Assembly (NCBI GenBank): GCA_903822595.1
Contig: CAIJPS010000003.1
Coordinates: 1-39,852 of the forward strand
DNA from: an uncultured Chlorobiaceae bacterium
GTDB taxonomy: Bacteria; Bacteroidota; Chlorobiia; Chlorobiales; Chlorobiaceae
Length of the DNA stretch: 39,852 nucleotides
Direction: 5' to 3'
A model generated the notes under the pieces. That model was not told the DNA's origin and did not search any database. It worked only from the letters and a program-made list of their open reading frames with translations. Below, in pieces: positions 1-39,852 of this stretch. The position numbers were made by a program, and so were the translations under genes. Numbering within the stretch: the stretch's first letter is position 1; each line of letters begins with the position of its first letter.

Positions 1-1
1 A

Positions 2-400
2 AGGTATCGTGTTGCTGATCTTTTTCTGGATACCCTGCCCTACAATGCTGGTGCGACAGCAAGTGATGCGCTGTGGGCAGGATTGCCTGTGTTGACCTGT
101 ATCGGTGAATCGTTTGCCGCCAGAGTGGCCGCAAGTCTGCTCAATGCCATTCAGTTACCAGAACTGATTACGTTAAAACAGGAAGAGTATGAAGCTCTGG
201 CCATTGAATTAGCAACAAATCCAGAAAAGTTGAGGGCGATCCGACAGAAACTTGACAGGAACCGCCTCACAACGCCTCTGTTTGATACCAAACTCTTCAC
301 CCAGCACATCGAAGCGACTTATAGAGCAATGTATGAGCGCTATCAGGAAGGGTTACCGCCTGAGCATATTGCTTGCTCACCCGTTGGTAGCCGCGGGTAA
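2..400 (+). CDS. O-GlcNAc transferase / SPINDLY-like protein, C-terminal fragment
   Basis: The gene enters from the left edge in frame, and only its last 132 codons are visible. The motif DTLPYNAGATASDALWAGLP, followed by VLTCIGESFAARVAASLL, is characteristic of the C-terminal catalytic region of bacterial SPINDLY/OGT proteins (GT41 family). These usually carry N-terminal TPR repeats and glycosylate proteins or other acceptors; the TPR part would lie outside the window. The end, YERYQEGLPPEHI, is the usual GT41 tail, followed by about nine extra residues before the TAA. The last 58 nt overlap the 3' end of meaB on the opposite strand. The family is clear; the substrate cannot be told from the sequence. 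Confidence 0.85.
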   Translation, partial: RYRVADLFLDTLPYNAGATASDALWAGLPVLTCIGESFAARVAASLLNAIQLPELITLKQEEYEALAIELATNPEKLRAIRQKLDRNRLTTPLFDTKLFTQHIEATYRAMYERYQEGLPPEHIACSPVGSRG

Positions 401-1386
401 TTCATAAAGGCTTCCATCAGGACATTTGCACCGCTGAAGGGGCTGATCTGGCCAGAAAGAACCTGTTGTTCGATCTTCTCCTTTGAGCCGGTGACCTCGG
501 AATTGGAGAAGAACTCTCTTTTAAGCCTCTCTTCAAGGAGGGTGTAGAGCAGGTTTTTGAGTTGCTGGTGGCGCCTCTCTTCCAGCGTGTTTCGTTCCCG
601 CATTTGTGCAAAGAACATTGAGATATTTTGCCAGACCTCCTTGATTCCAGCGCCTGTGAGGGCAGAGGTGAGGAAGACCTGCGGTTGCCAGAAGGAGTGT
701 TTTGCTGGCAGCATCCGGAGGGCCGCTTCGAATTCAGCTCTTGATATTGCGGCAATGCCTGCCTGATCCCCGTCAGTTTTGGTGATTGCGACAGCGTCTG
801 CTATCTCCATGATGCCTCTCTTGATGCCCTGCAGCTCATCACCAGAGCCCGGCAGCATGAGGAGCAGGATAAAGTCAACCATTGAGTCAACAAGCACCTC
901 GGATTGTCCTACACCGACGGTTTCCACCATAATGACATCATAGCCGGCAGCTTCGCAGAGGATGATGGTTTCATGGGTTTTCGGCGATGTGCCTCCCAGG
1001 TAGCAGGAGGAGGCCGTTGGGCGGATAAAGGCCTCCTTTCTTCCGGCAAGCTTTTCCATGCGTGCCTTGTCGCCGAGAATACTCCCTTTCGATTGCTTGC
1101 TGCTCGGGTCTATTGCCAGCACGGCAAGCCTTAACCCCTGGTTGATGATCTCCTCGCCGAGTGCCTCGATAAAGGTGCTTTTGCCCGCACCTGGAGAGCC
1201 GGTTATGCCAATACGGATGGCCTCTGTTTTTTTTGCAAGGCAGCGGTCGAGAATCTCATGCGCTTTGCGCTCATGTTCCGGTCTTTGCGATTCAATCAGC
1301 GTTATGGCACGGCTGAGCATGTGGCGTTCGCCGTTCATAATGCCTCTGACCACCGTATCCACATCGGGATCGTAGTGTCTTGTCAT
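343..1386 (-). CDS. meaB: MeaB-type GTPase, methylmalonyl-CoA mutase chaperone
   Basis: This G3E-family P-loop GTPase (also annotated as LAO/AO transport ATPase) protects and reloads adenosylcobalamin-dependent methylmalonyl-CoA mutase. The Walker A motif GSPGAGKST is at about residues 63-71, followed by IDPSSKQSKGSILGDKARM, VETVGVGQSE and the guanine-recognition TKTDGDQ. Length is 347 residues, normal for the family. I chose the ATG at 1386 because its first bases overlap the TGA of the upstream 87-codon ORF (ATGA), which implies translational coupling. A TTG seven codons upstream is possible but lies inside that ORF. The gene serves the mutAB genes upstream, although a toxin-antitoxin pair now separates them. 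The last codons overlap the convergent GT41 gene. Confidence 0.93.
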   Translation of the reverse strand: MTRHYDPDVDTVVRGIMNGERHMLSRAITLIESQRPEHERKAHEILDRCLAKKTEAIRIGITGSPGAGKSTFIEALGEEIINQGLRLAVLAIDPSSKQSKGSILGDKARMEKLAGRKEAFIRPTASSCYLGGTSPKTHETIILCEAAGYDVIMVETVGVGQSEVLVDSMVDFILLLMLPGSGDELQGIKRGIMEIADAVAITKTDGDQAGIAAISRAEFEAALRMLPAKHSFWQPQVFLTSALTGAGIKEVWQNISMFFAQMRERNTLEERRHQQLKNLLYTLLEERLKREFFSNSEVTGSKEKIEQQVLSGQISPFSGANVLMEAFMNYPRLPTGEQAICSGGNPS

Positions 1387-1646
1387 GGTGTCGTGTTGTT
1401 CGGCCAACCATTTTCACTAATTCGTCGCTTGAGATTTTCGGAGAAAATCAAAGCAGCGTTTTTTACTTCCCGAAAGTGGCCTGTACCTTCAAAAATCGCA
1501 AGTGTCAGATCCAAACCCTGTATCGGATCATCAAAAGAGCAGTCAGCTATGAAGGCCTTTACATCGGCTACAGGTATCACAATTGGTAGCTTTCCGTGTA
1601 AATACCAAACGACAAACCCCGGCATACATTCGAATGGCAACTTCAC
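1383..1646 (-). CDS. Hypothetical 87-residue protein coupled to meaB
   Basis: I do not recognise this protein. It opens with a GTG at 1644-1646, with an in-frame TAA just upstream, and an internal ATG (codon 8) is an alternative start. It ends in a TGA that overlaps the meaB start as ATGA. The sequence has ordinary, non-repetitive composition (for example PIQGLDLTLAIFEGTGHF and ALIFSENLKRRISENGW), with no signal peptide, membrane span or metal motif. The stop/start overlap and same-strand position argue that it is a real gene co-translated with meaB. It could also be the remnant of a longer gene cut when the toxin-antitoxin region upstream was acquired. Confidence 0.5.
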   Translation of the reverse strand: MKLPFECMPGFVVWYLHGKLPIVIPVADVKAFIADCSFDDPIQGLDLTLAIFEGTGHFREVKNAALIFSENLKRRISENGWPNNTTP

Positions 1647-1770
1647 AGGCCTAAATGTTTACTCCACTTGTGTATAACTACAATGAGATTGATCCGCATA
1701 AACTGCGGATGTTTGAACTGTAACGCCATATAAAACATAAATCAGAACCTTTCTAAAATATGGCAAATAA

Positions 1771-2040
1771 CTATTTGGGGAAGAATTTATATATGTCTTT
1801 TCTGTGAAGAAACCGGATAAAAGAAATTACTTTGTTTTCAACAACCAAGCCAATTCTATAATCTCCGATTTTAATTCTATATTCTGAATCAAAACTTTTT
1901 AATTTCTTTAAATTCTTAACCTCATTCAAGCTTTTGGCGTTTTGTGTATCTATAATGCAGCTTGCGATTTTTTTTAGAATAGACTTGTCGCTTATTTTAT
2001 TTGTATCTTTTTCAAATCTTTTATCAATAAGGACAATCAT
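1771..2040 (-). CDS. RelE/ParE-family toxin of a type II toxin-antitoxin system
   Basis: An 89-residue basic protein with the RelE/ParE fold signature. An N-terminal helical part (KRFEKDTNKISDKSILKKI) is followed by the characteristic C-terminal strands YRIKIGDYRIGLVVENKVI and FIRFLHRKDIYKFFP. Family members are ribosome-dependent mRNA interferases or gyrase inhibitors, and sequence alone does not separate the two. The ATG overlaps the TGA of the antitoxin gene (ATGA), the usual antitoxin-first order. Codon use is strongly AT-rich compared with the flanking propionate genes, which suggests horizontal acquisition. Confidence 0.85.
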   Translation of the reverse strand: MIVLIDKRFEKDTNKISDKSILKKIASCIIDTQNAKSLNEVKNLKKLKSFDSEYRIKIGDYRIGLVVENKVISFIRFLHRKDIYKFFPK

Positions 2041-2261
2041 TGTGAAATCTTTTTGAGGAATTCATTTGTGTCAATATATTCATCTGTTCGCCCGTTTTTT
2101 ATAGCATTCGCCATTCCAATTTCCTCAATTTCTTGCACAGATAAAATTTTTGATTTTATCCCGATTTTTTTTGCCAGATCAAGTAATAATTTCAGATCTG
2201 AGAGTGATTCACTTTCTAATATAGCTTTCTGCATATTCTTGAATAGTTTGGTTAATTGCAT
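2037..2261 (-). CDS. Antitoxin partner of the RelE/ParE-type toxin
   Basis: A 74-residue protein from the ATG at 2259-2261. It is helical and leucine/isoleucine-rich, and its C-terminal part EIEEIGMANAIKNGRTDEYI followed by DTNEFLKKI resembles antitoxin tails that wrap around RelE/ParE toxins. It overlaps the toxin start by 4 nt. A longer reading from a TTG at 2369 adds 36 residues of poor composition and is less likely. No strong Shine-Dalgarno sequence precedes either ATG candidate (2261 or 2234). Function is assigned from gene order, size and overlap more than from a recognised DNA-binding motif. Confidence 0.75.
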   Translation of the reverse strand: MQLTKLFKNMQKAILESESLSDLKLLLDLAKKIGIKSKILSVQEIEEIGMANAIKNGRTDEYIDTNEFLKKISQ

Positions 2262-2416
2262 GGTTGCATTTGGCAAACATATCTTATCCTCGGAATTATT
2301 TTTAGTCAAAAATATCAACGATACGCTATGCTGTAGCATCAATATCAACGTTTTACGTGCAATTTCCAACGTCCCATTCGGTTACACACGGGGGAATGCA
2401 CAATAATAATCGTAGT

Positions 2417-2440
2417 AGGGGCACGGCATGCCGTGCCCCT
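2417..2440. repeat. 24-bp perfect palindrome (GGGGCACGG-type interspersed repeat)
   Basis: Half-site AGGGGCACGGCA is followed directly by its exact reverse complement. It lies 10 nt past the mutB stop codon, between mutB and the antitoxin. On the mutB strand no T-run follows, so it is not a standard intrinsic terminator. It may still form a strong RNA hairpin at the 3' end of the mutB message. GC-rich palindromes of this style (GTAGGGGC...GCCCCTAC) occur as dispersed repeats in various bacterial genomes; only this copy was seen here. Confidence 0.85.
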
Positions 2441-2450
2441 GCAAATGCGG

Positions 2451-4589
2451 TTACACCAGTGCGATCAATTTTTTCAAAATCGTGATGGCTGCTTCGGCAA
2501 TGACGGTTCCCGGTCCGAAGATGCCTGCCACCCCTTTTTCATAGAGGAATGCGTGATCTTTTTCGGGAATGATGCCTCCGGCAATAACAAGGATATCCTC
2601 ACGTTGCCGGGCTTTGAGCTCCTCAATGATTTTCGGGATCAGGGTCTTGTGGCCTGCGGCAAGGCTTGATATGCCAATCAGGTGCACATCGTTGTCGAGT
2701 GCCTGCTGCACCACCTCTTCAGGTGTCTGGAAGAGAGGGCTGATATCGACGTCAAACCCGACGTCGGCAAAGCCGGCGGCAATGACCTTTGCGCCACGGT
2801 CATGCCCGTCCTGCCCAACTTTAGATACCATGATTCTTGGGCGGCGGCCGTCAAGCGAGGCAAAGGTATCTGCCAGTTTCTGAGCCTCTTTAAAGAGTTC
2901 GTTATCCTGCATCTGTGACATATAGATACTGCTGTTGAGCCTTGTAATGGCGCGATATCTTCCGAAAGTTTTCTCGCAGGCTGATGATATCTCTCCCAGG
3001 GTAGCTCTTTTTCTTGCGGCATCGACTGCCAGTTCAAGCAGGTTGCCCGTACCGGATGCAGCGCTCTCCTCAATGGCCTTGAGTGCAAGGGCACATGCTT
3101 CACTGTCGCGTTCAGCTTTGATTGATGCAAGTCTGCGGAGCTGTTGATTGAGTACCAGGGTATTATCGACTTCGAGCAGCTCAATGTCGGTTTTGCTTGT
3201 GGTCTTGTAACCGTTGACACCGACAATAATCTCTTTACCACTGTCGATTCTGGCCTGTTTGCGGGTTGCGGCCTCTTCGATCTGCAACTTTGGGAGCCCC
3301 TGTTCGATAGCCTTGACCATTCCTCCAGCCTCTTCAATGTCGCCGATGATCTTCCACGCTTTCGCCGCGAGCTCTGCCGTCAGATATTCGACATACGAGG
3401 AGCCTGCCCAGGGGTCGATGCTTTTGGTGATATCACTCTCTTCCTGTAAATAGAGCTGGGTATTGCGTGCAATCCGGGCTGAAAAGGGGGAGGGCAGTGC
3501 AATTGCTTCGTCAAGCGCATTGGTGTGCAGCGATTGGGTGTGGCCGAGCGTTGCCGCCAGAGCTTCCAGGCAGGTGCGGGTGATGTTATTGAAGGGATCC
3601 TGCTCGGTCAGGCTCCAGCCAGAGGTCTGGCAGTGGGAGCGGAGCATCAGGGATTTCGGATTTTTCGGGTTGAACTGCCCGACAATTTTTGCCCAGAGCA
3701 TTCTTGCTGCCCGCAACTTGGCTATTTCCATGAAATAGTTCATCCCGGTTGCCCAGAAGAAGGAGAGGCGTGGCGCAAAGGCATCGATGTCAAGTCCTGT
3801 TTTCAGGCCGGTACGGATATATTCAAGTCCGTCGGCAAGGGTAAAGGCAAGCTCAAGATCGGCTGTTGCTCCCGCTTCCTGCATGTGGTAGCCCGAGATG
3901 CTGATCGAATTGAATTTCGGCATGTTTTCGCTGGTATAGCGGAAAATGTCGGCGATAATGCGCATGGAGGGTTCAGGTGGGTAGATATAGGTGTTTCGAA
4001 CCATGAACTCCTTGAGGATATCGTTCTGTATCGTACCGCTGAGCTTCTCGGTCTGCACTCCCTGCTCTTCAGCCGCGACAATATAAAAGGCCATGATGGG
4101 CAGCACTGCTCCGTTCATGGTCATGGAGACCGAAATATCTCCAAGCGGAATCTGGTCAAAGAGGATTTTCATGTCTTCTACCGAGTCGACAGCCACGCCT
4201 GCTTTTCCGACATCCCCGATGACCCTTTCATGGTCAGAATCATAACCGCGATGGGTTGGAAGATCGAAGGCGACGGATAGTCCTTTCTGGCCTGCGGCAA
4301 GGTTCTGGCGGTAAAAGCTGTTCGACTCTTCGGCGGTTGAAAATCCTGCATATTGCCGTATAGTCCAGGGCCGGGTTGTGTACATGGTGGTATAGGGGCC
4401 GCCGATGTAGGGCGCAAATCCCGGAGCAAAGTTCAGTTGGTCAGGCTGTTCAATGTCGGATTCATGGTATATGGGTTTGATGTCAATCCCTTCCGCAGTT
4501 GTCCAGACAATCTGCTGAGTCTCTGTGCCAGCCGTCTTGGCAACAGGGGCGGAAGAGAAAATATCGATCTCTGAAAAGTCCGGTCTCAT
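2451..4589 (-). CDS. mutB: Methylmalonyl-CoA mutase, large (catalytic) subunit
   Basis: The 712-residue adenosylcobalamin-dependent subunit interconverts (R)-methylmalonyl-CoA and succinyl-CoA. The N-terminal substrate-binding TIM barrel shows [20 protein letters not shown] and [18 protein letters not shown]. The C-terminal B12 domain shows [13 protein letters not shown], with the lower cobalt ligand at His596, then GISSLAAGH and VIAGGIIP. Length matches the catalytic subunit of the heterodimeric enzyme. The ATG overlaps the mutA stop codon (ATGA). In this organism it probably links propionyl-CoA to succinyl-CoA, shared with the reductive TCA cycle. No key residue appears to be missing. Confidence 0.97.
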
Positions 4590-6361
4590 TGCACTCCGGT
4601 TTTACGTTGGTAGGATTTCAGCATTTCAAGAACGTTGATGCCTGTATAGATAAAACTGTCGAGGCCTGCGGCAAAGAGGCGCTCCTTTGCTTCGGGTGGC
4701 TTGCCTGCCATGACGATAATAGTGTTGCCATCAAGGAGGTGAAGTCTCTTGCAGATGGTTTCCGCTGTGGGTACGGGATCTTTTTCGGCGATGCAGAGCA
4801 CAACAATGTCCGGTTTGTTCAGCAGGATGGTGTTGTATGAACTCTCTTCAAGTGGCAATGTTGCCCTACCGGCAATCTCGAATCCCCCGCATTTGAAAAA
4901 GTCTTCGGCGAAGGCTGCCTGCTGGAAGCTGACGGCCGGGTTGCCCTGCATCCAGATAAAGAGGGATGGTGTACGGCCAGACTTCAGACTGAAAGAACGG
5001 CTTTTCAGGCGTACCAGTTCATAACCGGCTGTTTCATTGCCTTCCGGAAGTTGTTCCAGTGCAAGTTCCAGCGCGTCGATATTTTCTTCTTGTTCGGCAG
5101 TGAGTGGCCAAGGGTAGCGGTTGATGCCAATCAGTGTCTTTTTCCGGTTTTCGAGGCTTCGTAGCCGCTTTGCTGCTGCTTCGGCAATCATGGAATCAAT
5201 AATGCCGCATTCGGTTGCCCTGGCCATACCACCTGCTGCTTCGATCTCTTTGAAGATAGACCATGCTGATTCTGCAAGGTTTCTGGTCATGGCTTCAAGG
5301 TAATGCGAGCCGTGAGCCGGGTCAACAACACGGTCAAGCGAGGCCTCTTCCTTGAGAATGAGGTGAATATTGCCGGTAATTCGTTCTGCAATCTTCGTAT
5401 TGACGGAGAGGCCAGTATCGAAGAGTCCTATCTGGATGGTATCGTAACCGCCGAGAATTGCTGAAACGGCTTCAGTGGTCAGCCGGAGTACATTGGTGTA
5501 GGGATCGAGCAGGGAGTGATTTCTTTCCGATGTTCTTGCAAAGAGGGCTGGTAATGTTGATCCCGATGCACCGTATGCCTTCAGGATGTACTGAAGCAGG
5601 TAGCGCAGGGCTCTCGGTTTTGCAAGTTCAGTAAAGTGGCTTGACCCAACAGGGAGGATGATTTCCATGGCCGCCAGAATACGGTCAGCCGGAATACCTG
5701 CCTGGAGAAAGCGGTCCAGGCAGTCACTTGCTCCGGCAAGTGCCAGTGCAATTTCCTGGGCAGCGGTCGAACCCTTGTCGTGAAAGGGTATGGTATTGAT
5801 CGCAAGAAAGCGGAATCCGGGAAGCGATTCGCTCGATCTGAAGAGTTCAACATCTTCATCTTGTGAAACAGCCGGTATCGTTGCAAGAACTCCGCCGGAG
5901 CTTATGGTGAAACCCTCAATGGAGACAAGTGTTTTGAGCAACTCTGCAGCAGGAGGAAGGTTGCCGGAAAAGTAGATGGCTACGGCAGCGGTTTTGATTC
6001 CTGCCAGGAGTCGGGTGAGGTTGCCGATAGAACAGAGAGCGGGGTTGGTTATCAAAAACTCGATTGCCGCAGCATCGAGTTCAAAACTTGTTAATGCCGC
6101 CTCGTTTGCGCTTTGTGGATCATGAACGGTAATACGGTGGCAATTCTTCCATGAATTGACCACTCTGCCGGGTGGAAAATCAAGGTGCTGCGCTTTCGCT
6201 TCATGGGAGTGCCAAGGTTCAAGATCAAAGCCGTCTGGCGTGTGCCAGATTATGGTGTCATAAGGTTTCTCTTTGAGTTCGGCAACTGCCTTGTTTTTCC
6301 AATCAGCTCGGCTCACAGCCGGGAACTCAGAAAAGAGAGAATCAAGCCGGGAGTGTGTCAT
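4586..6361 (-). CDS. mutA: Methylmalonyl-CoA mutase, small subunit
   Basis: The 591-residue non-catalytic partner of MutB. It keeps the mutase barrel pattern ([20 protein letters not shown], then [20 protein letters not shown] and [11 protein letters not shown]). In the B12-like C-terminal domain the DxHxxG motif is replaced by MQGNPA, so it cannot bind cobalamin through histidine. This is the usual state of small subunits in heterodimeric mutases. It overlaps mutB downstream and the fused carboxyltransferase upstream by 4 nt each, which suits equal production of the two subunits. Confidence 0.94.
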
Positions 6362-8160
6362 AACGATGCATCCTGCTGGTTTTGCTCAAGGTTGTACTTG
6401 CTGAGAAGTTCCGAAATTTTGTATTTCATGTCTGTCGGCAAAGCGGTGTTTTCGACAAATCCTTTCTGTTGCAGCCACCAGGTTGTCTGGAAGTCTTTGG
6501 TTGTCGGTTTGCCGGTGTACTGTTCAATGACCCGTTTGCCAGAAAAACCGATATTGCCGGCATTATGTTCAAAGAGCTTGATTCCCCTTGATCCGATGCC
6601 GATCGCGACGCCGCCAAGCGTTGGGTCGGTAATGATGGTAATGACGGGAAGTCCTGCTTTTTCAACACTTGATATAGCGACGTGCAGTTTTGGCAGTCCA
6701 ACCATCGAAGAACATCCCTCATGCATTCTTGCGCCACCTCCGGTAGCCTGAATAACAAGCGGAACGCCTCGTTCAATGGCAGTTTTGCTCGCCCGCCAGA
6801 TTTTTTCTGCCGTGGACATGCAGAATGAACCGCCGAGGAAATTGAAGTTGGTTGCACAAAAGACAACAGGTTCTCCCTCGATTGTGGCATCTCCGGTTAC
6901 AAAGGATGCTGCCGCACCTGTTTTCTGTTGTGCCTCACCAATTTTCTTCTGGTAGTCAGGAAAATTAAGAATATCCTTGTCAACAATGTAGCGGGTATTC
7001 TGGTGTTCGACGAATGAGCCCTGGTCGAGGACAAGGTCGATGTAGTCATGCGCGGTCAGCCTGACATACCGATATCCGCATATTTCGCAGGTGAAGTTGT
7101 CGGTAAAAAGTTTTGAATAGAGTACCGGATCAAGCACTTTTTTGCCCGCATTGTCAATACAGTTTTTGTGCCGGGCAATGAAGAGTATCTTTTCTGGTTT
7201 GGGAATGAAGTAGGAGACCGGTTTTTCGAAGGAGACAATCTCCTCCTCGGTAATGGTATCCCACTGGCCGATCTTTTCCCATCGTTTCATTCTTTCGGCA
7301 AAGAGCTCGTTTGATGGTATTTTGCTGAGCTTGTCGAGCCATTTTACCAGTGAGCTTTTAAACGATTGAAGGGAGGATTTCGGGAAATGGTGTGCTGGCC
7401 CGTCCGGTTCGGTGATGATGTCATCAATGATGCCGTTTTTCAGCCCCTCCATTGCCGTTATCTGTGAAATTTCAGCGGCAAAGTTGGCCTTGTCCCTTGT
7501 GCGGAAGAGAATTGATGAACATGCTTCAGGCGAAATGACCATATAGGTTGCATATTCCATGGCGAGTACTACGTCGCATCCGGTCAGGGCAATGGCGCCT
7601 CCACTGCATCCGCGGTTGATGATCACCGATATGGTCGGTACGGTTGCTTCGGCAAGCAACTGCATACATCGTCCAATTTTCCAGGCAATTCCCCCCCCTT
7701 CCGACTGTTCGGTAGGATCTGCGCCTGCAGTGTCAATGATGGTAATGATGATCCGGTTTTCCTGTTCGGCAAGCGCAATGGCTTTGTTTGCCTTTTCAAA
7801 TGCTGCCGGTGTCGGCATGCCCTGATTCCATTTTGCTATCTCATCGGGATTTCTCATCAGTTGGCGCATGAGGCCAAAATCAGAGGTTGGACCTGATTGC
7901 TGGCCAATCAGCATGACGGGCCACCAGGAGTTTTCCCCATTGCGCAGTACCGCCCGGTGGGTCTGGATGATGCAACTGCCGTGGAGATCATTCTGCAGGC
8001 ACTCTTCCGCTGCTTCAAATACGGTCAGGTAATCGAGGTGTTTGGGGCGTTCGGGGTGAAAGGAGAGTTGATACTTTTCGTATTCGGTGAGCTTTTCAAT
8101 ACTTTCGTGTGAGTAACTGAAGCCCTCTTTTTTCTCGAAAGGCAGATAAAAATGTTTCAC
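6358..8160 (-). CDS. Fused AccA-AccD-type carboxyltransferase, probable propionyl-CoA carboxylase component
   Basis: A 600-residue protein in which an AccA-like half comes first and an AccD-like half second. The alpha half (about 30-300) aligns by eye with E. coli AccA: HPERPKHLDYL, PVMLIGQQSG, GMPTPAAFEKANKAI, IIDTAGADPTEQSEGGGIAW, NRGCSGGAIAL and MVISPEACSSIL. The beta half (about 325-590) aligns with AccD: CEICGYRYVRLTAHDYIDL, NFLGGSFCMSTAEKIWRA, GGGARMHEG, ITDPTLGGVA and NIGFSGKRVIEQ. The zinc finger looks like His331-x2-Cys334...Cys358-x2-Cys361 instead of four cysteines. It would carboxylate an acyl-CoA from carboxybiotin. Its position between epimerase and mutase points to propionyl-CoA, not acetyl-CoA. 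The GTG start overlaps the mce stop (GTGA). Biotin carboxylase and carrier subunits must come from elsewhere. Confidence 0.88.
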   Translation of the reverse strand: MKHFYLPFEKKEGFSYSHESIEKLTEYEKYQLSFHPERPKHLDYLTVFEAAEECLQNDLHGSCIIQTHRAVLRNGENSWWPVMLIGQQSGPTSDFGLMRQLMRNPDEIAKWNQGMPTPAAFEKANKAIALAEQENRIIITIIDTAGADPTEQSEGGGIAWKIGRCMQLLAEATVPTISVIINRGCSGGAIALTGCDVVLAMEYATYMVISPEACSSILFRTRDKANFAAEISQITAMEGLKNGIIDDIITEPDGPAHHFPKSSLQSFKSSLVKWLDKLSKIPSNELFAERMKRWEKIGQWDTITEEEIVSFEKPVSYFIPKPEKILFIARHKNCIDNAGKKVLDPVLYSKLFTDNFTCEICGYRYVRLTAHDYIDLVLDQGSFVEHQNTRYIVDKDILNFPDYQKKIGEAQQKTGAAASFVTGDATIEGEPVVFCATNFNFLGGSFCMSTAEKIWRASKTAIERGVPLVIQATGGGARMHEGCSSMVGLPKLHVAISSVEKAGLPVITIITDPTLGGVAIGIGSRGIKLFEHNAGNIGFSGKRVIEQYTGKPTTKDFQTTWWLQQKGFVENTALPTDMKYKISELLSKYNLEQNQQDASL

Positions 8161-8597
8161 TGGTTACAAGCTGCTTTGTCTTGATTGGTTAATGCTGTTT
8201 TTGAGCAAAATTCAAGAAGAACCCTGTTGGTCTCTTTAGGGTGAAGAAACACGATTTTTTTTCCGCCTGCCCCTTCTTTTGGCAAGCCAAGTGGATTGAT
8301 ATTGAGGGATTGAAGACGCTCCGTTTCTTTTTCGATATCGTCGGTCGCAAATGCGATATGATGCATACCGTCGCCGTTTTTTGCAAGAAATTTTGCAATC
8401 GGACTTTCCTCGCTCATGGGTTCCAGCAGCTCGATTTTGGTCTCTCCGATGGTTATAAATGCCACGCGCACCTTCTCGGAGGGAACTTCTTCGATTCTGA
8501 TCGCCCCGGGGGCGCACCCGAGAACGTTTTGGAACGTCTCAAGTGCGCTTTCAAGGTTTTGGACGGCAATCGCTATATGGTCAATTTTTTTAATCAT
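8157..8597 (-). CDS. mce: Methylmalonyl-CoA epimerase
   Basis: A 146-residue vicinal-oxygen-chelate protein with two beta-alpha-beta-beta-beta modules. Likely metal ligands are His7 (KKIDHIAIAV), His79/80 (DGMHHIAFATDDIE) and Glu129 (NRVLLEFCSK). It converts (S)- to (R)-methylmalonyl-CoA, the step needed between the carboxylase and the mutase, both encoded just downstream. The ATG overlaps the prpE TGA by 4 nt. About 13 C-terminal residues extend past the usual family end. VOC proteins are diverse, but the operon makes the epimerase assignment secure. Confidence 0.94.
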   Translation of the reverse strand: MIKKIDHIAIAVQNLESALETFQNVLGCAPGAIRIEEVPSEKVRVAFITIGETKIELLEPMSEESPIAKFLAKNGDGMHHIAFATDDIEKETERLQSLNINPLGLPKEGAGGKKIVFLHPKETNRVLLEFCSKTALTNQDKAACNQ

Positions 8598-10516
8598 ACG
8601 TCCTTTGTAATGGATTTGCTTTTAACTGCGTAACCGATTGTCTGCAAACCTTCCCTGATCTCATCAAGAATTGCCGGATCGTCAATTGTCGCCGGCAAGG
8701 TATACTCTTCGCTGTTGGCAATTTTTCTCATGGTTCCACGGAGAATTTTGCCTGAACGGGTTTTTGGCAGACGATCGACGATAATGGCGCTCTTGAACGA
8801 GGCAACAGGTCCGATATTCTCTCTGACGTATTCGATGACATGTTTGATGATCTGGTTGTGTGGTGTATCAACATTGTTCTTGAGGACGAGGAAGCCAAGC
8901 GGCACCTGTCCTTTCAGATCGTCATGAACGCCGATGACTGCACTTTCAGCAACGTCAGGATGTTCGCAGAGGGCACCTTCAATTGCTCCGGTGGAGAGCC
9001 GATGACCAGCAACATTGATGACGTCATCAGTACGCGACATGATATTTATATACCCATCTTCGTCGATAAAGCCGGCATCGCTCGTCTGGTAGTAGCCGGG
9101 GAACTGCTTCATGTAGGTTTCGACAAACCGGTTGTCTGCTTTCCAAAGCGTAAGCATGGTTCCCGGAGGAAGGGGCTGTTTTATGACGATATCTCCCATT
9201 TGGCCAGCGGGGAGCTGCTCAAGATCCGAGTTGACGACCTGGACATTATAGCCAGGCACAGCCCTTGACGATGATCCGTACTTGACCGGTCCAGGTTCAA
9301 TGCCCTGACAGTTTGCAGCAATAGCCCATCCCGTTTCGGTCTGCCACCAATGGTCAATGACCGGTACATTCAGTTGCCTCTCAGCCCACTTGACCGTATC
9401 GGGATCAGCGCGTTCACCGGCAAGAAAGAGCGTCCGGAAATTGGAGAGGTCATAGTTTTTGAGGTATGTGCCGTTCGGATCCTCTTTTTTAATGGCCCGG
9501 AATGCTGTTGGTGCAGTAAAGAGTACCGATACGTTATATTCGCTGATAATTCTCCAGAAAGTGCCTGGATCGGGCGTGCCTACCGGCTTGCCTTCGAAAA
9601 TCAGGGTGGTGCATCCCTGAAGCAGGGGAGCATAGACGATATAGGAGTGACCGACAACCCAGCCGACATCGCTTGCTGCCCAGAAGACCTCTCCCGGTTC
9701 AACGTTATACACATTTTTCATTGACCATTGCAGCGCCACCATGTGGCCGCCGTGATCGCGAACGATGCCTTTTGGTTGGCCGGTGGTTCCTGAAGTGTAG
9801 AGGATATAGAGGGGGTCAGAGGATTCAACGGGGACACATTGTGCGGGCTCGGCGCCGAGAAGAGACTGGTTCCAGGTCAGGTCGCGCTCTTCGTTGAGTT
9901 CCGCCTTGAGCTGGTCGCGCTGTTTGATGATACAGATTTCAGGCTTGAAGTGGGCCAGTTCGATGGCAAAGTCGAGCAGCCGTTTGTAATCAATAATTTT
10001 GCTGTGCTCTATGCCGCATGATGCGGAAATGATTACCTTTGGTTTGCAGTCATCAATTCTTACGGCAAGCTCGTGGGAGGCAAAACCACCGAAAACGACA
10101 GAGTGGATGGCTCCGATTCTTGCACAGGCAAGCATGGCTACAACGGCTTCGGGAATCATGGGCATATAGATGATAACGCGATCACCTTTGCGTACCCCTC
10201 TTGATTGCAAAGCACCGGCGAAGAGTGCTACGATGTCCCTGAATTCCCGGAAAGTATAACGTTGCTTGGTGCCGGTTACTGGACTGTCATAAATAACCGC
10301 TAACTGGTTGCCGCGTCCTTCATCCACGTGGCGGTCGAGAGCATTGTAGCAGGTGTTGGTCATACCGCCAGCAAACCATCGATAAAACGGGGGGTTGCTG
10401 GTATCGAGCACCTTGTTCCATTTCTTATACCAGTGGAGCTTTTCGGCGGCTTCTCCCCAGAAGGCTTCCGGGTTCTCAATTGATTGCTGATAAACGGTGT
10501 TAAAGGACTGCGACAT
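8594..10516 (-). CDS. prpE: Propionyl-CoA synthetase (AMP-forming acyl-CoA synthetase)
   Basis: A 640-residue ANL-superfamily enzyme. The P-loop YTSGTTGQPKG is at about 240-250, DHWWQTETGW at about 388-397, the hinge SRTDDVINVAGHR at about 494-506, and the catalytic lysine is Lys590 in TRSGKILRG. Two details favour PrpE/ACSS3-like enzymes over acetyl-CoA synthetase: GWVVGHSY where Acs has GWVTGHSY, and TETGW where Acs has TETGG. The operon context agrees. The ATG at 10516 is preceded by a good ribosome-binding sequence (AGGGGGT, 7 nt away). As first gene it defines the operon promoter region, within 10517-10681. Acetate activation as a side activity cannot be excluded. Confidence 0.9.
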   Translation of the reverse strand: MSQSFNTVYQQSIENPEAFWGEAAEKLHWYKKWNKVLDTSNPPFYRWFAGGMTNTCYNALDRHVDEGRGNQLAVIYDSPVTGTKQRYTFREFRDIVALFAGALQSRGVRKGDRVIIYMPMIPEAVVAMLACARIGAIHSVVFGGFASHELAVRIDDCKPKVIISASCGIEHSKIIDYKRLLDFAIELAHFKPEICIIKQRDQLKAELNEERDLTWNQSLLGAEPAQCVPVESSDPLYILYTSGTTGQPKGIVRDHGGHMVALQWSMKNVYNVEPGEVFWAASDVGWVVGHSYIVYAPLLQGCTTLIFEGKPVGTPDPGTFWRIISEYNVSVLFTAPTAFRAIKKEDPNGTYLKNYDLSNFRTLFLAGERADPDTVKWAERQLNVPVIDHWWQTETGWAIAANCQGIEPGPVKYGSSSRAVPGYNVQVVNSDLEQLPAGQMGDIVIKQPLPPGTMLTLWKADNRFVETYMKQFPGYYQTSDAGFIDEDGYINIMSRTDDVINVAGHRLSTGAIEGALCEHPDVAESAVIGVHDDLKGQVPLGFLVLKNNVDTPHNQIIKHVIEYVRENIGPVASFKSAIIVDRLPKTRSGKILRGTMRKIANSEEYTLPATIDDPAILDEIREGLQTIGYAVKSKSITKDV

Positions 10517-10667
10517 ACGAGTGACCCCCTAAGAAAAAAGTAGGTTAATGAAAAAGAAGGGAGGACGGATTAGTAAGGATAAAAGAACGGATGGTAGGAT
10601 AGTAGCGGAACATGAATTGAAGCTCTTTGTTTTTGAAAACTAATGTTAACAAAAAATACACAGTAGA

Positions 10668-10688
10668 CCAATGAACATTTCTCATTGG
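10668..10688 (-). terminator. Possible weak hairpin at the rsmA 3' end
   Basis: CCAATGA and TCATTGG pair over a 7-nt loop. The hairpin overlaps the rsmA stop codon. On the rsmA strand an interrupted T-rich stretch (GTGTATTTTTTG) begins about 6 nt after it. The stem is AT-rich and short, so this is a tentative terminator between rsmA and the promoter region of prpE. Confidence 0.3.
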
Positions 10689-11470
10689 AGTGGTTTTAGA
10701 TCCTTGAAGAGTTGAAAAAACTCTTCAATTGAGAGTGCTTCAGCTCGAAGTTTCAGGGTATGGCTCTCCACAGATTCAAGGTTAAAGCTCTCTTTGAGAT
10801 TGTTCAGAAGGGTTTTGCGGCGCTGGTGAAAGGCTATGCGGACAAATCGTCGGAATCCGTCAGGATCGTGCAGAGTGTCATTTTTTTTTGGTGTCATCCG
10901 GATAACGGCACTGTCGACCCCCGGTTGAGGCCGAAAGACTTTACGCCCTACCTTGAAGAGGCAGGTGACATCGCAGAATGCCTGCAATTGGACAGCAAGA
11001 ATGCCGTAATCCTTTGTGCCGGGTTTTGCGACAATCCTCATGGCAACTTCGTGCTGCATCATCAGGGTTGCGGAGATAATGCGGTTACGGTGTTCAAGAA
11101 GTTTGAAAAGAATTGGCGTTGTAATGGAGTAGGGTATATTGCCAAGAACCCTGAGCGGTTTTTCCTGTGCAAGTGCCGCAAGATCGGTTTCAAGAAAGTC
11201 GCCTTCAATGACTCTGAGCTGCGGGTACTCACTCCGTATGAACTCAGCAAGCTTCCTGTCTTTTTCGACGACTGTGAATACCGGACAGCACTCCACGATC
11301 TCTCTTGTCAGGGCTCCGAACCCCGGGCCAATTTCAAGAATGTTCTCTTGATTGCCAACTCCTGAAGCAATTACAATTTTTCTTGTGATATTGCGGTCTG
11401 TAAGAAAGTTTTGTCCTAATTTTTTTTTCACCGCTATTTCAGTATGCTTATATTCAACAACTTTTTTCAT
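10682..11470 (-). CDS. rsmA: 16S rRNA (adenine1518/1519-N6)-dimethyltransferase
   Basis: A 262-residue KsgA/RsmA methyltransferase that dimethylates two adjacent adenines near the 3' end of 16S rRNA during small-subunit maturation. Visible motifs are KKLGQNFLTDRNI at the N-terminus, the SAM-binding EIGPGFGALT (about 46-55), the acidic VVEKDRKLA, and catalytic NIPYSITTPI (111-120). The C-terminal helical domain carries HQRRKTLLNNL. Length is typical. It is transcribed divergently from tktC, with only 71 nt between the two start codons. No obvious Shine-Dalgarno sequence precedes the ATG. Confidence 0.96.
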   Translation of the reverse strand: MKKVVEYKHTEIAVKKKLGQNFLTDRNITRKIVIASGVGNQENILEIGPGFGALTREIVECCPVFTVVEKDRKLAEFIRSEYPQLRVIEGDFLETDLAALAQEKPLRVLGNIPYSITTPILFKLLEHRNRIISATLMMQHEVAMRIVAKPGTKDYGILAVQLQAFCDVTCLFKVGRKVFRPQPGVDSAVIRMTPKKNDTLHDPDGFRRFVRIAFHQRRKTLLNNLKESFNLESVESHTLKLRAEALSIEEFFQLFKDLKPLQ

Positions 11471-11541
11471 GGGGTTTGCAATTTTTTGAGTACCATAGCC
11501 AAGCGGAAGTACTTTTTATAATTTAAGTTATTCTGGAAGTA

Positions 11542-12525
11542 ATGGAAGAAAATAACATCGGGGTCGCTGCTGCGCAATATGTTTCGCGGGGAAACAAGGC
11601 TACCCGTACCGGGTTTGGTGATGCTTTGCTTGAAATTGGTCAGGAGGAGAGCTCTGTCGTCGCGTTGTGCGCCGATCTGACAGGCTCCCTGAACATGAAT
11701 TTGTTTCGCGATGCTTTCCCGGACCGCTTTATCCAGACAGGGATTGCAGAGGCCAACATGATCTCCATGGCTGCCGGTCTTGCTACAACTGGCAAAATAC
11801 CGGTTGCCGCTACGTTTGCCGTCTTTGCAACCGGCAGGGTTTACGACCAGATCCGCCAGTCGGTCTGCTACTCGAACCTCAATGTAAAGATCTGTGCTTC
11901 ACATGCAGGATTGACGCTTGGTGAAGATGGTGCTACTCACCAGATTCTTGAAGATATCGGACTGATGCGTGGTTTGCCAAGAATGAGTGTAGTCGTGCCT
12001 GCTGATTACAGCGAAACCGTTCGCGCGACCAAGGCAATTGTGAAACATGAGGGTCCGGTTTACCTCCGTTTCGGAAGGCCGAACGTTCCTGATTTTTCAC
12101 TTGACGAGGATGGATTTGAAATCGGCAAATCAATTGAACTGCACCCCGGCAGGGATGTTACCGTTATTGCCTGCGGCATTATGGTCTGGAAAGCCCTTGA
12201 GGCTGCCCGCATACTCGAAAAAGAGGGGGTTGGTGTCAGGGTGATCAACATGCACACCATCAAGCCGATCGATACCCTCGCAATTGTCCGTGCGGCAAAT
12301 GATACCGGAGCTATTGTTACAGCAGAAGAACATCAGATACATAATGGTCTTGGCGATGCCGTAGCACATGTTTGTGCCCTCAATATTGCGGTGCCGATCG
12401 AGATGGTGGGTGTCGAAGACCAGTTTGGCGAATCCGGGAAAGCCGATGAACTTCTGGAAAAATACAAGCTGACAACCGGGGATATTCTTGAAAAAATTTA
12501 TCTCGCCTTACGCAGAAAAAATTGA
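11542..12525 (+). CDS. Transketolase, C-terminal subunit (split enzyme)
   Basis: The 327-residue protein corresponds to the pyrimidine-binding and C-terminal domains of transketolase. The catalytic glutamate is Glu70 in [16 protein letters not shown], with [14 protein letters not shown] and [15 protein letters not shown] following. It lacks the N-terminal TPP-diphosphate domain, which is encoded about 16.6 kb away at 29146-30063 on the same strand. The two products should form one thiamine-diphosphate enzyme of the pentose phosphate pathway, exchanging two-carbon units between sugars. Such half-size pairs are a known transketolase form. The ATG has a good ribosome-binding sequence (GGAAG, 4 nt away). 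It heads the run tktC-ybaB-recR-crtP. Confidence 0.92.
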
Positions 12526-12564
12526 GGGGAACCATTTTTTACAATTTACGGGAGAGAACAACTG

Positions 12565-12900
12565 ATGGCAATGCCGAATTTGGGTGATATGATGAAACAG
12601 ATCCAGCAGGCTGGTGAAAAGATGCAGGATGTACAGAAACAGCTTGAAAAGATCGTGGCCTATGGTGAAGCCGGAGGAGGCATGGTCAAAGTCAGTGTCA
12701 GCGGCAAACAGAAAATGCTTGGTCTGACCATTGACCCGGATATCATGGATGATGTGGAAATGGTTCAGGATCTTGTTCTGGCTGCGGTGAACAATGCACT
12801 CGACGAATCCGCCCGGCTTGCGCAGGAGGAGATATCCAAAGTGACTGGCGGGATGATGAATCCGGCGGATATACTCAAAAACCTGAATCTCGGCCTTTAG
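12565..12900 (+). CDS. ybaB: YbaB/EbfC-family nucleoid-associated protein
   Basis: A 111-residue small DNA-binding protein. [20 protein letters not shown] is the typical family N-terminus, followed by the conserved [16 protein letters not shown] and an amphipathic C-terminal helix ending in glycine/methionine-rich [17 protein letters not shown]. Family members form tweezer-shaped dimers that bind DNA. The gene sits 6 nt upstream of recR, the widespread ybaB-recR arrangement, which supports both calls. A purine-rich GGGAGAG precedes the ATG. Confidence 0.95.
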
Positions 12901-12906
12901 CTTTTC

Positions 12907-13521
12907 ATGCGTTATACTTCGGTAGCTCTTGAAGCCCTTATTGATGAATTCGCCAAACTTCCCGGTGTTGGTCGCAAAACCGCCCAGCGCCTTGCGATGT
13001 ATGTTCTGCGTGAACCGAGATCTGAGGCGGAAAAGCTGGCCAGAGCCCTGCTTGAAGCAAAAGATAACGTTATCCGTTGTTCAGTTTGCCAGAACATTAC
13101 CGATATTGGTACCGACCCTTGTGCTGTATGCAGCAGCAAAGCGCGTGATCGTTCGGTGATCTGCGTGGTTGAATCTCCCGTCGATATGCTTGCTTTTGAA
13201 AAAACCGGCCACTTCAAAGGGCTTTATCATGTTCTTCATGGTGTTATCTCACCCCTTGACGGTATAGGTCCTGACGATATCAAGGTTCGTGAGCTGTTGT
13301 TTCGGCTTTCAGTGCCAGAGAGTCTCGCAGTCAGGGAGGTCGTTCTCGCCCTGAATCCGACTATTGAGGGCGAAACAACAGCACTCTATCTCAGCAAATT
13401 GCTCAAGCCACTCGGTATCCATGTGACAAAAATAGCGAGAGGGATTCCCGTGGGCGCGGAGCTTGAATTTATTGACGAAGCCACCCTTTCACGGGCAATG
13501 GAAGGCCGTACTGTCGTTTAG
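12907..13521 (+). CDS. recR: Recombination protein RecR
   Basis: The 204-residue RecFOR-pathway protein helps load RecA on gapped DNA. The N-terminal helix-hairpin-helix [19 protein letters not shown] is followed by a zinc finger with Cys58, Cys61, Cys72 and Cys75. The TOPRIM domain is [20 protein letters not shown] with [14 protein letters not shown], and the C-terminus has [14 protein letters not shown]. Length is normal. It follows ybaB by 6 nt and is probably co-transcribed with it and with crtP downstream. Confidence 0.97.
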
Positions 13522-13556
13522 CGTTTTTTTTGCAAATGCCGTTTCAATTCCGAAGA

Positions 13557-14945
13557 ATGAGTTCAGAAAAAAAGTCAGTGTTGATTCTTGGCGGCGGCCT
13601 TGCCGGTCTGACCGCAGCCAAACGTTTGACCGATAAAGGATTTCAGGTCAAAGTTCTCGAAAAAAGAGAGATTTTCGGAGGCAAGGTTTCAGCATGGAAA
13701 GATGAAGAGGGTGACTGGATCGAATCCGGGACGCACTGTTTTTTTGGTGCCTACAGCGTGCTCTACGATCTCATGAAAGAGATTAAAACTGACCATGCCG
13801 TGGTGTGGAAGGAGCATCAGCTCACCTACACGCTTGAGGGAGGAAAGCGCTTTACGTTCAAGACATGGGATCTTCCCAGTCCGCTCCATCTCCTGCCGGC
13901 GATTGTGAAAAACGGCTATTTTACTTTTGGTGAAATGGCGGCTTTTGCAAAATCCCTCATTCCCCTTGCGCTGAAAAAAGAGAAGTACGCGCCGACCCAG
14001 GATCATCTCAGCTTTACTGAATGGGCGAAAGAGAAGAAATTCGGCAATCGTCTTCTGGAGAAAATGTTCCGTCCAATGGCTCTTGCCCTCAAGTTTATTC
14101 CGCCTGAAGAGATTTCTGCCAAGATTATCCTTGATGTTACCGAGACCTTTTACCGTATTCCTGATGCCTCCCGCATGGGTTTTCTCAAAGGTTCTCCCCA
14201 AGAGTATCTGACGCAACCACTTATTGACTACTCGGCTTCAAAAGGTGCGATATTCAAGAACAGAACGGTGGTCGAAGAGCTGCTCTTTGATGGTACGGAA
14301 ATCAATGGTGTGCAACTCCGCAATGGCGAGATCCTGACGGCCGATTACTATCTCTGTGCCCTGCCGATCCATAACCTGAAAAAGGTGCTTCCTGATTCCC
14401 TGAAACGACAGCACCCGTTTTTTGGAAACCTTGATCATCTTGAGGGGGTTCCGGTGATTTCAGTCCAGATCTGGTATGATCGGGAAATTACCTCTGCCGA
14501 CAATGTTCTTTTTTCTCCGGATGGTGTTATTCCGGTCTATGCTAACCTTGCACGTACCACGCCCGATTATGCTACACTCAGGGGAGAGCCCTTCAACGGG
14601 AAAACCCGTTTTGAGTTCTGCGTCGCTCCGGCAAAAGAGCTTATCGCTCTCACAAAGGAGGAGATAATCCGTCTTGTTGACCAGAGTGTCAGAAACTGCT
14701 ATCCCGAAACGTCACGTGGGGCCAAAATCATCAAGTCAACCCTCGTAAAAATCCCCCAATCCGTCTATGCTCCCTTGCCTAAGATGGAGCAGTTCAGGCC
14801 TACCCAGAAAACACCACTCCGCAACCTTTTTCTCGCAGGCGGATTTTCCCGGCAACTCTATTACGACTCCATGGGCGGTGCTGTTATGAGTGCCAATCTT
14901 GCTGTGGATGGCATTGTGCATGATGCTGCCTTGAGGGAGGGGTAA
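13557..14945 (+). CDS. crtP: 15-cis-phytoene desaturase, plant/cyanobacterial type
   Basis: The 462-residue FAD-dependent amine-oxidase-fold desaturase converts phytoene towards zeta-carotene. The FAD dinucleotide motif [16 protein letters not shown] lies at the N-terminus. [43 protein letters not shown] and NLFLAGGF match CrtP better than CrtQ (zeta-carotene desaturase) by memory of the families. Green sulfur bacteria are among the few non-cyanobacterial bacteria known to use this poly-cis route. I start at ATG 13557, close to the FAD motif; ATG 13536 and TTG 13530 upstream are in frame. The TAA shares one base with the next gene's ATG (TAATG), so translation of the two is probably coupled. 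Confidence 0.85.
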
Positions 14946-17806
14946 TGAAGCCCGTTATCGATGCCACCGAAAAAATTCATGTGGAGAATGAACTTTACCG
15001 GTTGAACCGTGCACTGCTGGCGATCAGCACTTGCAACCGGGCAATGCTTCATGCCGATAATGAAGTGGAATTATTGCTTGAGGTCTGTCGCATTGTTGTT
15101 GAAACCGGTGGTTACCGGATGGCGTGGGTTGGTTATGCGGAAGATGACAAGGAAAAAAGCATTCGCCCTGTTTCCAAGGCTGGTTTTGATGACGGATATC
15201 TTGAGAAACTCAAACTCTCCTGGGCAGATAACGAACTTGGACAAGGGCCAGGAGGAACCGCAATTCGAACAGGCAGGCCATTTACAACCAGAAACATGCA
15301 GTCAGATCAGCGCTTCAAGCCATGGCGTTCTGAAGCACTATCACGTGGTTATGCCTCATCCCTTGGTCTTCCACTGAAAACAAGTGACAAGGTGTTCGGC
15401 GTGTTGAATATTTATTCCAGTTTGGCGGATGCATTTAACCCGGATGAGACAGAACTGCTCACAGCACTTGCTGACAATCTGGCCTACGGCATCACGATGC
15501 TGCGAACCCGCGATGCACATGAAAAAGCGGAAAATGAGATACGGGAGAGCGAAGAACGCTACCGAAGCCTGTTTCAGAACAAGCATACCGTTATGCTGAT
15601 CGTGGATCCTGATGATGGACATCTTGTTGACGTCAATCCCGCTGCGGTCGCCTATTATGGCTGGCAATATGATGAGTTGTGCCAGATGAACATCAGCCAG
15701 ATCAACATGTTGACCAAAGCTGAAATAAAGGCAGAAATGCAGTTGGCCTGCGACAAAAAACGAAACTTCTTTCTTTTTCGTCATCGCCGCGCAGATGGCA
15801 CTGTTCGTGATGTGGAGGTCGTCAGTGGACCGATTTCTATCAAGGGTCACTCTCTGCTTTATTCTATCGTTAGCGATATTACTGAACGCAAGCATGCTGA
15901 GCTGGAGATGAGGCGGAGTGAGGAGCGTTTTCGGAAACTGTTCGAAAGCCATGCGGCGGTCAAGATTCTTCTTGATCCTGATACGGGAAATATCGTCGAT
16001 GCCAATCATGCGGCCGCAGACTTTTATGGGTGGTCTGTTGAAGAGCTTCGGCAGAAGAATATCCGGGAGATTAACCCGATATCAGTTGAGGAGATCAAGA
16101 GCAATCTTGACAAGAGCCGTTTAGCAAAGCAAAACAGGTTTATTTTTTGTCATCACCGCTCGGATGGTTCTGTGCGTGATGTGGAGGTCTTCAGCAGCAA
16201 GGTCGAGATTGCGGGAAAGGAGTTTCTTGATGCCATTATTTTTGACATAACCGAGAGCAAGCTGGCTGAAAAAGCATTACGTGACAGTGAACGGAAGTTT
16301 CGTACCATTACCGAGCAAATGGCAGAGATGGTTTTTGTTATCGATACCAGGGGAGTTTTGACCTATGTCTCGTCTGTGATTGAAAAAATTTTTGGTTATA
16401 AACCTCATGAGGTGGCAGGGCATCTTTTTACCGAATATCTTACGGAAGAGGATGCACCCAAAGCTTTAGACATCTTTAACAAAACCCTGCTTGATCAGTT
16501 GATTGACCAGATTTATGAATTAAAGTTTACTAAAAAAGATGGGTCTCGCTTTTATGGTGAGGTACATATACGTTATTATAGCGATCAGGTCTATTCCGGG
16601 ATGATCGGTTTGATCAGGGATATTTCCGAGCGCAAGAGTGAGGAGAAGGAAAAACAACAGTTGGAATCTCACCTCCGCAAATCGCAGCGTATGGAGACCA
16701 TAGGAACCCTTGCTGGCGGTATTGCGCATGATTTCAACAATATCCTCACGCCTATTCTTGGTTATGCTGAAATGGGAATCATGAGCCTTTCCAAGGAAGA
16801 TTTCTTGCTCGAATACTTCAGTGAAATCATGCTTGCTGCTCAACGGGCACAGCAGCTTGTGGCGCAAATCATGACTTTCAGCAAGGCCAAGGAAGGTGAA
16901 TTGACTGTCGTCAACGTTAAGGCAGTTATCAGTGAAGCATTGAAACTCCTTCGACCATTAATACCTGTCACCATAACCATTGAACAGCGTTTCGAATCCT
17001 GCCGAAATATTCTGGCCGATTCGTCGAAACTCCATCAGGTTATTCTTAATCTCTGCACCAATGCCTTCCATGCGATGGAGCAATCAATGGGTGTTTTGAC
17101 GATAGAGCTCCGTGAAGTCACTCTTGAAGGCAGCATGATGAAGCTCTTTCCGGATCTTGACCAATCAAGAAATGTGCTTATCACTATTTCTGATACCGGG
17201 TGCGGTATGGATGAAACAACTATGGAGCACATTTTCGAACCATTCTTCACGACAAAACCGGCCAATAAAGGAACCGGCCTCGGGCTTTCCGTTGTTCATG
17301 GAATCATTAAAAGTTTCAGGGGGAGGATTACTGTTGAGAGCAAGCTGGGAAAAGGAACAACATTTACGATCTATTTGCCAGTGATTGATGACAAAGCCTT
17401 GAAAGATTTGACGGAAACGATTTATGCCAGGGGAAGCGGCACCATCCTCATTGTTGACGATGAAGATGCGGCACTCAACATGCTTCGGTTGATGGTAACA
17501 AAACTTGGGTTCAAGGCTGAAGCATTGCAATCGTCTCAGCATGCATTGGAACTCTTTCAGCAGCATCCCGAAAAGTTCGATCTTGTCATCACGGATCTGA
17601 CCATGTCTGAAATGACCGGGGTCGAACTTGCTGAAAAAATACACAAAATAAGTCCGAAACTGCCGATAATCCTGATCACCGGCTATGCCGAAGGTATAGA
17701 CGATCAAGGCGACCTTAATCAGTCAGGAATCCGCAAACTCCTGAAAAAACCTTTAAGGATGACTGAGATTGCTTCCGTACTCAAAGAGTTGACAGCGCCA
17801 GCTTGA
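14945..17806 (+). CDS. Hybrid sensor histidine kinase: GAF, three PAS, HisKA, HATPase, receiver
   Basis: A 953-residue soluble sensor kinase with no membrane segment. An N-terminal GAF domain (about 15-195) is followed by PAS1 (202-325), PAS2 (325-448) and PAS3 (448-570). The dimerisation/phosphoacceptor region has GGIAHDFNNIL with His595. The ATPase domain has NLCTNAFHAM (N box), ISDTGCGMD and GTGLGLSVVHG. The C-terminal receiver domain (833-950) has ILIVDDEDA, phosphoacceptor Asp884 in LVITDLTMSEMTG, and ILITGYA. It has no output domain, so a phosphotransfer partner lies elsewhere. PAS1 and PAS2 are close duplicates of each other and of a PAS domain in the next kinase. It overlaps crtP by one base; whether the signal concerns pigment synthesis is unknown. 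Confidence 0.95.
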   Translation: MKPVIDATEKIHVENELYRLNRALLAISTCNRAMLHADNEVELLLEVCRIVVETGGYRMAWVGYAEDDKEKSIRPVSKAGFDDGYLEKLKLSWADNELGQGPGGTAIRTGRPFTTRNMQSDQRFKPWRSEALSRGYASSLGLPLKTSDKVFGVLNIYSSLADAFNPDETELLTALADNLAYGITMLRTRDAHEKAENEIRESEERYRSLFQNKHTVMLIVDPDDGHLVDVNPAAVAYYGWQYDELCQMNISQINMLTKAEIKAEMQLACDKKRNFFLFRHRRADGTVRDVEVVSGPISIKGHSLLYSIVSDITERKHAELEMRRSEERFRKLFESHAAVKILLDPDTGNIVDANHAAADFYGWSVEELRQKNIREINPISVEEIKSNLDKSRLAKQNRFIFCHHRSDGSVRDVEVFSSKVEIAGKEFLDAIIFDITESKLAEKALRDSERKFRTITEQMAEMVFVIDTRGVLTYVSSVIEKIFGYKPHEVAGHLFTEYLTEEDAPKALDIFNKTLLDQLIDQIYELKFTKKDGSRFYGEVHIRYYSDQVYSGMIGLIRDISERKSEEKEKQQLESHLRKSQRMETIGTLAGGIAHDFNNILTPILGYAEMGIMSLSKEDFLLEYFSEIMLAAQRAQQLVAQIMTFSKAKEGELTVVNVKAVISEALKLLRPLIPVTITIEQRFESCRNILADSSKLHQVILNLCTNAFHAMEQSMGVLTIELREVTLEGSMMKLFPDLDQSRNVLITISDTGCGMDETTMEHIFEPFFTTKPANKGTGLGLSVVHGIIKSFRGRITVESKLGKGTTFTIYLPVIDDKALKDLTETIYARGSGTILIVDDEDAALNMLRLMVTKLGFKAEALQSSQHALELFQQHPEKFDLVITDLTMSEMTGVELAEKIHKISPKLPIILITGYAEGIDDQGDLNQSGIRKLLKKPLRMTEIASVLKELTAPA

Positions 17807-18048
17807 AAAACTCGGGGTTGATGAAATAACTCCATAAGGAAAGAGTCCTCTCTTCAGCATGATGTGGATGAATGTTATGTCTGAAAAAAGTAATTTTATG
17901 ATAATCCGCCAATTGTATACATTGAAGTAGGGTATTTTTTGTAAGGTTTCCCTCTTCGGTTGGCCTCTGCGTGACTGCGTCAGGGTGGCTGATGTCGGTA
18001 ATAATTCTTGTCCATAAATCAGTTTTTGACACCAGAGGAGTTATTGGA

Positions 18049-19992
18049 ATGCCGGAACATCAGATAGAAATAGTCGATCTTGCCACCACCACAACTCGCC
18101 CCATGAACCCCGTGGCATTCATGCGGGTCGGTTATGCACATTTTCAAATGATCGTTGAAGAGGGGTGTCCTGTCGATTTTATTCATCTGGAGGTCAACGA
18201 AAGTTATCAGAAACTGACTGGACTGGAACAGGTGACAGGTCTCAGGATGAGGAATGTTTTGCCGGGAGTTACCGAGTCGAATCCTGAGTTTATCGAAAAA
18301 CAGAGAGCGGTCGTTGAGTCAGGGATTCCTGACCAATTTGAAGTCTACCTGAAAGCCCTGAAGAAATGGTATGACATTTCCCTCTACAGCCCTCAGAAAG
18401 GGGAGTGTGTTGCACTGTTCGATGATATCACTGAACACAAGAACACTCAAGAAACTCTAAGGCAAAGCGAAGATCGATTCAGACTGCTCTTCGAAAACCA
18501 CTCTGCAGTCATGATTCTTCTTGACCCTGTTACAGGCATCATCATAAAGGCTAACCATGCAGCAGCAGAGTTTTATGGCTGGTCCATTGAAGAGCTGCAA
18601 AAGATGCATATACAGCAGATCACCAGCGCCAATCCTGAGGAGGTGAAAAGCAATATGGAGAAATGCCGGACTTTAGAGCAAAATCGTTTTTTATTCAAGC
18701 ACATGAGAGCTGACGGTTCTGTCCGCAACGTCGAGGTATTCAGCAACCAGATCCATGTTGCAGGAAAGGATCTCCTCTATTCCATCATTCATGACGTCAC
18801 TGAACGCAAGCATTCTGAAGTAAAGTCCTTTGCCGTTTTTGTCGCAAAACAAAACGAGTATACTGATGCTGAAAAAGCGATACGGCAGTTGGACAAGCAA
18901 TACCAGACACTTATAGCGGCCTCCCCCGACAGTATCATAACAACTGATCTCAATGGGGTCATAAGCAGCATTTCGGATATTGGTCTTGAGATATTTGGAG
19001 CAAGCAATAAAACTGATCTTACAGGATTGCCTTTCTCAACAATTGTTTACCCCGGTAATGTACATGTCATTGAAGAGATCTTTGATGTAACACTCCGTGA
19101 AGGGCTTGTCCAAAACAGGGAGATCCTTCTGAAAAAGAAAAACAATACGGTTTATTCGGCTGAAATAAGCGCGGCGTTGATCCAGGATCATAACGGCGCG
19201 CCATCGTCATACATGATGATTATACGGGATATTTCTCAGCGCAAGATCATTGAAAACGAACTCTTCCATGCCAAAAAATTGATCAGCCTTGGCGAAATGG
19301 CTTCCGGTATTGCGCACGAAATTTATCAACCGATAAATAATATTGGACTTATGGTTGATAAAATGCTGTTGAATGCCTTTAAGAATGATTGGAGTTGTAA
19401 AACGGAGATTAAAACAACCTCTGAAAAGATATTTGAAAACATTATCAGGGCCCAGACCATCATCGATAACATTCGTTCGTTTTCAAGCACTGACAACAAC
19501 TATATCTCTTCGGATGTCAATATCAATAAAAGTATTCGTAATGCGCTTCTGATGGTCTCCGAGCAGTGTAAACATCGCTCTATCGCCCTTGACTTCAAGC
19601 CTGAACAGGAGAGATTTCCCGTCACCGGTAATATCTACAAGTTTGAGCAGGTCATGTTTAACCTTGTAAAGAACTCCATGGACGCTCTTGAAGAGAAGAA
19701 ACAGCTCAATATCTCGCCTTTTGAAATGAAAATCCTGATACGCTCCTTTTCTGTGAACAACTCAGTTGTCATAAGCGTTGAGGATAACGGCATAGGAATC
19801 GGAGAAAAGGATATGGAGTACATCATGCACCCCTTCTATACAACCAAAGAGTCCGGAAAAGGGACTGGACTTGGCCTTTCGATCAGCTATGGAATAATCA
19901 AGGAGATGAATGGTGATATCAGGATCAAGAGCACTCCCATGCGCGGGACATCAGTTATCATTACGCTTCCAAAAACGGTAAAATCAGCTTGA
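18049..19992 (+). CDS. PAS-domain sensor histidine kinase
   Basis: A 647-residue soluble kinase. I start at the ATG at 18049 because it has GAGGAG 8 nt upstream; an in-frame start at 17971 lacks this. Domains are an N-terminal PAS fold (about 15-130), a PAS (140-262) near-identical in layout to those of the preceding kinase, and a third PAS (280-405). Then come the phosphoacceptor helix GEMASGIAHEIYQPINNIGL with His423 and the ATPase domain (FNLVKNSMDAL, VEDNGIGIGEKD, GTGLGLSISYGII). The phosphoacceptor motif reads HEIYQP where HEINQP is common. It has no receiver domain, so it may feed a separate regulator. It lies 242 nt downstream of the hybrid kinase. Confidence 0.93.
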   Translation: MPEHQIEIVDLATTTTRPMNPVAFMRVGYAHFQMIVEEGCPVDFIHLEVNESYQKLTGLEQVTGLRMRNVLPGVTESNPEFIEKQRAVVESGIPDQFEVYLKALKKWYDISLYSPQKGECVALFDDITEHKNTQETLRQSEDRFRLLFENHSAVMILLDPVTGIIIKANHAAAEFYGWSIEELQKMHIQQITSANPEEVKSNMEKCRTLEQNRFLFKHMRADGSVRNVEVFSNQIHVAGKDLLYSIIHDVTERKHSEVKSFAVFVAKQNEYTDAEKAIRQLDKQYQTLIAASPDSIITTDLNGVISSISDIGLEIFGASNKTDLTGLPFSTIVYPGNVHVIEEIFDVTLREGLVQNREILLKKKNNTVYSAEISAALIQDHNGAPSSYMMIIRDISQRKIIENELFHAKKLISLGEMASGIAHEIYQPINNIGLMVDKMLLNAFKNDWSCKTEIKTTSEKIFENIIRAQTIIDNIRSFSSTDNNYISSDVNINKSIRNALLMVSEQCKHRSIALDFKPEQERFPVTGNIYKFEQVMFNLVKNSMDALEEKKQLNISPFEMKILIRSFSVNNSVVISVEDNGIGIGEKDMEYIMHPFYTTKESGKGTGLGLSISYGIIKEMNGDIRIKSTPMRGTSVIITLPKTVKSA

Positions 19993-20040
19993 GAAAACCC
20001 CTGACACCTTTCCTCTGACAGTTACTATCCGGCTTTAAAT

Positions 20041-20102
20041 TTGTCTTTATTTTTCTTTGGAAATTATTATCTTCCAATCCGTCATTCAATTCAGCGGATT
20101 GG
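20041..20102 (+). promoter_or_regulatory. Putative tRNA promoter and leader inverted repeat
   Basis: TTGTCT (20041-20046) and TATTAT (20065-20070), 18 nt apart, resemble -35 and -10 boxes placed correctly for the tRNA-Arg gene at 20109. Downstream, CCAATCCG (20074-20081) pairs exactly with CGGATTGG (20095-20102) over a 13-nt loop just before the tRNA. No T-run follows the hairpin. It could be a processing signal for the tRNA precursor. Promoter consensus in this phylum is not well fixed, so this is tentative. Confidence 0.4.
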
Positions 20103-20108
20103 CGACTT

Positions 20109-20181
20109 GCCCTTGTAGCTCAGTGGATAGAGTACTAGTTTCCGAAACTATTGGTCGGCAGTTCGAATCTGCCCAAGGGCA
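20109..20181 (+). tRNA. tRNA-Arg (anticodon CCG)
   Basis: The cloverleaf can be drawn fully. Acceptor GCCCTTG pairs with CAAGGGC, D stem GCTC with GAGT, the anticodon loop is TTCCGAA, and the T arm is GGCAG-TTCGAAT-CTGCC. Anticodon CCG reads the arginine codon CGG. The first base pair of the anticodon stem (C27-T43) is mismatched. The discriminator base is A, and CCA is not encoded. Confidence 0.93.
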
Positions 20182-20200
20182 CAGGGGAAGTAAAATATTT

Positions 20201-20273
20201 CGGGGTGTGGCTCAGTTGGTAGAGTGCTGCGTTCGGGACGCAGAGGTCGTGGGTTCGAGTCCCGCCACCCCGA
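20201..20273 (+). tRNA. tRNA-Pro (anticodon CGG)
   Basis: Acceptor CGGGGTG pairs with CACCCCG, D stem GCTC with GAGT, anticodon stem CTGCG with CGCAG around loop TTCGGGA, and the T arm is GTGGG-TTCGAGT-CCCGC. Anticodon CGG reads proline codon CCG. The C1-G72 acceptor start is typical of bacterial tRNA-Pro. It begins 19 nt after tRNA-Arg and is presumably co-transcribed with it. CCA is not encoded. Confidence 0.95.
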
Positions 20274-20277
20274 CACC

Positions 20278-20318
20278 AAAGGCGATTATGGTTATTATAT
20301 ATCCATAGTTGCCTTTTT
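20278..20318 (+). terminator. Probable intrinsic terminator after tRNA-Pro
   Basis: AAAGGC and GCCTTT form the base of an imperfect hairpin whose upper part pairs ATGG with CCAT, and five Ts follow on the plus strand. It ends the tRNA-Arg/tRNA-Pro transcript and lies just before the convergent end of the NRAMP-type gene. Confidence 0.6.
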
Positions 20319-20330
20319 CCGTTTCCCTCT

Positions 20331-21593
20331 TCAGTTGCCGAGCGTATACCAGAGCAGGAAGAGTGAAGAAATGGTCATGAGCAGAAACGTTGCGATACCC
20401 AATATGTTGGACCAGCCGTTATTGGTGTATTTTCCCATGATCTTTTTATTGTTGCAGATATGCAGAATCAGCGCAATAAGGACCGGTGCAGTTACTCCGT
20501 AGAGTACGGCTGTGTAGATCAGTGCCTGGATGGGACTTATTTTGGTGAAATGAATGAGCAGGCCGATAATGAGTGAGAGACCCATCGTTATGTAAAATCC
20601 AGGCGCCTCGTAATATTTTTTGTCAAAGCCTTCATTCCAACCGAAGGTTTCGGCCATCATGTAGCTCAGTGAACCGGCAAGTACGGGAATGGCAAGAAAT
20701 CCTGTGCCAATGACTCCAAGAGCAAACAGGAGATAGGCCTGCTCTCCGGCAAGTGGGCGCAAAGCACGGGCAGCCTCTTCAACGGTATTGACATTGTGGA
20801 TTCCTGCATTGAACAAGACGGTACCCGCAGCAAGAATGATAAAGTAAAAAACCACATTGGTAAAGAGCATTCCCCCTTTTACGTCGGCCTCCATGTTGTC
20901 TATGTTTTTTTTATCCACAATCAGCCGCTTTTCATGGCGCTCTTCCACCTCCATTGACGCCTGCCAGAAAAAAAGATAGGGAGAGATTGTGGTGCCAAGA
21001 ATGCCAACAAGCGCCATAAAATAGGCTTTGTCGGCTGTAAAAGTCGGCAGAAAAGTATCTCTCAAAACATGAGTCCAATCGACATCGATCAGAAAAGGTA
21101 TCAGGATGTAACTGAAAAGGGTGATACAGAGCCATTTCAGGATCAGGGCGATTTTATGGTATGACCAGAAAATGACGCTGTAGAGAATCAAAAGCGTGAA
21201 CAGGAGTGAGAACAAAAATGCCGGAACAGAAGGAAAAAGGAGGTTTCCTACCGCTCCCATTCCTGCAATGTCTGCGCCGATGTTGAGGGTGATTGAGGGA
21301 AAGCTGATGAAGAGAATGGCGTAAAGGAGTGGCTTTGGATAATAGCGCTTTATGGTGCCGGTAAGGCCGTGGTTGGTCACCAGTCCAATGCGGGCGCACA
21401 TCTCCTGGATAGAGACCATTAACGGGTAGGTTACAAGGGCACTCCAGAGTAACTGTGATCCAAATGCAGCACCAGCCTGGGTGTAGGTTGCAATACCCGA
21501 TGGGTCGTCGTCACTTGCTCCGGTGATAAGGCCCGGACCAAGCGTTCCCCAGAATCTTTTTATAAGGCCCTCTTTTTTTGATTTGGTTTTCAC
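20331..21593 (-). CDS. NRAMP-family divalent metal transporter, variant metal site
   Basis: A 420-residue membrane protein with about 11 hydrophobic segments and the LeuT-fold NRAMP layout. The first segment carries ASDDDPSGIATYTQ (about 26-39) where classical MntH has DPGN. The sixth carries GTTISPYLFFWQ (about 200-211) where MntH has a methionine-proline-histidine motif. The metal-coordinating methionine is therefore absent, so ion selectivity may differ from Mn/Fe-type NRAMP. Some NRAMP-related proteins that lack this methionine move magnesium or other hard ions. Translation starts at GTG 21593, with no Shine-Dalgarno sequence. A Fur-box-like site lies directly upstream, pointing to iron-dependent repression. 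It converges on the tRNA genes. Confidence 0.88.
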   Translation of the reverse strand: MKTKSKKEGLIKRFWGTLGPGLITGASDDDPSGIATYTQAGAAFGSQLLWSALVTYPLMVSIQEMCARIGLVTNHGLTGTIKRYYPKPLLYAILFISFPSITLNIGADIAGMGAVGNLLFPSVPAFLFSLLFTLLILYSVIFWSYHKIALILKWLCITLFSYILIPFLIDVDWTHVLRDTFLPTFTADKAYFMALVGILGTTISPYLFFWQASMEVEERHEKRLIVDKKNIDNMEADVKGGMLFTNVVFYFIILAAGTVLFNAGIHNVNTVEEAARALRPLAGEQAYLLFALGVIGTGFLAIPVLAGSLSYMMAETFGWNEGFDKKYYEAPGFYITMGLSLIIGLLIHFTKISPIQALIYTAVLYGVTAPVLIALILHICNNKKIMGKYTNNGWSNILGIATFLLMTISSLFLLWYTLGN

Positions 21594-21595
21594 AG

Positions 21596-21614
21596 AATAT
21601 TGATAATCATTGTT
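21596..21614 (-). promoter_or_regulatory. Fur-box-like operator upstream of the NRAMP-type gene
   Basis: Plus-strand AATATTGATAATCATTGTT matches the classical 19-bp Fur consensus GATAATGATAATCATTATC at 15 positions by eye, including the whole core TGATAATCATT. It lies 3-21 nt upstream of the GTG start, so a bound repressor would cover the transcription start or ribosome-binding region. Fur is the natural candidate; MntR sites are different. It is about 200 nt from the divergent nitroreductase start. Confidence 0.65.
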
Positions 21615-21816
21615 TACGGTGGATACAAACCGGAAGAGAAAGACGTTTTTGTGAAAAAGAACCTGCTGTATTCAACCAGCATCTGAAAATATCAAAAACC
21701 CTTAACTTATATTATTTCTGTAGGCGAGACGGTCTGTTTTCATGGGCATTGACTGACTCGTTCCGAGATAACCTTAAACCGTGCTTGAAAATTCAAAACC
21801 ATCAATGGAGATTGCC

Positions 21817-22383
21817 ATGAATGAGACCATACAGACCATTCTAAAACGAAGAAGTATAAGGGCTTACCAGGCCAGGCAGATTAGGGAAGAGGAGTTGCAG
21901 GAGATTCTTTTATCCGGGCAGTATGCTCCGACGGCCATGGGGCAGCAGCCTTGGCATTTTACCGTGCTGCAGAATCCTGATCTGCTCGAAAAGCTCCAGG
22001 TGCAGTGCAAATCTCTTTTTCTGCATTCCGATAATCCGGATTTGCGTGCGGTGGCTTCGCGTGAAGAGTATCATATTTTTCATCATGCTCCCACACTGCT
22101 GATAGTTTCTGGAGATTCGCAGGCTATTACGCCATTGCAGGATTGTGTACTGGCGATGGAAAACATGCTGCTTGCCGCTGCTTCGCTTGGCATTGGTTCC
22201 TGTTGGGTTCATTCGGTGGTTATGCTTTGCGAAAACGCAGAAGGCGCTGCGGCATTCAAGAGTCTTGGCCTTGGTATTCCGGAAGAGTATGCTCCGTATG
22301 CTGCGGCAGTTTTGGGATATAGTGCTGTGCCTTTGCCGGAAGCTGCTCCGCGAAAACCCGATACGGTGAATATTGTGCCGTAA
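21817..22383 (+). CDS. Nitroreductase-family flavoprotein
   Basis: A 188-residue FMN-dependent nitroreductase-like protein. RRSIRAYQARQI near the N-terminus and APTAMGQQPWHFTVL are the conserved phosphate and FMN contacts, and the C-terminal half has AAASLGIGSCWVHSVV and the end PRKPDTVNIV. Members reduce nitro compounds, quinones or flavins with NAD(P)H; the true substrate is not visible. I start at ATG 21817, which has GGAG 6 nt upstream, in preference to GTG 21781. It is divergent from the NRAMP-type gene and 52 nt upstream of the P-type ATPase, so it may be co-transcribed with that pump. Confidence 0.9.
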   Translation: MNETIQTILKRRSIRAYQARQIREEELQEILLSGQYAPTAMGQQPWHFTVLQNPDLLEKLQVQCKSLFLHSDNPDLRAVASREEYHIFHHAPTLLIVSGDSQAITPLQDCVLAMENMLLAAASLGIGSCWVHSVVMLCENAEGAAAFKSLGLGIPEEYAPYAAAVLGYSAVPLPEAAPRKPDTVNIVP

Positions 22384-22435
22384 AGAGGAGTCGTTCGGCC
22401 GTGGGAACGTTCATTGATTGCTCTTGAAACAGATC

Positions 22436-24997
22436 ATGAAAAATGCAATAAAAGCTGAAGGGTTTGCATCTCTTTCGGAAGCCGAAGCGGCAGAGCGGTT
22501 GGCATTGGAAGGATATAATGAACTGCCCTCTTCGGGGCAGCGCTCTCTTTTTTCATTGGTGTTTGGTGTTGTTCGTGAGCCGATGTTTTTGCTGCTGGTG
22601 GCTTGTGGAGTGGTCTATCTTGTGCTTGGTGATATCCAGGAGGCGTTGATGCTTCTTGGGTTTGTTTTTTTTGTTATGGGGCTGACCCTCTACCAGGAGC
22701 GAAAAACAGAACATGCGCTGGATGCGCTCCGTGATCTTTCCAGCCCTCGTGCCCAGGTTGTCAGGGACGGAGCAGAACGTCGTATTGCGGGGCGCGAGGT
22801 GGTGCGGGGTGATCTCTTTATCGTCAGTGAGGGTGATCGTGTTCCTGCCGATGCACAGCTTCTTTCATGCCTCAATATGATGGTTGATGAGTCTTTTTTG
22901 ACCGGCGAATCTGTTCCTGTCAGAAAATCTGATGAGAGGCGTGAGGCAAAAGAGCAGCACCCGGGGGGAGACGATTTGCCATTCATCTATTCGGGAACTA
23001 TGTTGGTTCAGGGGCAGGGAATTGCGCGGGTCATCGCAACCGGCATCAAGACCGAAATCGGCAAAATCGGCAAGGTGTTACTGGCCGTTGAACCTGAAGA
23101 GACACTCTTGCAACAGGAAACTGGCCGATGGGTACACCATCTTGCGCTGGTCGGTCTGTCATTATGTATTCTGGTGATTATCCTCTACAGTCTTACTCGT
23201 GGAGACTGGCTTCATGGATTGCTGGCCGGAGTTACCCTTGCCATGGCCACGCTTCCTGAAGAGCTGCCGGTTGTTCTGACCATCTTTTTGGCTATGGGAG
23301 CGTGGCGCATTTCAAAAAAACAGGTACTTACCCGCCGGATGCCAGCCATAGAGACCCTGGGCTCAGCTACAGTTCTCTGCGTTGACAAGACCGGTACGCT
23401 TACCATGAATCGCATGTCGGTCAGCAAGCTTTTTGCCGGAGGAGCTTTTCTTGATATCGGAGATGTTTCACGGCACTCTATTCCGGAAGAGTTTCATGAA
23501 CTTCTTGAATTCAGTATTCTGGCCAGTCAGCTTGACCCTTTTGACCCGATGGAAAAAGCGATCAAAGAGAGAGGGGATGATTATCTGACCGAGACAGAGC
23601 ACCTGCACAAGGACTGGGATTTGGTGCACGAATATCCCTTGTCCAAAGAGTTGCTTTCCCTTTCGCGCGTATGGAAATCATCGGAACGGGAGGAGTATAT
23701 TATTGCCGCCAAGGGCGCTCCTGAGGCCATCATCGATCTCTGTCATTTTGACGATCAGGAGATAGCCCGGCTTTCCTGCCATATCAGTGAAATGGCTGAC
23801 CAGGGATTACGGGTATTGGGAGTGGCAAGGGCATTTTTTCAGCAACCGGTTTTGCCCGGCGAGCAGCATGACTTTGTTTTTGAATTTCTCGGTCTTATCG
23901 GGCTTGCTGATCCGGTGCGTTCTGCTGTGCCCTCGGCAATAGCGGAATGCTACAGTGCAGGCATCCGTGTGGTGATGATAACCGGCGATTATCCTGGTAC
24001 GGCCCGCAATATTGCCAGGCAGATTGGACTGAAAAAAGCTGACGCATGGATTACTGGCCCGCAACTGGAAGGGATGACGGAGCAGGAGTTGCAGCAGCGG
24101 ATTAATGAGGTGAATATTTTTGCAAGGGTTGTGCCTGAACAGAAATTGCGCCTGGTTACTGCGCTCAAGGCTAATGGAGAGATTGTTGCCATGACAGGCG
24201 ATGGAGTTAATGATGCTCCAGCGCTGAAAGCTGCGAATATTGGCATAGCCATGGGAGGACGCGGAACGGATGTTGCCCGTGAGTCGGCTTCACTGGTATT
24301 GCTCGATGATGATTTTTCTTCGATTGTGCAGGCTATCAGGCTTGGTCGCCGGATTTTTGACAATATCAGAAAAGCCATTGCCTATATTTTTGCAATTCAC
24401 GTTCCTATTGCCGGAATATCGCTCTTTCCGGTATTGTTTCAGTGGCCGCTTCTTTTACTGCCAGCTCATATCGCTTTTTTGCAGCTTATCATTGATCCTG
24501 CTTGCTCAATCGTTTTTGAAGCTGAGGGAGAAGAGAGTGATGTCATGAAACGCCCTCCAAGGAACTCCAGCGAGCCGTTGTTCAGCCGCAAAATGGTCGC
24601 TTTCAGTCTTATGCAGGGAGTCATTGTTCTTGTTGTTGTTCTCGCCGTTTTCTGGTTTGCCCTTTCAAGGGGTCAGGGTGAGCAGGAGGTTCGTGCTTTG
24701 ACCTTTACCACACTGATGATCTCGAATCTTGGTCTGATTCTGACAAACCGATCCTGGAGCCGGACATTTGTTGCTACCATGCGCTTTCCCAACAGAGCGT
24801 TATTCCCTGTCGTTGCCGGTGCAATAATATTCCTTGGAGTTGTGCTTTATGTTCCATTTTTTGTTAATCTGTTCAGATTTTCCGCCTTGCACTCTCTCGA
24901 TATCGTACTCTGCATTGCCGCAGGAGTCGGAAGTGTCATCTGGTTTGAAGCTGTGAAGTGGGTTGGATCCTCCGGATTTTTCAAAAAAAAAGTATAA
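22436..24997 (+). CDS. P-type cation-transporting ATPase (P2-like)
   Basis: An 853-residue membrane pump from ATG 22436 (an upstream TTG at 22418 is in frame). It has the N-terminal cation-ATPase domain, the actuator motif LTGESVPV, and transmembrane segment 4 with PEELP (274-278). The phosphorylation site DKTGTLT has Asp317, and the hinge reads MTGDGVNDAPALK. A C-terminal membrane bundle has AHIAFLQLIIDPACSIVFEAE. PEELP in place of the PEGLP of calcium pumps, and no SERCA-like N/D pattern in segment 6, leave the transported ion open (calcium, manganese or magnesium are possible). There are no N-terminal heavy-metal (CxxC) domains, so it is not a copper/zinc P1B pump. The CDF exporter follows 32 nt downstream. 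Confidence 0.92.
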   Translation: MKNAIKAEGFASLSEAEAAERLALEGYNELPSSGQRSLFSLVFGVVREPMFLLLVACGVVYLVLGDIQEALMLLGFVFFVMGLTLYQERKTEHALDALRDLSSPRAQVVRDGAERRIAGREVVRGDLFIVSEGDRVPADAQLLSCLNMMVDESFLTGESVPVRKSDERREAKEQHPGGDDLPFIYSGTMLVQGQGIARVIATGIKTEIGKIGKVLLAVEPEETLLQQETGRWVHHLALVGLSLCILVIILYSLTRGDWLHGLLAGVTLAMATLPEELPVVLTIFLAMGAWRISKKQVLTRRMPAIETLGSATVLCVDKTGTLTMNRMSVSKLFAGGAFLDIGDVSRHSIPEEFHELLEFSILASQLDPFDPMEKAIKERGDDYLTETEHLHKDWDLVHEYPLSKELLSLSRVWKSSEREEYIIAAKGAPEAIIDLCHFDDQEIARLSCHISEMADQGLRVLGVARAFFQQPVLPGEQHDFVFEFLGLIGLADPVRSAVPSAIAECYSAGIRVVMITGDYPGTARNIARQIGLKKADAWITGPQLEGMTEQELQQRINEVNIFARVVPEQKLRLVTALKANGEIVAMTGDGVNDAPALKAANIGIAMGGRGTDVARESASLVLLDDDFSSIVQAIRLGRRIFDNIRKAIAYIFAIHVPIAGISLFPVLFQWPLLLLPAHIAFLQLIIDPACSIVFEAEGEESDVMKRPPRNSSEPLFSRKMVAFSLMQGVIVLVVVLAVFWFALSRGQGEQEVRALTFTTLMISNLGLILTNRSWSRTFVATMRFPNRALFPVVAGAIIFLGVVLYVPFFVNLFRFSALHSLDIVLCIAAGVGSVIWFEAVKWVGSSGFFKKKV

Positions 24998-25029
24998 CTG
25001 TCGGCGACAACGAGATAAGATAAACAGTC

Positions 25030-26016
25030 ATGACCATAGCAAAACAGAACTATAATTTTCAGAAAGTTGTCGTCGTAACCGGTGTTGTTCTTTTTATTGT
25101 CAAACTGGTTGCCTGGTATCTTACCAATTCCGTAGCTATTCTTACTGACGCACTGGAAAGCACCGTAAATGTCACCAGTGGCTTTATTGGCTTGTACAGT
25201 CTTTATATTTCAGCAAAGCCAAAAGATACCCTTCATCCTTACGGCCATGGCAAGGTCGAATTTATTTCAGCGGCTATTGAAGGTACCTTGATTGCCTGCG
25301 CCGGTTTGCTTATTATTTATGAAGCAGCCAAAAATCTTGGTGATCCGCAACCGGTTGCCCAGCTTGATTACGGAATACTTTTGATCACGGCAACTGCCGC
25401 GATCAATTATCTTGTCGGAGCACTTGCCGTTAAAAAAGGGAGAAAAAACAACTCTCTTGCCCTCCTTGCCAGTGGAAAACATCTACAGTCAGATACCTAC
25501 TCCACCATCGGTATTATTATCGGCCTGATCATCTTGTTCCTGACAAAGGTAGCATGGCTCGACAGTGTTGTTGCCTTGATTTTCGCGCTTCTTATTGTTT
25601 TCACCGGCTACAAGATTATCCGCGACTCTCTCAGGGGGATTATGGATGAGGCTGATGAGAAATTGCTTGGAAAAATGGCGGGATTGTTGCAGGCCAATCG
25701 CAGTGCAGAGTGGATTGATCTTCACAATCTCCGTATCATAAAGTATGGGAGTACACTCCATCTTGATTGCCATTTGACTGTTCCCTGGTACTTTAATGTA
25801 CACGAAGCACACCTTCAGATTGACAACCTCAACAAGCTGGTCAATGACAATTTTGGTGGAAGTATTGAGCTTTTTGTCCACACTGACGGTTGTCTTGATT
25901 TTTCCTGTGAAATCTGTAAAAAAGGGGAGTGCCCTGTCCGCAAGGCTCTGTTCAAAAATAGTGTTGTGTGGACTGTGAAAAATATGTCAGACAATCATAA
26001 GCATAATGCCGGATGA
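25030..26016 (+). CDS. Cation diffusion facilitator (CDF) family transporter with Cys-rich tail
   Basis: A 328-residue protein with six hydrophobic segments in the first 210 residues. Segment 2 has AILTDALESTVNVTSG (Asp40) and segment 5 has HLQSDTYSTIGIIIG (His-x3-Asp), the two halves of the CDF metal site. The loop HPYGHGKVEF is a family hallmark. The cytoplasmic C-terminal domain has LHLDCHLTVPWYFNVHEAH, then an added cluster CLDFSCEICKKGEC (C-x4-C-x2-C-x4-C), which could bind or sense metal. It exports divalent cations (zinc, iron or manganese) in exchange for protons. It probably forms an efflux operon with the ATPase upstream. Confidence 0.92.
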   Translation: MTIAKQNYNFQKVVVVTGVVLFIVKLVAWYLTNSVAILTDALESTVNVTSGFIGLYSLYISAKPKDTLHPYGHGKVEFISAAIEGTLIACAGLLIIYEAAKNLGDPQPVAQLDYGILLITATAAINYLVGALAVKKGRKNNSLALLASGKHLQSDTYSTIGIIIGLIILFLTKVAWLDSVVALIFALLIVFTGYKIIRDSLRGIMDEADEKLLGKMAGLLQANRSAEWIDLHNLRIIKYGSTLHLDCHLTVPWYFNVHEAHLQIDNLNKLVNDNFGGSIELFVHTDGCLDFSCEICKKGECPVRKALFKNSVVWTVKNMSDNHKHNAG

Positions 26017-26081
26017 GGCAGTGCAGAAAATAAAATGATAACAAGCTCAAGGTTAATTTTTTTTGCAAGCTGAAAGAGACT

Positions 26082-27110
26082 CTAATCGGTAATACGGGCT
26101 TTCAGGAGTAATGGCAGGTGGTCGGAGTAGCCCCCGGTGTATCTTCTTTTTTCATAGGTGGACCAGGGCTTTTTACCGGAATAGTCGAGGAGTCTGAAAA
26201 AGGAGAAGCAGCGGAATGCATCCTTTGGGGCATAAAGCCCGCTGTTATCCAGCATTCCTGCGCTGAGGAGTATCTGGTCGATCTGTTGCCAATGATTGTT
26301 GTAGAAGTAGCTGCCTGCTCCCTCGCAGCCGCTCCAGCAGTTGTAAAGGAGTGCATTGCCCTTCGCTCTGAGTCTTGAGGCATCGAATGTCGAACCGAGT
26401 ACCGCTGTCAGGGAACGAGCGCCTGGTTCATCGTTGAAGTCACCCATGACGATAATATCAGCTTTTGGGTTACCAACAAGCAGACTGTCGAGAATGTGTC
26501 GAACCACTTTGGCGGCAGCAATTCGATTTGGTTCACTCCACCTCGTGTCGAATGAGCGTGAAGGCCAGTGATTCAGAATAACGTGAAAGGGATGAGTGCT
26601 GGCTGAAAATCCGGCAACGATGATCTTTCTTGTCGGCTTGCGTTGACCCGGTACGAAGTAGGCTCTCGATGTTCTCGGATGAATTGTTTTCGGGTTGTAG
26701 GCAAGTCCGATATCAATGCCTCTCGGATCAGAAGAGTCATAATAGATGGAGGTGTAGTTTAAGCCTTGCATTCCGGAAATTGTTTCATCAAAGATGCGCC
26801 GGTTTTCTACCTCGGCAAAAGCTAAAACATCCGGATATTTCCTGTAGTCAGGGTGCGCCTCAATTGCGGAAAGGAGATGGCGGATGCGCATCTGTTTGAG
26901 GATGAGTCTTTTATTTGTCCATTGCAGTTTTCCTTCCGGGGTAAAATCGTCATCCTCGGTTGCAGGATTATTTTGTGTATCAAAGAGATTTTCAACGTTC
27001 CACCACATGAAGAGCACGGTTTTTTCCCGCTTCAGATTTCCGATGACAGGGCAGGATATCCATGATGCCACTCCAAAAAGGAGAAAAACGCAACAGAGCA
27101 ATTTCCGCAT
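26082..27110 (-). CDS. Secreted endonuclease/exonuclease/phosphatase-family protein
   Basis: A 342-residue protein with an N-terminal signal peptide (RKLLCCVFLLFGVASWISC). The mature part has the metal-dependent EEP superfamily motifs in order: WWNVENLFDTQ, LAFAEVENRR, VILNHWPSR, VMGDFNDEPGA and the terminal YTGGYSDHLPLLL, with the catalytic Asp-His. Substrates could be extracellular or periplasmic DNA or phosphoesters; the sequence does not decide this. The C in WISC does not fit a lipobox well, so a soluble export form is more likely than a lipoprotein. It converges with the CDF gene and diverges from the next small gene. Confidence 0.9.
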   Translation of the reverse strand: MRKLLCCVFLLFGVASWISCPVIGNLKREKTVLFMWWNVENLFDTQNNPATEDDDFTPEGKLQWTNKRLILKQMRIRHLLSAIEAHPDYRKYPDVLAFAEVENRRIFDETISGMQGLNYTSIYYDSSDPRGIDIGLAYNPKTIHPRTSRAYFVPGQRKPTRKIIVAGFSASTHPFHVILNHWPSRSFDTRWSEPNRIAAAKVVRHILDSLLVGNPKADIIVMGDFNDEPGARSLTAVLGSTFDASRLRAKGNALLYNCWSGCEGAGSYFYNNHWQQIDQILLSAGMLDNSGLYAPKDAFRCFSFFRLLDYSGKKPWSTYEKRRYTGGYSDHLPLLLKARITD

Positions 27111-27211
27111 AACCTCTTTCGCTCTAATTTTTTTTCTTTACCATAATGATTATGTAACTTAATCGGGATTTTCCAGTTATCAATATTTTTTCCAACGATC
27201 CGGGAAACATT

Positions 27212-27613
27212 ATGACCCAGAAGAGTGATGTCAAGGAACAGGCGAAAGATATCCTCGAAGAGACCCTTGACAGGGAGGCGGTTATTGTGTTGGCAAGGAT
27301 TTCCGAAGAGATGCAACTGATCTTTCAGGCTCATCCAGAACCAGCACTGGATAAGGTTAAGGGGATTGTTACCGGTTTTTTTCTTGAAAATGGGAAATCG
27401 GAACAGTTTATTGACGACTGGATAAAGACGTCCGAAGAGTATAGTCGTGCAAGGGGGCTGGAAGAGCAGTACCAGCCAAAGGCGATGTTGTCTGATCTGG
27501 GAGTCTTCAGGTTTATGAGCTTTTTGAAAGACAAAGGGCTGACTGACGATCAGATTTCCATTGTGCTTACCGGGGCAGTGCAGCAGGCGGCTGATGACCA
27601 GGTGGGTGAGTAA
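27212..27613 (+). CDS. Hypothetical 133-residue acidic protein
   Basis: I do not recognise a family. The protein is acidic and predicted mostly helical (VKEQAKDILEETLDREAVIV, ALDKVKGIVTGFFLENGKSE). It has no signal peptide, membrane segment, cysteines or metal motif. The ATG at 27212 has no clear Shine-Dalgarno sequence. It stands 101 nt from the divergent EEP gene and 69 nt before purC. Regular codon use similar to its neighbours suggests a resident gene, perhaps lineage-specific. Confidence 0.7.
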   Translation: MTQKSDVKEQAKDILEETLDREAVIVLARISEEMQLIFQAHPEPALDKVKGIVTGFFLENGKSEQFIDDWIKTSEEYSRARGLEEQYQPKAMLSDLGVFRFMSFLKDKGLTDDQISIVLTGAVQQAADDQVGE

Positions 27614-27682
27614 AAGAGAAGTGGTTTACGGTATTAACGGTCATCATGAGCGATGGCCAATCATTCTAATTACAATTGATAT

Positions 27683-28393
27683 ATGAAAAAGACAACGCAG
27701 CTCTACGAAGGTAAAGCCAAGAAGGTTTTTTTAACGAATGATGCTGATCTGGTCATACAGGAGTTCAAGGATGATGCAACAGCATTCAATAACAAGAAAA
27801 AAGGGAGTATTGCCGAGAAGGGTGTAGTGAACAACGCTATTTCCTGCAAGTTATTTACCTTGCTTGAAGCGCAGGGCATCCGCACTCATTTTGTCGAGAA
27901 GCTCTCTGATCGTGATATGCTTTGTCGTTATCTCGATATTATCAAGGTTGAGGTCGTTGTGCGCAACATTGCAGCAGGCTCGCTGGTGAAGCGCTATGGT
28001 TTCAGCGAAGGAACGGTACTGGATATACCGATTGTCGAGTTTTATCTGAAAGACGATGATCTTGATGATCCGCTTATGAATGAAGCACACGCTGTCGCAC
28101 TTGGCGTTGCCACCCTTGAGGAGCTTGCTTTTCTGAAAAATCGTGCGGAAGCAATTAATGCGCTGCTCAAAGAGTTTTTTGCCGAAAGAAAATTGAAACT
28201 TGTCGATTTCAAGCTTGAGTTCGGTCGCCACAAAAACGAGATTCTTCTTGGTGACGAGATAAGCCCCGATACCTGCCGTTTCTGGGATCTTGAGACAAAC
28301 GAAAAAATGGACAAGGATCGTTTTCGGTTTGATCTTGGTGGCGTTGAGGATGCTTACAGCGAAGTACAGAGAAGGGTTCTTGACCTTGACTGA
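27683..28393 (+). CDS. purC: Phosphoribosylaminoimidazole-succinocarboxamide (SAICAR) synthase
   Basis: The 236-residue purine-biosynthesis enzyme ligates aspartate to CAIR using ATP. It has the N-terminal LYEGKAKKVFLT, FKDDATAFNNKKKGSI, the family signature VEVVVRNIAAGSLVKRYG, and LVDFKLEFGR with EISPDTCRFWD. Length equals E. coli PurC. The ATG at 27683 sits directly after an AT-rich stretch with no strong ribosome-binding site. No other pur gene is adjacent. DedA follows 29 nt downstream. Confidence 0.97.
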   Translation: MKKTTQLYEGKAKKVFLTNDADLVIQEFKDDATAFNNKKKGSIAEKGVVNNAISCKLFTLLEAQGIRTHFVEKLSDRDMLCRYLDIIKVEVVVRNIAAGSLVKRYGFSEGTVLDIPIVEFYLKDDDLDDPLMNEAHAVALGVATLEELAFLKNRAEAINALLKEFFAERKLKLVDFKLEFGRHKNEILLGDEISPDTCRFWDLETNEKMDKDRFRFDLGGVEDAYSEVQRRVLDLD

Positions 28394-28422
28394 CACCAAT
28401 ATTCCCGGACGAAGGAGCGCTC

Positions 28423-29067
28423 ATGCTTGAATCTGCGATTTTCTGGCTGCAGAATGCCGATCCTGCTGCTGTCTATCTCTTCCTGTTTCTGATCGCTTTT
28501 CTTGAAAATGTTGTGCCACCAATACCCGGAGATGTCCCTATAGCGTTTATCGGGTATTTGATCTGCAAAAGTGAAATAACGTTTGCCGGAGCTCTTTTCT
28601 GGTCTTCACTGGGTTCTACGGCCGGCTTCATGCTTGTCTACATGCTCAGCAAGCATCTTGGGTTGAAATTGTATGCCGAGGGCGAGAGCTCCGCACAGCA
28701 CTGGTTGTCGAAAAATGTTCACCGTTTTTTCCCTCCATCGGATATGGAGCTGCTTCGCCGAAAATTTGCCACTCATGGCTATCTCGCAGTACTGGCGAAC
28801 CGTTTTCTGTTCGGTTCAAGAGCGGTTATTTCGGTTATGGCTGGTTTGATGCATCTCAAGACGCCATTTGTTCTTCTTGCTGCCTTGACAAGTGCTGTTA
28901 TCTGGAATGTGCTTTTGCTCTATGGCGGTTATTTACTGGGAAGCAACTGGCAGGATATCGGCAGTTACGCGGCCATGTACAGCATTCCTGTAACGATTGC
29001 TTTTGTTCTGATGCTTTTTCTTGTCGTATGGAAGTTTTTAAAGGAAAGAAAGCAGGGGCATGAATAA
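28423..29067 (+). CDS. DedA-family membrane protein
   Basis: A 214-residue integral membrane protein of the DedA/VTT family, linked to undecaprenyl-phosphate or lipid flipping and membrane homeostasis. It has the conserved FLENVVPPIPGDVPIAFIG near the N-terminus, the re-entrant-type GSTAGFMLVYMLSKHLG, and FLFGSRAVISVMAGLMHL, followed by two C-terminal hydrophobic segments. Length is usual. The start codon is supported by GGAG 5 nt upstream. It follows purC closely and may be co-transcribed. Confidence 0.93.
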   Translation: MLESAIFWLQNADPAAVYLFLFLIAFLENVVPPIPGDVPIAFIGYLICKSEITFAGALFWSSLGSTAGFMLVYMLSKHLGLKLYAEGESSAQHWLSKNVHRFFPPSDMELLRRKFATHGYLAVLANRFLFGSRAVISVMAGLMHLKTPFVLLAALTSAVIWNVLLLYGGYLLGSNWQDIGSYAAMYSIPVTIAFVLMLFLVVWKFLKERKQGHE

Positions 29068-29145
29068 TTTTTTTTGTTATTTATCACACTCGAAGTAAGT
29101 TGCAGCTTTTTTTTATTCATTCACAAGTATTTTTGTTGATATACC

Positions 29146-30063
29146 ATGGCAAAAGAGTTAAAACTGTATCCTGCCGAAAAAAAAGGCGTGCTTCTTGAGC
29201 TTGCCTCGATTGATGATCTCAGGGAGATGGCCCGCCAGGTTCGTCGGGATGTTATCAGAATGCTTGCTATGGCCAATTCCGGTCATACGGGCGGTTCGCT
29301 CGGCATGGCTGATATATTTACTGCGCTCTATTTTCGGCTCCTTCAACATAAGCCACATGAGTTCTGGAAGCTTCATGACGTGGATATGGTTTTTCTCTCC
29401 AATGGTCATATTGCTCCGGTATGGTACAGTGTACTTGCCCGTTCGGGTTATTTTCCTCTCAGCGAACTGAATTCCCTGCGACAGGTCAACTCCTACCTGC
29501 AGGGTCATCCTACCTCTGAAGCGAAGCTTCCGGGTATCAGAATTGCATCCGGATCTCTCGGTCAGGGTCTTTCTGCCGCAGTCGGTGCCGCGATCGGTCT
29601 TCGTCTTGATGGCTGCCAGGGAGATGTTTTTTGTCTGATGGGCGATGGTGAATGCCAGGAGGGACAGATATGGGAAGCGGCGATGAGTGCATCCCATTAC
29701 AAGCTCGGGAGCATTGTCGGCATTGTCGACTACAACAATCTGCAAATTGATGGCGAGGTTACCTCTATTATGAGCGTTGAACCATTTGCCGATAAATGGC
29801 GGTCATTCGGATGGGATGTCTTGCAATGCAATGGCAATGATATGGGGGATTTTGTCAATACGGTCGAAAAAATCAAGGCGTGCGGAAATCGCGAAAAGCC
29901 AACCGTGATTCTTGCCACAACAATTATGGGAAAAGGTGTTCCCTTCTTTGAGGGAAGTATGCCCGATAAATCCAACTGGCACGGCAAGCCTCCGTCGAAG
30001 GATGATGCGATCAAAGCACTTGCCATCCTCGGAGAGACCCGGTTTGGCGATTTTTTGAGCTGA
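29146..30063 (+). CDS. Transketolase, N-terminal subunit (split enzyme)
   Basis: The 305-residue thiamine-diphosphate-binding half of transketolase. It has ANSGHTGGSLGMADIFTALY, GHPTSEAKLPG, and the TPP motif from GDGECQEGQ (from 166) to NN at 197-198. TTIMGKGVPFFEG precedes the C-terminal end. The catalytic glutamate domain is missing here and is encoded at 11542-12525. It begins the tight run tktN-rsmD-coaD-aminotransferase-acyltransferase, with 9 nt to rsmD. Pentose phosphate metabolism is the clear role once paired with the other half. Confidence 0.93.
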   Translation: MAKELKLYPAEKKGVLLELASIDDLREMARQVRRDVIRMLAMANSGHTGGSLGMADIFTALYFRLLQHKPHEFWKLHDVDMVFLSNGHIAPVWYSVLARSGYFPLSELNSLRQVNSYLQGHPTSEAKLPGIRIASGSLGQGLSAAVGAAIGLRLDGCQGDVFCLMGDGECQEGQIWEAAMSASHYKLGSIVGIVDYNNLQIDGEVTSIMSVEPFADKWRSFGWDVLQCNGNDMGDFVNTVEKIKACGNREKPTVILATTIMGKGVPFFEGSMPDKSNWHGKPPSKDDAIKALAILGETRFGDFLS

Positions 30064-30072
30064 AGCGGTTTT

Positions 30073-30609
30073 ATGCAAATTTTGGCAGGTTTATACAAAG
30101 GACGGAAAATCAGGAGTTCTTCTTCGCTCGCGATACGTCCCTGCAGTAGCCGGGTGAAGAAGTCAATTTTTGATACTCTGACGGCACGGATTGATTTTGA
30201 TGGAGCATCTGTGCTCGATTTGTTTGCAGGCTTCGGTTCTCTTGGTTTTGAGGCGTTGAGCCGTGGTGCGCAGTCTGTCTGTTTTGTCGACCAGCATCTT
30301 GATGCACTGAAGGCGTTGAAGGCAACCACACTTCAGTTGGGGGTTCATGATGCTGTCAAGATTATCAATAGTGACGTTTCAGCATTTCTCGGGCGTGCGA
30401 CGGGGTCGTTCGATCTTGTTTTTTGCGATCCGCCCTATTCCTGGCCTGATTATGACCGGCTTATTGAAAAAATTTTTGAAGGCGCTTTTCTTACCCCGGA
30501 TGGTCTGTTACTTATTGAACATAGCACGCCACTCAATTTTGTGCAGTCTCCGTATTACTCCTTTCACCGGGATTACGGCATGACAAGAGTTACTTTTTTT
30601 CAGCATTGA
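30073..30609 (+). CDS. rsmD: 16S rRNA (guanine966-N2)-methyltransferase
   Basis: The 178-residue RsmD-family methyltransferase modifies G966 of 16S rRNA. It has the N-terminal [26 protein letters not shown] (related to the usual RPT-x-RVRE), the SAM site [20 protein letters not shown] and the catalytic DPPY at 119-122. Length is normal. Its TGA overlaps a TTG that could be the coaD start, and rsmD-coaD adjacency is common in bacteria, which strengthens both calls. Confidence 0.94.
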
Positions 30610-30623
30610 CTTTTTCTCAACCG

Positions 30624-31118
30624 ATGAAACAGAAAGCCATTTATCCAGGAACGTTCGATCCGTTTACCAACGGTCATCTTGATGTGCTTGAACGTGCCCT
30701 GAATATTTTTGAGGAAGTTATTGTTGTTATTGCAGAGAATTCCCAGAAGCACGCCCTTTTTACAGCCGAAGAGCGGGTTACAATGACAAGGGAGGTTACC
30801 TGCGATTATTCCGGCGTTTCTGTTGAGGTACTGCACAAAGGACTTCTTGTAGATTACGCCCGTCAGGTGGGAGCGAGAGCCATTGTCAGGGGGGTGAGGC
30901 AGGTCAAGGATTTTGAATACGAATTTCAGATGTCGCTCCTGAACCGCCAACTCTATCCGGAGGTGACCACCGTCTTTCTGATGCCGAATGTCAAATACAC
31001 TTATGTGGCGTCATCGATCATCAAGGAGGTGGGTATGCTGGGCGGAGATGTCAGCAAATTTGTGCATCCCTGTGTTCTGGAGAAGATGCATCAAAAACGT
31101 GAAGCACAGAACGGATAA
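30624..31118 (+). CDS. coaD: Phosphopantetheine adenylyltransferase
   Basis: The 164-residue enzyme of coenzyme A synthesis transfers AMP to 4'-phosphopantetheine. The nucleotidyltransferase motif [20 protein letters not shown] has the T-x-G-H signature, and the C-terminal region has [21 protein letters not shown] start at ATG 30624, which places the catalytic motif at the usual distance. A TTG at 30606, overlapping the rsmD stop, would add six residues. It is the fourth-last gene-type step of CoA synthesis only in function; no other coa gene is nearby. Confidence 0.95.
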
Positions 31119-31141
31119 AAATCATAACCAATTATTCATAT

Positions 31142-32350
31142 ATGTCAAGAACACTTCTTCCGGAAGAACAATATCTCACCCGCAGGGTGCTCAGTATGCA
31201 GGAGTCGCAGACCATGCGAATCAGCAATCTTGCTGGTAAAATGAAAGCTGAAGGCCTTGATATTGTCAGTCTTTCAGCCGGCGAGCCGGATTTCCCCACT
31301 CCGGCACATGTCAACCAGGCTGGTATAGATGCCATCAATGCTGGATTTACCCGTTATACAGCAAACTCTGGTATTGCGGATCTGAAAAAAGCCATTGTTG
31401 AGAAGTTCCGGCGCGATAATGGTCTTGATTTCCAGGAAAATCAGATCATCGTCAGCAATGGCGGTAAACAAACCCTTGCAAACACCTTCCTTGCACTTTG
31501 CGAAGAGGGTGATGAGGTAATTGTTCCCGCTCCTTACTGGGTGAGTTTTCCTGAAATGGTTCGTCTCGCAGGGGGTACACCAGTTATTGTTCATGCTACG
31601 CTGGAAAACGAATACAAAATAACGCCCTCCCAGCTTGAGGATGCCATTACCCCGAAAACAAAGATCGTTGTCCTGAATTCTCCTTCAAATCCAACAGGGG
31701 CGGTTTATAGTGAAGTTGAGGTGCGTGCCCTGATGAAAGTTATCGAAGGAAGGGGTATTTTTGTACTCTCCGATGAAATGTACGACATGATTGTCTATGG
31801 CGATGTCCGCCCCTTCTCTCCCGCCAGCATTCCGGAAATGAAGGATTGGGTCATTGTGAGCAATGGAGTTTCGAAAACCTATGCCATGACCGGATGGAGA
31901 ATAGGCTACCTTGCCGGTCCCAAATGGCTTATCGATGCCTGCGACAAGATACAATCGCAGACGACATCAAACCCTAATGCCATAGCCCAGAAAGCTGCTG
32001 TTGCTGCTCTGACGGGCGATCAGGGAGTTGTTGAAGAGCGCCGTGCTGAATTTGAAAAGAGGCGTGATTATATGTTTGAGGCTCTCAACAGTATCCCTGG
32101 ATTCAAGACGGCGCTTCCGCAGGGCGCATTCTATATTTTCCCTGATATCAGCGGTGTGCTTGGTCAGACATTCAATGGTGTGGTTATGAAAGACTCGGCA
32201 GATGTTGCCGAATATCTTTTGAAGGTTCATCATGTGGCAACAGTGCCGGGCGATGCGTTCGGCGCACCCGAAAACCTTCGTCTTTCCTATGCAGCATCGA
32301 TTGCCTCGCTGGAGGAAGCTATAAACCGGATCAGGAGAGCTTTCAAATAG
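31142..32350 (+). CDS. Class I pyridoxal-phosphate aminotransferase (aspartate type)
   Basis: A 402-residue fold-type I aminotransferase of the AspC Ib group. It has [15 protein letters not shown] (substrate loop), [26 protein letters not shown], the PLP-binding Lys245 in [18 protein letters not shown], and the carboxylate-binding arginine region NLRLSYAAS. It most likely moves amino groups between aspartate and 2-oxoglutarate. Several Ib enzymes also make arogenate from prephenate. The gene lies 23 nt after coaD and is followed by the acyltransferase within 7 nt. Confidence 0.92.
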
Positions 32351-32357
32351 AGTGCCT

Positions 32358-33122
32358 ATGCTGAAAGTTCGTCGCAGCCAGCTTTATACCTTGTGGTTTG
32401 GATGGTATTCCCGTCGCCAATTCAGGAGGTATTTTAACTCGGTTCGCGTTTTTATGCATTCCGGAGTGCAAAGAATGGATCTTGGCACTCCGGTTGTTTT
32501 TTACGCAAATCACGCTTGCTGGTGGGACGGCTTCTGGTCGCAACTTTGTACCGAAGAGTTTTTTCATCAGAATCTGCATATCATTATCGAGTTTCAGCAG
32601 TTGCGGAAACATCGCTTTTTTACCCGTATTGGAGCTTTTTCTCTTGACCGCTCCCGTCCGAGGAGTGCGATCGCAACTATTCAGTACGCTACGGAATTGC
32701 TGACTGCTGAATGTGAGCGACAGAATGCCTTGTGGATTTTTCCCCAGGGAAAGATTGAGCCCATAGATAAACGTCCACTTTTCTTTTTTAAAGGCACCGC
32801 GTCAATTGTGGCTCGGGTGCTTGAAAAAATCCCCCGGATTTACCTTGTTTCAGTTGTCAGCCGGATTGAATATCTTGAGGAGCAAAAACCCGAGTTATTT
32901 TTGTCTTTCAGGGAGCCGCTTCTGGTGACCCCGACAGAATTTCCGGGTACGGATGCTCTCACAGCGTATATGCAGAGGATGACAGAGACGCATCTTGACG
33001 AGCTCAAGGAGAAAATCATCAATCGGACGTTTGATGATGAACAGATCATTCTCAGAGGGACTCCATCCATAAACAGAAGGATTGAGGCCATCAGACAGTT
33101 TCTGCATCTGCCCAATGAATGA
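32358..33122 (+). CDS. PlsC-type acyltransferase, possibly a carotenoid-glycoside acyltransferase
   Basis: A 254-residue glycerolipid-acyltransferase-fold protein. The catalytic motif is ANHACWWDGFWS (H-x4-D), followed by FSLDRSRPRSA and FPQGKIEP, a variant of the usual FPEGTRS. It has no clear signal peptide. ATG 32358 is my start; GTG 32352 is two codons upstream. Generic members acylate lysophosphatidic acid. In green sulfur bacteria a PlsC-like protein (CruD) adds laurate to chlorobactene glucoside, and the atypical motif and lineage make that a reasonable alternative, not proven here. It is the last gene of the tktN run. Confidence 0.82.
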   Translation: MLKVRRSQLYTLWFGWYSRRQFRRYFNSVRVFMHSGVQRMDLGTPVVFYANHACWWDGFWSQLCTEEFFHQNLHIIIEFQQLRKHRFFTRIGAFSLDRSRPRSAIATIQYATELLTAECERQNALWIFPQGKIEPIDKRPLFFFKGTASIVARVLEKIPRIYLVSVVSRIEYLEEQKPELFLSFREPLLVTPTEFPGTDALTAYMQRMTETHLDELKEKIINRTFDDEQIILRGTPSINRRIEAIRQFLHLPNE

Positions 33123-33344
33123 TTCTGAAGAGGACGCGATATCCGCTCCTGAAACGATTTGTCCGGTTTTTTTGTGTAATCTGTTGTGTCAATTTTTTTT
33201 ATGCACCCGGCTAAATACACGACATCAACAATGTCCCCGGTTTCCGGTGTGGGTGAAAGAGTATAAATTTACCTGACTTGAAGGTCAAAAATATTTTGCA
33301 GCAAAAGTTTTTCTGTACATCAAAGCATCTTATTTAATGTCATA

Positions 33345-33358
33345 AACTTATATAAGTT
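33345..33358. repeat. 14-bp perfect palindrome upstream of the PSP1 gene
   Basis: AACTTATATAAGTT is exactly self-complementary. It lies 59 nt before the PSP1-domain gene, in an AT-rich 294-nt intergenic region (33123-33416) that otherwise shows no coding sequence. It may be an operator half-pair or simply an AT-rich promoter stretch, since a TATAAG-like box is inside it. Confidence 0.4.
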
Positions 33359-33416
33359 GTAATAATATAAGAATATATGCGGGCTTGTTCTTTCCCGTAT
33401 TCCAAATGAACCGGTT

Positions 33417-34394
33417 ATGAGTAATGTTATATGCAGTTGTCTTTTAGGTGATAATGCAAAGGTAAGGTTGCGGCTCTCACAATTGCTGCACAGTGAGATG
33501 GAATCTATTTATGGAGCTTTTCCTGATGATGTTTCCGATGATATCTGTGAGGTTGAATTACAGGGTTGCCGGCGGGAGTTTTTTATCAACAATACAGGAG
33601 TTCCATTCACTATCGGTCTACAGGTTATTATCGAATCTGACGGTGGTTACGATTTTGGCGTTGTTTATTCGACTGGTCAGATTGCCCGCAAAAAGCTCCA
33701 GCTCAAAGGGCTCGACAAAAGTGGCCAGGAGTGGACTGCCGTGTTACGGGTTGCAGACGAGAACGACATTCTGGCTATTATTGAACTAAAAAAAAGGCAG
33801 GCGGAAATTCGGGATGTCTGTCTGAACAAGATTAAAAAGCATGAACTTGATCTGAAACTGGTTGATGTGGAATTGCGCATGGACCAGCAAAAATTGTCGG
33901 TCTACTATACCTCGTCACATAGGGTGGATTTCAGAACACTTGTGCGTGACCTTGCCGGAGAGTTCAAGGCAAGAATCCAGATGGTGCAGATTACAACACG
34001 GGAGGAGGCCAGAAGGGCCAATGCCTTCGGGCCATGTGGTTGCCTTCTTTGTTGTTCGAGCTGGCTACCGAAAATCCATGCCAACCCCTTTGCCGAAAAA
34101 TCTCAATATGCTGAAGCCGCAGGTAATGAGAGCCACGCATTCAATATAACCGGGTTATGTAACCGTCCAAAATGCTGTCTGGGTTATTCGAAACATGAAA
34201 AAGGGTGCCGTTCCCAATCGAACGGTAACGCAACGCTCCCTGTGGCAGGCAGCAGGGTTTCTACTCCAGAGGGGCCTGCTGTTGTTGAAAGCGTTGATGC
34301 CCAGAAAAAACTGGTCTGGCTTCGTTACCTGAAAAGCGATCAGACACGCAGACTTCCACTCAACAAGTTCAATGCCCTGTTTGTCAAGAAATAA
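33417..34394 (+). CDS. PSP1-domain protein (YaaT/RicT-like)
   Basis: A 325-residue protein. The PSP1 core includes FTIGLQVIIESDGGYDFGVV and VELRMDQQKLSVYYTSSHRV, then DFRTLVRDLAGEFKARIQMV. The conserved cysteine pattern FGPCGCLLCCSSWL and GLCNRPKCCLGY follows. In Bacillus the homologue RicT/YaaT joins an Fe-S-containing complex affecting RNA processing and development; in other phyla the role is unclear. A C-terminal extension (about 270-325) carries an SH3-like VAGSRVSTPEGPAVVESVDA. It is transcribed alone and converges on the zinc-ribbon gene. Confidence 0.9.
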   Translation: MSNVICSCLLGDNAKVRLRLSQLLHSEMESIYGAFPDDVSDDICEVELQGCRREFFINNTGVPFTIGLQVIIESDGGYDFGVVYSTGQIARKKLQLKGLDKSGQEWTAVLRVADENDILAIIELKKRQAEIRDVCLNKIKKHELDLKLVDVELRMDQQKLSVYYTSSHRVDFRTLVRDLAGEFKARIQMVQITTREEARRANAFGPCGCLLCCSSWLPKIHANPFAEKSQYAEAAGNESHAFNITGLCNRPKCCLGYSKHEKGCRSQSNGNATLPVAGSRVSTPEGPAVVESVDAQKKLVWLRYLKSDQTRRLPLNKFNALFVKK

Positions 34395-34442
34395 GCACCG
34401 CGCTTCTCTTGCATCAATCGCAATTTCCGGATCTCAACAGGC

Positions 34443-34489
34443 GCAGCACAGCCAATTCTCAGTCGCTACTGATTATTCGGCTGTGCTGC
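34443..34489. terminator. Long inverted repeat between convergent genes
   Basis: GCAGCACAGCC (34443-34453) pairs exactly with GGCTGTGCTGC (34479-34489). Inside the loop TCAGT and ACTGA form a second small stem. A run of seven Ts follows on the plus strand about 12 nt later, so it may end the PSP1-gene transcript. The repeat overlaps the last codons of the zinc-ribbon gene on the other strand, so it is partly coding. Confidence 0.5.
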
Positions 34490-34710
34490 CTTGCTGCGAC
34501 GTTTTTTTCAACCGGGCGCATTACTTTGCCGCACTCGGGACAAAAATCGTATACAAACATATACCGCCAGCTATGGCCACAGTCAGGGCAGGTAATATTG
34601 AGAGGATAACCACATTTCATACAAAACTTCTCGTCCCCGCCCGTAACGTTTTGACACCCTGGACAATGAAAAGCGTTCATTTCGGTCTCTTTTTTGTGGA
34701 ACTGAATCAT
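34459..34710 (-). CDS. Small double zinc-ribbon protein
   Basis: An 83-residue protein with four CxxC pairs: CPGC, CMKC, CPDC and CPEC. They make two rubredoxin-like or double zinc ribbons within residues about 16-61. The start at 34710 is supported by GAGGAG 5 nt upstream; an internal ATG at codon 11 lacks such a site. Small proteins of this kind bind zinc and often contact nucleic acids or partner proteins; no specific role is visible. The tail after the second ribbon (RPVEKNVAARQHSRIISSD) is basic and is the part that overlaps the inverted repeat. Confidence 0.8.
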   Translation of the reverse strand: MIQFHKKETEMNAFHCPGCQNVTGGDEKFCMKCGYPLNITCPDCGHSWRYMFVYDFCPECGKVMRPVEKNVAARQHSRIISSD

Positions 34711-35075
34711 CTGTACTCCTCTCTTTTATTCGCTTTCATGTAAAGCAGAGGAGAGTTCATTGGTTGCGGAACATACGGTATCAATATAGTGAAAATATCG
34801 CTTTTTTCTGTTATGAGAGATTTCGATCCAGGTACAATATGGCGACGATAGCGACCCGGAATAACCGTTGAGTTGTTATATCGTATGATTTTCCTCTCCA
34901 GGCAGGGAATTTTTTTGTTGCTCTATTTTCTATATTGCAGCCTTGAACAGTAGAAAAGCATGAAGGCAGTTTCTTTCTCGGAAAGAGCCATGCTTTTTTC
35001 CCGATTATTTTTTCAGACCACTCTGCGGCGGAATATCATTTTGATTTCAGTGTAACCGTATTTTTCTTTTACCCA
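34711..35075. other. 365-nt intergenic region between the zinc-ribbon gene and metG
   Basis: This region holds divergent promoters for both neighbours and a terminator-like hairpin at 34954-34999. No convincing protein gene is present. A 31-codon ORF (34960-35055) begins inside the hairpin and ends 20 nt before metG, but it has no ribosome-binding site and unremarkable composition. A second possible ORF of about 10 codons starts at 34839. Confidence 0.6.
34954..34999 (+). terminator. Terminator-like hairpin in the metG leader (possible attenuator)
   Basis: AAAAGCATG (34954-34962) pairs exactly with CATGCTTTT (34989-34997). Inside, CTTTC (34973-34977) pairs with GAAAG (34981-34985) over a 3-nt loop. 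Six Ts follow the GC part of the stem on the plus strand. It lies 76 nt before the metG ATG and no plus-strand gene lies just upstream, so it may control metG or end a short RNA. No T-box motif was seen. Confidence 0.55.
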
Positions 35076-37184
35076 ATGCATCAGTTTACGAAAACCCTTG
35101 TTACAACAGCACTCCCTTATGCCAACGGCCCGGTTCATCTTGGTCACTTGGCGGGCGTCTATCTTCCTGCGGATCTTTATGTCCGCTATAAAAGACTTAA
35201 GGGTGAGGATATCATTCATATCGGTGGTTCGGATGAACACGGTGTTCCTATTACTATTACAGCCGAGAAAGAGGGCATTTCACCCAAGGATGTTGTTGAT
35301 CGCTATCACAAGATGAACCTTGAGGCCTTCCTGAAGTGCGGTATCTCTTTTGATTATTATGGCAGAACCACTTCTGAAGTTCATCATAAAACTGCACAGG
35401 AGTTTTTTACTGACATTGAGCAGAAGGGGATTTTTATACAAAAGAGTGAGAAGCTTTTTTTTGATCGCAAGGCTGACCGCTTTCTTTCTGACCGTTATGT
35501 GACCGGAACATGCCCGATCTGCAATAATACGGAGGCCAACGGCGATCAGTGCGAACAGTGCGGCACCCATTTAAGCCCGCTTGAGCTTATCAACCCGAAA
35601 AGCAAACTCTCTGATGCGACACCGGAACTTCGCGAGACCATGCACTGGTATTTTCCGCTCGGGCGTTTCCAGGAAAAGCTTGAGGGCTATGTGCATAAGC
35701 ATGAGGATGACTGGCGGCAGAATGTGGTCAATTATACCCATACGTGGTTGAAGCAGGGATTAAAAGATCGGGCTATAACCCGTGATCTTGCATGGGGGAT
35801 CAAGGTGCCTCTCGAAAGCGAAGAGGCTCTGGGCAAGGTGCTCTATGTCTGGTTTGATGCGGTGCTTGGCTATATCTCCTTTACAAGGGAGTGGGCCTTG
35901 GAGCAGGGGCAGAGTGAAAGGTGGAAAGAGTACTGGCAGAACCCTCAGTGCCGCCTTGTTCAATTTATCGGCAAGGATAATGTGGTCTTTCATACCCTGA
36001 TGCTTCCCGCAATCCTGATGGCCTGGAATGAAGGACGACAAAACGGCTGCTACAATCTTGCCGACAATGTTCCTGCTTCGGAGTTCATGAATTTTGAAGG
36101 AAGAAAATTTTCAAAGTCGAGAAACTATGCGGTTTATCTTGGCGAGTTTCTTGAGAAATTTCCGGCAGATACCCTGCGTTACAGTATTGCCATGAACTAT
36201 CCTGAAAACAAGGATACCGATTTCAGTTGGCAGGACTTTCAAAACCGGACCAACGGTGAACTTGCCGATACCCTCGGAAACTTTATCAAGCGGTCGGTTG
36301 ATTTTACCAATGCCCGCTTTGAGGGTGAAGTGCCTCATGAGTCTACTCCTGAAGAGTGGAGCGCTCTGGGAATCGACTGGCTGGAGAGCCTTGAGCAACT
36401 TGATTTGGCTTATGAAGGGTTTCATTTCAGAGAAGCAGCTTCTCTCGCCATGGATATTGCGAGGGCTGCGAACCGCTTCCTTACCCTTTCGGAACCATGG
36501 AAAGTGGTCAAAATTGATCGTGAGGCTGCAGCAAGAACGATGGCTCTCTCGCTCAACCTTTGTCATGCGCTTTCCATTGCCCTCTTTCCGGTCATTCCCG
36601 AAACCTGTAACCGCATTCATGCCATGCTTGGGTTCGAAGGGCGCATCGAAGAGCTTGTGACAACAGGGAAATCCCTTGTTGCTGAACTTCTTTTACCGGG
36701 GCTCAAAAAGGGGCACAAGATCAGCGGGAAGTCAGAAATTCTTTTTAAAAAAATAGAAGAGAGCGATATTGCGCCGGAACTTGCAAAAATTGAGGGACTT
36801 TTGGCTGATGCCGTAAAACGCGAGGCTGGAGCTGAACAGCAAAAGATGGAGTTCAAACCGGTAATCAGCTTCGATGATTTTTTGAAGGTTGACTTGAGGG
36901 TCGCACGGGTTATTGCCGCTGAAAAGGTTAAAAAAGCCGCTAAACTCCTGAAACTGCAACTGCAGGTTGGTTCCGTAACAAAACAGGTGCTTGCAGGTAT
37001 TGCCAAATACTATTCTCCGGAAGAGATGGTTGGCAAAAATGTGATCATTGTGGCCAATCTTGCCGATCGCACCATCCGTGATGACGTTTCAGAGGGTATG
37101 ATACTTGCTGTAGAAGGCGCTGACGGGAAACTTTTTGTCATAGAACCGGAAGGAAATGAAATAAATGGCGGACAGATACAATAA
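35076..37184 (+). CDS. metG: Methionyl-tRNA synthetase with C-terminal tRNA-binding domain
   Basis: A 702-residue class I synthetase charging tRNA-Met and initiator tRNA. The HIGH-type motif is HLGH at 21-24 and the KMSKS-type motif is KFSKS at 344-348. The connective-peptide zinc knuckle is Cys146, Cys149, Cys159, Cys162 (single-knuckle type), and the anticodon-binding helical domain follows. The last 105 residues (FDDFLKVDLRVARVIAAEKV onward) form the OB-fold EMAP-II/Trbp111-like dimerisation and tRNA-binding domain. The ATG has no strong Shine-Dalgarno sequence. The initiator tRNA gene follows 46 nt downstream on the same strand, and a hairpin in the leader may regulate expression. Confidence 0.97.
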   Translation: MHQFTKTLVTTALPYANGPVHLGHLAGVYLPADLYVRYKRLKGEDIIHIGGSDEHGVPITITAEKEGISPKDVVDRYHKMNLEAFLKCGISFDYYGRTTSEVHHKTAQEFFTDIEQKGIFIQKSEKLFFDRKADRFLSDRYVTGTCPICNNTEANGDQCEQCGTHLSPLELINPKSKLSDATPELRETMHWYFPLGRFQEKLEGYVHKHEDDWRQNVVNYTHTWLKQGLKDRAITRDLAWGIKVPLESEEALGKVLYVWFDAVLGYISFTREWALEQGQSERWKEYWQNPQCRLVQFIGKDNVVFHTLMLPAILMAWNEGRQNGCYNLADNVPASEFMNFEGRKFSKSRNYAVYLGEFLEKFPADTLRYSIAMNYPENKDTDFSWQDFQNRTNGELADTLGNFIKRSVDFTNARFEGEVPHESTPEEWSALGIDWLESLEQLDLAYEGFHFREAASLAMDIARAANRFLTLSEPWKVVKIDREAAARTMALSLNLCHALSIALFPVIPETCNRIHAMLGFEGRIEELVTTGKSLVAELLLPGLKKGHKISGKSEILFKKIEESDIAPELAKIEGLLADAVKREAGAEQQKMEFKPVISFDDFLKVDLRVARVIAAEKVKKAAKLLKLQLQVGSVTKQVLAGIAKYYSPEEMVGKNVIIVANLADRTIRDDVSEGMILAVEGADGKLFVIEPEGNEINGGQIQ

Positions 37185-37230
37185 AAGTTTGCAAATGAAG
37201 ATTTATTCCGTACATTGATAGCACAAACAT

Positions 37231-37306
<76 letters not shown>

Positions 37307-37309
37307 GTT

Positions 37310-37338
37310 AAGCCGCCTCTTCAAAGGGCGGCTTTTTT
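37310..37338 (+). terminator. Intrinsic terminator after the initiator tRNA
   Basis: AGCCGCC (37311-37317) pairs exactly with GGCGGCT (37327-37333) over a 9-nt loop, followed by a run of six Ts. It lies 4 nt after the tRNA and 26 nt before the NamZ-family gene, ending the metG/tRNA transcript. Confidence 0.9.
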
Positions 37339-37364
37339 GTTTAAGAGGTTAAGAGGCACCTATT

Positions 37365-38624
37365 ATGAACAACCTGTGTTTCCAACCGCGGTTCCATTTC
37401 TCAAAAAAGGGTTTCTTCCAACTCTTTGCCTCAGTTATTATTGCGCTCTCCCTGTTTGCACTTTCAGCTTCGGCTGAACCGTTGCTTTGTGGCATCGACC
37501 GGCTTGAAGCCTCCGGGTTCCGGGAGCTCTCTGGCTTGAGGGTTGGTCTTATCACCAATGCTGCAAGCATCAGCAGGAAAGGGGAGTCGGATTATGCACT
37601 CATGCTTCGCAGCGGCGTTAAACTGAAGTTCCTGATGGCTCCTGAGCACGGTTTTTCCGCAGATATCGAAGCTGGCAAAAAAGTTGGCAGCAGCGTGGTT
37701 TCAGATTCTCTTCCGGTATTCTCACTCTACGGGGTATCAAAAAAACCTGATATCCGCCAGTTGCGACAGGTTGACCTGCTTCTTTTTGACCTTCAGGATG
37801 TTGGTACCCGTTGCTATACCTATATTTCAACCATGAAGAGCGCTATGGAGGCCTGTGAAGAGGCCGATATCCCCTTTATGGTGCTTGATCGTCCCAATCC
37901 GGTTATTCCTCTCCAACCCGAAGGATTTATGCTGGCTCACGGATATGAATCCTTTGTCGGTGCGGTCGATATTCCCTTTCTTCACTCCATGACGGTTGGA
38001 GAGATTGCCCGGCTTCTGAAAGAGGAGTACTTCAAGAAACTTGATCTCAGGGTAATTGCGATGCAGGGATACCGACGGGACAAGTTTGCAGACGAGTATG
38101 AGGGGTTCAGCTTCAGGAGCCCTTCACCGAACATCAGAAGTGTCGATACCGCCATACTCTATCCTGCAACAGTCTTTCTTGAGGCAACAACGGTCAGTGA
38201 AGGGCGGGGTACAGATGCTCCCTTTATGCAGTTCGGCGCCCCATTCATCAAAAGCGTGGAACTTGCTGATGCTCTCAGGAAGTACCGTTTGCCCGGAGTG
38301 CTGTTCAATACCATTGTTTTTCAGCCAGGCTCAGGCAAGTTCAGTGGCGAGCGCTGTTATGGCTTGAAGCTCTCTGTCTGCAACCGGAAAGCATTCAGCC
38401 CTTTCAGAACAGCAACGGCTATTTTGCTTGAACTTCAGCGTCTTTATCCGGAAAACATAGCTCTCGATAAAAGAGGTCTGTTTTTTGACCAGCTTGCAGG
38501 CAGCCCTCTTTTCCGGGAAATGATCAAAAAACAACTGTCTCTTGAAACGATTATGAAAGAGAGTCGCAGGCAAGTGGAGCAGTTCAGCCGGAGCTCTTCA
38601 GCACGTTATCTTCTCTATCCCTGA
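37365..38624 (+). CDS. NamZ-family (DUF1343) exported protein, probable exo-N-acetylmuramidase
   Basis: A 419-residue protein with a signal peptide: basic KK, then hydrophobic LFASVIIALSLFALSASA, with likely cleavage after residue 37. The mature part matches the DUF1343/GH171 family: LRVGLITNAASISRKGESDY, MAPEHGFSADIEAG, VDLLLFDLQDVGTRCYTYIS, FMVLDRPNPV and PSPNIRSVDTAILYPATVF, then EGRGTDAPFMQFGAPF. Characterised NamZ releases terminal N-acetylmuramic acid from peptidoglycan fragments, so cell-wall turnover in the periplasm is the likely role. The ATG has AAGAGG 9 nt upstream. It converges on the cfa-type gene with only 10 nt between the stop codons. Confidence 0.9.
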   Translation: MNNLCFQPRFHFSKKGFFQLFASVIIALSLFALSASAEPLLCGIDRLEASGFRELSGLRVGLITNAASISRKGESDYALMLRSGVKLKFLMAPEHGFSADIEAGKKVGSSVVSDSLPVFSLYGVSKKPDIRQLRQVDLLLFDLQDVGTRCYTYISTMKSAMEACEEADIPFMVLDRPNPVIPLQPEGFMLAHGYESFVGAVDIPFLHSMTVGEIARLLKEEYFKKLDLRVIAMQGYRRDKFADEYEGFSFRSPSPNIRSVDTAILYPATVFLEATTVSEGRGTDAPFMQFGAPFIKSVELADALRKYRLPGVLFNTIVFQPGSGKFSGERCYGLKLSVCNRKAFSPFRTATAILLELQRLYPENIALDKRGLFFDQLAGSPLFREMIKKQLSLETIMKESRRQVEQFSRSSSARYLLYP

Positions 38625-38634
38625 AGTATCCGTT

Positions 38635-39726
38635 TTATCGTGGAATACAAGGTCTGCCCGGCAGCCCGTTTTTCGAGAGCAGTATCTGCCAGAGCTGAAT
38701 AGAGCGGGCACGAAATGAACCGGAGAAACTCAGAAGGTAGTAACGCCACATGCGGCGAAACGTTTCACTGTAACGCGATTGCAGTTCAGGCCACTGCTTC
38801 TCAAATTTCTTATACCACGCCTTGAGTGTCAGCGAGTAGTCGTAGGTAAAGACATGCCAGTCTTCGAGCGTGAAGAGCTCTTCGTAGTTTTTCGTGATCT
38901 GGCTTGCAGAAGGAAGCATGGAGTTCGGAAAGATGTATTTGCAGCTCCAGGGATCTCCATTGGTGCAAGGCTGGTTGCTGCCGATGGTATGCAGCAGGGT
39001 CAGACCATCGGGTTTCAGACAGTTGCTGACCATATCGAAATAGTTCCGATAGTTCTTGTGTCCCACATGTTCGAACATACCTATTGAATAAATTCTGTCG
39101 AAAGAGTCCCGTAAGTTGCGGTAGTCGGTTACTTCAATGGTGACTGGCAGGCCAGCGCATTGCTGCCTGGCAATTTTGGCCTGTTCGGTTGACACGGTTA
39201 TGGCTGTTACCGCAACGCCATAGTGTTCGGCGGCAAACCGGGCAGCTCCGCCCCAGCCACAACCGATATCGAGTATCTTCATTCCGGGTTGAAGCTGGAG
39301 TTTATCGAACACCAGACGAAGTTTGTTCTCCTGGGCCTCGTCAAGGCTGTTGGTCTCTTTCCAGTAGCCACAACTGTAGATCATGCGTTTATCAAGCATG
39401 ATTTCGAAGAGGTCGTTACCGGTATTGTAATGTTTTTCTCCCACAGTAAACGCTCTTGAAGGATGCTGCAGGTTGACGGTCTTGCCAATCCATTTACCGA
39501 TGATGTGTACAGGAGGAGCTATTTTTTCATCGGCTTTTACACTGAGTATCCGGAAAAAGAACTCCTCAAGGTCATCACAGTCCCACCAGCCATCCATATA
39601 CGACTCTCCAAGACCAAGGTTTCCCTCGGTGATGGTTCGACGGAATACACTGGGGTGGTGTACCTTGATGTCCCACCCTCTATTACCATTGATACTGATA
39701 TCTGCCGGCTCGAAGATGCGTTCCAA
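38635..39726 (-). CDS. cfa: Cyclopropane-fatty-acyl-phospholipid synthase-type methyltransferase
   Basis: A 363-residue SAM-dependent enzyme related to E. coli Cfa, which adds a methylene group across double bonds of membrane phospholipid acyl chains. It has GNLGLGESYMDGWWDCDDL at the N-terminus, HYNTGNDLFEIMLDKRMIYS, the SAM site LDIGCGWGGAARFAA (from about 152), and IYSIGMFEHVGHKNY. C-terminal YDYSLTLKAWYKKFEKQWPE is also diagnostic. No ATG is available upstream of the conserved start before a stop codon, so TTG 39726 is the likely initiator. The protein lacks about 20 N-terminal residues of the E. coli form. Confidence 0.93.
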   Translation of the reverse strand: MERIFEPADISINGNRGWDIKVHHPSVFRRTITEGNLGLGESYMDGWWDCDDLEEFFFRILSVKADEKIAPPVHIIGKWIGKTVNLQHPSRAFTVGEKHYNTGNDLFEIMLDKRMIYSCGYWKETNSLDEAQENKLRLVFDKLQLQPGMKILDIGCGWGGAARFAAEHYGVAVTAITVSTEQAKIARQQCAGLPVTIEVTDYRNLRDSFDRIYSIGMFEHVGHKNYRNYFDMVSNCLKPDGLTLLHTIGSNQPCTNGDPWSCKYIFPNSMLPSASQITKNYEELFTLEDWHVFTYDYSLTLKAWYKKFEKQWPELQSRYSETFRRMWRYYLLSFSGSFRARSIQLWQILLSKNGLPGRPCIPR

Positions 39727-39744
39727 CCTTATTTCCCGAGCAAA

Positions 39745-39852
39745 TTATGACGAGGGCATGTCTGGCACCTCAATCTTGAGTTCCTTGAGAATATCCCTCT
39801 GTGCCTTGGTAAGCTCGGTGTGAATGTGCCCATACTTGCCAGTGTAGGTCAC
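39745..39852 (-). CDS. C-terminal fragment of an unidentified protein (possibly a transposase)
   Basis: An open frame of 35 codons enters from the right edge and ends in TAA at 39745-39747, 18 nt before the cfa start. The visible end reads YTGKYGHIHTELTKAQRDIL then KELKIEVPDMPSS. A helical tail of the form ELT-x-Q-x-xIL-KxLKIE-xP resembles ends of some IS-element transposases by general impression only. The fragment is too short for a firm family call. Confidence 0.4.
   Translation of the reverse strand: MTYTGKYGHIHTELTKAQRDILKELKIEVPDMPSS

Follow-up and report, generated by a model that had tools for sequence, protein, structure and literature searches.

Intrinsic terminators that lie close to a promoter, within the 5' leader of a gene, are a general class of element. 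The leader of the methionyl-tRNA synthetase gene metG described here resembles them in having a hairpin and a U-run between a probable promoter and the start codon, but differs in that termination is a prediction and in that the hairpin is weak in one relative (L078). T-box leaders of aminoacyl-tRNA synthetase genes also place a terminator-like hairpin ahead of the synthetase gene; the metG leader departs from these in being too short before the hairpin and in having no Rfam T-box match. With ribosome-mediated leader-peptide attenuators it shares a short ORF that overlaps the hairpin, but the frame and length of this ORF are not conserved and it has no run of Met codons. For seven Bacteroidetes/Chlorobi genomes, no T-box is listed in the available portion of a published survey (PMC2494555). 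Among the open-licence titles listed, none concerns this metG leader.

Gene order around metG

The leader lies in a stretch of 39,852 nucleotides from an uncultured Chlorobiaceae bacterium (contig CAIJPS010000003.1, the whole stretch being referred to as the window), whose nearest named relatives are Chlorobiaceae. The features of the region are listed in Table 1.

Table 1. Features between ricT and metG in the window, with the flanking genes
Feature	Positions	Strand	Remarks
ricT (PSP1-domain protein)	33417-34394	+	Pfam PSP1, 1.5e-27; usual operon neighbour of metG
Small double-zinc-ribbon gene	34459-34710	-	Pfam DZR, 4.4e-9; between ricT and metG
Promoter-like block, putative metG promoter	34905-34937	+	33 bp, with TATATTG (34931-34937); basis: conservation
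Terminator-like hairpin	34952-34999	+	T-run 34994-34999; basis: folding, hairpin scans, alignments of relatives
31-codon ORF overlapping the hairpin	34960-35055	+	Judged not functional; frame, start and length differ in L118, L078 and L056
Conserved U-rich stretch ahead of the metG start	35041-35075	+	Lacks a GGAGG-like ribosome site
metG, methionyl-tRNA synthetase	35076-37184	+	702 aa; Pfam tRNA-synt_1g, 1.8e-160, and tRNA_bind

Among named loci (73 of the 80 returned were examined, 69 being scorable for both ricT and metG), the gap between the two genes was 5-105 nt in 65 of 69, where the metG starts of relatives were extrapolated from alignments and some gaps are wrong by a few nt. Larger gaps were found in the window (681 nt) and in L118 (669 nt), L078 (745 nt), L056 (1178 nt) and L121 (246 nt). 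This split in gene order is directly observed. Relatives of the zinc-ribbon gene occupy the gap of L118 (92.8% identity) and L078 (62.5%), while L056 has a different gene of 162 aa on the opposite strand (L056:1856-2344, minus), with only a sub-threshold Pfam match (DUF3996). As this other gene sits at the same position in the insert, the middle of the insert has evidently been swapped in L056, ahead of the common metG leader.

The loci L118, L078 and L056 belong to genomes G019, G069 and G009, the window being G000. Across 65 genomes of the genus, the right end of the insert was present in these four, and also in G002 as far as that contig reaches, to a point corresponding to about 34950. Because the right end is common to the four genomes despite the different middle gene of L056, the conserved block it carries is tied to metG rather than to the inserted gene. 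The contig of the G002 locus (L041, G002:C94) includes the promoter-like block but stops right behind it, where the base of the hairpin lies, by chance or through an assembly effect. Zinc-ribbon-like DNA was also seen in G074, G010, G023, G067 and G063, where the stretches examined contained neither a ricT nor a metG match. On a 52-tip metG tree, the four insert carriers fell inside a 10-tip clade (support 0.996), intermixed with six short-gap genomes at branch supports of 0.64-0.97. The simplest reading is probably that the insert was gained once and then removed, each time precisely, in two lineages.

The sequence-only reading had held that the metG strand has no upstream gene whose end the hairpin would serve. 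The gene just upstream is indeed on the minus strand, but ricT lies beyond it on the plus strand, and it directly precedes metG in most of the named relatives scored. Between the convergent ricT and zinc-ribbon genes is a second hairpin (core 34443-34489), far stronger than that of the metG leader: the fold of 34420-34515 reached -38.2 kcal/mol (z -5.63), a stability attained by 0 of 200 shuffles. This is probably a terminator shared by the two genes, and a similar inverted repeat was seen by eye in L118. On the other side of metG, a tRNA-Met gene (CAT) follows at about 47 nt in 68 of the 73 named loci, the remaining five stopping near or within metG. This tRNA gene has conserved promoter-like boxes of its own and is followed in the window by a clean terminator-like hairpin at 37310-37334.

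The hairpin and its conservation

The hairpin of the metG leader was found to consist of an outer stem (34952-34961 with 34990-34999) and inner stems (34965-34967 with 34987-34989, and 34970-34974 with 34980-34984), with six T at its 3' side and 76 nt from its end to metG, as had been described from the sequence. A stable stem running directly into a U-run, as expected of an intrinsic terminator, is thus present in the window (-14.4 to -16.5 kcal/mol with T6) and similar in L118; in L078 it reaches just -5.5. The fold of 34945-35015 was -16.8 kcal/mol (z -1.98; 8 of 200 shuffles as stable), while with other ends (34938-35020) z was -0.98 and 33 of 200 shuffles were as stable. Scanning for a hairpin followed by a T-run, it was the top candidate in the 681-nt gap at -14.4, a value equalled or bettered in 30 of 500 dinucleotide shuffles of the gap. 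On both strands of the window, two intergenic sites were at or below -14.4 kcal/mol, namely this hairpin and that at 37310-37334, with genes crudely defined as ORFs of at least 100 aa. Seven in-gene sites are as strong, so that energy alone fails to mark out the metG-leader hairpin. The hairpin is real and exceeds chance by a modest margin. A repeat or mobile element was rejected as its identity, since a 181-nt query found only short, weak matches beyond itself in its own genome (best E 0.48).

Among the relatives, in the order L118, L078 and L056, identity to the window was 8/10, 7/10 and 6/10 for the left arm and 10/11, 11/11 and 6/11 for the right arm with the T-run. For the inner part it was 19/28, 10/28 (with 15 gaps) and 16/28, and for the stretch 35001-35040 it was 31/40, 25/40 and 24/40. 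Arms and T-run therefore outlast the loop and flanks in two of the three relatives, L118 and L078, despite the 15 missing loop nucleotides of the latter. The hairpin energy was -16.5 in the window, -16.4 in L118 (with the same outer stem) and -5.5 in L078; in L056 the hairpin when forced gave -8.6, and the free fold was another pairing of -17.6.

The consensus fold of the four rows shows the outer stem. Pairing cells made up 76.1% over the four sequences, a value reached by 308 of 500 column shuffles; with partners slid by 1-3 columns pairing was just 38.7-57.4%, although one of the rows had itself supplied the structure. One pair was altered on both sides, an outcome at least equalled by 337 of 500 shuffles, four sequences being too few to decide. 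The check for covariation in relatives that had been proposed hence returned arms better kept in two of three relatives, but no covariation above the shuffle control in the four aligned leaders. Alternative pairings seen by eye in these leaders were short and unshared.

Hairpins before metG are not rare in the family, but their sequences differ. Of 40 named loci with ricT-metG gaps of 30-246 nt, seven (L070, L103, L107, L109, L111, L120 and L121) had an intergenic fold whose stability no more than 2 of 200 shuffles attained, and the other 33 had no fold that strong. The seven are not independent, because by eye L107, L111 and L120 have one hairpin in common, with a similar one in L103. In L070, the gap fold is followed by a T-run.

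Promoter-like block and leader

The conserved block is likewise observed directly, with identities to the window of 32/33 in L118, 31/33 in L078 and 27/33 in L056. In order of conservation it was followed by the stretch before the metG start codon (35041-35075; 32/35, 30/35 and 27/35 in the same relatives) and then by the stem arms (in L118 and L078). Identity was 10/14, 2/14 and 6/14 in the 14 nt just after the block, and 155/189, 101/189 and 71/189 between the zinc-ribbon gene and the block. As the best-kept part of the region is a promoter-like block just 5' of the hairpin, the metG transcript likely starts at about 34943 with the hairpin at its 5' end, the exact position being an assumption of 7 nt after TATATT.

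The argument for a metG promoter comes mainly from conservation, because the -10 of the block fits but no TTTG lies at the usual spacing, and the block ranked only 297th of 39,814 positions (97th by -10 alone) with a matrix which was derived from the tRNA-Met gene and is overfitted to that one promoter. Upstream of tRNA-Met, a TTG-type box and a TA..TT box were found in all 69 sequences examined, with a spacing from TTTG start to TA start of 23 in 68 and 24 in one, the best-scoring pair being chosen in each. These boxes resemble the Bacteroides promoter consensus, TTTG and TAnnTTTG, as given in the accessible part of PMC7366714, where the -33 box is described as not found in Flavobacterium johnsoniae.

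Of the 65 genus genomes, four (the window, G019, G069 and G002) carry the block within three mismatches, and with one copy in each it was rejected as a common promoter type. Wherever found it precedes metG, the G002 contig ending before that gene. A search of 86 family genomes with the 183-nt leader (E 0.01) matched nine. Five of these were the window and the metG leaders, complete or in part, of G019, G069, G002 and G009; in the other four the match was short (24-36 nt), and that in G070 (L138) falls in coding-looking sequence.

From the predicted start, the leader would measure 132 nt in the window, 131 in L118, 117 in L078 and 143 in L056. Since the hairpin begins about 10 nt from this 5' end, there is little room for an upstream sensor. 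With cmscan, the whole window at gathering score yielded three tRNAs only and no T-box or SAM riboswitch, in agreement with the sequence-only reading; between 34700 and 35100, seven matches with E up to 10 were weak and none was relevant, with no T-box or SAM riboswitch among them. A known Rfam family was accordingly rejected as the identity of the leader, there being no match at threshold.

The 31-codon ORF had been correctly located, but its suggested role, in which translation would melt the hairpin, is not borne out by the comparison of the four genomes. The start in the left arm opens 31 codons in the window and 27 codons with another stop in L118, is not listed in L078, and is a GTG opening 22 codons in L056. 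An ATG in the right arm opens 21, 17, 21 and 8 codons in the window, L118, L078 and L056, the 21-codon frame and stop being common to the window and L078. The window ORF contains two Met codons only and no run of them. No conserved short ORF with control codons was found, as starts, frames and lengths differ in all four leaders.

Origin and role of the metG leader

From these comparisons, the best explanation, with an estimated probability of about 0.5, is that the hairpin region forms the 5' leader of a metG transcription unit specific to this lineage, with a separate promoter and probably a constitutive partial terminator. A gene inserted between ricT and metG would have cut metG from its operon, after which metG would be read from a promoter of its own at about 34905-34937. 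RNA begun near 34943 would fold the hairpin at its extreme 5' end, where hairpin and U-run may release some polymerases after about 57 nt or merely form a structured 5' end; the remaining polymerases would read through into metG, and trimming at the hairpin is taken as constitutive. This explanation is weakened by a block without the -35 of the tRNA-Met type, by a hairpin that is weak in L078 and replaced in L056, and by covariation that does not exceed shuffles.

The plainest reading has the hairpin either terminate transcription partially and constitutively or just give the RNA a structured 5' end, its main rival being a functionless hairpin: a chance inverted repeat drifting in an A+T-rich leader, in which selection keeps the block and the pre-start stretch. 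The 30 of 500 gap shuffles that do as well, z values of just -1 to -2, the weak or different pairing in L078 and L056 and the lack of covariation above shuffles all favour this rival. Against it speak the arms and T-run, which in L118 and L078 have changed less than the loop and flanks, and a pairing percentage above that of slid partners (with a structure taken from one row), and it is considered possible but rather unlikely. It is doubtful that termination at 34999 is controlled by a protein, by the supply of methionine or by translation of the short ORF. An aminoacyl-tRNA synthetase gene preceded by a probable promoter and then a terminator-like hairpin would suit such control, but only about 10 nt precede the hairpin, the ORF is unconserved with two Met codons, no Rfam family matched at threshold, no alternative pairing shared by the aligned leaders was seen by eye, and no T-box is listed for the seven genomes in the portion of PMC2494555 available. 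Of the attenuation proposed for metG, the terminator-like hairpin in a probable leader stands, while regulation by early termination is unsupported; with little sensor room, no shared alternative pairing by eye and covariation at shuffle level, a new mechanism likewise finds no support.

The short RNA that had been envisaged from about 34740 (260 nt) finds no support, since only one promoter-like block is strongly conserved, and its end at about 34937 would leave an RNA of about 57 nt (34943-34999), with metG expressed by read-through or from elsewhere. A promoter-like block followed immediately by a terminator-like hairpin is what such an RNA would need, but its only unpaired letters, in the spacer and inner loop, are poorly kept (2/14 and 10/28 in L078), the hairpin is weak in L078, and the block always stands before metG where present (the G002 contig ending earlier), making a separate RNA quite improbable. 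Least probable is a terminator against upstream read-through, with the metG promoter downstream at about 35010-35039. The T-run does face in the metG direction and a weak promoter-like match exists there, but ricT is already trailed by the far stronger hairpin described above, the number of promoter-like matches (4) is what chance would give (3.8 expected), and the -10 of this match is not kept in L056.

The leader, with its putative promoter and partial terminator, probably belongs to the everyday machinery of gene expression, and nothing points to a new methionine sensor. It is very improbable that it represents a new, very compact regulated attenuator, gained at the ricT-metG split, in which termination would be decided without an upstream RNA sensor by ribosome entry, a protein or polymerase speed. 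If that were true, the Chlorobiaceae would have evolved terminator-like hairpins ahead of metG on at least two occasions, and regulated termination would mean a very short attenuator in a group for which the available part of PMC2494555 lists no T-box in seven surveyed genomes. The locus offers a small natural experiment: a tRNA-synthetase gene has been severed from its usual operon by an inserted gene and has apparently acquired a promoter and leader for itself, and both arrangements occur among its close relatives.
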